Assembly: GCA_001600175.1 (NCBI GenBank)
Contig: BCJC01000002.1
Coordinates: 434,001-498,000, forward strand
DNA from: Erythrobasidium yunnanense
Lineage: Eukaryota > Basidiomycota > Cystobasidiomycetes > Erythrobasidiales > Erythrobasidiaceae
Direction: 5' to 3'
Length of the DNA: 64,000 nt
Shown here one piece after another: positions 1 to 64,000 of this stretch. Position numbers and translations under genes: made by a program. Below the pieces are notes generated by a model. That model saw only the letters and a list, made by a program, of their open reading frames with translations, was not told where the DNA came from and did not search any database. How positions within the stretch are numbered: position 1 is the first letter of the stretch; each line of letters opens with the position of its first letter.

Positions 1-3000
1 CAGCAGTCTATCAATGCTACACACGCCTTGACGGATGTCCCTAGTATCGTCAGCGATGTTGCAGAGGGCATGATGCGCCAGAATAATGGCGCTTCCCTTG
101 ACGCTGAAGCAGACGATGCTATGTCTGTTGATGGCCAAAGCAATGGCGCAGCTGAGGATCAAGAAGACGAAGACGAGGACGAGAATGAAGAGGAAGAGGA
201 AGAGGACCCTGCTAGTGGCTCCGAGTTCTCAGCTGGTAGTGAGGATATGGCCAGACAAGAAAAGGAGGATAGAGCTTTCGATGAAGAAAGGCTCGATCAC
301 ATCGCTGGCAATGCAGCTCAGGCAGGCAGGGACTACGTCGACCAGCAAAGGGGGGTCAGAGAAGATAGTCAGACCTCGCAGCCAAGGGGGAGAGGCGACA
401 TCACGATGGATGCTGAGCTTGATCCCGATCTTTATGGCCTTCGGAGAAGTGTAAGTGGACAACCACCTAGCCTTGTTTCCAGGCCAACCTCACACTTGTT
501 CGCATACGCAGAACCGCGGTGCGATCGCTCGAGCTAACGTGCAGAAATACCTCGAAGACTCCGACGATGAAGTCGTCCGACCTCCTCGTAGAGGCGGTAA
601 AGGCAAAGCTCGAGCTAGAGACGACGACTCCGACGAAGATACGATGCCTTACCGCTCTGCTCCTGGCTCTCGCCGTCAGTCCGGCATGAGCGAGTCTGTC
701 TCGGCCGAGGACGACCAGGACGAATCTGATGTAGACGATGCCTTCTATTCCAACAAGAAAGATAAGAGTAGATCGAAGAGTAAGAAGCAGAAGGCGGTCA
801 ATGGGAAGAAGAAGCTTCGAAGGGCAGGTAACGACTCTGAGGACTTTGACTCGGACCTATATGCTGCCTATGGTTCTCGAAACGCTCCTCGGGCCAAGCG
901 AGACCCGGTCAACTACAACGAAGCCGAGGCATACGACTCGATGCTGTCCGACGAGATCACGCCCGATGAAGACGAAGATGACGAAGACGAGGATATATCG
1001 AGAGATGGTGAAACACACAAGAAGAGCATCGCTGCTCAAGGCGACGCAGTTGATGGTGTCTTCGACCACAAGCGGGCTGATGATGCGTGTAAGTCGTCGC
1101 TCTCCTTGAGCGTCTAGATCCCGCTAACCAGGTTGACAGCTCCTGATGAAGAAGACAATACGCAAAAGAACATTCTCTTCCTTGTAAAGTGGCAGGGTTA
1201 TAGTCACCTACACAGTAAGTCCTGAAATATCGGCCTTTGCTTCATATTTCTGATCGGTAAACAGATACTTGGGAATTGCTATCCGACCTCAAGAATTTCC
1301 GAGGGTACAAGCGAGTTGAGAACTACATCAAGTCAACCTACATTGCTGCCGAGCGCATCAAGAATGACCGCACAATGTCACGAGAGGATGTCGAAGCTTT
1401 TGAAATCGATCGGGAACGTCGACGAGAACAGCTGGAAGGGTTCAAAACGGTAGAGAGGATCATCTCTCAACGGGATGCTGCAGCAAATCTCGACATCCCT
1501 TATGACCATCGTAAGCCTAAGAGCATAGCTTTGAGCAACACGAGCTGACGATCCAAGTCAATTGCAGTCGAATACTTGTGCAAGTGGAAAGGGCTAGTCT
1601 ACGCAGAGTCGACGTGGGAAGATCACGATACGATCTCAAAGATCGCACAGGCAGAAATCGACGCTTTCGTAGCGCGATCTTCTGCGTCTACTCTTCCGCA
1701 CCGCTCCGCAGCATACAGCAGAAACAGACCGAATTTCACCGCAATCAAGGAACAGCCTGAATACATCAACATCGGCGGAGAGCTGAAGGACTTCCAAATC
1801 ACCGGGCTTAATTGGCTTGTGTACCTTTGGTGTAGACGAGAGAATGGTATTCTAGCAGACGAGGTAAGCGCTTGTGTACGTAACAAGAGACTCGACTGAT
1901 CAGGCATATCAAACTAGATGGGTCTCGGCAAAAGTAAGTCTCTTTTGTATAAGCAGGGTCAATTGCTAAGCCACATACCAGCCGTTCAAACCTGTGCGAT
2001 TCTTTCGTATCTCTTCCACTCAATGCAACAGTATGGTCCATTCTTGGTAGTGGTCCCGCTATCAACGCTCCCCGCCTGGCAATGGCAGCTCGCCCAGTGG
2101 GCTCCTGCTCTAAACATCGTCGCATACACCGGCAATACCGAATCTCGCAAAATTATCCGTGACTACGAGTTCTACGACGGAAAGAAGCTCAAGTTCAACC
2201 TATTGTTGACAACGTACGAGTTCGTATTGAAAGACAGAACACAACTCGAAAAGATCAAATGGCAGTACATGGCCGTTGACGAAGCACACCGCTTAAAGAA
2301 CTCCGACTCCCAGCTCTACGAAGCCCTCTTCTCCTTCTCCGCTGCTGCTAAGCTGCTTATCACGGGAACGCCGTTGCAAAACAATGTCAAAGGTAAGCAC
2401 ACGCGATCGCCGTTTGAGCAAGTCTGATGAGGCGGTTCCTACACAGAACTGTTGGCTTTAATGCACTTCCTTCAACCCGAGAAATACGATCTACTAGAAA
2501 AGGATTTCGATCTGAAGGACGAAGATAAAGAAGCCAAGATCCGCGAGCTTCACGATCAGCTGAAGGACATCATGTTGCGCCGTCTGAAGCGAGATGTCGT
2601 GAAGAGCTTGCCCACGAAAAGCGAACGTATACTGCGAGTCGAGATGTCTCAGATGCAAGTGTGGTGGTACAAGAATATTCTGGCCAGAGTAAGTACATGA
2701 CTGCATGGTTTGAGCTCTCACCCTAACGATATTTTCAGAACTATGTCGCCTTGACGTCCGAGAATAGTCAAGTATCGCTCCTCAACATTGCCATGGAGCT
2801 GAAGAAAGCATCGAACCATCCATTCTTGTTTGACGGGGCCGAAGTCAGGTCAGACGAGCGTGATGCGACTCTGCGTGGTCTGGTCGTCAACAGCGGGAAG
2901 ATGATCTTGCTAGACAAGCTCCTAGCCAGGCTGAAGGCCGACGGTCATCGAGTACTGATCTTTACGCAAATGGTCCGAATGCTGTGAGTAACAATCACTG

Positions 3001-5515
3001 ATATTTGTGGTAGCAGAGATGCTAAAACGCCTATGAATAGCGATATTTTGTCCGACTATCTGGCTTTACGTGGTTACATCTATCAACGCCTGGACGGTAC
3101 TGTCCCTTCTGAAATGCGGCGCAAGTCTATTGAGCATTTCAACGCACCCGGCTCTCCCGACTTTGCTTTCATTCTCTCTACTCGAGCTGGCGGTCTAGGA
3201 ATCAATCTGGAAACAGCCGATACGGTTGTTATCTTCGACAGCGACTGGAATCCTCAAGCAGATCTCCAGGCAATGGCCAGAGCGCATCGAATCGGACAAC
3301 AAAATCACGTAAATGTCTATAGGTTCGTGACTAAGGATACTGTCGAAGAAGATGTGCTTGAGAGGGCCCGAAAGAAGATGATTCTCGAGCATGCCAGTAA
3401 GTTGTATGAGCCGCATGACTCAGTCTGACGAGCTTACACTCCTTCTTCAGTTATATCGCAGGTGGATACCTCCGGTCTCAACATCGGCAATAAGAAGCAG
3501 AAGGGAGTTGTAAACAAGGAGAACTACAGCAAAGAAGAACTTTCCGACATTCTCAAGTTTGGTGCTTCCAACATCTTTAAGAGCGATACGAATCAGGCTC
3601 AGCGTAAGCACAACTTGCGCCTTTCTAAGTACTGGCTAACATCTCTTTGCAGTTGAGGAGATGAACCTTGATGATGTTCTGAATAAGGCAGAGGACTATG
3701 AAACAGAAACTGCGCCTGGGGCTACCTCGGGCGGCTCAGAAGAATTCCTCCGAGTTGCGATACAGGACATCAAGCCCGATCTCACTTCCTGGGACGACAT
3801 CATTCCGGTAGCGGACAGGGAGCTGGCGCTCATGGAGAAGCGTGCAGCGGACGAGGCAGCAGCAGCCGAAAGGAAGGCCAAGTCTAAAAGCCATGCCCTT
3901 ACGACCCAAACGGCTACCGCAGAATCTGACTTTGATGCTGGACACTCGAGCGACAAGGATAAGGCCAAGAAGACTAAAGCCGGTGCTGGTAAAACTAAAG
4001 CTCAACGCTCAATCGAACTTGCCGAAAAGGACATCCGTCTTTTGGTCAGAGGGATACAGAAGTTTGGAGACATCCGCTATAGATATGATAAAGTGTCCAA
4101 AGACTCCAAGCTGGACAACAAGAACCGTACAATAGTCCAGCAAGCTGCAGACGAGCTTATCAAAGCTTGTCGCACCGCTATGGACGAGAACGAGCAGGAG
4201 CTCAAAGCGAAAGCCGCTGCCGGCGATGACATCAAGAAACACAAGGCGGTGCTCATCACATTCAGAAACGCGACCTCCATCAATGCCGAGACCACCCTAG
4301 CACGGCACGAAAACTTGAAGATTCTCAATGATTGTGAGCAGTCTAGGATGTTCTGGGACTGCTTGCTGACCTTCCTTACCTACTAGTCTTATCGTCACGA
4401 ACGGATCAATCTCCTTGGAAGATCCCGGTCGATAGCATCAAGTCAACCCAAAACTGGGCTGTGGACTGGGACAAGTCAGACGATGCCTCTCTTCTGACCG
4501 GCATTTGGAAGCACGGATTCGGCACTTGGGATGCAATCCACGATGACACAACGCTTGGACTCATGGGCAAATTCTTCCTCGACGCCGACAAGAAAGCCGG
4601 AAGAGACAACGAAGGCACTCCAGCTTCCGAGGCACAAGACAAGGATAAAGGTCCAAAGAAGGCCAAGAAGCAAAAGGCACCCGCGCCCGTCCACCTTGTC
4701 CGCCGGGGAGATTATCTGTTGTCTTTACTGCGAGACAGCGAGGCCGCAAGTCAATACCACAAGGAAGCTACTGCGCGTAAGAAGGAGCCAGGAGCAGCGG
4801 GATTGGCTGAAAAGGCAGCTCGCGATCGCGAAACATCCTCAGCTCCAGCGAGTAAATCCAAGAAAGCCAAAGCACCTACGTCCGAAGCGGGTCCAAGCAA
4901 GAAGAAGGTACCCGAGCAGACTTCAAGCAAATCAGACAAACCTGCGGCTTCCCGCAATAACAGCACCAATGGGAACGGGAAGAGGTCTGCAAAGCCAGAA
5001 AGCGACAGCGGCTCCGGTTCGGACTCTGGCTCTGACAGCGATTCCGGAGAGGAGATCGATACAGAGGCTTGTAAAGAGATGCTTAGGTGGGTGGCTCTGA
5101 ATTGAGTCGTTGATCTCGCTGACAGCTCCTGTTTAGGCCGGTAAAGCGGGAGCTGAAGGAGCTCAAATCATCCGACAAGCTACCTCGCGAAGACAAGGTC
5201 AAGGTACTAACCCGATGTCTTACATCTGTTGGCAAGAGGATAGACGAGGCAGCCGCCGAGAAGAAGGGAAGCGAAAAGGACAAAGAGAGGCAGAAGAAGC
5301 ATCTCTGGAAAATCGCCTCGGCCTTCTGGCCTATCGAGAGTGTTGACTATCGACAAGTTCAGGCGATGTGTAAGTCTGCGCCGTGTCATGTCAGCATGCG
5401 CTTTCAACTGACCCACAATTCAGATACCAAAATGACCGCAGCGGCTGCCGCTCGTCAGTCTCAAGCCAATGGCTCCAGCAAACCCAGTCTTCCTAAGAAA
5501 CCTAAGCTTGCATGA
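1..5515 (+). CDS. CHD1: CHD1-type chromatin remodelling ATPase (5' partial)
   Basis: This is an ATP-dependent nucleosome-spacing enzyme acting on transcribed chromatin. The reading frame is open at base 1, so the start lies outside the window. About 14 exons encode an acidic N-terminus, a first chromodomain ([12 protein letters not shown], split by an intron near 1214), a second chromodomain ([17 protein letters not shown] near 1570-1620), and a SNF2 ATPase whose Walker A (GLGKT) is split by an intron near 1933. The box DEAHRLKN lies near 2280. The helicase C lobe ([18 protein letters not shown]) spans about 2880-3400. A SANT/SLIDE-like segment ([20 protein letters not shown]) follows near 4410-4550, and a CHD1 C-terminal helical domain near 5130-5370. 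The chromodomain-ATPase-SLIDE-C-terminal order identifies CHD1 rather than ISWI or CHD3/4. The protein ends in PKKPKLA, about 1,500 residues or more in total. It is followed in tandem by MED12. The stop position is certain to within a base or so. Confidence 0.96.
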
Positions 5516-5881
5516 TGTCTCGGTGGCTTCATGCAAGGCAGTCTCTATGCACTTCTTCCCTCCTCCACGATACCCGCACTCGGCTTTCGCATACCTGCAG
5601 CATCAAGCATTAGTTGGTCGTACTATTTCTCGCATTCAGTAGGCTTCGTGTGCATCTACAGCGTCGTTTGCAGTTTTCTCTGTCCGTAGTCCGCATAATG
5701 CAATGACAGTATGCTCCTCTGAATTACCTTACAATACGGAGGCCAGGTCGCACATGAAGCTGCAGGGCAAAGTTGCAAGCTCGTCGATGTTGCATGGTGC
5801 CGCGTTGCTTGCTCTTAGACCTTTCGCTGCCCATACTCGATTACAGGCATAGGACAATGATTCTTCGGATAGCAGACCAGC
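5516..5881. other. Intergenic, CHD1 3' flank and MED12 5' flank
   Basis: No coding region or RNA gene is seen. The interval separates two genes on the same strand and presumably holds the CHD1 terminator and MED12 promoter. No clear motif stands out. Confidence 0.5.
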
Positions 5882-8800
5882 ATGAACGCATATCATGCCC
5901 TCGAAACGTATACCTTACAGGCTCCTGCTTGGCGAGAGCCTCTCACCATTGCGACGTCTGCCTATCCCGAGCTCTATCCCGGCGCAACAGCTCTCTACCC
6001 TCCCGCGTCCGGTAGCAGCGCAAGTACTTCTACCTATGCTGGCCAATCTCGCGATGCTGCGAACGTAGATACCGGCATTGTCGGTGTCACGAAGGCCAAG
6101 GAGGATGACCTTTCGGAGACGGCTGTCAAGAGTGGACTCGTAACAAGGCCTTATGTACAGGTTCGCAGTCAACGCCTACTTACGTTACGAAACGTCTCGG
6201 CTGATTCCTGCATGTCTTGGTATCCTGGCTTTCTCTCCGGTTCCATCATCTGGCGCCTACAGAGCGAAACATTCTCTGCTCATCAGCTCATATACCCTAA
6301 ATTCACCCATGGTCATGCCCTTCCAATCCTGTCCAAGCTGGTTTCGCTGGTCCTGGAGAAACGGCAGTCGTCTCCAGACATCACACCTCAGCCTGGGTGA
6401 GCGGAGACCTGAAATATCCGACATACTAGACACCTGAACATATACGAAACAGACAATGGGTGTATAAACCACCTTCGCGCGTAGTCTACAACGATGCTCG
6501 ACGGGAAGCCTGGTTTAACGATCTGGCGAATCCGGCCGTATCGCTGCACAAGTTGTCCAAGAACATACCCAATAACCCGGCATCAGTGGCAACAGCAGGG
6601 ACTGGAACATATGGCGCCGGCAGGACGTCCGCCAGCAGCAGTTCCGGCTCTGCCATAGATAAGCACCTGGAAATGCTGGTCAGTCGCCAGATCCAGATCG
6701 ACAGAGCAGTCTGGTTTCTGCGAGCTATTGCAGGCGCAGAAGTTGTGAGTCCCAGATCTTGGCGAGCACGCTGCGAAAACTGAAACCAAGCTGCACAGGC
6801 GCAAGCTCTGAAATCGTCAAGATCCGTTACAAGTCTGCCTCCTGCTGCCACATACCTAATGGACTTTACCGCTTCCATCTTTGAGGCCGTCCGCCGTCAG
6901 TTGAATGAGATCGTTCTTCCCCTCACACATCATGCTGGCCTCGGCCTCTCCTCGCGCCCCGGCATGAGTGTCAAAGGTCGCGCTCGCAATACCCTTGCCG
7001 AAGAACAAGGCAGAGTTCGCTTCCTCACACGCTGGAAGTACTTGTTGGCACTCATCGACAGTCTCGCTCGGGAAGCTTTGATCGAGCGATCTATCTGGGC
7101 TAGCAAGGTCTTGGAATGTCTAGCTACATGCCACCTTGCTCAGATAGGCTGGATGGTAGATCTAGTGACGGACACGTGCTTCTTCGACATCACAAACGTT
7201 GGCTGGATGTGCAAGAGTCTCGTTGCAATCCTTGTGGCTCGCCTCGCCGACCTGGAGATGGCCACGCCGCATGAGCCGAAAGACATGAAGACTCTACTAT
7301 CTGAAGCAACTGCGTCTATCAGGAGCCTCCTGAGGCGCATATGGCTAAAGAACAAGAATGCCTTCGTCCTTCCGCAATTGCACGCTCAGCATGATACCCT
7401 AAGAGTGTTGCAGCAAGCAGCTTTGTCAGATGCAGAAGATAGCATACACTGGCATAGTGTCATATCTCGAGTTGAAGACCTCCGCTGCGAAGGCGGCCCG
7501 TCTGACAAGCAAGTGAATTCTGCCCGCTACGCAGATATGGACAACGATAGCCCAGAGTATGCAGCAGGTACAAGTCAAAGTTTGAGCTGGCACAAGCCTC
7601 TGGCACGGTCGCCTGGTGCTTCTTACTTTCTTGCTATCTTGGATGCACACACCACTCAAGATTCGCTCGCAGAACTCTGCTCCGACTATCTTGTACCTCC
7701 TTCACCGCCTTGCCTCGACAGGCGCGCATCCCATGCCTCCGCTGGCACACCTTCCTCGACCGCAAAACCCATACCAGCTATGTCTGTTAGCTCGCGTCTA
7801 GACCTCCTGCTCGATTGGACCGTCTCTATGAGCCGTTTCGGAGATCATCGCAAGTACCTCTGTCTACATATATGCAAGGTGTATCTGGACACACCTATAG
7901 CCTTGGAACACCTGGCTGCATCTGCGGAACCTCCACACCAGGCGAGAGAAGATAGACAGGCCACAATTCAGAAGAGTATCGTCAAGCTATTGGACAGCAT
8001 AGACAGGTCCGACCAATGCGACCGTGAGACAGCCGTGGACCTTTGCTGCGAGCTAATCGCGCACGACGTGCTCGATATTGCTAGTATCTCACAGATGGTC
8101 GTAACTCGTGGTATCAGCCCTGTCCCTTCCGCATCGTTCAAAGGCGAAATCTACCTGCGGATACTGAAGGCATCCCCTACGCACGTTACATCTCAGTCTC
8201 TGCGGTATCAGCTGGCTCGAAGTACCTCCAGCATCCATCCGGTTGAGGAGCCCGCCTTCGAGAAGGCACTGGCCCGAGAGAAGGCCCGCATAAGCAGTCA
8301 ATCTCCGCTCCTAATAGGTGCGCTACTTGGCGACTCTACGAGAGGTACAGAGGCGGATTGCGGGGCTTGCGAAAAAGCCGTCCTCACGTGCCCTGAGAAG
8401 CGCGACCTATACAAAACTTGGCTCGTGCCCGAGGTCGTCAGCCATTTTGGCGGTGGACTAGACAGAGATGCTGAGTACGCAGAGCAATTGGCTGCTGTTA
8501 TCAAGACCCTTCAGGCTGTTAAGGATTACGATGGAGTACTGCAAATCTCATATGCAGTTCTAGCACACTCATCGAACCGTGTAGTGCTGGACCTGGTTAT
8601 GGATGTCCTACTAGCAAGGACGTGCATATGGCATCCCAAGGGTGTGATCAGAGATATACTGGAAGCAGCTTGGCGGGCGCATCAACGCCTGGTAGTAGAG
8701 GGGAATATTTCAATCAGCCTTGCCGGGTTCCTAACAGAACTCGGGCAAGCTGGTGCTATCGACGATTCCCGCTTCGAATACCTTGCTGTTGACCTGGCAG

Positions 8801-11186
8801 CCTTGCGACATGCTGAAATCGACGGGATACTGGATCCCTTCTCTCCTTTGTCTGGCAGCGATGCGACCGACGGAATCTTCCACAACGTTGGCTCTCTAGA
8901 ACACGTAAACCCTGGTGAGCAGGCCAAGCAAGATATACGCCTGCAAGCGCGCGCTCTAGACTCCCCACTCAAGACAGTTACAGACATTCTGGGTCAGCTA
9001 GTGAACGGCGACGATACTCAACTCGCCCACGTGATTGAAGTCTTCTCAGTAATCCATCAAAACCTGCCATCCGGCCTTAATAGCGAGCTCATCGGCGCTC
9101 TCTGCCCGTCCGGAAGTCGACCCTTGATCACGATGCTGCTGCAAGATGGCGGCTCGCTCACGATACCTCGCTTCCTGCAAGCTATAGTGCTCAGAGGTGC
9201 TGTAGAGCTCTTCATGCTCCTGCATGACGCTATCGAACCAGCATTCCAAGTGTGCTTGGGCTTACTGAAGAGCGACTATTCACATGGCGTGCAACTAGCG
9301 CACAACCTGCTTGATCTCGTTGAGCCCTTTTGGTCTTGGGACAATATAGAGGATGCGGACTCTTTACGACTGGAGGCTCGCTTTATCGTTTCTCTGGCGG
9401 GCGAGTCGATCGACACCGTCTTAAGCTGTCTCTCTGCAGTACTTGCCATAGCTAGCTTGCTACACTCTGACCAGAGCGACCTGCGCAAACGCTGCGAGGC
9501 CGTCTGCGATGAGCTCGTGAGTCATGCCGAATTCAAGGTGGCCATCTTGCGAGAGTTGGATCGAATCGCCACCCTCCTACTCAGTAGTAGCCCTCACGCC
9601 TGGGGTCTGCAGACCTTGTCCTACATCGTCACGTCACTCAAGCCGAGGACCACTTCTGGAGACTACAGTGCTCAGCAGAGTGAAGAGGTGCAGTCAGCTT
9701 CTGCTAGCGTCTACGCTTCTCAGCTAGCACAGATCGAGTTGCGGTTGTACCTGAAGGAGCTGGAATCCCGGCCCAAGGACTCCTTCTCTACTCAGGGTGC
9801 CGCATTCGCCAGGCAATTTGTAGAGAAGATGTTGCAAGAGAATACTGCAGGAACATCAGTCATTGTGGGGCAACTCAGCGCCTTTGGACCGAGCGGGATA
9901 CAGCAGGTACGCGATCACAGAATGCAGCTACGCGGTTCGGCTGAGACGTATCCATTACAGCTGCTTCAAGCTTGCTTGGATATCGCTATGAGAATACTGG
10001 ACGCTCTTGCAACAGCGTCAGAATCATCTGTTCTGCTCTTTTCTCGTCTTCAACGATTGTTGACTATAGCTCGACATCTATTGCAACAAACGGAGTACAG
10101 TGATGCCGTTCCTGAACTTGTAGTCGATCCTTCCTTCGCCCACGCCTGGACGAGCGCTACTCAAAGCACTGTATCAGCAGCGAACGAGTCGTCGCTCGTG
10201 CAACTCAAGATACTTTGTGACGCCTGCTGCTTGGCGATGCGATATACAGATATCTGGAGCGATCATCAAACTTCCCTCCGCGAGAGTCTAGACGTTCTGC
10301 TCAAGCTGGCCAAAAACGAAGTGAGTTTCGTATATATGTCGCTGCCAGCCTCTGACTCTCGACAATATCATGAGCAGAACTCCTGCGAAACTCCAAACCT
10401 TCTCAACACTCTAGATGTTATATCCTACTTTCTCGATCGTACGTTGCTGAAAGTCAGATGGCATGTTCTTGACTGATTTGTGATGCTTCATAAGACGCTT
10501 CTGCTCCTACCCGACACCAAGCTCTGCTAGCCTTCCAGCAAATGGACGTGACCATCAGTCATACCGGGTGTCAGTTCTTGGCAGCTTTCCAATGGCTCAC
10601 AGCTCTTGGACCATCTCCATCAACTATCCTGGAATCCAGTCCGTCTGCGGAGGATCGACTTGCTCTCTACAAACCATGGGAATACGCTGAACACACCGAA
10701 CCCCCTGTAACGACACCGCGCGAGGCTGCAACTGCAAACTCTGGATCTATCGATCTCCATAGACTATCGGCACGCGTCCTGAGCGTCATTAGCAGTCACG
10801 ATGGATCTGAAGATAAAGATGCAGATCGAGGGCAGCAGAGCAACTTCGATTCGGAAATTCCAATACTACAAGAGTCGATCTGGCGATCTGACTATCGGAG
10901 ATCCTTGAATGTTCAACTCGAGGTGCCTCCACCTACAACTGGTGCACCTACACCTGCTCCTCCTGAGGCAGCGTCACCAAATGCCTACGCTCCCGTACCG
11001 GCAGCGGTCAAGAGCGAACTGGCAAAGCCAGCAAAAAGTGCGGCTTCCGTCAAAGCTGGAGCAGAGCCTGCTGCTGCCACTACAAAGAAACAAACAACAA
11101 AGAAGCGGAAAATAGCGCCTGAAGTCATCGTTGTGGAAGACGAATCGCCAAAGCGCAAGAAGACCGCCAGCAAGAAGAAGAAGTAG
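5882..11186 (+). CDS. MED12: Mediator complex subunit 12 (Srb8/Med12)
   Basis: This is a subunit of the Mediator kinase (CDK8) module, which links regulators to RNA polymerase II. The N-terminal Med12 signature is clear: RPYVQ joins across an intron to SETFSAHQLIYPKF, and a second intron leads to QWVYKPPSRVVYNDARREAW followed by FNDLANPAVSLHKLSKNIP. A third intron (near 6745-6799) leads into a very long exon (about 6800-10318) of mostly helical sequence. Two short introns (near 10319-10376 and 10440-10495) join it to a final exon with a Pro/Ala-rich stretch. The protein ends in a Lys-rich tail (KRKKTASKKKK) that looks like a nuclear localisation signal. Total length is roughly 1,650 residues, within the fungal Med12 range. 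The start at 5882 (MNAYHALETYTLQAP) fits the family N-terminus. Identity is secure; exon edges are approximate. Confidence 0.92.
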
Positions 11187-11314
11187 GCAGTGATATAGCG
11201 TAGCATCATGTAGTCCGTAATCTCATGTAATCGTCCATGTTGTTGCTACCATCACGCATCCTGCTTGTCATCGCTTTCAATCCTGCCTACCATCAACCAC
11301 AGCTCTCGTCGGAC

Positions 11315-12029
11315 ATGTCGTTCGCCCCTTCTCGTCTACGTCCAGATCCTTTGAGCACCTTTTGCAGCTTTTGCCGGCGAGCAGCCTCAACCTCGACGTC
11401 TTTCCCTCGTCGTCCGCATGTCCCAAAGCCCACGCCGAAGCGCAGGCTTCCTACGCGCCAGCTCATATACCCCTTCATCCTATCGAGTGCGGTGGCATCT
11501 CTGGCTATCAATCTCAAGAATGCGCGGGAAGAGTATCGCCTGCTGGAGTCCCGACATGCAGCTCAGATGTCCGTACTTGACGAAACAATCTCGAAACTTG
11601 AGAAGGGAGTCAGGATACGCAATGCGGATCTGAAGAGGGACTACGAAAGAGTAGGCCTTTTGCAAAGAGACGTCTATGTCAAGGCAGAAAGGATAGGGTG
11701 GAGAGAGATGCTGTTCGGCAAGAAGAAGAGCGAGACAGACCTTGCTGCAGAGGGACAAGAGATGAAGGATCTTGAAGAGGGTGAGTATCGTCACTCGACA
11801 CGAAGTCGAGCGCAACGGCTGACCTTCCTTTGCGACAGCTCTTGCTCGTGCTGAAAACGGACTTCCTCAGAAGACTGTTGGGGATGCTACGGAGAGTCTC
11901 GCACAGAAAGTACAAGCGGCTAAGTCTGCAGCTGTAGCTGGACAGGCCTCGATCCCGTCTTCGAAAGAAAGCAGACCACAAGCGAGTGTCACCGAACCAA
12001 CGGGTTCAACGACGCATATACTGGTATAG
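11315..12029 (+). CDS. Small mitochondrial-type membrane/coiled-coil protein, unknown function
   Basis: This two-exon gene encodes about 218 residues. I chose the ATG at 11315 (MSFAPSRLRPDP) because it opens an Arg/Ser-rich, acid-poor leader (CRRAASTSTSFPRR) typical of a mitochondrial targeting signal; an in-frame ATG at 11237 is also possible. A hydrophobic segment (LIYPFILSSAVASLAINL) is followed by a charged helix rich in Glu/Lys/Arg (residues about 75-150) that should form a coiled coil. An intron at 11781-11838 joins EE to ALARAENGLPQKTVGDATES, and the protein ends THILV. The layout resembles inner-membrane proteins with one anchor and a matrix or intermembrane coiled coil. I do not recognise the family. 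It lies 128 bases after MED12 on the same strand. Confidence 0.7.
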
Positions 12030-12330
12030 AGGCATCGCGAGGCTAGAGAAAAGTCGATAAGTCGACAAAACCTCCCAACCTTGCGCAGCAGTATCGTGTT
12101 CAGTCGATCCTGGACATCAAGACTGCGCCCTCAGCGACCTCAGGCACGAAGCGCGATGCAAACAAGCTATTGATCCATCTACACAACTTGTACGCCTATC
12201 AGTGGTCCCGACAGAACCGGAGCTGTCAAGCAAGTCAAACCAAGCTCAATATGGTCGACCTAAGCATCGTACGCTCTAACAGCCTGTACCTATGCTCATA
12301 TCATGATGGGGCCGCTCCGCTCCTATGTAG
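12030..12330. other. Intergenic gap with possible upstream exon
   Basis: No solid gene is seen. A short possible coding exon lies at about 12252-12269 (MVDLSI) with a GTACGC donor, and a TATGTAG acceptor sits immediately before the ATG at 12331. The next gene could therefore begin in this gap. Confidence 0.3.
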
Positions 12331-13371
12331 ATGCCTTTTAGTATGCTCGCACACAAGCCCACTGTAACAAAGGAGATGCAGACCCTGGTTGAGCGGACGC
12401 ACGGCCCGCTGATCACTAGTCACGCACACAAAATCTGCAGCGCGAGACAGCACTTTACGGGCGGACCTGCAGAAGCTCCTTTTCGGTCGGCTTATATACC
12501 AGATACCATGCCTGTTGAGCACGTTACAAAGCGAGCTGCGACACCCCGCGGAGTTTGGACTGACAATGGAAACACCTTCAAGGCGAATGTAGATCACAGG
12601 CGATCGCAATCCAGTCTCTCTTCCCAGCACAACTCCTCTCAGTCCCCTCCTCTCGCTCAAAAGGCCGGCCGCCCGTCCGCCGATATCCGAGGTCCAACGG
12701 CTCCGAGGAATAGGCAACAGCCCTCCACATCTTTCAATCAGCTTGGTAATCACCAGCTCTGTCCGTCATGTGCAGGGAAAGAAGTTGACGGCTACCACGA
12801 GGCAATCGCACAAGCTACGCTGTCCGACAAGAGATCGAGTAGCAGGTCTAGCCGGTCCACGTCCATGGACAAGCTTGAGGGTGCTTAGTGCGGCAGTACA
12901 AATGCAATCAAGCACGGCACTCTTCGAAACCTCGCCTTGGATGCTTGCGCAATCTGCAAGATTGGTCTTACCGTTCCATTCATGGCGCCCGAGTATTCCA
13001 GCATGCTCCTAGGCGCTGCGGGAGGTTTTCCAGTAGGGTGCGTCAAGACTTTGATAAAACCGAACGAGAAGCACACCTTCCAAGGTGTACAACAAGCCAA
13101 GAAAGCTGCCGGCAGTGCTTCTTATGGCATGAAGGAGCTGTTGAGAAGTTCTGGATTTGCACGGGACTTCGGCGGCGACGCAATCAGGCAGCTGGAGCAG
13201 TCCGGGAGGATATCCCGCAGGACAGGAGACCAGCTGGCTGTCGCCCTCGATCCTGCATCTACATTACTTCCGGAAGCTCGACATCTTGAAGTAGACCCCA
13301 TGTTCAGATACAGTCCTTCTAAGTTTCGAAGGGCTGATAGATGGAGAGTGCAGACTGATGGCGCATGTTGA
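12331..13371 (+). CDS. Unrecognised CxxC-containing protein with an in-frame TAG or unresolved intron
   Basis: Two long open stretches lie in the same frame, 12331-12885 and 12889-13371, separated only by a TAG at 12886-12888. The first is Ser/Pro/Arg-rich and ends with a CPSC motif; the second begins with a CAIC motif (ALDACAICKIGLTVPF) followed by a Gly-rich segment (MLLGAAGGFPVGCVKTLI). Two CxxC pairs about 50 residues apart could bind zinc, but this is inference. The TAG may sit in a short in-frame intron: several weak GT sites lie 36-51 bases before an AG at about 12896, and removal keeps the frame (SS then TNAIKHGTLRNLALDAC). Otherwise the gene is interrupted, or the base is an assembly error. 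I do not recognise the family. Its 3' end faces the formate dehydrogenase gene. Confidence 0.5.
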
Positions 13372-13599
13372 TGGTGCGCAACGGTAAAATAAGCAAGTTT
13401 CGCTAGCATTATTATGCCTTGACAAGACTGCAGAAGGGCAACTCGACATTCTGCAATTGCTTTTTGCATTTCATTTCATCTTGGCTCTCTCTGATCGGTG
13501 CGCGTTTCGCTACAGGTCCCTTTCACATCATCCTTAATGTGGCTAGACTTATGCTAACGAAAGACAAATAGCGATCAAGAAGCTCGTCTAGCGAGTCAT

Positions 13600-15615
13600 T
13601 TACTTCTTCTTCATCTTCTCACGCTCTCCGTAAGCTTTGCTTGCATAGTCACCGTCCTGCAGATCCCAAAGTTCAGCATCACTGCCTTGGCTCCGGAGAG
13701 AGCAAAGAGAACTCACGATGCAGATGACGTTGACTTGTTCCTGCTCTTCACCGGCAAAGAATCGCTTGAGGATGTCTTTGACACCGTTGGCGTATCTGAT
13801 CTGGGCATCGAGGGTGGTACCAGAGTAGCTGAAGAGGCGAGGCACAATCAGCATTGGCTTTCGAGAAGCGATGGCGAGGCGACGTACTGTGCGACCATGG
13901 CGTTTCCTCCCTTTGGCTCGGTACCGTATTGCATGTGTCTCCATGGGTGGTCTGCTAGGGATGGCTGCTGCTCCCATACATCTCCTCCCTGCGGTTAAGG
14001 CCAAACTCAGCTCTCTCTCCTGTCTGTCCGAAGAAGCGGGGATGTCGACTCACGTAACCTCTGAGCTTTCCAGACTTGACGGCCTCAGCGACGTCCTCAG
14101 CTACACAGATAGCACCACGAGCAGTGTTGACAATCCAAGCTCCGTCCTTCATCCAGCTGATCTTCTCCTTGTTGATGAGGTGTTTTGTGCCTTCGTGAAG
14201 AGGAGCGTTGATCGTCAAGACGTCGACTTGGCCTAGGAACTCCTTCAAGTCTTCGACTCGTCGAGCATCGACCTCTTTCTCAGCGTGTGCTGGCAGGGAC
14301 TGGTAGTCGTAGTAGAGCAGCTCCTTAGGCTGGAATGGCTTGAGACGCTGAAGCACTCTGAATCCGATGCGTCCGGCTCCGAGGGTACCGATGACCTTGT
14401 TCTCGAGGTCGAAAGCGTTCTTTGCAACACCAGCGACGTCCTGTAATCGCATCGGAAAACTTCAGCTCATCTCCCATGGACCGTATGCAAACGCGACCCA
14501 CCCATCCACCGGCCATGATCTGCTCATGAGCGGGAGTATAGTTTCGGACGAGAATGAGGATAGTCATGACTACGTGCTCAGCGACGGAGACGACGTTTGA
14601 TCCAGTGACCTCGGCAACGAGGATCTTGCGCTCGTTGGCTGCGTTCAGGTCAATGTGGTCGGATCCTACACCGGCTGTGATGCATGCTTTCAGGTTCTTG
14701 GCCTTTTCGATGACTTCACGGGTTGCGTAACCGGGCTGCAGAAAGCTCTGTTAAGCGGACCATACGTCGAGCGAATGATGAGCCAGCTACGTACGTGGAA
14801 AGGTGTGGTGCTGCAAATAATACCGCGATCAGCACGGCCTCTAAGCTCGAAATTTTACATTCGACTTACATGAGGATATCGGCATCTACGATTTCCTTTT
14901 GGAACTCGGAGTTGGGTCCTTCCTGTACACAGTAGCGAGAGAGTCTTCATGTCAGCGGGTTGTCCGTTGGAAGTGCGGCCTCAGCCGGCCGTCTTGGGTG
15001 ACGCGTGCGGGGAATTGCGGAGACAGGCACAGCGCGAAGAGGGACTGAGTGAATGAGGGAGAACGATGTAGCGTAGTGATGGTGTTGTTGTATGAGTGTT
15101 GTAGGTGTATAGCAGCAACCGGACGAGCGGCGGAGATGTTTGCCCAGAATAGCCGACTAACCTTGTCGAATACGACCTTGTAGGTGTCTGCAGATCAGCA
15201 TCAGTACGTCGCATCACCTACTGTCTGTGTCTATACTCACGTCCTTGCTCCTCAAGGAATTCCTACAGAGAATCAGCAACTTATGTTCAGCCGGAGGATC
15301 TCCCACGATGATGCGCAGTTGCAAGCGAGCTCTCACCTTGATGCCCAGCGAGTTCTCGATGGTACCGAGCAGACGAGGCTCCTACAGACGATGTAGATGT
15401 CAGCTCAAAGCTCTAGCTTTTGTGCGATTATACGAGGGGTCGCCTACCTCCTCGGCATGGACGCCTCCCTTGTAGAGTACTGCGAGGACCTTCATGTTGT
15501 TTGATGTAGTAGCAGAGAAGTGTTTAAAGTGTTGAAGCTGCTCAATTGAAGAAGCTTTGATTGTTGAAGAAGCAAGAGAAGATGCTCGGCAAAGGGAGCG
15601 AGACAGCGAGAGCAT
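13600..15615 (-). CDS. FDH: NAD-dependent formate dehydrogenase with mitochondrial-type leader
   Basis: The enzyme oxidises formate to CO2 with NAD+. The mature part begins [16 protein letters not shown] at 15495. In-frame upstream codons from an ATG at 15615 add a 40-residue leader ([17 protein letters not shown]...) rich in Ser/Arg and free of acidic residues until late, typical of mitochondrial import, so I start at 15615. Family motifs visible on several exons are [19 protein letters not shown], the NAD-binding loop [25 protein letters not shown] with the catalytic Arg, and the DHPWR box with the catalytic His (here within [16 protein letters not shown]). The C-terminal part is [20 protein letters not shown]. 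About seven short introns interrupt it. The stretch before DHPWR differs from the usual PQPAPK. The protein ends REKMKKK. Identity is secure; internal junctions are approximate. Confidence 0.93.
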
Positions 15616-15966
15616 ATCGAGAAAAGCGAATGTTCTATGTACTGCGCGCGGAGCCCCTGCGGCCACGGCTGGCATTTCTAGGCGCTTCAAGGGTCCCGAC
15701 ATCCGGCTGGTGGCTCTCTCCCCGCGCGCTACCTGGCTGAACCCATCACGCGGACACAACTTGCAACTTGTGTGTCATAAGCGAGCGTAGATGCTGCGTA
15801 TAGACATTGAATCTAGTTCAACGGAACAGACTCCGTACATACACGCGCACATCGACTTGACTGCTCGCAAAGCTCTTGGTAACTCTTGATTAATTGCCCT
15901 GTCTGAAGGTCACGTGCCCGCTTCTCGGCACGTCAACGTGCCTTGAAGAAACGCGCGGACGCGAGA
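15616..15966. other. FDH 5' flank and 3' flank of the next gene
   Basis: No gene is seen in this interval. It lies upstream of FDH and downstream of the Ser/Arg-rich gene that ends at 15967. It contains the ACGTGCC cluster listed separately. Confidence 0.5.
15911..15942. promoter_or_regulatory. Cluster of three ACGTGCC half-sites (palindromic), possible FDH upstream element
   Basis: Within 32 bases there are a CACGTG box followed by CC (15911-15918) and a near-perfect palindrome GGCACGTCAACGTGCC (15927-15942). This gives three copies of the heptamer ACGTGCC in alternating orientation. CACGTG is the core bound by bHLH factors. The cluster lies about 300 bases upstream of the FDH start and just beyond the stop of the neighbouring gene, so it is placed to control FDH. 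The function is inference. Confidence 0.35.
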
Positions 15967-17745
15967 TCACCGCTTGCTCTTCTTACTGGCTCTACTCTGG
16001 CTACGACTTCGACTTCCGGCCCCGCCCACGCTTTGAGCTCGACTCGCGCTCCTGCTGGACCGCCTGCGCGTGCTCTCCTCCTCTTTCTGCTTATCGCGAT
16101 ACTTCCGCTTCGCTCGCTTGTACTCTTTATCGCTAAGCACCGACAGGTCATTTAGCATCTCGATACGCTCATCGTACACTGCACCCGACTTGTCGTCAAT
16201 CTCGATGTATCGCCAATGTTCGCAGACGATGAACCTCGCCCACGTCCAGGTATTCCAGATCAGACGGACGATCCTGTCAAACTGGTTCTTTTCTGATTTC
16301 GTCAATTGGTACTTGGTGCGAATATTAGAGAGCTCTTCATAGACTGGCCCAGAAGAGGAAAGCATATCGCGCAGATTCTTGCTAATCGTAATATACCACT
16401 CCCAGTGCCGTTCAGACTCTACGTAGCGCAGTTGATGATTCTTGTTGTCTTTGCGGGTAAAAAACCATTCGTACTGCGATAGAGCGCCCGATACAGACGT
16501 CTTGTCGGTCGTCATTCGATAAGTCAGGTCCTCGATTGCTTTCAGCGGCTTCTTCTCACGACCCATGATGTCTTCCTGCACATTTCACACCGATCTTACA
16601 TGTCAGTGGTGGCTTGATATCGTGGCGATGGAGAAAGACCTACATCGTACTCGCAGTCCCAATCAGACGGGTTCTTGAGTATACGCTTAGCTCCTGCATT
16701 CAAGAAGTGTCCAGGGCATCCTTGCAGCAATTCTTTCACAGCCAATCGTATAGCAGTGGCCGCCAGATTGACATATTTCAACCTGTATGCGATCTTACGT
16801 TTTGAGAAAACGCTGTTGCTTATATTCGTTACAGCATTATCGATTTTGTCCATCTTCTGCTCCAGTAGGCTCTGTTCGGCTTCATCGAGGTATTCGAAGA
16901 CGGTGCTCTTGACGTATTTCTTCTCGATTTGATAGTCCCGCTTCAATTGTGTGTTGAGCATGTACTTCAAGTGCTCGTTGTTGAACCGGTCGATGTACGC
17001 GAGCCGATAGTTTGGAAAAATGTCGTCGCCTAGCTTAAGGACTCTCGCTTTCGCCGGACTGATATGCTTGAAAGAACGAGATTTGCGGGGTGCAGGTCGA
17101 GCGTTGCTACGTGCGGTATCATCAGAGCTATCAGACGAAGAAGATGAAGATGAAGATGAAGATGAAGATGAAGCCTCTGCGTGTTTCGAAGGTCGCCTGC
17201 TCAGCCGCTTCCGTCGAGCGGGTTTCTTGTCGTAAACCCGGCGTAACGGCTTGGATCCAGTCTTCTTGTCCACATGACTATTAGTTGATGAAGAAGATAG
17301 GGAGGACCCAAAGAGAGCCGAAACGACTTGACCCAGCGCTATGCCCCTCGTCAAAAGCTTGGAGTTCTTGCCATCGATACCTAATGCATCGGCAGCTTTC
17401 TGGCATAGAGAAGGTTCATCATCAGCACTTGTGCGTTAGGAACGGGCTCTGATACCCACGAAAGCCATCTTAAGCCCTGGACCAGGCTTTCCAGGCCAGA
17501 TCGTTGCGAGACCTTCTTTCTCATTCAACTTCTCTTTCTGTATAGAAAGACAATAGCGTATCAGCGTCGAGACACAGACCATCGACGAAGAGAACCACAA
17601 GTATGTGATGCACCTTGGGACGTATACGATGATCTTTCTTGTGGACAACTCGCCGCCGTTTCTTGCGTGCATGAGGCTTGCTATGGCCTTTCTTATCGCC
17701 CACACGCTCGTAGTGCAGACGTATCTCTGGCTTTGCTGCCGGCAT
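15967..17745 (-). CDS. Basic Ser/Arg-rich protein of unknown function (copy A)
   Basis: Four or more exons join to a protein of about 500 residues. It opens with a Lys/Arg-rich N-terminus (MPAAKPEIRLHYERVGDKKG, then HARKKRRRVVHKKDH). A conserved-looking helical segment follows (GPGLKMAFV spliced to EAADALGIDGKNSKLLTRGI), then a poly-Ser run. The central helical domain contains AIRLAVKELLQGCPGHFLNA, and the C-terminal domain is Trp-rich (LIWNTWTWARFIVCEHW). It ends in an SR-rich tail (RRRSSRSASRAQ, SRSRSQSRASKKSKR). The basic tails suggest nuclear, perhaps RNA-associated, location; this is inference. I do not recognise the family. The start at 17745 is the first ATG of the basic exon. The next gene upstream (18074-19415) shares a similar core motif and may be a diverged duplicate. 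Confidence 0.65.
17137..17172. repeat. Short GATGAA hexamer repeat encoding poly-Ser
   Basis: About five tandem copies of a GATGAA hexamer lie in the coding region of copy A. Read on the minus strand they give TTCATC repeats, which encode the poly-serine run (13 Ser or more). Such a simple repeat is prone to length change. Confidence 0.7.
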
Positions 17746-18073
17746 CTATGCCATCGGGACTTCGAGATTGAGGTGAAGACGAGGGAGGGTAGGAAACAGA
17801 GACTGAGGTGGTATTGACAGTAGGAACGGTGTTGTCTGCGTATGCGGAAAGATAGTGTATCGCGGTCGAAGAGACCACAAGTATGGAAAGAGTTTGAAAT
17901 CTTGAGCGGGTTGGTTGGGGCGATGCAGCAGCGTCTGACGATGGATGGCTGATGCACGGAAGTGCTACGCATCTAGTCAGATACCTAGTGCAGCTAGACG
18001 CTGATGGATTGATAAGACTACTCACGGAACTGCCTACGGTACAGATCGCCTTCCTCCATTTGAAGAACATAAG
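17746..18073. other. Gap between the two Ser/Arg-rich genes
   Basis: No gene is supported here. The interval should hold the 3' end of the 18074-19415 gene and the promoter of the 15967-17745 gene. Confidence 0.45.
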
Positions 18074-19415
18074 CTACCGGATGCTAGGCCGCCGGGACGA
18101 GCTAGGAGTACTAGCTTCTTTACTATGTGCCAGCTGTCGCAGTAGAGTATATCTCACTCGCTCCCATACTCTGTAAAGCTTATCGCATGCATCGTTTCTT
18201 GCTTTTCGGAAGTTCACCTCGTCGACCTTGCCTTGTTTAACGATATGGACCTCTTGAAGGATAACAAGAGTCGCTCTCATGTACGTCCCGAGCTCCTCTT
18301 GCAGCTGCCGAAAGTATCTCCTTTTCCTTTTTGAGGGTATTCTGCGATATGCGCGACTTTGTAGGAATTCCGAGTGGCGATCAAGAAGAGAAGGTATGCT
18401 AGGCCCATACCTGATTACAAGCTGGGGCCCTTCACGCCGAAACATACGGTTCAGAGTCGCATAGGTTCCTCTCATCCGAAGTAGATCAGGATGAAGCGAC
18501 AGGGAGGGCAGGTCTCGACTTTGAAACCGACTGTGCAGCTTTTTGAGCGCTTTCTTACGTAGTTTCAAGAATGTGCCAGGGTGATTGTCCAGAAACTGAT
18601 GCAACGCTTCCGCGAGCGCGCCTGCCGATAGTCGGAACAACTTGGTCCTCCAGTCGTTGACTTGGCGCTTGTCTGGCCTCATTAACTTCTTGCTCTTCTT
18701 TTTGTTGCCCTCATCGTCTTCACTATCGTACGCTCGCTTGATGCTATACCGTAGGAGAGCAAGCTGCCTGTGGAAAGGAGCTAAATCCTCGCTCTTCAGG
18801 TTACGCCAAACGTCTTGATGCTTTACTAGATCGATGTGTCGCTTCATATCGTGCTCTGTATCTGGTACAGCATCGACAGCTAGCAGCTGTACGACGTCTT
18901 CAGAGTCGGTGGAACACCAGCTGTCTTCAGCAGTGGCTGACATAGACAAAGATGAGGACGAGGAATGGTAGGGAGACGGAAGATCCGTCATTGCTTGACT
19001 CTTGATGCTCCGAGCCAGAAAGCCTTTCGTACGGACGCTCGAAGGGGAAGTCCTCGATCCATTGCTGCGAGAGCGACTGTACCGCCTTGGACTTTGGCTT
19101 CGCGATTGCCTACGCTTAGTATCACTCTCGTATCCACTGTCGCCAGACGCATTGCTGACTCGTCTTTCGCGGATGAACTGGTATGATGCCCTAAGCGGAC
19201 GCACTTGCTTGATTCGAATCAGGACTCACTTTGCTCAGGTTGTTTAGCTTGTCGACCACTGGATCAGAGGATGACTCTCGACGCTGCGACACAACTCTTC
19301 AGCTATGGTACATGCCGACCGGCTGCAAACTTCGGCGTACCTCTCTGCCCTGCCGGTCTCTGGTGCGAGAGGTTCGTCTTGGCCGCGCTTTGCGCTTAGG
19401 ATGTTCTGGACGCAT
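18074..19415 (-). CDS. Basic Ser/Arg-rich protein of unknown function (copy B)
   Basis: Three exons encode about 420 residues. The start at 19415 (MRPEHPKRKARPRRTSRTRD) is inferred by splicing. Exon 1 ends at a GTACGC donor near 19345. A short exon (RRESSSDPVVDKLNNLSK) follows, and after an AAA/GTGAGT donor the main exon runs QVRPLRASYQF to the stop at 18074. The N-terminal third is SR-like (RRQSRSQSPRRYSRSRSNGS). An acidic patch (YDSEDDEGNKKKSKK) precedes a helical domain with RLSAGALAEALHQFLDNHPG followed by TFLKLRKKALKKL. The C-terminal helix is DACDKLYRVWERVRYTLLRQ. The PG-FL motif and the terminal Trp/Arg helix resemble copy A, suggesting old duplication. Function is unknown; nuclear location is likely from its basic composition. 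Confidence 0.62.
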
Positions 19416-20007
19416 CTATGCGTGTGGACTAGCCAAGTTGCATCCTTGTGCTGCAAGAGCCTGAAGCGGGAGGGCGAGCAGATAAGGCTATGCCTCCTGT
19501 CGTACGCGCTGGCGATGGAGTGTGCTCTGCTGTAGATGTGAAAGTGTATAAGAAGAGATAAGATTCAGCGGGACGGGCGCTTCCTCGGCTCACAGCGACC
19601 ATCGAGACTGCGAGCGAGATCAGGAAAGAAGACATATGAAGACGCAATGGGCGCGCAACACTTCAGACTAGACGATCTGCTGTATGGAAGAGTATAGAGT
19701 GACCCAGAGCTGCTCTGGAGCTATTGAGAGGTTTCAGGGAAATCCTCACATCAGGATTTTCCGCACAGAAAAGCTTCAGGAATAGGCCAGGATATAGCGC
19801 AAGCGTTGTTCATCAGTCAACAATTCTTTATGTCCAGTTTCAGCGCCAATTCCGACTTGATTTGGTCAGAAAGAGAAACGCGTTTGTCTCTTTACGCCAA
19901 CTTCAAGGGGAACTCAAGGCCATTTCAAGTCGATACTAAACTGGATTATAAGACTGCCCTACTGGAATTCAAGACTCTGCTCTATACCTCCTCAATGAAT
20001 GCTTTGA
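19416..20007. promoter_or_regulatory. Divergent intergenic region, copy B and TPR gene
   Basis: 592 bases separate two divergent starts (19415 on minus, 20008 on plus). The interval must hold both promoters. I see no coding exon and no clear named motif. Confidence 0.4.
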
Positions 20008-23000
20008 ATGGCTCCTTTGGGTCGCGGAAAGGCTGCTAATGCTGGCGCTGGCCCAGCTGGCGGCAGCAGCGCCAATATGCAGCGAACAAGCACAAACAGC
20101 AGCGCAACATCGTCTTCATTGGCCGTGTCGAAATGCAGCTGCGGTCATCCCCATTCGGGCCCTCCCCCTGGTCCGACAAAGCCTTTGAGCGCTTCGACGG
20201 CCTTGAAGAGACAGCGCGAGCTTAGGGACTTTGCTATGGTCAGGAGATTATGCTATATCTGATGGGCGTGGGAAAGGCTGACGAGATTGATCGCCTCCAG
20301 ATTGACCGTCTGCTCAGCAGGATATTCTGGCTACGTTTCTACGAAGATGCAGCGAGACTATACAGCACACGTCTTACTTTAATCGCAAAGGAAAGGCTGC
20401 CGTACTGTGTCCAGAACATCATAGGTGTGTCCAACTCGGCCCTGTTTCGACAACCCATTTCGTCTGTCACCGAAGCTGATCTCGCATTCGATTCATACAA
20501 CAGCTTCAGGAGGTGGTCCAGGATGGGCTTGTGCAAATGCAGGAAGCGAGGAGATCCGAGAATACTTTCGCATGCAAGTCCAGGTCGACCTACGTGAACT
20601 CGAAGACCGGATATGGCACATCTCGAGCGAATGGACCTATACTGCAATACGAAAGATGGCAATCTCAAACGGCGTCAATGTGTCGCCTTCTGGCTTGCGA
20701 GCTATCGACCTACTGCCCCTCTTACCTCTTCTCGAAGCTATGTGTGATGATCTGGAGAATGCACCTGCTTCAGTCTACCAAATACATCCTCATCGAGCCG
20801 TAGCAGCTACTTTCCTCAACCTCGACCTTTTCACCAATTCACCCTTCAGTCTCGCTGCCAAGAAGAAGAGTCTCAACGCCCCGTCTTCCCTTCTTCACAT
20901 ACAATCACTATGTGCGCACCATCCATCCAACAAGTGCGCTCTCGATAGCCCAGACTCTCCTGTCTGGGGACCTGGTCTATATCGCATTACTTCTTCCGCT
21001 TTCGATAAGCCCGGCACGAAAGGCGGTCTGAGCGGGAAGATTCCTCCACATCTATCACCCGCCAGCATCCTATTCGATGCCCTCTTCCCACCTTCTCTTA
21101 CCAAGAGCATCAAGACAAGCGGCAAGAAGTCCGATTCGAAAAATGGAGCCTTCACAGACACGGAAATGCTGCATGCTCAGGCCGAGCTGCGCAGTATTCT
21201 ATCTCTCGGACTCTCCAGACTGTTCATCGTGCTGTTTCAGACAGCACAAGAGTTTAATCTTCGCTCGTTTGGAGAGAACGTCAATCTAGCTTTTGGCGGG
21301 TCAGGCGCAACCGGACCTATCGAAGATGATGATGGAGAGTTTTATGGTGGATGCGAGTGCTGTGTTGAAGATTACTATCAGAGTCAGTATGGTTCAGACA
21401 AGGGCGCAATACCACCTCCACCTATCCCATCAAGCAGCATCTCATCTGCCTATGACGATGCACTATACGATCTATGGAAATCTATTTCTAAGCTACCTTA
21501 CACGACACCCGATGCCAACGCTACGAAACGAAAGTCTGCGAAACGCGCTCGAAACGGCTCCACTGCTAACAGCACATTAGCGGCAACCGAACCAGCGCAA
21601 CCTGGTCTCTATGCAAATGCTCGTTTCAGAGGGCTGTATTCGCCTCGTCCGGGCGCGGGACTTAAAGCATGGGACACAGTCCTACACTACGAAGCTGTGA
21701 TTCGCGAAGAAGAGGAGGAAAAGAGTAAGAAGGAAGAGGAGAAGCGACACGAGCGGGAGAAATATGGCCTGAAACGTAACGAATATATGGCCATCGATCA
21801 TAAATCGCAAAGAAGAGGTGGGAAAGGCAGAGAAAGTATAGATGCGGATGGTAGAGGTGGAGGATTGCTTGGCTGGAACAGCTGTCGTGAGTGTCCCGCA
21901 AAGATTGATCGCGACAAGGCCAAGACTAACGTGTATGCTTGCAGACGAAGAGGATGTCTGGGATAGGGACTTAGATTCAGGCGACGACTTTGGTATCGAA
22001 GATTACTTTGGCTTCATCAACAAAGAAAAGGACGAAGAGTGAGCTAAAATCTTTGTACACGCCAGGATGTGAGCTAACGGTCTCTTCAGACTCGCCTCTG
22101 CTTGCCGCTGCCGAAGAGTCGCATTACGCTATTTGATCGCCGAAGAGCACAAAGAAGACGGAAATCACGCATTCAAGACCGGCGACTATGATCTCGCCAT
22201 CGAATACTATACGAAAGCTCACAAGTCCGAGCCTCGATTACCTATCTATCTCTTGAACCGGTCAATGGCTAGCTTGAAGCTCAACCGCTGGAGTGATGCC
22301 GAGCTGGACTGTTCAGCTGTCTTGAGGAAGCATAGAGCGAATGCAAAAGCACTATGGAGAAGAGCGAAGGCAAGAAGAGCGCTGGCTCAGATTGCTGGAA
22401 ATGTGGATAAGCTTATCGAAGCTGAGCGAGGTGAGCTGCCACTGTCGGTAGGAACCCGAACAGAATCTGACATCGTATTATTTAGACCTCATCGACTTCT
22501 TGGCTCTTTTGCCGAACTCGCACGAAGGCTACAGCGAGCTTGCCATGATTCGTTCCGAGCTTTGCGCCTGCTTCGAATGCAGCGAGCAAAGCGACACATC
22601 TCTATTCTGTTCGACTTCTTCAACTGCTCCTCCCACTTCCTGCTTCAATCGAGGCTATCGACCGCCTACCTATTTGAATGCCAGCGACGCAACCTATCGT
22701 GCTCTGGAGGATACTCTGCTTAGCAAGAGTGCTGATATATTTGGCGCGCCTCCAAAAGGATGGCTAGCTACCCCTGTGGGCTCTATCTCTACGAAGAACG
22801 GCAAGCTGCAGACCTCGAATCCGCCAGTAAAAGCCAAATCTCCTGGGCACGCTCAACCTTCTGTCAACGTTCCTTGGTTCAAAACTACACCCACAGGTGC
22901 AGACAGGAAGCTCTGGCAAGCATTCGTGCAGGACTTCTCGCTTGTTCCGGATAGCGTCTCGAGTCCCGAAGACAGGATGCCGCTCAAGTTTATCTCGGAC

Positions 23001-23063
23001 CACGATCTTCCAAGCTCCACGCTACCCAACTGGGATCTATATCATGTCATCAAGGCGAAGTAG
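20008..23063 (+). CDS. TPR-domain protein of unknown role
   Basis: This multi-exon gene encodes about 900 residues. The N-terminus (MAPLGRGKAANAG) has a Cys/His cluster (KCSCGHPHSG) and helices (RQRELRDFAM, then EIMLYLMGVGKADEI). The middle contains GGCECCVEDYY and a Glu/Lys-rich helix (EEEEEKSKKEEEKRHEREK). The C-terminal third has a TPR array (HKEDGNHAFKTGDYDLAIEY, NRSMASLKLNRWSDAELDCS, ANAKALWRRAKARRAL), as in Hsp70/Hsp90 co-chaperones. The tail ends LPNWDLYHVIKAK. Introns are visible near 20421-20505 (GTGTGT donor), 21890-21945, about 22040-22090 and 22432-22487. At 20239-20243 the frame moves by five bases (GTCAG), between DFAM and EIML; either a longer intron is spliced here or the sequence has a small error. 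The gene follows a divergent promoter and precedes the mitochondrial carrier. Confidence 0.75.
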
Positions 23064-23275
23064 CCAGAGCTGGCTCATACATCTTTCCTATGTTTCGCGA
23101 GCCGCATCGGCACCCGTGCAGGCACTTTTTCAGCCTGTCATAGTACATTTACGCATGTCGTTCAACTTCAGCTTTGAGGTATCTGTCTCTCGATTAGCTC
23201 GGCTCTGGTCCGCTGTTGTGTAATCTACGATAAGAGAGCCCTCTGCTTCGCAACAAACCTATCTTCCTTTGCGAA

Positions 23276-24671
23276 ATGAGCGACCATGCAGGCGACACAC
23301 AGCCTAAGAAGAGTGTTGGGAAGGTAGGCTGGCTGATCACAAGCTTCTGACCGAAAGAAACGCGACTTAGACAGATTTTTGGATAACAGGACTTGGTAGC
23401 CGGCACGAGTAGGCATAAACCTTGCTCTTTCTGCTGGATTCCGCACAAATAACTGAACACACGGTAACATTGCTGGCTTGTAGTGGGCGGTATTGCACAA
23501 GTAGGCCGTCAAGAGAGCCGCTTCTGGATTGTCGAAAACTGACCAAAGATTAACAGGTCTTTGTTGGCCAACCCGTATGCTGCAAGACCACCTAAAGACT
23601 AACCAAAATGGCTGAACCTACTATGCTCCTCCCGGAATCCAGTTCGATATCGTCAAAGTCAGGCTTCAGTCGAGCGATGTCTACAAGGGAGCTCTTGACT
23701 GCGCGTCCAGAATCGCAAAGGAAGAAGGTCTTCTGGCTTTCTACAAGGGTGCATATACACCTACCCCCTAGCTGGCCTTATCGCTTATTCTGCTTGGAAA
23801 ATCTAGGAACCGCTATGCCTCTGGTCGGAATAGGTGCCTGTGTGTCTTTGCAATTTGCTGGACTGGCTGCATGCAAAAACTTTTTCATGTGCGTCCGCTG
23901 TCGCTCGCTGCCTGAGCTATACTGACTGGGTAATTGCAGAGGCCAGAATCTGAAGAAAGGCAAGACTTCCGATTTAACGTATGGACAGCTATATCTCGCT
24001 GGTGCAGGAGCTGGTATCACAAACAGTGTGGTATCCGGACCCGTCGAACATATTCGTATACGACTGCAAACGCAGACGAAAGGATCAGGCCAAGTCTGGT
24101 ATAACGGACCGTGGGATGCATGCAAGAAGATATACGCAACGGACGGGATACGAGGTATCTTCCATGGTCAGGGAGCGACCTTATTAAGGTAAGAAAGCTA
24201 AACATGCGGCTTAGCCTTTACTGACATGGAAGCACATTGACAGAGAGGTCCAGGCATACGGAATGTACTTCATGGCGTACGAAGCGCTGGTCCAGAATAA
24301 GATGAAGAGGGAACATATCACTCGAAAAGTATGCTTGTCTCCGTACTTTGTTACAGCACCTTCGCTGAGGCCTGATCTTGCAGGACCTATCAGCGGTGAC
24401 AGCGTGCTATTACGGCGCCTTAGCAGGCTTCGCACTATGGTTCACCGCCTACCCTTTAGATGCTATCAAGTCGAAGATCCAAACAGACGGCTTCCCTTCT
24501 CAGCCAGATAAGCGGAAATACCATGGAGTTGTCGACTGTGTTCGCAAGACGATGGCGACGCAGGGTATAGGTGGATTCTTCAAAGGTCTTACACCCACAC
24601 TCATAAGGTCGCCGTTCGCAAACGGTATTACATTTGCGGCGTTTGAGCTTACGATGAAGTACATCTCGTAG
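23276..24671 (+). CDS. Mitochondrial carrier, YMC-type
   Basis: This is an SLC25-family inner-membrane transporter. The start at 23276 (MSDHAGDTQPKKSVGK) is followed by several tiny exons that rebuild the first repeat: DLVAGTMGGIAQ, VFVGQP, then FDIVKVRLQSSDVYKGALDC. All three carrier signatures are present: PFDIVK in repeat 1, PVEHIR (GPVEHIRIRLQTQTKGSGQV) in repeat 2 and PLDAIK (FTAYPLDAIKSKIQTDG) in repeat 3. The HIRIRLQTQ and A.W.T.YP.D..KS.IQTDG wording is characteristic of the YMC1/YMC2 and carnitine-carrier branch. Yeast Ymc proteins are linked to glycine/glutamate or organic-acid transport, so the substrate here is uncertain. The protein ends AAFELTMKYIS. At least six introns are present. 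The gene converges on ATP synthase gamma. Confidence 0.88.
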
Positions 24672-25026
24672 GGGCTTTGTCGGGAGGGCGATGCATAGAT
24701 AGTCATACTTGGCTGTGGTTCTTGTAGTGTATGCAATTGATCGCTGGATCTCTTCAGTTCGCTACTTTGTCAACGCTTGGAATCTGTCGGCTTCGCGTGA
24801 GCAGCCGGCAACTCTGAAAGGTTCCAAATGATGCAAGCAGAAGTAGATACTTTGATTACATCGCACAAGACTGCTCTGCGCTGTAACATGTTCGCACAGC
24901 TAGGTATCCTTGCCATCTCTAAAGTTTTTGAAGGCCGTGCATCCAGCAGATCTCGGATGAATGCTCGCCGATATGCTAAAGATCCGCTTATAGAGCAGAA
25001 GCACCAGTCTGTTGCGTTTATCGACG
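24672..25026. other. Convergent 3' region, carrier and ATP3
   Basis: This gap between two converging genes holds no coding region that I can support. It should contain both polyadenylation regions. Confidence 0.45.
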
Positions 25027-26286
25027 TCAGCTTTGCTGGAAACGCCAAAAAAGTCGAAAAAAAAAAGTCGCACAATGATATCGACCAGCTCGTTGGTAAT
25101 TACAGCTTGACGCTGTCTGTTGAACTGCATTTGAAGTTTGTCAATCATCTCTCCGGCGTTCTTCGATGCGTTATCCATGGCGTTTCTTCGGGCGGAGATC
25201 TGGCCAAGACGGGATAAAGTCAGCAGGACGCCTTGTCAATTCGCACATGGGCAAGATAGCGGCGATCTCAGAGTGCAAGCTCACCTCAGTAGCGTGTCCC
25301 TCAACGAGAGTTGCGTAGATGGCGTTGGTAAGAGCGAATGAGGCGAGGTCGTTGACGAGGGCGTCATCGGCATCTTCCATCTCGTAAGCCTTGAACTTCT
25401 CTGCTGTTCGTAGAGCATCTGCGTTGTGGACTTCCATGATGGCTGCTTCGTACGAGATTGAGGAGACGAACTGGATTCGCTCATCGTCAGTATGGCCCAT
25501 ATGCCAGACAGAGGGCGAGCGCTGCGAACCTTGTTGTAAATGATCTTGACCGAGTCGTAGTTGACCTTGAGCTCGTCGATCTGGTCTGCGATAGCGCAAG
25601 CCTCTGCGAACGTAGGGACCGACTTTCCGACCTGGTTGAAGGAGAGGACGAGGTTGTTGGGCAAGGCTCTTCCGAGCTGCTGCTTTGGCTTGTCTCCTAG
25701 AACGACTACAGGGATGTCTGAAGAGACGCCCTCGAGGGATCCACCGCTAGCTTCCGACAAGCTTCTTTTGGCCTGCTTGGAGACGGAGGAGTGGATACCA
25801 CCGCAGAGTCCCTTGTCGGATGAGACAACGATCCAGAGCACCTTCTTGCCGCTCTCTGCTGAAGCCTCGACTTCTGCTTGCGAGAAGATCTCTACGTTTG
25901 CGGCTCCATACAGCTTTGCGGTCCTCATGGCTGGGAGAGGTCGAGCAAAGTCACTCAAGTCAGCCCAACCATGCATCCGTAGTCGCAGTAGCAGACAGTG
26001 ACATACCAGCCTGAGCCTTGTTGAGCTTTGTCGTTGCAATCATCTTCATGGACGACTGTGGGCGGAAAGACGTCGCAAAAAGGACACCGACAAATCAGCG
26101 CCAAAAGCACCAGCTGTATCGCCGTATGATTGGGCCACCCACTGTGATCTTCCTGATATTCTTGACACTCTTAACGCGCTGCTCGAGATCTCGCAGCCCG
26201 GCAGCTTGCGCTGGGGTCGAGCTGAATGCCCGCACTCCTTGACGGACAGCAGCCTGGCGGGCAGCAGCTTGAACGGCGACGAGCAT
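25027..26286 (-). CDS. ATP3: ATP synthase F1 gamma subunit
   Basis: This is the central rotor stalk of mitochondrial ATP synthase. The start at 26286 ([20 protein letters not shown]) gives a mitochondrial leader ending near FSSTPAQA, followed by the family N-terminal helix [20 protein letters not shown] spliced exon [13 protein letters not shown] leads to AMRTAKLYG. The core includes [14 protein letters not shown], diagnostic of gamma. The C-terminal helix is spliced from [19 protein letters not shown] to [20 protein letters not shown] and [13 protein letters not shown]. The last intron (about 25036-25080) has a T-rich tract, and the final exon seems to encode only QS before the stop at 25027. 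That replaces the usual short tail after VDII; read-through of the intron is the alternative. The length of about 300 residues is normal. Confidence 0.94.
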
Positions 26287-26712
26287 CTTTATTTGACTAT
26301 CTTTTGTAAGGTCTTGAAAGGTCGACGTAAGATGGCCTTCGAAGTTGAGCAAGTCGAGCAGGGCAGAAGAAAGGCGCAGGGCAGAACTCGGGTAAGCAAG
26401 AAGTCAGAAAAGGGCAAACTAGCTTTACAGCTATACATCAAGCTACACTGTCCGTATTCTACAAGCATTAGAGAGAAGGTTGGACCGTGGGCTGTGTATG
26501 CTGATTGGTCAATCAGATCCCATATCGAATCATCGATACATCTCAAGACATATCATTACATAGCTTCAAACAGACCCATTATCCGTCAGCATTGCTTTGT
26601 CCGATACTTCGCAAGATTGGAGGAAGAACGATTGATTTGATTGCTAGACTGCCAGCCATGCCTGCTATATCTAACGCAGGCAGCAGGAACACACACATGT
26701 ATCTCATAGCGC
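26287..26712. other. ATP3 promoter and eIF2-beta 3' flank
   Basis: Both neighbouring genes are on the minus strand. I see no coding region in the gap. Confidence 0.45.
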
Positions 26713-28279
26713 TTAACCAGCCTTGGGTCGTCGCTTGGTCTGTGCTTGGAAACCGACCTTGATACTCGATACAGACTGCTTGGACCCGCAGGTCTCGCAC
26801 GTCACGAAGAAGATACGGTTGTCCTGGCGCACAGCATTAGCTGGGATCGCTCAACACAACATGAGAGGTAGCCTACCTTTGTGAGCAGAGTGTCGGGAGA
26901 CTTGCATGTTTTGCAGGTGACATATTCGACTGGCATCGAACATTCAGCAATTATGCCCGCCTGAGAGACTTGAGCGCAAATTTGCTCACCGATGTATCTC
27001 CTCAGCACATTTTCAATCTGTTTCTGCTGGAATCTTCCTTTAATGACCAATCTTCCCGCTCCATCAACCGATCCGCTCGTTCCCAATTCAGCAAACAAGA
27101 ACTGAATTACATGTTCAGGCTGACGGCGCATCTTCTTGCAGATATCTCCAATGTTGGAGAATAGGGATCGTTTAGAGCCTTCACGCGCAATGTTGGGTGG
27201 TGCAATCGTGTAGCGCTTTTTACCGCCTCCGCGAGATAGAGAAGGATGGGAACCGAAGAGTAGAGAGTAGAAGCGTCCGAGGAGCTGGTGCACAGATGTG
27301 TACAATCAGTCTATAATGATTTAGTACTTCAGGCGGTCGGCCTCACCTCGGTATAGGTATAGTCACGATCAGGGTCTGCAAGCCATGCTTTCTTCTCTGC
27401 TGCCAGCTCAGCTTTAGACTTGCCATCTGGGTCTGCGCCATCTTCATCGCCGAAGGAATTCTGCGTGACAAGACTAGCTCAGCACTAGCCGACCCGACGA
27501 CCTCAGTCTGGCCTCACCTCGCCTTCCGGAGCAGGCACATCGTCTGCACCTGCACCTTCGTCGTCTGAACCACCAGCAGCGGGTGTACCTGTTCCTGAAC
27601 CAGCTTTGTCGCCGCCTTCAACAGCAGCCAATTCCTTCTCGAAGCTGCGTCATTTCCCACTGTCAGCAGATGATGTATCTCAGATTGAGAAGTACACGCA
27701 CGCCTCTAAATCGAATGCGCTCTTCTTTGACTTTTTCTTCTTTTTCAGGCCGGAGAACTCGAGATCATCGCCTGCAGGTGCGGCAGTGTCATTTGTTCTA
27801 GATTGACGATGAATCAGCATGTAGCCCTTCCTTGTATGAAATGTCCAAGAGCATACCCCTCAGCATCTGCGGGCGTCTCGTCTGCCTTTGTGTTGCCGAG
27901 AGCGTCTACATTGCTTGATTTCGATGGCGCAGGCGTTTCCGAGTCTGGCGTAGCGACGTCTTCGAGGTCAATAGCGACAGCCTTCTTCTTCTTCTTCTGC
28001 GTTCATTCAAGCGAGACAAACGCTCAGCCGAGTCAGCTTGGTACGCCGTCAGTTTGCGAACCACACCTTTTTGAGGTCTGAGAAGTCGAGCGGCTCCTCG
28101 TCTGGCAAGGTCAAATCTGCGCTCTTCTCTGTCGGCCTGACGGGATCCTCAGCAGCTGCTTTTGCTGAAACTGCTGCGCCGTTTGCGCTATCGTTGTCGT
28201 CGTTTGTCTCGAGGATTTGGACCGTCTTCTTCTTCTTCTTTTTCAAGCCAGCGAACATGTTGTCGGTATCTGGATCCAT
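26713..28279 (-). CDS. SUI3: Translation initiation factor eIF2, beta subunit
   Basis: This is part of the eIF2 complex that brings initiator tRNA to the 40S ribosome. The start at 28279 ([20 protein letters not shown]) opens a region with three Lys blocks ([10 protein letters not shown]; the Lys run before [26 protein letters not shown]). In eIF2-beta these bind eIF5 and eIF2B-epsilon. The conserved C-terminal half is spliced from several exons: [79 protein letters not shown]4 zinc ribbon closes it ([14 protein letters not shown] and [17 protein letters not shown]). It ends QTKRRPKAG. Length and order match the family. It is head to head with the Sld7-like gene, 175 bases apart. Confidence 0.96.
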
Positions 28280-28454
28280 CTTGCTGTATATCTAGCTATC
28301 TATGTAGCCTTTGTCTGAGGTTTCTCGCGAGAATTGTCGTCTGAAAGAGCCTTGATCTGGTTTAGACCTCGCCGAATCAATATGATGATACAAACAAGTA
28401 TGCGTACATTAACATCTTCCAGATAACACAAGATAGTCTTGAATAAACGTCGCC
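28280..28454. promoter_or_regulatory. Bidirectional promoter, eIF2-beta and Sld7-like gene
   Basis: Two divergent start codons are 175 bases apart, so the promoters must be shared or overlap. No specific element is recognised. Confidence 0.45.
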
Positions 28455-30356
28455 ATGGCCTCTGCTCGTCTCCTCTGGCGTGGTTCCCTCACTGTTTCAC
28501 CCAAAGATTACGCTGGCGAGCCTACATCGAGCTTACACAATGGCCATAAAGACGACGACGANGATGATGATGAGGATGTTCAACTACATGGCCTGGCTAT
28601 CGTCGCGCCCTCGTTCAATGTCGCAGACTTGGAGCAAGATGACTTCTTCAGCAGCGGGAGCAAGGCAGCAACGACAATGAACGGCCACAGCGCGTCGAAA
28701 GCCGAGAGAATCAACGCTGATCTATGTCTCGACCTCGAGATGCTCAGGCATCGGACTCTGAGCGTCAGAAGGAGACGCGTAAAGCTCGCGGGATCCGGCA
28801 ATGACGGAGCAGACGCTTTCAAAGAAGAAGGCAAAGTCCATGGCAGGAGAGCCCTCAAGAAGTCGATAGAGATGCTGAGGAAAGGCAAGAGCAGGCAGAT
28901 TGATGGACAAGAGGAGGAGGAAGTAGTACATCTCGACATTCCATCCGCTTCGAATCAAGCGCTCAAGCTATACATTGATCCAAGATGCCAGGATACAGTG
29001 GAATGGTTCAACGAAGTCTTCTGCAATCAGCCTGCGGATCCGGTCACTCTTCAGACTTCAGCTGGTGTAGCAATCTCTCTCGGTGTAGAGAATGCTCTTC
29101 TGGCGCCGTCTAATGACTCGAGAGACACCATCATCGTATATGGACAAGTCGACACGCGTGCGCCGACTCACTCCGGCGCGCCGCTGTTGCAGCTGTATGT
29201 CGCCAGGCAGAAAGATATGACGGATCTAGGACCCAGGCCGGACGATCCTGCTCCAAGGGGTAGGTGGTCAGAGACGCTTCAGTAGTTCGTAGCTGAATTC
29301 GATGCTGTCAGAAAACCTCTTCGCACAGAAGCTGCGCCGTTCAGTCTCGCAGCCGTCCATGGCTTTCAGCCATTTCGGGAAAGGCAAAGATGCAGCATTG
29401 AGGAACAAGCCGCCGAATGGCAACTCTTTGCACCCGACAGACAAACCACGCACAGGTCTGCAGCGATCTCAGAGCAGCTTGGCCGGGACGAGTAAAGCCA
29501 GGAACCCATTTGCAGGAGGCGCTCCAGCCAATGGCGCCAGTGGGAACATCAAGAAGCGGGCGTTGTCTTCAAGTGTCTTGGGAGCGGCGAAAGGAGCTGT
29601 CGCGCAGAATATACATGCTTCTCCTGGTCGAAGAGGGTCAAAGCGGCCGCGGTTGACAGCAGGCGGGCTGAAGCAGCTCCAAGAGATAGAAGGAGAAGAT
29701 GACGATATGGAAGATGACGTTGAAGACCAATTGTCCGTCATGCGAAGAGAAGGGTCTCCTACACCCAGCGCTGCTACGAATCTAAGCTTGAACTTCAAGA
29801 TCAACAACTTGCAAGGAACGACGAAGAATGGACTAAGGAGGAGTGAGAGTATGCCGCCTGGACAGCTTGGTCTACGAGTCGGAAGGGCGCAAACGAGGGA
29901 ACCCAGCGTCGCGCCTAGTATAGCTGCAACCGAAGATGACGCGAAAGAAGGAGGGTCGCTAGAGACGAAGAATAAAGGAGTAAATGATGTTACTCGGATT
30001 AGGGAAGAGTTGCTGATCCTGCATTCGCAGACCATTCGCAAAACACTCTTAGCTGAGATGGTAACCCGGCGGGTAGGCCGTGAACATTCAGAGTTCAAAG
30101 ACATCTTCAGCGTCGCATATCGCGGTATCTGCTGTGCTTTCGTAAGTCCTGTGTCTTCACGTTCCTTTCCTTGTTTCAAGAGATTACCGCTAAATTCGGC
30201 TGTATGCAGCGGCACGTTCTGGCTGTGCAGAAAGCGGACAAGATAGAAATCATCATATGCACGCGTAAACATCTGGAGATGTACATCACTGCGGACCCTA
30301 GTGCGGGACTACTGCCGCGAGTGGGTAATGGCGGACTAGCTGAGGCAGTACCTTGA
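28455..30356 (+). CDS. Sld7-like replication-initiation protein (candidate)
   Basis: Three exons encode about 580 residues. The start is MASARLLWRGSLTVSP at 28455. The N-terminal part carries an Asp run (containing one ambiguous base) and a globular region (ALKLYIDPRCQDTVEWFNEV, DTIIVYGQVDTRAP). A GTAGGT donor near 29260 joins PRG to ENLFAQKLRRSVSQP. The middle is Ser/Arg/Gly-rich and disordered. The C-terminal helix pair (REELLILHSQTIRKTLLAEM, then GREHSEFKDIFSVAYRGICC, spliced to AFRHVLAVQKADKIEI) resembles the Sld7 C-terminal domain, which ends in a conserved EF-x-x-I/L...Y-x-G-x-x-F-A-x-R pattern. Sld7 partners Sld3 at replication origins in yeast. The match is by eye and the N-terminus is not decisive, so the name is provisional. 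Confidence 0.5.
28562..28562. other. Ambiguous base (N) in an Asp-coding run
   Basis: A single N lies in a GAC/GAT repeat encoding poly-Asp, leaving that codon as Asp or Glu. It is an assembly uncertainty and does not break the frame. Confidence 0.95.
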
Positions 30357-30963
30357 GCTTGTTGATTGAGAGTCGCAAGAGCTCGTAACTCGTGTTTCCA
30401 CCTTTATAAATCGTGTTCTATAGCCTATTCGGATAGTACGCGTACTTGTTGTTGTAAGCTCGTCTACCTTGAGGCTACCGCGCTGCAAACGCGTCCCGAC
30501 TGCAGATCATCACAGCCTCCATCTACATACTGACTACCGTTCGCGCGTGTAAGAACCAAAACATGATGCAAGAAGATCCTAAAGCAGAGCAACAGCAGCT
30601 TCGCGCAGTTCACCTGCGGTCGACACAGCCCGCAAGGCGCTGAAACATGCCTTATCGGGTCTCGGATCTTGGAGCGCCTTGTTTTGCGTGTCTGTTTTGG
30701 TCCCACGTTCGCTGGCTGTGACCTAAAATTACTAAACACACTCAAATCCTGAGGCATGTTGCGCAGGCATGAGATCGGGACAGCGCCCTGTCAAGAACCC
30801 TGGCCAAGCGACCGGAAGCGAGAATAATGTACCACTACTACGCAGCAGCATGAAAGCTTTTTGTCAACAAACCCATCTGTGCTTATCTGCTACTGATCTG
30901 CCTACCCACCCTCTTTTTCACCTGCAAGATACCCTTCGAAAGCACCAGCAGCGGAAATAACCA
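30357..30963. other. Intergenic, upstream of the GDSL cluster
   Basis: About 600 bases between two plus-strand genes hold no coding region that I can support. The interval presumably carries the promoter of the first GDSL gene. A TATAAA occurs near 30404 but is far from that start. Confidence 0.4.
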
Positions 30964-32670
30964 ATGTTTATCAATATACCCAAGACAGAAGCTGAATCTT
31001 CAGTGATATATTCACCCATCCGGACGAATGCAGATGCGCCGCCTTCAGTCTTTTCGCTTTCTTCCTTGTCTTCCTCGCGACCCTCCATCCTCAGGCACCC
31101 AGCTTCGCAGCAGGAGCTTTTCAAGACTGCACACAACAACGATTCCGTAGATACCTATACTGCCAGTCCGGATGACTCATTCGATAACAGTAAAGACGAA
31201 GAAGGCACGCTGGGACAAAGTCGCGATCCTCCTGCTTCCTCAGGGTCTCGACGGACCCGCTGGATCATTGTCTGCACCATTGTAGTCGCTACACTAGTGG
31301 TGGCTATAGCAGTCGTAATGATGGTCTTGCGGAAAAGCCTATTCCACGATACCAGCAAAAGTCATGCAGACTCAAGCCTAACGGACCAAAACAACAAGTC
31401 CAGTAACGGTAATAGCATCAACAAGACGATTACCACCAGCTCAGCCTTCAGTGGGATGTGGTTTCCGCAAATGTTAGATGGAACAGGCTTGAATGGGAGG
31501 ATGTCCGCAAATGGACGAGTCAACCGAACCTACGATCAGTTACTGGCGTGAGTGAGGCTCGTACGCGGGAGCAACATTATTCTTGCTGATAGACATGCCC
31601 AGCTTTGGATCTTCTTATTCTGATAATGCTCATTGGCGTGAACCAATCTACGAAGCGAGCTATGCGCCCGTCAAGGACTATTGGGTGAGCCATGCTTGTA
31701 TCAGTTTCCTCGATCGAGCTCAACCGCGATCGTACATAGGAACGTCGTTGGAGCAACGGTCCCATCTGGGTAGAATACTTGCGTGACCTGCTGGGAAATT
31801 CAACCATGGTGACATCTGGCACGCCATTCCCGCTGCACGGCTACGCATATGGCGGTAGGTCGCTGCTATCCTAGTTGCACTATCTTGCTGATTGAGACTT
31901 GTTAGGTGCTACTACCGATAATCAGATTCACAACGGCAACTGCCCAGACACCAACATGCAGATGGAGCAGTGGAAGGCGAGCCCCGAGTTTTCTACCAAG
32001 TCCAAGGCACTGGTTACTACATTCAGTAGGTGCAGAACTCTCGAAAGATCCGGAAAGGTTGCTTACACGCAGCCTATCGCCAATAGCCTCGACGAACGAT
32101 GTGACCAAAGACTTCCGCGACTACCTGCTGTCGACAACGCCTGTCTGGAAGAATGAAACGGAAGCTATGAAAGTCATAACGGAATCTGCACAAGCACTGG
32201 TCACGAGTCTGCTGAACCTCGTACCGGCTCAAGGGGTTGCGCCCGACTTCCTCATCCTGCCTGTCGTTCCTTTGGAGGACACGCCCATCATGCGAGAGGT
32301 AGCAAAAGCGCTAAATGCGACGACCGACGTATGCAAACAACTTACGGAGCAGTATAATACCGTCCTCATGAATGGTGCTGCTCAAGTTGCGCAAAAACTG
32401 GGAAGCAGAGGCAATGTCTTTACATACGATATCCCGACCTTAATCCATACCATGGTCCAAGACCCTCAGACTTATGGCATCACAAATGTTACGGCAGGCT
32501 GCTCTCAATGGGGCTGTGCCAATGCCGACACTTATATATTCTGGTGAGGCAAGCTCCATACGTCGTAAGGGCCCTCAGCTAACGGGTTTCGACACAGGGA
32601 TCACTTGCACCTCACCACGAGTCTGCAGAAGAATCTTGCAAACAGCATATTTGCGATCTTGCAAAACTAG
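30964..32670 (+). CDS. Membrane-anchored GDSL/SGNH hydrolase, copy 1
   Basis: This is a predicted type II membrane protein with an extracellular GDSL-lipase-like domain. The N-terminal cytosolic tail (about 95 residues) is Ser/Pro-rich. One transmembrane segment follows (IIVCTIVVATLVVAIAVVMM), then a stalk rich in Asn and Ser. SGNH block I is FGSSYSDNAH, created across an intron (DQLLA joins FGSSYSDN). Block II is GYAYGGATTDN. Block III is FTSTND (spliced near 32035-32090). The C-terminal block is WDHLHLT with the DxxH pair, in the last exon after a GTGAGG donor. So Ser, Gly, Asn, Asp and His are all present, though block I reads GSS where the family norm is GDS. It ends FAILQN. Substrate is unknown; plant- or fungal-type GDSL esterases act on ester-linked wall or lipid substrates. 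First of three tandem copies. Confidence 0.82.
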
Positions 32671-33254
32671 CGAATACAGCCTGGGGTGGTGCATACGGAC
32701 ACTGTAGAATTACCTACGGACAATCAATATTAACGAGAAGTACCTTGTATCGCTTAGCCATCATTCTATACATAGAGCTTGTAGACGAAACAAAAGGCTG
32801 TCTCGATTAGAAGTGCACAACTTCCAAAGCGCGACTGCGGCTCGCCCTACCGTACCGCCCTTTACGACCGCCCGACATGGCAGGCTCGAGGCGGACGAGC
32901 ATCAACAACAATGCGGTCGCGCAATTGCTTTGGTATGCGATACGATCAGGAACTGACGACCGGACTGCGCTTTCTGTTCATCTGACACAGATCCACACGG
33001 TTTCTCGACTGCGGAATATCGATAGGCACAGCCTCTAAACACCTAAAGATACATTTCTCTTGGCAATCCTTTTGCAATCCAAAGCTTACCGCAACACTCC
33101 CGTGTCCCAAACCCAGTTCAGCTGCAAGCGGCCGGTGAGATGAGGACCCACGCAGATCTGACTACCGGCCCTGCGATTCAAAACAAGAAGAGAACAATGC
33201 AATCACCTCTTGCGTCTCTAAATCCTCCCACTACTGGTACTCCTTATAATTACG
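32671..33254. other. Intergenic between GDSL copies 1 and 2
   Basis: No gene is seen. This is likely the promoter region of copy 2. GC-rich stretches occur near 32850-32920 but form no recognisable element. Confidence 0.4.
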
Positions 33255-34780
33255 ATGTCCAAAATCCCACTAACTACGTACGGCTATGACAGCTCTACAG
33301 ACCTAGTCCCTGATGTCGAGACTCCAAAAGCCGGACGCTCAGGGTGGTCTCGAAAGCGCAAGACTTGGACCATCATTGGCGGTTTGGCAGTTGTTGTCAT
33401 CATCGCCGTCGCTGTCGCTGTTCCGGTCGCTATTACCAAGAAGAACAATTCCTCTGGCGCTACTTCTGGCCTTTCACAATCAGATCAAGACCTGTATTTC
33501 CCACAAGGTCTCAATGGAACTGGCCTCAATGGAGCCATAGGAGGCCGAAAGACTGATACCCCTTACGATCAGCTTGTCGTGTACGAGCGGTGATTGCCTG
33601 TGGCTCCTCGATCACACTGACCTACTGCGTGCAGCTTTGGATCCTCCTACTCTGACAATGCCCATCCCAGAGACTCTCAGTATTCGGGAAGCCTTGCACC
33701 TTCTGGCTACTGGGTAAGGCGCTCATTAACTTCACATGTGACTCGCTGATCAATAGATTACCGCGTTGTAGAACGGCCGCTACACCAATGGTCCAGGTAA
33801 GCCTCCCCATCAGACAATGAGTCATCAAACCTGACACCGCTGCGATAGTCTGGGTTGAGTACCTTCGCGACTTCCTAGGCAATGATACTCAAGCCAGGAC
33901 TGGCAAGACCGTGGCCCATCTAAACTATGCCTACGCAGGTGCATCACGTGTCTACAATTGCCTTCTACTTATTACTGACGGTATGTCGCAGGCGCCATGA
34001 CGAACAATTCTGTAATTGGGTCGAGCGTTCCAGACACGGGTGCTCAAGCGCAGGCTTTCCTTGCCGATGTAAATTATGATCCCAGGACCAAGAAGCCACT
34101 AGTAAGCACACTATATCTTCTTCTACTTATTCATGAGCTGGACTGAGCTCTCCATCGTGCGCAGGTCGCCTTATTCAGTAGGTTGGCGTTATACTGCAAC
34201 AGAGCCCTGCATTGACGTTGCATGCACAGCATCGACGAATCCAGTTGTTGGAGCTTACTCCCGTTATGCAGCTTCCGATGACCCTATCTATCAGAACACC
34301 GCCGCGGCCTTGGACCTCGTTTCTCAGTCTGCGTCGTCTCTGATAAGACAGATGACAGGCCTCATACCTTCCGACTCCACCCTCATTGCGCCAGACTTCT
34401 TGATTCTTCCCATACCACCGCTTCAATGGACGCCCCGTGGGATGGATCTTGCTGGGCAATATAAAACCGACACTACCGTTCTTGGAGAGCTTGTCAATCA
34501 TTATAATGAGGTTCTGTTACAGGGAGCACAGAGTCTGGCCGCCACCCTGGCTTCTGGTTCAAACGTCTTCACATACGATGTCGTTGCGTGGATGAACGGA
34601 ATGTCCTTCTCCCCTAACAGACACAACATAGAGAATATCCAATATCCCTGTCTTGGGGGCCAAGGTATGGTGTGCCCAAACCCCGAGAGATACGTGTTCT
34701 GGGACAACCTCCACATCACGACACAGCTGCAAGAGCGATTGGCAACGACCGTCTTCGGCATCGTGCGTAATTCGAAGTGA
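33255..34780 (+). CDS. Membrane-anchored GDSL/SGNH hydrolase, copy 2
   Basis: It has the same plan as copy 1: a 35-residue cytosolic tail ending in WSRKRKTWT, one membrane span (IIGGLAVVVIIAVAVAVPVA), and a lumenal/extracellular hydrolase domain. The signature DLYFPQGLNGTGLNGAIGG precedes DQLVV, which is spliced to FGSSYSDNAH. Then come GPVWVEYLRDFLGN, block II LNYAYAGAMTNN and block III FTSTNPVVGAY. The helical DFLILPIPPLQWTPR region leads to the terminal WDNLHITTQLQERL with DxxH. Block III has Pro where copy 1 keeps Asp. At least six short introns sit at the same places as in copy 3. It ends VFGIVRNSK. Copies 2 and 3 share long near-identical stretches (YDPRTKKPLVA) and are the younger pair. 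Confidence 0.84.
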
Positions 34781-35122
34781 CATGCGCTTAGTATGCTTGA
34801 AGTGTAGTGCAGAGGTAGTCGACGAAGGACATGGTATATCGAGGATGTAAAATAGACCAGCTTTCACACATGGACAATATGGACAATGTTCGAACGAGAC
34901 GTAGGTAGTGCTGCTTGCTTCCGCTCTGCAGGGAATACCCTAGTCTTTCGGCAGGCTTTTACAGACTTCCATGTAATGCTGGTTGAAGCTTGTGTGATGG
35001 GCTGTCTTCGTACCCGGACCCAATCAAGCGTAGCGATCTCAATCCAGCAGCTCGGCGTCTGTTCAACTCAATGAATCTAGCTGTCGCTGCCAGTCGCAGT
35101 ACCTCATACTGAGGGTGTCAGC
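34781..35122. other. Intergenic between GDSL copies 2 and 3
   Basis: 342 bases without a supported gene, presumably holding the promoter of copy 3. Confidence 0.4.
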
Positions 35123-36699
35123 ATGTCTATACGACAGCGCGACAAGGATGAAGATTCTTTCAAGCTTGTTGCGAACAACGCCAAGACCGACACGAGATGG
35201 TCTCGAAAACGCAAGACTGGAACTTTAGTTGGCCTTCTTGCTGGAAGCATCATCATCGTACTTGCCGTGGTTCTTCCCGTTAAGCTTACAAGGATGGACA
35301 AGCGGACGTTGAACGAGGAAGACCTGTACTTTCCGCAAGGCTTCAATGGAACCGGCCTTAACGGGGCTCTTGGAGGAAGAAGAACTAACACTACCTACGA
35401 TCAGCTGGTCGTGTATGCTACATTCTCCCTTGGGCGATTCAACACTCATTCCTTCTCCAGCTTCGGTTCCTCTTACTCTGATAATGCACATTCAAGAAGC
35501 TCGCAATACTCAGGAAGCATTGCAGGGTCTGGCTACTGGGTGAGTCTGCGACGGAGGAAGCGCTCCTGCTGCTCGGAAGCTCACGTAAGATTGGCTGTCA
35601 CAGGAAGGGCGCTGGAGTAACGGTCCAGGTGATTGCGCGCCTGTGCACCAATACTGTCAGTAGAATACTGAGACTCTAATCATATATGAACCAGTGTGGA
35701 TAGAATACCTCCGGGACTTGGTTGGCAATTCTACGAGAGCCAGGACGGGCGGGAACGTGACACACCTGAACTACGCCTATGGAGGTAACTGTCAACTCAT
35801 ACATCCTTGTGTTAGTTTTCGCTCAGTCCCATTGGTGCAGGTGCGACTACAAATAATTCTCTTATTCGGGCCAACTCGCCAGACACAGGCGAGCAGCTGC
35901 AGACTTACCTCGCCGACCCCAGCTATGATCCCCGTACAAAGAAGCCTTTGGTTGGTGCTACACTCCAAAGTATTTCCGTATCTCTCTGAGCTCGGACTGT
36001 CTGCATGGTTGCACAGGTTGCTATGTTCAGTACGTCCTGCTGAACAGTGAATCTCTTCCTCTGCCAAGGAGTTTGGCTGACACTTCTCGCGCAGCATCAA
36101 CCAACCCAATAACTGGAACATTCCTCCGGTTCTGGGACCCCGAGGATTCGGCCTACCAAAACGAGACTGCCGCGATGGATATCATATCGCAGTCTGCCGC
36201 TTCCCTCACTACGCAGCTAGAAGGTCTCATACCGTCTGATACTAGTCTCATGGCACCGGACTTCCTGATCCTGCCAATTCTACCTTTTCAAATAACGCCG
36301 CGTGCTCGTGTCTTGGCCGAGCCTTATAATACCACGACCGACATGTTCCGGACCATCACAGAGCAGTACAACAAAATTCTCATGGAGGGAGCGCAGAGTC
36401 TTTCAAATCGCCTGCAAGCTGGATCCCGCGGTAACGTCTTCACATACGACGTTGTCGCCTGGATGTACGCTATGCAGGCTCATCCGGACCGCTATGGCCT
36501 GCTAAGCGCTACAGATGGCTCCACTGTGATCGGAAGCAGCAATGCAAGGGGTTATCTGTTCTGGTAAGTCCGGTTGAAACTGCTACTATAGCTCAAGAGC
36601 TGAGCGTGCATGCCTCCCAGGGACTTGCTGCATCTCGAAACAACGCGACAGGAACGCTTGGCCATGACGGCCTTCCAGATTGTCCGTGATGCAGTCTGA
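35123..36699 (+). CDS. Membrane-anchored GDSL/SGNH hydrolase, copy 3
   Basis: The start MSIRQRDKDEDSFKLVANNA leads to a basic WSRKRKTGT stop-transfer flank and a membrane span (LVGLLAGSIIIVLAVVLPVK), then EDLYFPQGFNGTGLNGALGG. Block I is FGSSYSDNAH after an intron with a GTATGC donor. Block II is LNYAYGGATTNN and block III is FTSTNPITGTF. The DFLILPILPFQITPRARVLA helix is shared with copy 2. The DxxH block is WDLLHLE in the last exon. It ends AFQIVRDAV. The predicted topology is type II with the catalytic domain outside the cytosol. The protein keeps Ser, Asn and DxxH but has GSS and STNP where canonical GDSL enzymes have GDS and GTND. Only 158 bases separate it from the kinase gene. Confidence 0.83.
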
Positions 36700-36857
36700 G
36701 GCAGGAAATATCTTTGTAGCTTATTTGCGTGAGCTTGGGCTGTAAGTATAGGCTGAATTCGAACTAGAGAAATTCTGCATGTAGCATATCACTATCCAGC
36801 CCTTGGACAATCTACAATGCGTAATACTGCACGTGGTCATGTTTCCATCGGACGTAC

Positions 36858-38474
36858 ATGTCGAAGAACGACCTCTTCAATGAATCGTTCACGGTAACAC
36901 CACCGCCATCGCCTGGTAGATCTCGCGCTGTCTCGAATGTCGGCTCGTCCTTCAGCAGTCGTCCAAAGCTGGCTCCTCTAGATTTCGGTGGTCCGGCTTT
37001 CGCTACTTCTGCGTCTTCCTCCCGGCAGCAAGCTCTAGCTTCTTCATCGCAAGTACAGCTGCGGGTCTCGGCGTCTCAGATTGGCAGCGGACGCCATGCA
37101 ACCGTCTTTCTGGCCTCATATAGGCCTGCGCAAGAAGCTGGTTGGCAAGTCTGCGTAGCCAAACGCCTTTCTGCAGATAAGGAAGCACAACAAGCTGGCA
37201 TCAACGAGGCATGTATGCTCTCGCGCCTCAGCAAGTGCTCGCAAGTCTTGCGGTTTCTCGGCTTGAAAGACGAGCAGACAACACAGTCTATCGCTGGCTT
37301 CTCAGCAGAATCACGATCCGTTCCTTCTTCACCCGTGGACGGCAGCAACTCTTCAGCCTTCGCGTCACTGCAGCCAGCATCCTCTCTTCGAAGAGCTATT
37401 TCGGTCAAACAGCCGCGAACTCCGTCGCGATTGAGTTACAGCATAGAAGATACAGAAGACTCCGAAGTGCCATCCTTTCATTTGCAAAGGCTCTATCTGT
37501 TCACGGAGTACTGCGCGTTGGGCAATTTGGCTACGTTTGTTCAGACGCATGGTTTGCGACACCTTGGGCGCCGAATGTTCTATAAGCTGGCCTTAGATGC
37601 AATGCAAGCAGTCAAATACGTACATGAAAGTAATATCATTCATGCTGACGTCAAGCCCCAAAATTTTATGGTAAGATCGCCTTCGTTCTGTACATATAGC
37701 CTTCTTGACGCATTGCTTGTCTAGCTTGATAGTACTTTCACCCTCAAACTTGGAGACTTCTCGTCGTCATTATTCAATAGCCCTATACTGGAGGACGGAG
37801 TAGCGCTTGGCACCACAAACTACGCTCCTCCAGAATTGGTCAGACCACCCCCTTCCCCCTTCTCCTTCCCGGTCGACATCTTTGCAGCTGGACTCACTCT
37901 ACTCTTCATGTTGACGGGCGTCGAGCCGTACGAGTCCCTTATACAAGGCCGCAAAGATCAGTCGATATCGCGAGGAAGTAGGCGGAAGATTCGGACGAGT
38001 AGTGGTGCCGGACGAACGATGGAGCTGCATCTGCACCTCAGCAAAGGTAATGCCTGGAGATACGAGGAAGCACGCAGAATAGAGGAATTGGAAGAAGAGG
38101 AAGGTTCTGCTAAATCGATGCTACTTATTAAAGGCGGCGAGCTCGCGGTACCATCTATACACTGCATAGACGTCGATAGTTTATCGGATGACTTTCGGGC
38201 GCTACCCAGGCGGATACCGATCCCTACGAGCCTACAAGACGAGACCGACGACAAATTCGACCCATACAAAGACGCTTATGCAGACGGTGTGCCGATACAA
38301 CCTTTCTTATCGCGTCGGCAGGTAGCTCCAATGGAGCTGCGCTTCTTGATAGAGTCCATGGTCCGCCCAGAGGCGGATGATCGGCCAGCGGCAGTTGAGG
38401 TGTTGGTAGAGCTTGGGAGACAGACTGGCAGAGTGCGAGGCAGGAAGTTGAGTTCGTCATCCAGAGCAGTATAG
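36858..38474 (+). CDS. Atypical Ser/Thr protein kinase with HAD and DFS motifs
   Basis: Two exons (36858-37670 and 37725-38474) encode about 520 residues. A Ser/Pro-rich N-terminus precedes the kinase domain: glycine-rich loop IGSGRHATVF, an AK pair as VCVAKRL and a possible helix-C Glu in INEACMLSRL. A roughly 70-residue Ser-rich insertion comes before the hinge (RLYLFTEYCALGNLATFV). The catalytic loop is HADVKPQNFM, not HRD. The magnesium loop is GDFSS, not DFG. The activation-segment end is GTTNYAPPELV, and the F helix is DIFAAGLTLLFML. The catalytic Asp, Lys and Asn are kept, so activity is plausible. A second insertion sits in the C-lobe before the last helix (PEADDRPAAVEVLVEL). I cannot assign it to a named family. 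Confidence 0.85.
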
Positions 38475-38558
38475 AGCGGTATAGTGTTGTTGTACAAATC
38501 ACAGGAGACTATGGCGGATTATTTTGCATGATGCCACACATCGTTGTCTCAACCTGAT

Positions 38559-40591
38559 TCATTCCAGGAGCAACTGACACTTCTTGAGAACCTCCATCGT
38601 GATGTTCTTTGCATACTGTATATCGCGATGGTGGATCTGATCCGGATGTTGCAGGCGGAACTGCGGTATATCGGCCTGTAGCACACGGATCGCTGTTTTG
38701 TAGGCTTGACGAATCGACCGGGTCCGCTCTGTCACGGGTGATGACTGGAGTAGACTGTTCGTGGCACTGACGACCGCGTTGAGGGTCTTAGGGTCTTTCT
38801 GCAAGCCAATATGTGAGAAGACGACTATGCGTTCGCAATCTTGGAGACTTACGTAAACTTGATTCATAAAATCGTTGAAAGCTTTGATCTGTGGTCGAGC
38901 CAGCTTGAAGGCTTGAATCTGTCGCTTCGCAGCCTGGACTCGCTCGTAGATGGCTCTGGCCGCAGCAGACGGGTCTGAGGGAACGCGGGTTGAGCAGACG
39001 AGCCTCTGAATTGTACAGAATATTGTGGCAGCGATCTCCCCGATGAGATGACCATCCGATGACTCCTTGTCATCGTTGAGGATATTGTCAAGACGATCCG
39101 CCTGCTGCAAGCAGAAGCTGAGGCGCCGGTTTTCAATGACCATAGGCACCTTGAAAGGTTTGACGATTGCATCAAGGAAAGAGCTACGCAAGTTGCGTAA
39201 GCACGTAAGTCTATCTTTCGAAGCCTGCGGCAGCAGGCGCAGCGTCAGTGTTATCAAGTTTGCTCAGAGCGCACGCTGTTACTCACATAGAATCCTTTCA
39301 TCGCTTCGTTGAACTTAATAGCAGACGTTTGTTTGTTGTCGGACTTCTTCAGATCGGCCACGATCTTTTCTTGCAAACTTATCGCTTGTGCTGCTAAACT
39401 TCTGAGTAAAGCGTTCGCATCGCACTCTTCCGCGACAAGCCGTTGATGTATGCTCTTCCTGGGCTTCCTGCTTCTCTTCGTACCCGCCGCTATCGCAGGA
39501 GCGCGCTTGAGAAGGGCTGCCCCGTTTGTCAGCTGAAAGTCATCCGGCTGTAATGCCGCTCACCTTGCTGCAACCGACAAGATTCTTGGAACAAGACTCC
39601 ATCAGGCTTACGATCCTTGTGAGGTAGGAGATCTGAATGGATATTGAAATTAAGGATTGCCATTATAAGCTGGAATACAGTCTCGCGAAGTATGTCCAGT
39701 TCGGATCCATTATTGTCAAGGAAGGGAAAGCCGGTGCGTAGTTTCGCTTGCAGCACTCCTCCTGTTTCGGCGATACTTGCTGGACAAGCATTTATTGCGG
39801 TGATGGCGGGAAGGAGAACGGCCGGACGATGTTTTAGGGCTGATGCGAGGTCGTAAGATGTCTGACCGGCGCACAGTATGAACGGGGCCAGCCTGGCGAC
39901 ATGCTCTTGTATCTTATTGATTAGGGCTCTGCGATCGGCCTGGTGTGAGGAGCGCAGCGTCAATGTAAGAGGGAACAGACAATACTTGCGGCACAGCGTA
40001 CCGAAGTGCTTAGCAGATACCTGGACATCTTTCGATGATACTCGAATGCTATCCGATAGCACAGAAGCACGCGCTTGTGCAATACAGATCGAAGCGCGGC
40101 ATCGTTAGGTGCCCTTTCAGCTGCCTGTGTCGCTGACTCTAGCGCTTGCAGTGGAGTTGAATGGCTCTGTGCCCGCAGTACGGTGCGGACAAAGCAGCTG
40201 ATGAGACAAGAAGCCCGAATAGGGTCGTTCTGGGAAACAATCAGATAGCTTCCGCTGTAGAGCTTGGTTGACGCACGGCAACTAGGTCGGATAGCTGATT
40301 CCAGGCCTTCACGTCATTGTGAGGCTCCCCGCCGTTCTCCAGAATTATACGGAGGATGGCTCGAGGCGTCTCCTGCTCATCTGGCCAGTCCGTTGCCCAG
40401 AGGACATTAGCCTCAATGGAGTCGTTACTTTGCATTTTGCTGACGTACAGATCCGACCCTACTAAAGCAGCAAAACGCTTCAAGACGGTGGGCGTGGCAG
40501 TGTCCAACGAAAGGGAAAGTTGCTGAATGGACACGGCTCTTGAGAGGACAATTGACATAGTTGAGGCCTTCTTGAGTGTTGATAGCAACAA
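38559..40591 (-). CDS. Unrecognised protein, tandem paralog 2
   Basis: This multi-exon gene of about 550 residues is parallel to its neighbour at 40794-42677. Shared segments in order are: ANVLWATDWPDEQETPRAIL; HKRVLLCYRIAFE; APFILCAGQTSYDLASALKH; LRETVFQLIMAILNFNIHSD; a Lys/Arg-rich linker; NRRLSFCLQQADRLDNILND; and a C-terminal domain with VTERTRSIRQAYKTAIRVLQ, then KNITMEVLKKCQLLLE at the stop. The prediction is all-helical with no membrane segment. The start is uncertain: an in-frame ATG at 40435 (MQSNDSIEANVLW) matches the start of the paralog, while the open frame extends to 40591. I do not recognise the family. Its 3' end faces the kinase gene, 84 bases away. Confidence 0.6.
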
Positions 40592-40793
40592 GTCTGTCTG
40601 ACAATGGCTGCTCTACACGGGTGTCGATGGTACCACATAGGCAGCATGAGTACGCAACCACTTCGATAGTTCAAGGTCCCTCGTCTGGGCTCTTCTGCTG
40701 ATACTCGACGGGGCACGAGGTGTAGATGAGGGATGTAGTGTCAGCGATATTCTGACCATCCTGCTAAAGCCGCAGATGCCCGTACGAGGAGTT

Positions 40794-42677
40794 TCAGCTG
40801 GAAAGGAGTAGTTCGCACTTCTCGAGGACTTCGATCAGAAGATTGCGCGCGGACTGTATTTCTTGATCGTGGACGTGCTCCGGATACTGCAAGCCGAAAT
40901 CGGGTATGTCTTGCCGCAGAAGTCGCACCGCTTTGTGATAAATCTGCCTTATTGTGCGCGTCCGCTCCGTGACTGAAACTGAGATAAGCTGCTTGCGTGT
41001 CGCAGCGATACATGCTTCCACGAGCTTTGGGCGTTTCTGGCAGGAGGTCCGAACTTAGCATCAAACCAGGCGAAAGTCGGAAGTAAGTAGAGCTCACGTA
41101 AAGTGCATTCATATGGGCATTGAAAGCTGAAGTTTGGTCTTTGCTGAGCGTATAGGGCTGAAGGGCCACTTTCAGATCCCGCGCTTGCGTAACGATGGCT
41201 CCCGATGCTCTCGGCAGACTTGTTCTGGTGGGCTGTATACAGAGCAGCTTCTGCACGGTTTCGTAGATTATCATGCAAGCATCCAGAGCAGTCTGATGAT
41301 TGCGTAGCTCTGGCTGGTCATGCACCAGCTTGAGCAATCGATCCGCTTGCTGCAGACAGAATATCAGGCGCCGATTCTGCGGAACGACTGGCACTTTCGG
41401 GGCATAGACCATCGTGTCAGGGTAGTTCGATCTCAACTTCCGCAGGCTATCGATCCTGCTGTCAGTCGAGGCCTAGCACGCAAGCGTCTGTAAGCCGATT
41501 CTGGGCAGCTCCAGTGCGACGACCTACATAGAAGCTTTGCATGGCTTGATTGAATCTGGAGACTGCCTTGAGATCACGATGAGACGTCAAGTCGCTCAGC
41601 ACTTTCGTGCGTAGCGCTGCAGCCTCGTTGGCCAACTTCTCTAGCGTCTTCGTTGGATCTTCGGTGTTCGGCGCAGGCTTCTTCCTGCGTCTAGTCTTTT
41701 TAGATGTAGGGTCCTTCGGTGTTGAAGACTGCTTGATGACCTTATTATGCAGGACTGACGGGAGTGTTAGCGGGCGGCAGGGGCCGTAACCTTTGGCAAC
41801 ACTCACCTGCATGTAGCCGCTTGATCTCCGCTTCCAGCTCGCAACTCGAGTCGGTATCTCTATGCGGTATGATATCTGAGTATATCTCGAAGTTCAGAAG
41901 TGCCAGGTAGAGCTGGTACAGGGTCTCGCGCAGTAGCTGCAACTCAGAGGCTCCTGCAGGCAGGAAAGGCGACAGAAGCTTTCGTAAGCGAGCCTGAAGA
42001 TTGCTACCTGAATTTGCGAGCTCATCCGGCATTGCTGATATTGCTGCGATGACATGATGAGTGCTTTGAGGACGGTGCTTTGTAGCGGCTTTATAGTCGT
42101 AGTGTGTCTGTCTGGCGCAGTACATGAAGGCACCGAGTCCAGCTACATATTCGCGTGCCATATCGAGAATCTTGTCTCGCTCCTGCGCAGAGTAGGTCAG
42201 CAGACAATAGGCGGAGCGAAGACGAAAGTATAGCTTACAGCCGTATCAATAATCGCTTTTACTGCCTTTGTGTGACCCTCGAAGCCGAGCCGATAGCACA
42301 ATAGAATGCGCTTCTGAAGAATGACTCGCGCATTCCTAACCGTTGGAGCAGCTTCAACAGCTCTAGTTGCGGTTTCTAGCGATTGAAGACTACCGCAACT
42401 GGCCTGTTCTTCTAGAACGGTGCGTATGAACGTGCTGATCAAGGAGGATGCCTCTATCGGATTGCGCTGCAACGACAGGGTAAGCCACTAGTGCGAACAG
42501 GGCGGCTGCGTCACATACTACTACGAGTCGGTCCAGCTGCTTCCAGACGTCTTCATCTCGAAAAGGCTCTCCTCCATGCTCCATGATGATCCGTAGGATG
42601 GCTCGAGGCGTTTCCAGCTCCTCTGGCCAGTCTGTCTCCCAAAGGACGTTCGCCCGGATTGAGTGGCCTTGATGCAT
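40794..42677 (-). CDS. Unrecognised protein, tandem paralog 1
   Basis: About seven exons encode roughly 530 residues: MHQGHSIRANVLWETDWPEE; then RNPIEASSLISTFIRTVLEE; KRILLCYRLGFEGHTKAVKA; ERDKILDMAREYVAGLGAFM; ARQTHYDYKAATKHRPQS; LRETLYQLYLALLNFEIYSD; a Lys-rich linker (SKKTRRRKKPAP); NRRLIFCLQQADRLLKLVHD; and a C-terminal VTERTRTIRQIYHKAVRLLR, ending EVLEKCELLLSS. Introns sit at matching places in the downstream paralog. Predicted helical and probably soluble. Function is unknown; no catalytic motif is seen. The gene is divergent from DBP10. Confidence 0.62.
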
Positions 42678-43064
42678 GCTTAACGGATGGTAGCTCAGCG
42701 GAGTGGTACGCTAGCTAGTCGTGGAGGCATTCCAGACGGTAGGCGAGGCGATGCTGCCAGTAAAGGGACAAGCTCCTTACATGGACACCGGAAGTATGTT
42801 AGAGTGATTAGCGACAGCGTAGCAAGTCAGCGTCACAGCTGGGCGTCATTTGGTGCATTACATGTCCGCTCTGCAAACCAGCAGCTCGTTGGAGTCGAGA
42901 ACAGGACAGCTGGGTTTTACTGCCAGTCACGCAAGGTTCGCATTGCATTGTCGGAACTTTGTCTGCGTAGTTGTATCCGTCATATCGTTTCGCTCATCTT
43001 GCTTCAGAATACGGCTCTTCACCCTCCTGACTTCGTCCAGAATTTTCAGCAAGAAACCATCAGG
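42678..43064. promoter_or_regulatory. Divergent intergenic region, paralog 1 and DBP10
   Basis: 387 bases separate the two divergent starts. The reading frame is open upstream of the DBP10 ATG but looks like chance coding, so I treat the interval as non-coding. Confidence 0.4.
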
Positions 43065-45764
43065 ATGTCGCAAGCTGGCGATTCTTCTGACGATGATGCT
43101 GCCTTCATGGAGCAGCTGGGCCTCAAGAACAACTTGCGCGAAGGGAGCCGAATTGTGAAAACGACAAAGTCGAATAAAGACCGAAAAGCTGCAACTGGAG
43201 GAGGCTCTTTCCAGAGTCTTGGTCAGTGTCCAGACAAGGCCTGGACACGTATAGGGACTGTATAGCTGATTGCCGGCTGCGACAGGTCTTCCGCCGACTC
43301 TACTGAAGGCTCTTCTCCAGCGAGGTTTCACCACTCCCACACCCATCCAACGCCTCGCTCTTCCTGCTGCTCTATCAACTCCTCCTAGGGATATCGTTGG
43401 AATGGCCCGGACCGGTTCTGGCAAGACTCTGGCCTACATTGTTCCGCTGATTGCACGCTTGGGCGGCCTACATTCGCCAAAGTATGGTGCAAGAGCCCTT
43501 ATACTTGTTCCTACGAGAGAACTGGCTCTGCAGGTGCTAAAGGTCGGCAAGGACCTGGCGAGATCCTACAAGAGCAAAGAGGGCGAAGAAGCTTTACGAT
43601 GGGCAATGGTTGTTGGCGGTGATTCGCTGGAAGAGCAGTATGCTACAATGGCTGGCAATCCAGACGTGTAAGTATAATAAAAGAAGTGTCGCGCTACTCG
43701 GCTAACAATGAATTATCTTTCAGCGTGGTAGCCACACCTGGTCGCTTGCTGCATCTTCTCGTAGAGATGAATACCGACCTTCGATCCGTACAATACGTCG
43801 TCTTCGATGAGGCGGACCGCCTTTTCGAGCTGGGTTTCAGCACCGAGCTAAACGAAATCTTAAGCAAGCTCTCTCCGACTCGACAAACCCTTCTTTTTTC
43901 TGCTACTCTACCCAAGTCGCTAGTCGAGTTTGCAAAAGCTGGACTACAGAATCCTAAGCTCGTGAGACTCGACAGCGAAAGCAAGATCTCGGCAGATCTG
44001 GAAATGGCATTCTTATCCGTCAAACCCAAAGAGAAGGAAGCTGCTTTGCTGATACTGCTTCGTGATATTGTTGGAGTACCACTTGCAGAGCTGGAAGAAG
44101 GAAGTCAAGGGAAGCGCTCTGCCAAAGATCGCAAAGGCAAAAAGCGCAAGCGCGAAGATGGCGACGAAGAATTCGGGAAGGGCGAGCTTTCGCCGACGCA
44201 AACTATCATCTTCACTGCAACCAAGCATCATGTCGAATACTTGTCACTACTATTACAGCTCGCCGGCTACTCTGTGTCCGCCATCTACGGTACTTTGGAT
44301 CAGTCAGCTCGTAGATCACAGCTGGGCGCCTTCCGTGCTGGTAAAGCGCAGCTTCTAGTCGTTACAGATCTTGCAGCAAGAGGTATCGATATCCCTATTC
44401 TCAGCAATGTCGTCAACTACGATTTTCCGGTTGGAAGCAGGACTTTCGTGCACCGAGTAGGTCGAACAGCAAGAGCGGGTCGGAAAGGGTGGGCATACTC
44501 CTTCATCACAAACTCCGAGCTGCCCTATCTCTACGATCTCCAGCTTTTCTTGGGCAGGCCTCTGATAGTGTCGCCTGAAAAAGCGAGCAGCTATTCCGAG
44601 ACGCTGGTCCTGGGCACCATGCCGAGAGATCGTATGGACATGGAAAGCGAGACATATCGGCAAGCTATCTTGGAGCCCTCGTCTACCTTGGTAGCCCTAC
44701 TCGGTGTGGCAGAAAAGGGACAAAAGATGTATGAGCGGAGTCAGTCAAAAGCTTCACAAGAGTCCCATCGAAGAGCGAAAGAGCTGGTCAGCGGAGGCTC
44801 TCGCGGATTAGCAGGCTCAGAGAGGGAGGTGGAAGGTGTACATCCCATATTCGGGATAGCTACCGATACGTCCACAGCGGATATGTTGGCAGCTGTCAAT
44901 GCTTTCAGGCCGCATGAGACGGTCTTTGAGTTTGGTAGCAGAGGAAAGAACGTGGCCAGCCAAATCATGCACAAGAGGCGGGTTACATTGGCGAAATCGA
45001 AAGCCAAGGCCCCTGTTGCTGCGGAGGAGGACCAAGATGCTACATTCACAGGAGAGACGAGCGATGCGGAAGACATGGGTATCGTCGGTCCCTCTGCCGC
45101 TGAAGAGGACATAGCCAGCGTCTTTGACACATCACGATCGCAAAAGCCGGCTCGTTCAGCGCAAGACTACCGCGATCCATCTGTATACATGGGCTACAAG
45201 CAAGAAGGTGCAGATGCCGAAAGAGGGTACTCCTTGACCGATGGCTTCGCTTCCCAAGCTGCAAGTGCTACTTTCGATCTGACGGCGACAGACGAGAACG
45301 CCGCGCATTCAGCTACACAGAAAGCCAGTATGCTGAGGTGGGACAGGAGACACAAGAAATTCGTCAAAGGAGATGGAACAGGGGCGGACAATAAGAAGCT
45401 TATCCGAACAGAGTCCGGAGCGAAGCTGCCTGCATCGTTCAAGAGTGGCTCTTTCGACGATTGGAAGAAGAAGCAGAAACTTTACCTGCCTAAGACAGGA
45501 GAGGCAGAGCTCAGAGACCGCAACCTACCATCTACGCGCAAGTTCCGCTTTGAGGGATCTGGCAAGACTAGCAGCAAGCCTCGCAGAGACGGAAAAGGAG
45601 GAGTGGAGAAGGACTTTGGTAACAAAGGTGATAAAGGAAAGAAGACCAAGTCGTCAGCGCAATCTGCGCCCAAGTCGTCACTCAAGAGCGTGGATCAGAT
45701 CCGCAAGGAGAGAGTACAGAAAGCGAAGCGTGTCAAGCGCTCAAACCAACCGCGAAAGCGTTAA
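43065..45764 (+). CDS. DBP10: DEAD-box ATP-dependent RNA helicase DBP10
   Basis: This is a nucleolar helicase needed for 60S ribosomal subunit assembly. The start MSQAGDSSDDDAAFMEQLGL lies at 43065. Two introns are visible: near 43214-43286 (joining FQSLG to LPPTLL) and near 43668-43724. Motifs in order are the Q motif (RGFTTPTPIQRLALPA), ATGSGKT-type Walker A as ARTGSGKT, PTRELALQ, VVATPGRLL, DEAD (VVFDEADRLFELGF), SAT (LLFSATLPK), DLAARGIDIP and HRVGRTARAG. The C-terminus has the DBP10-type region with MLRWDRRHKKFVKGDG and SGSFDDWKKKQKLYLPK, plus a Lys/Arg-rich tail. This C-terminal region separates DBP10 from other DEAD-box proteins. The protein is about 850 residues. Confidence 0.95.
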
Positions 45765-45953
45765 GAGCACCATTTATCACGAAGAGGCTAGGCTACCGTA
45801 CAAGCGGTCTCTTGCCTGCTCCTTCATCTTTCAGAGACTGGTCATATTGGCGGACCTGTTTCAGGCTATTGAAGCAGTTCAGCTCTTGTACTCTTTTCTT
45901 CTCGTTGTTGTCACTAGCATCGTAGCTGCACTCTCAGACTTGGAAAATACTTA

Positions 45954-46371
45954 CTACTCGTCATCCTGAGCATCGTCTTGGCTATCCTTGCTGGCCTTTT
46001 GTTTTTTGGAGGCAGGGCCAGCCTGCTCCTTCTGACTCGCTTCATCTTCCTTGTTCGTACTACTGGTCGTTGGATCCGCCGTCGCGGCTGCTGCAGGCCT
46101 TTTACCGCGACGTTTCTGTTTGACCTCTCAGTTTGGCTCGTCCTTCAGGCTAACTTTTGAGCTCACAAAGCGGTCGTTTGCTGCTTTAGCACCTGTTCAT
46201 TGACGTGGTAAAAGCCTTAGGTGGTCAGCTCGTGTTCGGTATTCTGGTCAAGGAGGTCTTGCAGCATCGTTCAAGCCAAGTCTTACGTTTCAGGCGTTCT
46301 TCAGCAGTCTCTTCTTTGGGTTCAGCATTTGTTTTCGCAGGTAATGCAGACGTGGAAGCTTTTGCAGACAT
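45954..46371 (-). CDS. Small Lys-rich protein, unknown function
   Basis: This is a 93-residue protein assembled from three short exons. Exon 1 (from 46371) is MSAKASTSALPAKTNAEPKE followed by ETAEERLK. A GTAAGA donor near 46285 leads to RAKAANDRF. A second, 42-base intron (GTGAGC donor) leads to VKQKRRGKRPAAAATADP and a Lys/Gln/Asp-rich tail ending DSQDDAQDDE. The junctions keep the frame and use canonical GT...AG ends with suitable lengths, which is the main support. The basic centre (KQKRRGKR, KKQKASK) suggests a nuclear or nucleolar protein. I do not recognise it. It converges with DBP10 and lies just beyond the LysRS stop on the same strand. Confidence 0.55.
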
Positions 46372-46482
46372 GTGTCCAGTCCGTGAATAGGCAAGAGGAG
46401 CCTCGAGCTCAAGCTGAATCGTAACTGATTGTATTACTAGAGGCGAAACACTGCTAACGACGAGTAATGGGTATAGCACCCT

Positions 46483-48684
<2,202 letters not shown>

Positions 48685-49048
48685 GCACTGGGTGGGTGGT
48701 AGAAATGCAAGAGACGCGAAACAAAATGAGGCTGCTACCACCGCATTATCTCTGACTTTCCAAAGTGTGATACACAACGAAACGCAGAGACTTGACTCGA
48801 ATAGGAGACTTTGTCGCGATTAGCTCTTAACCAGGCAGATCAGTGTTTGGTGTATCGTCACAGTGCCTAGGACGTAGTGTACATATCACAACGCAGTGAT
48901 TATCACGCAGAGCAAGTCAGGCGAGCCTGCGAGCCTGTTCACCCTTGAATGCCGAAAATCCTGCCTCCGCGGCTTCGAAGATCGTTGTTAACGCTACACA
49001 TGGAGCGGTACAAATCGTCAGCTATCACAGAAGCAGGAGAATGCAGAG
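48685..49048. other. LysRS promoter region
   Basis: No coding region is supported between the upstream LysRS start and the weak small-gene candidate. Confidence 0.4.
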
Positions 49049-49634
49049 ATGAGTAGCAGAATTCCCCCCGCTAGCAGCGGGTCTGTCTTCACGTTAGAAA
49101 TGCATCTGCTATGGAGATGACATGCGAGTCTGAGAGTATAAGTTTCTGATGCAGGGGGAAGTAGGGTCTTAAAAGAGAGTGCAAAGACTGGAAGGCTAGA
49201 CATCACGCAAGGAAGATGTCACATACTGCAGGGAACCGAAGAAGAGATGTCCACACGATTCGGAAGCGAGGCAGACGAAGAAGTGGAGGTGATTGTGACA
49301 GTAAGCCATGTAAAGTAAGCATCAAGGAGTATGCTCATGGGCATGGTGCTGGACGAGCTTGTCCAGGCATGATGGAAGGTATAGCCAGTATGGATCGATC
49401 GGCGCTCTGCCTCAATCTGTCGCGATCCATATTCCACAAGCGAGAGGAATAGAGATAATTCTGTTAGAGACTAGACTTGTGTATTCGGCCAGTGTGTGCG
49501 AATCTTGTCTGTTTTGCATGCCGCTTTCGCTAATCTCGCCCTCAGCGTTCCGATGGTACAACAGCCTCTCCTCGTACAAGCTCCGTAATCGTCTTCTTCG
49601 TCACCTTCGAATCTCGTGTTCTGCCAGCAGCTGA
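49049..49634 (+). CDS. Possible small spliced gene (weak)
   Basis: An ATG at about 49049 opens MSSRIPPASSG. A GTCTGT donor and an AG acceptor near 49154 would join GSRVLKESAKTGRLDITQGR and an acidic stretch (EEEMSTRFGSEADEEVEVIV). A GTAAGC donor near 49303 could lead to an open frame ending at 49634. The splice sites are plausible, but the last exon overlaps the 3' end of TRM112 on the other strand and its composition is not convincing. No homology is recognised. Treat as a candidate only. Confidence 0.2.
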
Positions 49635-50191
49635 ATTGGCCCACTTAGCAAACCTGTAAGACATCGGCTTTTGCGGAAGCTCACCATATTGGGTATCCCA
49701 TCCCTGATCGCATAGACGTGATTACAGCTAGGACACAGCATGCTACCGTCTTGTACGTGGATCTGCGTATACCCATCAGCTAGTCGCCTGTTTTGCCAGA
49801 GATGCTCGAACACACCTCAAGCAGTACATGATGCATTTTCTTCAGCAGTTCTTCATTTACGGGCTCTTCTTGCATTCCTTCAGACTGTGTTTCAGAGGAT
49901 GTTGTCGGTTCTTGCTCGGGTAAAGAGGTGTCTCCGAGCTGTTTCGAGCATACGTTCAGCTGGGCCATCCAGATCCGAGCAGAGTCTTTGCGTGAAGCAA
50001 GGCACCTCTTTGGCAGCAGAAACGAGGGCAGCCCAGTCAATTTTGCTTCTGAAACCTTGCAAGAAGTCTTCGTTGTATTCTGCCTCGATGATCTCTACGC
50101 GCGAGCAGTCTTTGAAGCGCAGAGGGAAATTGGTAGGCGCATTGCATGTACGCGCATGACAGGCCAGCAGGTTGTGTGTCAGTAGGCGCAT
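49601..50191 (-). CDS. TRM112: Multifunctional methyltransferase subunit TRM112
   Basis: This is a small zinc-binding activator of several methyltransferases (Trm9, Trm11, Mtq2, Bud23) that modify tRNA, eRF1 and 18S rRNA. The start MRLLTHNLLACHARTCNAPT matches the family N-terminus. Then come FPLRFKDCSRVEIIEAEYNE and KIDWAALVSAAKE; after introns, NEELLKKMHHVLLEV and HVQDGSMLCPSCNHVYAIRD with CPSC. The last junction joins GIPNM to LLAEHEIRR, using an acceptor CCAATTCAG that restores the usual IPNMLL..E ending. The early Cys residues (LLACHARTC) and the CPSC pair form the zinc site. It is divergent from the BMT5-like gene with only 68 bases between the starts. Confidence 0.92.
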
Positions 50192-50259
50192 CGCTCAAAG
50201 AAAAGACCTTTCTGAAATCGTCAGGAAATCAAGCCAATGCTTTTCTGATTCCGTTCAAA
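50192..50259. promoter_or_regulatory. Very short bidirectional promoter, TRM112 and BMT5-like
   Basis: Only 68 bases lie between two divergent start codons, so both transcripts must share promoter DNA or overlap at their 5' ends. Both products belong to RNA modification and ribosome production. Confidence 0.5.
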
Positions 50260-51447
50260 ATGAAGTCTAAATCTGCAAAGAAGGCAGCTTCAAAGACCTT
50301 CAACAAACTACAACAGAGTGCTAAACAAGCTGCAATTGAGAAGCAACGAAGTCTGGCTGCATCAGCTCCGACAGCAGCGAAACAAGCCAAAGGAAAGGGC
50401 AAAGCAGCTGCAGCAACGACAACAAAGCCTAGAGCTGTCTACAATCCATATCGAGATGGTGAATCTGTGCTGTTTGTCGGCGAAGCAAACTTCTCGTTTG
50501 CGAAGAGCTGGGCTGCTCGATATCCCAATTCTGCGAAAGTCTCGATAGCGACAAGCTATGATAGCGAAGACGATGCAGGCAAGAAGTACTCAGACCTACA
50601 AGAGAACGTAGATGCTGTGTGTGTCTGCTAATTCGTGCGAGAGTAAGGAATGATGCTTATTCGGCTACTTACAGCTCCGCGAAATGGGCGTGACTGTGCT
50701 GTTCGATATAGACGCGCAGAAGCTTGAGAAGAACAAGCAGCTCAAGAATCGCATGAAGATCAACGCCATGCGCTTCGATAAGATGTACGCCAATTGACTT
50801 GCAAGTTACGATCCTTATTGACATCCGGTGTTTAGCGTCTTCAACTTCCCTCACGTCGGAGTAGGCGAGAAGGATGAGAGTAGGAATGTACGCCTCAATC
50901 AGATCCTGCTCTTGCGGTTTCTCAAGAGCGCAAAGGCCTTTCTTAAGGAAGAAGATGCCGTGCTTGCTGGCTTGAAGCGGAAGCACCCTTCGCAAGGCGG
51001 TACGAGTGCAGGAAAGCGTAGAAAGATGGATCAAGAGGAGGAAGAGCTGCCGAGTGATCCTGAAACGGATGCAGAGGAAGAAGCCGCCAGTTCAGGTTTC
51101 GGGACTGTCCTCATCACGCTCTTCACCTGCAAGCCATACAATCTATGGTCTCTACCGTGAGTGCGCTCCTCTTTAGATTGCTGTCTCTTGCTGAAAGTGC
51201 AACCAGATCACTTGCGAAGAACGGACCGCAGCTGGGCTCTGAGCTTCTACCCTTCCCCGAGTCCCGCGATGCAGTCGACACGCAACCCAAATACGTCGTA
51301 GAAAGAAGTTTCGCCTTTGATAAAGCAGAATGGCCAGGATACGATCATCGTCGAACGATAGGTCATAAATCCGGGAATGAGAGCTTGCTGGACCGAGAAC
51401 ATGCTGGTGCACGGACGTGGGAGTTACGTATAGCTCCTGATGCGTAG
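50260..51447 (+). CDS. BMT5: 25S rRNA uridine-N3-methyltransferase-like protein (BMT5 family)
   Basis: This is an S-adenosylmethionine-dependent enzyme of the DUF2431 family; yeast Bmt5 methylates U2634 of 25S rRNA. A Lys/Ala-rich N-terminus (MKSKSAKKAASKTFNKLQQS) precedes the diagnostic SAM site GESVLFVGEANFSFAKSWAA, followed by ATSYDSEDDAGKKY and LQENVDAV. A spliced exon gives LREMGVTVLFDIDAQKLEKN, and then FSVFNFPHVGVGEKDE with the family FxFPHxG motif. An acidic/basic insert (KRRKMDQEEEELPSDPETD) precedes the C-terminal GFGTVLITLFTCKPYNLWSL and the terminal YVVERSFAFDKAEWPGYDHR. The loop has GEAN where many members have GEGN. Three or four introns. Nucleolar action is expected. Confidence 0.9.
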
Positions 51448-51674
51448 ATGGTGGATGCATGATGCGTTGTGCGAAGTTGGGCTAGCGATGTTATTGTTCT
51501 AAGAATGAATAGGAGATGTCTCGCTCTCTTCGACTCCGGCCATCGTTGCTCTCATATACCAAATGATTTCGCTTCAGTAGCTTGATCATCTGAACATCTC
51601 CTCAAGCTGCTCTCGTAAGCGCTGTTCGGTACAGCTGGAGACGATAGAAAGAGTCGAGTAGCGAGTCGCCAAGA

Positions 51675-54600
51675 ATGGCACCTCAGGAAGAAGCTGCGTC
51701 GCCGAAGAAGAAGGCTGCACCAGCGAAGATATCGAACATCATCGAGATCTTTGACAGTGACGAAGACATCCCTGGCGAAGCGGTAGCTGGTCCTTCTTCT
51801 TCGAGAGCTGGTCCTCAAGTCAAGAATGTGTGTCGCGCTGCGATACTCAGAGCCTTTCCAGGTGGTAGCTGACTCTTTGACTATTCCAGTCTCCTAGTAC
51901 TCAGGTATACGTGGTGGTAGACTTCCAAGCCGTCTAAGCTGTACTGACCTTCGATAACCGGATGAACAGGCTACCTCCTCCAAGTCGCCGCGAAAGAAGC
52001 ACGATTTCAAGACCCCTACTAAGCCTCAAGCAGTCTCAGGCGCCTTGAATTATGAGATAGTCGACCTCACATGCGACAGCTCTCCGGAAGAAAGCTATCG
52101 AGGTTATGCTTCGCAGGCCATCCTGAACAACAAAAAGGACAGCGATGATGAGGTTGAGATGATCATTCGCAATTCTGCACCGAGAAGGCGAGCCAGGCCT
52201 TCTGTAATCGATAGGACGGCGGAAGAGATCGCACAGCGTGACCTGCGTATAGGGGACCTCAAGCCACACATATCCATCTCTGCGGCGATACCAGACATCT
52301 CATCCCTAGCTCCGCTGCCACCTTCTCCCTCACCTTCGCCTGCGAGGATGCCCTTACCGCCTTCCCCTCTACCCACAACATCTATAGCAGCCGAAGATGA
52401 AGAAGACCCAGACGCAACTATCACCTCCATCACCTTCGACAGCAATATAGATCAGTTCGAGAACACGGCAGATTTACCTGAAGTAGAGCGCTCCCCCTCA
52501 GTGGAATACGAGCCGTACGATCCGCCGCCGGTCGACTACGAAGAAGGCGCCTCCTTCATATCAGAAGCAACAGTCGTTTCAAATGGTGGTGCTGCTCCTC
52601 TTCTCCCTTCCTTGCTTCCTATCGCACCTACTCAAGCCGCAGAGCCTCCTTCTTGGGAAGAGCTGCGGAATTTCGACTTCAACGCACATTTCGAGAAGCT
52701 CAAGCAGGCCAGAATAGCACAAGATGCTATAGAGATGAAGAATCAGAGAGCTTCGGCAATGTCGGTACACGCATCTTTGCCAAGTGCGCATATACATGCG
52801 CCGAGTAGTAGTAGCGAAGAAAGCGACACTGAAGGGAACGCGATGGAGGTCGATGCACCGGAGCTGCTCTTCACAGATGCAGAAGCTCGCAGCCACAGTC
52901 CCTACAATACTCTGAACACTCCTCCTCCGCATACTCGCGAAACGTCAGCCGAAAAGGACAGGAAGAAGCATAGAAAGCGCATACGCGAGCATGCTTATCG
53001 GGTACGTCAAATTTCAACGATACTGACAATGGTATTGAGTTTTTTTCGCCAGCCTCACCCCGTAGGCTACCAGCACCGAGGAGCGATAGAGTGGACGGGG
53101 CCGGAGCGCGGGGACGAGCTAAATAGGCTGGGATTTGACAGGTGTGTTGCAGGCTTTCACGTCTCCCGAGCAATATTGTGCTGACTATTCGCTGTGGTGT
53201 CAGGCATCTAAATATGAAGTACCCTGATCCATATCGCAACAATCGCACCTGGTTCGAAGACTTCATTAACGATCGAATCATTCAAGAAGAGCCCTTCGCC
53301 CCTCGCATCCAAATACACGATAGATCCCTTCCGGCCCCGAAATCGAAAAAGAAGAAGGCGAAAGAAGAGGAAACGAAGAGGGCGCCTCCTCCTAGCCATC
53401 CTCCCGTTGAGTATTTCTACACTAGTCGAATAGTATAGTACGTCCATCTTCCGTGTGCAACCCTCGGCCGAGCTTATTCTATCTGCCTTTCTTCAGTCGC
53501 ACTGGCGTCCCAGATCCAGTCAAGTTCGTAGCATGTGACTGCACGGACGGCTGTGGACCCGGTTGCAAATGCTATCAAAGACAGCAAGAGCTGATCAGAA
53601 ACCTGCATACCGATGCCAAGGTCCCAGCACCTTCCTCCTTCGCCTACGATGAGCAAGGTTCTCTCGTACTTCCACATCCTTATCCTGTATGGGAGTGCAA
53701 TGTTTGTTGGATTGTCGCCGTCTGCCGAGCTATGTAGCCAAGCTGATACAGCCTTTCTCGCAGTCACATTGTGGATGCCCTCAAGACGTAAGCGACCTCA
53801 CCTGGACCCCCCGCTCAAGCTGACTCTTACGTAGTGTCGTAACCGCAATGTCGGCAACGGACGGCGCGTGAAGCTTGATATTGTGAAGACACAGCGCAAA
53901 GGTAAGCTGGATCATATAATTGGATCGACCACTGCTGATTGAGACCTTAACAGGCTGGGGTACGGCAACCAATGCTGAAACGATGCAACACCGTGACTGA
54001 CGTTTTATCGCAGGCATTGAAGCAGGCCAGAACATCCCCAAAGGCACGTTTCTCTGCCTGTATGGTGGTGAGATGATTACGGCCTCCGCAGCCAAGTGAG
54101 TACAACGACCCAATAGCAGGTAGGTGCCTAACAGCTATCCTTAGGGAACGCGAGATACAAAATGACCTGGAGGATCCGCCTCGGTCGTACCTCTTCGACG
54201 TAGACTCACAATGGCTGCGGTGAGAATCATATCCATGTATGAACACAGCAGGTACTGACTAGGCTGAAAACAGCAACCACGATGGAGGAGCCACGCTAGA
54301 CAAAGATGGCTTTGTTGCTATCGGAACGACCTGGGGCAAGAACGGTCGACCGCCATCACCGAAGAAACTGCGGAACCAGCTCATGACGGAGGAGCAGGAG
54401 CAAGCTGAAGAAGATGGCGTGAAGGCTCTGTAAGCTTGATTGTCTAAAGATGCATGCATTGCTTACCACATATCTCTCAGATACGTGATTGATGCTCGGC
54501 ATTTCGTAGGTTGACTACACCCGTGTTCCCGAAGATACGCTCACATCATTCGCAGGGCAACCTAGCTCGGTATTTCAATCATGTGGGGAAAGTTACGCAG

Positions 54601-55090
54601 GTGATAGCGTACTCTGCTAAGTTTTGCCTAGGCATGCGACCCGAATGCTGTTCTCCGATCGGTCTTCGTTGACGACCAGGATGTGTGGAAGCCTCTACTC
54701 TGTATCTTTGCAAGGCGCAATATCCCGCAAGGCGAAGAGATTACGTAGGTCCTCTTCTTTTTCATTCTCAGGATGAGCTAAAAGAGGCATACGCAGAATC
54801 TCGTACAAGGGTTTACGGGAAGAGGACACAAATCTGGAACGCTGCACAGTCAGCGAGCCCTCACCTCCGCCAACAAAGAAAGGCAAGAAACGGAAGAGGA
54901 AGAAGGGCTCTCGTACGGAGAAACAGGTAGGGAAGGCTAGAAGCGGAGAAATGCAAGGCGCGGTCGACACGTTGTGTCAATGCGAGAGCGAGTGCTGCGA
55001 CGGAAGTGAGTGATTCTGCAGCATGCGTCCGCTCGACATGCTGAAGATTTCATAGGTATATTCACCTGGAGAGACGAAGAGGACGAATGA
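51675..55090 (+). CDS. SUV39/Clr4-type histone H3K9 methyltransferase
   Basis: This SET-domain enzyme is expected to methylate histone H3 lysine 9 and build heterochromatin. The start MAPQEEAASPKKKAAPAKIS opens a long, disordered N-terminal half with two SUMO-interaction-like motifs (IIEIFDSDED and EIVDLTCDSSPEE) and no visible chromodomain. The pre-SET zinc cluster runs FVACDCTDGCGPGCKCYQRQ to WECN, spliced to SHCGCPQDCRNRNVGNGRR. The SET core has KGWGIEAGQNIPKGTFLCLY and YLFDVDS, a roughly 70-residue charged insert, YVIDARHFGNLARYF, then NH spliced to ACDPNAV, and GEEITISY. The post-SET CQCESECC is followed by the spliced end DEEDE. Pre-SET, SET and post-SET in order define the SUV39 family. 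About 10 introns. It converges on the RdRP gene. Confidence 0.93.
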
Positions 55091-55229
55091 GCGCAGAAAT
55101 AACGAGGTTGCAATAGATACAGATGATGTGAAGGTAATAAATAATAGGTATCGTAAATATGCACAACGAAGTTAGCTATACAACGTCATTTAATACCCAT
55201 TTTCCGTTTCCTGTTTGTACGATAGCGAC
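55091..55229. other. Short convergent 3' region, SET methyltransferase and RdRP
   Basis: Only 139 bases lie between the two stop codons. The polyadenylation regions of the opposing genes probably overlap, which could make double-stranded RNA; this is inference. Confidence 0.5.
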
Positions 55230-58200
55230 TTAGCTTTCGTCTGTTTCGATAGTATAGGTGTTTCCCCAGGCAACTCCTTCGCCACCTTCGTTCTCGTCGA
55301 TGAATGCTCGACCTGTAGCATCGGCCGCTGACAATTCGCCTTCTCCTCGATAGTCTTCCAACAAGCTTGGGCCAATCAGGTTGCTGCTTGTAGAGATGAT
55401 AGGCTCGAAAGGCTGATCTCCTGTATAGTCGAAAGCAGCGGCCACGACACCGCTAGCTTGCTGGAGATCCTTCATGAGCGCCAGGATGAACAGCGCCGAT
55501 CTGATTGCTATACAGCCGAAAGTCTGGGCGCCAAAGTTGCCGCCTTGCGAAACAGCGACTCGCAAAGCTGCTAAGACCCTGTTTGTCCATTCTTGCGGTC
55601 GGAGTCTGCCATCATTTCCTTCGAGTCTAAACAGAACATTGTCGATAAGCTCCTTGCATTGTAAGTTGATTCGCTGAATGAGTTCTTGTTTGGTCTTTGT
55701 AGGAAGAGCGCCATGTAGGATAGTGCCAGTAAAGAGCTCGTGCTCTGAAAGGGGATGCCCAGCGTTCATGGTATTCGAGTATGCGATGTGCTTTAAGTCG
55801 GAGGCGAAAGTATGCATAGCGTACCAAGCGCTATCTCGATCATTGATATCCGTCGGCTGATCCGTCGTCTCTAAACCGCATGCTTCGAATTCCTCGATCA
55901 ATGCCATAAGGACATGATCGTCTTCTCCGCCTGCTACATACTGAGCATCGAGATCGGGGGCATCCTTCAGGATCTGATTGTCTTCCTCCCGACTGGACAA
56001 GCGGATTGCGCGATAGAGGACCCCGAGGACCTTCTTGCTATGGTAGATGAGTGCTTCTTCTTCAGCATCGATGTTCGACCAGGTTTGCTCGTGAGCCATA
56101 AAGTCAGGTCTATGTGGAAATAGCGGTCTAGGCATCTCTCGAAGGTCGATAGATTGCCCACTTTTGGGTGCTGCGAAAATTGGTTAGAACAGCGTGGAAC
56201 GCGGAGACATGCGCTTACCATCCACAGCGATAGTCTGCAGCTCAGCCAGTTTCTTGCATGATGGATGTCTGGTGCCGCAAGGCGGACCAAAGCCGCTAGG
56301 TGCCTGGTCTGCAATCAGAAGATGCTGCAGAGCTGATCAGCCTTTTCCCGTAGGGGTCGCTGAGGTCAACGCTCACGCGGCTTGCGACTTGACCGAGCAT
56401 ATCGTTACGGAAGAAGCTCACGACGAAGTCGATCACATCATCGATAGTGCAGTCTCGGTCAAGCTTGACTGGCGTCTTTGGCTTATGAACCATTGCTGCT
56501 TCTGTTTGTTTCGGGAATAGCCTTGTATCGTAGATGACACTGATCAGATCTCCATCCATGTCTCCGCGGGATAGCGAATTGAGCAGCGAGTTTTGTCCAT
56601 GAATGGAGAAGATGACGGTATTTGGTAAGTGCTTGAACCGTTCAGCACCAGGTGGAGGTGTTCCGACAGCATGAGCGAATTGAACATCTCCGACATCGAC
56701 AGTCGGAGCTCGAATAAGAAGCACGCGGCCTTTAATGATCTGCGGGTTCTCTCCCGGATTCTGTCGGAGAGTGTAGATTTCTCCCTATACCTCAATCAGC
56801 GCCTGGTCGGTCATCTACGTGAGGGGCCGTACCTCTTTCAATGTACCAGACTCGTCTGCGATGGCCACTCCTACATGTGCATCGGGGACAGGGATGCGTG
56901 CTTTGAGCTTCAGCATACGTAGGATGTGTACCTCAGCGAACTCTAGAGATTCTGCAATGAACTTGCTCAAGGCTCCACCTTCTCGGAAAGGAGCAATCTT
57001 GTTTGTCCTCAGTAGAGCTCCAATGTTTTCTACCAAATCGGTGATAGCGAAGGGTCCTCCCAGACCATGCAGTGTAAGCTGTCTTCTAGTCTCTCGGACA
57101 TAGAGCTTGAGCTGTTCAGCCTTGATGACAGCATCCTTCAGAAGAAGCTTGAAGACATCCGGTTTTACTTGTAGATCTTCAAGCACTTTGATGAGAGGGC
57201 GGTTGAGGAACATGTTGATGTGTCTAACGAACGAGTATGCAATTTCCAGCGCTGTAGACTGCGGAGCATCGAACTTCTGCTGAGACGGTCTGACGCAGCT
57301 ATGGGTCACACTCCTTCAGCGTCAAGCACGGACTGATGCTGCAAGGAACTTACATGACCTCGCCTTGCAGTTCTGAATCGACTGTAAGAACACCCTTGTA
57401 TCCTCCCAAACGGAATTGGAAGGCACTAGGGAGCGCAGCTGTGACTTCCACATTGTTGAACAGTGCCTTCCAGACTTTCTTTGCAAGATCAATGGAGATC
57501 TTGCCTACTCCATCTGTAAAGCAGACCATCTCTCCACGCGAGTCAAGCCTTTCTACATCTTTAATAGGAATGATCTGTTCAGGCTTTAAGACGATAGAAG
57601 GGTCGGTTGCAGTGAATGCCTGAGCCATTCTTGCACCGTATCTTGCAGGTTGACGAATAACTTGGCTAAAGTCTCCGAGGTTTTGGCGAATAAAATCGGC
57701 ATCGACCATCTGGCCTTCCCATTCGAAGGGCGTGCAAAACCATGTCGAGCGGTTTCGAAGAGAAGACATGCTATAGCCGAGAAAGTTGTATTGTCTGGTA
57801 GTCTATCTCATCAGTATAGGCCTTATTTGCTTGTAGCGTATACGCACCGCCCTGCAAGGTTGATCTTCCTTCGGAGAATCTCGCCTACTCTCGCCTCAAG
57901 GAATTCTACCCAGTCGATATCGGTCGACTAAGATGCCCAGCATTAGTAGTGCCGATATTACAAAAGTCGATCGAAATTAGCCTACCCAGCGATACATTGC
58001 CTTGTCTTCGTCCATGAATGCGACTCGGATGAAGTGGTCATGATGGCCATATTTACTATGCAACTAAATCAGACTTTGGAAGAAAAATTACTGTGAATGC
58101 ACTACTCACCGAAGCGGTCGATTCGATTGGTCTGGATACGGACCATCTAGAATCATTGAGGTAGGCGTCATTGTCACATGCAAACATTGCATAACCGGAC

Positions 58201-60295
58201 TTTCATAATTCTCCCTCCAATCTACTCTGTGCATTCCACGCTCAACATACTCTTTGAACACTTGTACAAAGCTACGCTTCTGTTCGAGGTAAGTGCTGTC
58301 TTTCTGGAAGTTGACGGTTGTATCTTTGAGTATACCGTCGAGCCAATGGTCTTCCATACGCATGAGCTCCTCCACATATTGATGCAGAATATCAGACGTG
58401 TGAAACGGTCCTTTGGCTTTGAGAACGCCTTCAACGTCCGGGCGGATCTCCAGGATTTCGGCAGGAGTAAGTAGACAATTGCAGAATAGGCGACTGAGCT
58501 GGAAAGCTACAGCTCTGCTGTCAAGACTTCCTAGCCACTTGGTCAGTGCATGTCTCGCTTTCTTGTCGTATAGTCGGCGACGATCGGTTTCCATTTGAAC
58601 TAATTTGGCTGGAGGGCATCCGATGGCGATCAGGAGATCTTGGAAGTCTCCACTTTGAGCATCGCTGTCAAAGACGAAACGTATAGTCCGGGATGTGTGA
58701 GCAGAAACTTCTTGGTGCTTCTCGTCTAAAGCCGGTCGTCTTTGTCTACCGGTATACTGTCGTCGAGCTCCATTTTCGTCGTACTCCGCCTCGGTTATCA
58801 CCTCTTCGAAGGCCGGAGGATATAGTAGGAATAGTGTAACCGCATGTTCATCCTCCAAGTCAGAAGCGACAATGAGGCGTACTGAGGCTCCTCTGATTGC
58901 GAGGATGCTAGTAGACCCAGGAGTGCCTTTAACACCCGCATTATTCAGGTTGAGGCGAAGATTCCTTCTACCATAATCGAAACTGAACTTGGCGTCCTTC
59001 TGCTTGAAAGGGTCTGCTACTCTTATCTGCTTGCTGTATTCCCTCGAGAACAGGCCATCCTTGCAGAGAACGCCAAATTCGAGACGCTCCAACACTAGGC
59101 CGTCTGCCTTTCGATCGTTTTGAGCCTTTTGAGAGCGATTACCTTTCTCTCGATATGGCACCCGATTAAGCCATTCCAATAGACCATCAGGAGGACTTCG
59201 ATCTCCCGCCTCGAAGACTAGAGCTTGACCGTGAGCACGGATGGGAATAGCATTTCGTTGGGCTCGGCCGTGCTTCTCCATAAATTTCTGTGCGTCGGCC
59301 AGCTGTGGAAGTGATAGAAACCTGAAAATGGAGAACAGATCAGTGGCTGTAATACCATGTGCTGGAGCTAACTTACGCGATACCATCATTCTCTTTTCCC
59401 CATGACCCAGCAATCTCACGAGGTCTCGGGACATGTAGCCTAGCGAGCACTGAGACTGAGCTCTTCTATCCATCTACTGCGACAGAACGACTCACCAAAA
59501 GTTGAGCTTCTTGTTCTTGTAGGAAAAGGGAGCACGATGCAAAGTAGCATCGGCTAAGAGGTGCTCCAAATCATCTTTTCGAATCCCTTGAGGTAGATTT
59601 GATATCCGAATCTCAAAGTGTCTCCTGACAGGGCGGATCGGGTAGTTGGCTGGAGGTATCGAGTGCGGGCCAGGCGGTCCGACTCTAGGTCGAGCCGGCA
59701 GCTTTGGATTACGTGTGCTGCTAGACGGATGCTGTTGCTGATTTCTAGGAAGTGTACGGGCTATACGAATAGGATCTGCCACGGTTGCTCTTTGGCTTGC
59801 ATAGGGAGAATCACGCTTTATGGGTCTGGGAACGACACCGGGCTGGACTTCTCTGGCAGCTTGACTGATAGATATACGTGTGAATGCAGAAGATAGATTG
59901 GATGGACCAGCCGATAAGGCAGAAGTAGTTGGAGACGGTGGTCTGGCGCCTGGAAGATGCGGAGGTGCCATATGAGCGAAGCCTCGTGAAGGAGCTTTCA
60001 ATGTTGCATTAGACGATGGCTTCACGCTTTCGTCTGGGTCAGAAGTAGGTGGAGAATCGGTAGCTGTCGCCATTGCTTCATCAAAGCTGGAAAGCCAATC
60101 GTCTTCACTAGATTCGCGGGACTTCGCGTTTCGAGCAGGATGCTGTGCGTTGTGATAGCCATTTGCACCATTCCTTGCTGGTGACTGCTTCTCCATCCTG
60201 AACGACTGATTATGCGAAGCGTTCGGCCCGCTTCCAGCTTCTCCTCCTGTAGACAGCGGCCTGGACGATGAGGAGCTTGAAGAAGAGCGCCGCAT
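55230..60295 (-). CDS. RNA-dependent RNA polymerase (RNAi type)
   Basis: This is a cellular RdRP of the QDE-1/Rdp1 kind, which copies RNA into double strands for Dicer. The start [20 protein letters not shown] leads a disordered N-terminus of about 220 residues. An RRM-like segment follows (HFEIRISNLPQGIRKDDLEH). The central part includes RFVFDSDAQSGDFQDLLIAI and MQCLHVTMTPTSMILDGPYP. The catalytic core has GEMVCFTDGVGKIS and AFQFRLGGYKGVLTVD, and after introns FAITDLVENIGALLR, GRVLLIRAPTVDVGDVQFAH and the active-site SRGDMDGDLISVIY carrying the DxDGD triad. The C-terminus is helical (DRDSAWYAMHTFASDLKHIA). It ends YTIETDES. About nine introns. With roughly 1,450 residues it is of usual size. 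Intact reading and the complete DxDGD loop suggest an active enzyme. Confidence 0.94.
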
Positions 60296-60802
60296 TTGTC
60301 GCCTGCTCTCTCTGCTGACAGGACTTTTGGTTTATCAAGATTGCATGAAGTTGGAGAGAAAGAAGACCGGATGTTCTGAAAATGTTTTGGCTACAACGAC
60401 CGCGCAAAGGGGTATTACGACAAAATGTGAGATTGCAGGCAAATGACTGCTCTGCGCAAAGGAAAATGATCTTCAAGAATTTTAGGTCGTAAAGCCGGCC
60501 TGACACGCGATCCACCTCCGCCTCTCGCTACTGAGGGCCGAGGCGCACACAAGACAAGGGCAGAGAGTCTATCCTACCGCGTCTTGTCACTGCCATGCAG
60601 AATGCTCCGCGTTGACATCGCCCGACAGCATTCCCGCTGAAGAAGTCTGCGCTGCTTGAAGGTACTGCCTATAGTAAGTGTCCATCGGTCATAGCAAGAC
60701 TAGCGTTCGTCCTTCTGATCGAACTTAGGTCATGCAGGAGCCAGCATCGCAGTGTGGATAGAGGGTATGGCTGATGATAGCTTGTTTGGGTCGCAGGCTT
60801 GG
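60296..60802. other. RdRP promoter and helicase 3' flank
   Basis: About 500 bases with no supported gene. The interval lies upstream of the RdRP start and downstream of the helicase stop. Confidence 0.45.
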
Positions 60803-62499
60803 CTAATCAGCTTCACTCGAGTATTGCTGTCCTTCTATTCCCAGTAGCTCCCAGCAGCGCTTGACCCTGTGTTCATCGTGTTTATTGTCGCAGCGGACCA
60901 AGCAGTAGACTGAGCCTTTCCTCCTCTTCCCGCCAGAAGTCAATCTTCCCACTCTTCCAGCTACATGAAGGTATGAATTTGCGTCTTCCGCCAAGCCGGG
61001 AAGGAGGAAGACATGGCTCAGATTTGGAATATCGAGACCGCGTACAGCGTCTACCGAGTGAACATATAGCCGAGGTTCGTCCGATGGCAGATCTTTCCCT
61101 TCGGTGATAGTAGTTGCGGGTACTTCTAGATCTCGCAAAGCGTCCAAAGTCTTGGTGAGAGATTGGCCTGATCCGATGACAAGCAGGCCCGAGACCACTT
61201 CTTCTGTAGCGAAGATCGTTGCAACAGTCTCTACAAGTGCGTCTTGCGCTTCCGTAAGACCACTTGAAAGAGCTGAAGTTTGCGAAGGCAGATCACCAGG
61301 CGGTGAGGATGCATCTTGGCCGACTTTGACGATATAGTGCTGTATCTCTGCTTGAGGCATCCGCTTCTTTCCCTCTACCTGATAAACAGATTCCACACTG
61401 CTGTCGTCTTGACTTGCTTCGCCGATATCTGCATCTCTTTCGAAGTCATACCAGTCCATCTGTTTCCGTGCGCTTTCTCCCTTCTCAGAGCCCAGCCATC
61501 CACTTCTTCGCACCAGCCAGTCTCTGAAGACTGAATTGGCGGTAGCGCTCGTTGCTATGATGCGTCTGTCCATGCTGGCTTCTGGCAGACTAGCCTCTTC
61601 GAGTTGCTTTCTTCGCAATATTGACGGTCGAAGTAGCCTCTCCATCAACGACAGAATCAAAGGAGGATGTAATGCCCATTTTCTGATCTCCTGGCGCGTT
61701 GCGAACCTGCCAGGCGGAGAGATCATCGAGTCGGCTTCGTCTAGCGCGATGATCTGCAGACCGGTCAAGTTGAGGGTGTCGACGACGTCCAAGAGGGCAT
61801 TGGGAGTCGCTACTAGCAAAGAAGTGCTGTCTTTGACTGAGAGATCGCCTGAACCCCGATAGATGGTTTGAGCAGGGGGTAAAGCGGGAGTCCGAGGCTT
61901 CTTGAGGTTCACTTCACCTGGGTCAACGGGGTTTGTGTCTTCAGACTGGTTTTCTGCGCCATTGTTGAGCAATTCTAGCCAATACTCGAACTGTCTTGCC
62001 AGCTCTTTGTGCGGAACAAGCAGAAGCTGCTGAATCGCAGGCAAAACGATCTTCTTCCGGCGCCGATGCTGGCGCTGAGAGAGGAGGCCGAGGAGTAATG
62101 CGAGTGATCTAATTTACAAGCCATGTTAGTTTACTATATGAGCGCTTTGAGCTGGTCTAGCCAACGCACTTGCCAGAGCCAGTCAGATCGCGCAGTATAA
62201 GACTCGGGTCCTTGTTAGTCTTCGCATGTACATTATCCGAAGGTATGAGAGCTTTCAGCAGCGCTTCTTGCGATGCAGTCGGAGTCTTGACATGAGGAAA
62301 GGATCGCTGAAGAGCGTTGAGCAAGATAGGAGGCAGGCCAAGATCCTAAGGGTGGAAGGTAGATCAATGAAGTGCTTTCGGATGTGTCGTTCAAGCTGAC
62401 AGCGAAGGTGCGCGAAGAGGTTGCATAAAATCTTGCGATAGCCGAACGAGTACGTAGGGTTCTAGCTTGGGATAGACACTGCTTGCAGCATGATAACAT
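60803..62499 (-). CDS. Mitochondrial DEAD-box RNA helicase (Mrh4-like)
   Basis: The start at 62499 (MLSCCKQCLSQARTLRTRSA, then IARFYATSSRTF) gives a clear mitochondrial leader. After an intron, DLGLPPILLNALQRSFPHVK and PTASQEALLKALIPSDN supply the Q-motif region. The Walker A is LRDLTGSGKS, split by an intron at GK/S. Then come LLLVPHKELARQFEYWL, LLVATPNALLDVVDTL, DEAD (IIALDEADSMISPP), SAT (RIIATSATANSVF), VDAVRGLDIPNLSHVFLLPG and HVAGRVGRLTSGG. The last motifs differ from the usual HRxGRxxR by having HVAGRVGR, as seen in Mrh4-type proteins of the mitochondrial ribosome assembly pathway. The assignment to Mrh4 rather than another mitochondrial helicase is likely but not certain. It is divergent from the transporter gene. 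Confidence 0.85.
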
Positions 62500-62622
62500 C
62501 AAGGTAAAGGACTGAATGAGCCAGCTCAGACCGAAAACGGAGTAACCTCGCGGTGCAGAAGCAACCGACGCTTTCGACCTGACCGCATCATGTCGCCAAA
62601 ATACTGATACAACCGCGTCTAA
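62500..62622. promoter_or_regulatory. Bidirectional promoter, helicase and nucleotide-sugar transporter
   Basis: 123 bases separate two divergent starts. No specific element is recognised. Confidence 0.4.
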
Positions 62623-63921
62623 ATGGGACTACTGGCGTCGAAGAGAGCAAGAGCGCTGGTCCTGCTTACGATTCAGAACGCGACTATCGGCCTACTCACT
62701 CGCGCATCACGTCTCGGCGACTCAGAAGATCTCTACCTCCCGTCGTCCGCTGTCCTGTTTGCTGAAGTACGTATGTCGCTATCAAGACTCGATATGAGCT
62801 GGTTCTCGAGCGCGAAACACTGCGTTGATCTGACTCCATGCATTTGTTGCAAGTTCATCAAAGCACTCATCAGCTGGAACACTCTTGCTGGCGAACACCG
62901 CAAGAGAGCATCTGACAAGAAAGACGATGGTGCGAATACTAGCGTCTGGTTGGCGTCCTACTATCGACCTCTGCAAGAAGCTGTCGGCGTAAGGCGATCA
63001 GAGCTCCTCAAGCTTTCGGTACCCGCACTGCTATATGCTGGACAGAACAATCTCCTCGTACATATTTCCCATCCTAGAGGCTCTTTACTGCTGTTCGCAT
63101 GCTAATCTTGGTTGTGCCTACCCCCTATTTTCCAGTACATCGCGTTATCCAATCTTAGTGCTGCCATCTATCAGGTCACATATCAGCTCAAGATCCTCAC
63201 GACTGCCGTATGCTCGGTACTACTGTTCGGTCGTCGATACTCCTACCTAAAATGGTTCGCGTTATGCATACTTACTGTCGGCGTAGCGATCGTACAGCTG
63301 CCGACAAGCGACGCTGAGAAGAGTGGAGAGAGCTCCCATGGTGGGCATAACCAGCTGCTCGGCCTGACTAGCATATTCGTGGCCTGTATATCAAGCGCTT
63401 TTGCAGGCTGCTACTTCGAGTAAGCAGCGATAAAGCACCTACGTTCGCTTACTGATATATTGCTTCTTAGAGCCATTCTCAAGCCATCGAAGCAATCAAA
63501 AAAGCTTCCTCCGGCTAGTCTAGCCATGCAAAACTTCCAGCTGGCTTTGGTCTCCATTCCTTTCAGCTTGATAGGGATGTGTCTATCACAGTACGATAGG
63601 GAAAGGATCCTTAGCCAAGGCCTGCTGCATGGCTATACCCCCTTGGCGGTGCTGGTCGTACTGAACCAAGCTGTCGGAGGGCTTCTGATCGCCAGAGTCG
63701 TCAAGGAGGCAGATAGTGTGAGCAAAGGCTTTGCGACGAGCTTTGCAGTGATATGTGAGTGAGCGCGAGTAGCCATCTGAAGATTCTTGTTGACCTGAAT
63801 CGATTCCGTAGTGAGCACGATGATCTCGTCTGCCATGACGCATAGCCTGCCCAGCACGCAGTTCTTAGCCGGAGCGTCATTCGTTGTAGTAGCAACGTCG
63901 TTATTTGCAGCTGTAGATTAG
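62623..63921 (+). CDS. UDP-sugar (nucleotide-sugar) transporter, SLC35A-like
   Basis: This multi-spanning Golgi/ER membrane antiporter exchanges a UDP-sugar for UMP. The start MGLLASKRARALVLLTIQNA leads to the first span. An intron at a GTACGT donor near 62766 joins VLFAE to FIKALISWNTLAGEHRKRA. The family signature is split by an intron: LLKLSVPALLYAGQNNLL joins YIALSNLSAAIYQVTYQLKI, followed by LTTAVCSVLLFGRRYSYLKW. Later spans are LLGLTSIFVACISSAFAGCY, AVLVVLNQAVGGLLIARVVK and, after the last intron, LAGASFVVVATSLFAAVD at the end. About 10 membrane segments are expected. The PALLY..QNNL..A..NL.A...QV.YQ.KI.TTA pattern is shared by UDP-galactose, UDP-GlcNAc and CMP-sialic acid carriers, so the exact sugar is open. 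Confidence 0.9.
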
Positions 63922-64000
63922 ACATCGGCTTTGCCTCTTGCCGAAGCAGTACCAATTCTTTCCAACAATGGATGGCGTTCGCATGCTGTGAGGAAAAGAG
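63922..64000. other. Right edge, 3' flank of the transporter gene
   Basis: The last 79 bases hold no recognisable feature. Confidence 0.4.

Follow-up and report, generated by a model that had tools for sequence, protein, structure and literature searches.

In fission yeast, an H3K9 methyltransferase and an RNA-dependent RNA polymerase (RdRP) are proteins that act within one loop, as described in passages of PMC7763443, and this supports the single RNAi-heterochromatin loop to which the original prediction for the present locus referred. Convergent genes of S. pombe, most RNAi genes among them, are reportedly down-regulated or autoregulated through RNAi-dependent heterochromatin, according to passages of PMC3900390, through which we cite the work of Gullerova and Proudfoot 2008 and of Gullerova, Moazed and Proudfoot 2011. 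The idea that convergent silencing genes limit themselves by feedback is already known from this precedent. In C. neoformans, endo-siRNAs are described as arising independently of H3K9 methylation, and RNAi mutants as losing siRNAs that are largely distinct from those gained upon loss of CLR4 (PMC6643885). The fission-yeast loop can thus not simply be assumed for the fungus studied here.

We analyzed a stretch of 64,000 nucleotides from Erythrobasidium yunnanense (contig BCJC01000002.1, positions 434,001 to 498,000), referred to below as the window. Within it, a SUV39/Clr4-like SET gene and a cellular RdRP gene are neighbors on opposite strands and converge tail to tail (Table 1). The two identities had been predicted beforehand and were confirmed by hand splicing, Pfam searches and relatives of solved structure; the predicted adjacency and convergence likewise hold, with 139 bases between stop codons that had been placed about 140 bases apart. 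The pair is flanked by genes for a BMT5-like rRNA methyltransferase and a lysyl-type tRNA synthetase and by a weak DEAD-box match, with no silencing genes among these flanks.

Table 1. Positions of the gene pair, its domains and motifs, and the intervening gap in the window.
Feature	Position	Strand	Details
SUV39/Clr4-like gene, putative H3K9 methyltransferase	51675..55090	+	17 exons, 848 aa, stop 55088-55090; hand splicing, Pfam, Clr4 similarity
Pre-SET region	53400..53846	+	residues 496-588; nine cysteines in common with Clr4
SET domain	53901..54809	+	residues 607-772; internal loop of ~55 residues, absent from the Clr4 fragment
Motif NHACDPN in SET domain	54577-54646	+	
Post-SET CxCx4C cluster, CQCESECC	54975..54998	+	residues 828-835, by eye
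Gap separating the two stop codons	55091..55229	.	139 bases, 36.7% G+C
AATAAA, poly(A)-signal-like	55136	+	inside gap
ATTAAA, poly(A)-signal-like	starts 55194	-	inside gap
Cellular RdRP gene	55230..60295	-	10 exons, 1528 aa
RdRP core domain (PF05183)	56004..58171	-	residues 672-1271; 1.2e-152, profile 1-582 of 582 (complete)
Motif DMDGD (DxDGD)	56548..56562	-	residues 1119-1123

Hand splicing of the SET gene across 16 introns, each of 47-65 bases, left an uninterrupted reading frame. The protein matched the Pfam profiles Pre-SET (1.2e-11) and SET (PF00856; 3.9e-22), the latter completely (profile 1-105 of 105), and its nine Pre-SET cysteines were counted in a two-row alignment with Clr4. Among relatives of solved structure, the bit scores were 106.5 for Clr4, 105.6 for EHMT2, 95.4 for SUV39H2, 85.2 for DIM-5 and 77.9 for SETMAR, placing the protein nearer to SUV39/Clr4/G9a than to SETMAR. 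No N-terminal chromodomain was detected with Pfam (no Chromo match at E 0.001); DIM-5 is likewise not known to have one. From the domains and cysteine clusters, H3K9 methylation is most likely the activity of this protein.

One other Pre-SET gene was found in the 20.9-Mb genome (C2:2238595). Because its Pfam Pre-SET score exceeds that of the window gene (47.6 versus 24.9 bits, one exon), we tested it as the true Clr4 relative of the genome and rejected it: it scores 151.5 bits with SETMAR and 96.4 with Clr4, the reverse of the window gene, and is SETMAR-like where the window gene is SUV39-like.

The RdRP gene, hand-spliced across nine introns of 48-58 bases, also encodes an uninterrupted protein. 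The three aspartates and the glycine of the catalytic motif DMDGD are invariant across 13 aligned RdRPs. The closest solved structures are 7w84 (180.8 bits) and RDR2 (7eu0; 172.7 bits), with QDE-1 at 34.4 bits, and in a tree with 111 listed RdRP relatives the position of the window protein received a support of 0.145. Judging from core and motif, its product is most likely double-stranded RNA (dsRNA) for Dicer and Argonaute. A splice-aware gene finder written for this analysis placed the stops of both genes identically and their exons almost identically; it is not fully independent of the hand models, because the two genes formed part of its training set. It differs from hand splicing in one SET exon, where five Pre-SET cysteines are cut out, and in a later RdRP start, at 60196.

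Away from the pair, Dicer, another RdRP and three Argonaute loci were found elsewhere in the genome, as was a chromodomain protein, encoded by an intron-split gene and detected only at a loose cut-off. Genome searches for chromoshadow domains and for Stc1 gave no match, as was also the case in the controls. A C5 DNA methyltransferase likewise gave no match in the genome, with 10 of 14 control genomes positive, in a search that an intron-split gene could escape. A chromodomain gene at 1555-1677 of the window was considered as a possible HP1 linkage and rejected, as it combines the chromodomain with an SNF2-type remodeller and appears CHD1-like by eye.

For this genome, neither the orientation of the pair nor its short gap is unusual. 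In gene predictions covering 264 kb, the gap ranks seventh smallest among 24 convergent gaps (median 200.5), and across 12 parameter settings gaps of at most 139 bases made up 5-13 of the 21-26 convergent gaps. Convergent 3' ends make up about 47% of the total (0.466; 0.41-0.53 over the parameter settings), and four of eight silencing genes are convergent against this baseline of 0.466 (P(≥4) = 0.56). The gap shows no excess of RNA structure (z 1.15). Each transcript probably ends within or just past the gap. Should the 3' ends overlap, most convergent pairs in this genome would be expected to show such an overlap as well.

These observations bear on the predicted self-limiting feedback, according to which overlapping 3' ends would form dsRNA, Dicer would convert it into siRNAs, and Argonaute together with H3K9 methylation would lower both genes. 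The S. pombe precedent and the presence in this genome of the needed parts (second RdRP, Argonautes, Dicer and chromodomain protein) speak for such a circuit. Overlap across the gap would also be likely if 3' UTRs resembled those of three smut fungi, with means of 180-304 bases in passages of PMC5414199. Equal overlap is expected, however, at many convergent pairs of this genome, so that nothing singles out the SET-RdRP pair, and because both genes carry their poly(A)-signal-like hexamers within the gap, the overlap may be slight. The siRNA findings in C. neoformans point away from the circuit as well, as do the antisense transcripts of smuts, judged RNAi-independent in action in passages of PMC5414199. 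With an ordinary gap, hexamers inside it and silencing genes convergent no more often than the baseline, the feedback is unsupported so far, and we regard it as improbable. Transcriptional interference without RNAi, in which colliding polymerases would give inverse expression of the two genes, has a case in cerevisiae, which is without RNAi (passages of PMC3900390). Any tight convergent pair is equally eligible for it, and we consider it very improbable.

The adjacency itself can be viewed against other fungi. In Cryptococcus, RDP1 (CNAG_03466) and SUV39H (CNAG_05404) have locus tags far apart. Passages of PMC4469406 list for Microbotryum lychnidis-dioicae two DIM-5-like genes (MVLG_02125 and MVLG_05378) and a single RdRP (MVLG_02137); MVLG_02125 and this RdRP are thus separated by 12 locus-tag numbers, a distance that is not a map distance. 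The chance of such proximity is ~0.0065 for two such genes, so that the neighborhood may be inherited and not accidental. The assembly consists of 1,231 scaffolds, however, and a scaffold border could therefore fall between the two tags. Cryptococcus bears out the prediction that fungi do not generally have the two genes linked; the Microbotryum tags partly favor linkage. In the literature searched, partly as passages, we came across no description of linked SUV39 and RdRP genes as such. Scanning prokaryote genomes with an RdRP alignment gave two loci, which lie on two 99.97% identical fungal-contaminant contigs in a bacterial MAG. Within ~10 kb of the contaminant RdRP, we found no SUV39-like gene; the same scan of viral contigs gave no match. 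A HET-like protein was noted by eye on the contaminant contigs. Protein searches for SUV39 relatives returned 2 and 23 proteins, among which we noticed no basidiomycete.

The Microbotryum data suggest an inherited silencing neighborhood, linked since an early basidiomycete and kept close in some lineages by selection for joint inheritance or regulation. The two Pre-SET genes of the genome studied here, SUV39-like and SETMAR-like, parallel the two DIM-5-like genes of Microbotryum and are consistent with it. On the other side, one of the two species compared by locus tags (Cryptococcus) is unlinked, the Microbotryum proximity consists of tag numbers only, with a possible scaffold border between them, and either DIM-5-like gene could be the SUV39-like one. 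In S. pombe, the two genes are not known to be linked, and slow neutral shuffling of gene order would leave similar traces. We consider such a selectively kept neighborhood unlikely, if worth entertaining. An ancient basidiomycete silencing locus, near in Microbotryum and adjacent here, that would also act as a pathway sensor, with gap siRNAs lowering both genes when silencing is too strong, appears very improbable.

We favor, with a probability of roughly 60%, the reading that two ordinary silencing genes are neighbors by chance or through inherited gene order, the tail-to-tail arrangement with a short 3' gap being the form of tight packing most often seen in a compact genome; the pair would then probably be under no special regulation. 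The ordinary gap and orientation, the non-silencing flanks, the location of the other silencing genes elsewhere, the unlinked Cryptococcus tags and the contaminant RdRP without a nearby SUV39-like gene argue for it. Against pure accident stand the proximity in Microbotryum and the low advance chance, ~0.0004 for ~9,600 genes, that one SUV39 gene adjoins either of two RdRP genes, a figure that applies to a pair picked for looking meaningful.

If the linkage were inherited, RNAi and H3K9 methylation would be tied at the level of gene order, which would help explain their joint loss in some lineages; U. maydis is described in passages of PMC7763443 as missing RNAi genes and also heterochromatin-formation genes that U. 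hordei has. Should the shared 3' end be an siRNA target, the pair would offer a natural test of whether RNAi restrains its own output in fungi other than fission yeast. Otherwise, it usefully illustrates that genes packed tightly tail to tail are usual in compact fungal genomes.

Compared with known systems, the SET protein resembles Clr4/SUV39H-type enzymes in its Pre-SET region with nine common cysteines, its SET domain and its post-SET cluster, with Clr4 as its best solved relative. It differs from the type in the loop of ~55 residues within SET and a long, disordered-looking N-terminus, and from Clr4 in carrying NHACDPN where Clr4 has NHSCSPN; without a detected chromodomain, it is not a Clr4 in the strict sense. 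The RdRP shares the full-length core and DxDGD motif of cellular RdRPs (PF05183) of Basidiomycota, whereas its identity to the best 120 of 391 relatives is 30-35%, with no close relative among the matches listed. As in Microbotryum, where the neighborhood is known from locus tags alone, a DIM-5-like gene lies near an RdRP gene, but the Microbotryum pair is twelve tags apart and the pair described here is adjacent. The autoregulated convergent RNAi genes of S. pombe offer the closest parallel in arrangement, with silencing genes tail to tail and transcripts able to pair, as the short gap would allow here. In S. pombe, most RNAi genes are reportedly convergent, the partner need not be a silencing gene and the regulation is known from experiment, whereas here two silencing genes, known from sequence, face each other in a genome whose silencing genes are convergent no more often than other genes.

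The spliced models bear out the original prediction that a SUV39/Clr4-like SET gene and a cellular RdRP gene are adjacent and convergent with stop codons about 140 bases apart; the gap is 139 bases. The window occupies C2:434001-498000 in a 20.9 Mb genome of 10 contigs. Pfam searches identified Pre-SET (1.2e-11) and complete SET (3.9e-22) domains in the SET protein, and a complete core in the RdRP protein (1.2e-152). The hand-spliced SET model contains one weak splice site (donor GTGGGG), which the NHACDPN motif spans. Our home-made, splice-aware gene finder differs in one SET-gene exon, at the cost of five Pre-SET cysteines; we preferred the hand model because these cysteines align with Clr4.

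Features of the pair, the window and the rest of the genome
Feature	Position	Strand	Description
SET gene	window 51675-55090	+	17 exons, 848 aa, hand splicing
NHACDPN motif, SET gene	window 54577-54646	+	contains NHAC
RdRP gene	window 60295-55230	-	10 exons, 1528 aa, hand splicing
Remodeller gene	window 70-4386		chromodomain + SNF2-type, CHD1-like by eye
Adjoining predicted genes	window 38559-40435; 40671-42677	-	proteins clearly alike
Second Pre-SET gene	C2:2238595-2239309		short; Pre-SET, SET, post-SET
NHAC, second Pre-SET gene	~5,310-5,400 of extracted locus L027
Second RdRP locus	C2:1.12 Mb		more diverged
Two of the three Argonaute loci	C2:2877600; C2:2964859		~90 kb or less apart
Dicer gene	C7:39.5 kb		two RNase III domains, helicase-like start
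Chromodomain gene	C8:943 kb		two pieces joined, 2.5e-12

The best solved relatives of the SET protein are Clr4 and EHMT2, followed by SUV39H2, DIM-5 and SETMAR. It shares nine Pre-SET cysteines with Clr4 in a two-row alignment and carries a post-SET CxCx4C, with no chromodomain match in Pfam. The genome search yielded only one more Pre-SET gene, whose product is SETMAR-like (SETMAR 151.5 bits vs Clr4 96.4), leaving the window gene as the sole SUV39-like gene found. This second gene is a SETMAR-like methyltransferase gene in a fungus; both enzymes read NHAC, Clr4 and SETMAR NHSC. The RdRP is nearer to RDR2-type enzymes (7w84, 180.8 bits; 7eu0, 172.7) than to QDE-1 (34.4). Among the 120 listed of its 391 relatives, identity is 30–35% and the organism-named matches, read by eye, are basidiomycetes. 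Proteins P0001-P0005 from Rhizoctonia/Ceratobasidium, with RdRP domains and about twice the usual length (2,376-2,457 aa), may be RdRPs in tandem or fusion, or gene models that have been run together.

Beyond the pair, the genome contains three Argonaute loci with Piwi pieces, four RNase III pieces in addition to Dicer, and nine chromodomain pieces. The joined chromodomain protein could read H3K9 methylation. By eye, two further pieces lie in the CHD1-like gene (~50 kb from the pair) and two in eEF3-like ABC proteins; a Ty3/gypsy-type element and a small gene account for one each, and the ninth is weak. A whole-genome search for C5 DNA methyltransferase gave no match, while matching 10 of 14 control genomes; PMC12210899 reports such genes for almost every member of the Pucciniomycotina that it covers. 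Chromoshadow and Stc1 searches matched neither this genome nor the controls and are uninformative.

Assuming ~9,600 genes, the probability of the SUV39 gene lying beside either RdRP gene is ~0.0004, and that of any adjacent pair among eight silencing genes ~0.006. These values are small, yet the pair drew attention because of its plausible biology, as many functional pairings would also have done.

The convergent arrangement is not unusual. Gene prediction covered 264 kb: the window extended by 10 kb at either side, eight targeted stretches surrounding silencing or chromodomain genes, and a further ten stretches. It gave 102 neighbouring pairs, 24 convergent, 55 tandem and 23 divergent; ~47% of 3' ends face another. 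The median convergent gap is 200.5 bases, and 139 ranks seventh smallest of 24. Twelve parameter settings gave 21-26 convergent gaps, 5-13 of them at most 139 bases; without the pair or any targeted stretch, the figures were 3-10 of 15-19. Half of the eight silencing genes are convergent (both members of the pair, one Argonaute with a gap of 163, and Dicer with 151) and half tandem (second RdRP, two Argonautes, chromodomain gene). This matches chance expectation (P of at least 4/8 = 0.56), with fewer independent events than the count implies because the pair enters twice. Elsewhere in the window, the two adjoining predicted genes are tandem duplicates belonging to an uncharacterised family; the 492-aa protein of 38559-40435 has no Pfam match.

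The original prediction proposed that dsRNA from convergent, perhaps overlapping transcripts could expose the pair to its own pathway, giving self-limiting feedback. A precedent for the idea has been published: convergent genes of fission yeast, including most RNAi genes, are reportedly turned down via RNAi-dependent heterochromatin (PMC3900390). With 3' UTRs as long as in three smuts (means 180-304 bases; PMC5414199), overlap across 139 bases would be likely, but just as likely for many other pairs in the genome. Against the feedback, the gap contains poly(A)-signal-like hexamers for each gene, though this is weak evidence in an A+T-rich stretch. In C. neoformans, moreover, PMC6643885 reports that H3K9 methylation is not needed for endo-siRNA production, and that the siRNAs that disappear in RNAi mutants are mostly not the ones gained when CLR4 is absent. 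On this evidence the feedback proposal is unlikely, and the two genes are best read as ordinary neighbours.

The strongest rival to ordinary neighbours is an inherited linkage. Two contigs filed under Deltaproteobacteria MAG CPC1 (NYXK01000054.1, NYXK01000162.1) carry a fungal RdRP that lacks a SUV39-like neighbour within ~10 kb. These contigs, which also carry a HET-like gene, are 99.97% identical across 17 kb and represent fungal contamination present twice. For Ustilago bromivora, the available part of PMC5106213 gives three RdRP tags and no SUV39 tag. For the gene-order comparison proposed across Basidiomycota, locus tags of two species point in different directions. Cryptococcus neoformans RDP1 (CNAG_03466; PMC4778953) and SUV39H (CNAG_05404; PMC5979944) are far apart by tag, and unlinked if tags follow chromosomes, in keeping with the expectation that linkage is no general fungal rule. 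In Microbotryum lychnidis-dioicae (PMC4469406), one of two DIM-5-like genes (MVLG_02125; the other is MVLG_05378) lies 12 tags from the single RdRP (MVLG_02137) among 7,364 genes, by tag number only (P ~0.0065 for two DIM-5-like genes, about twice that once two inspected species are allowed for). Together, these comparisons indicate that SET–RdRP linkage is no rule, yet may be older than the Erythrobasidium yunnanense genome.
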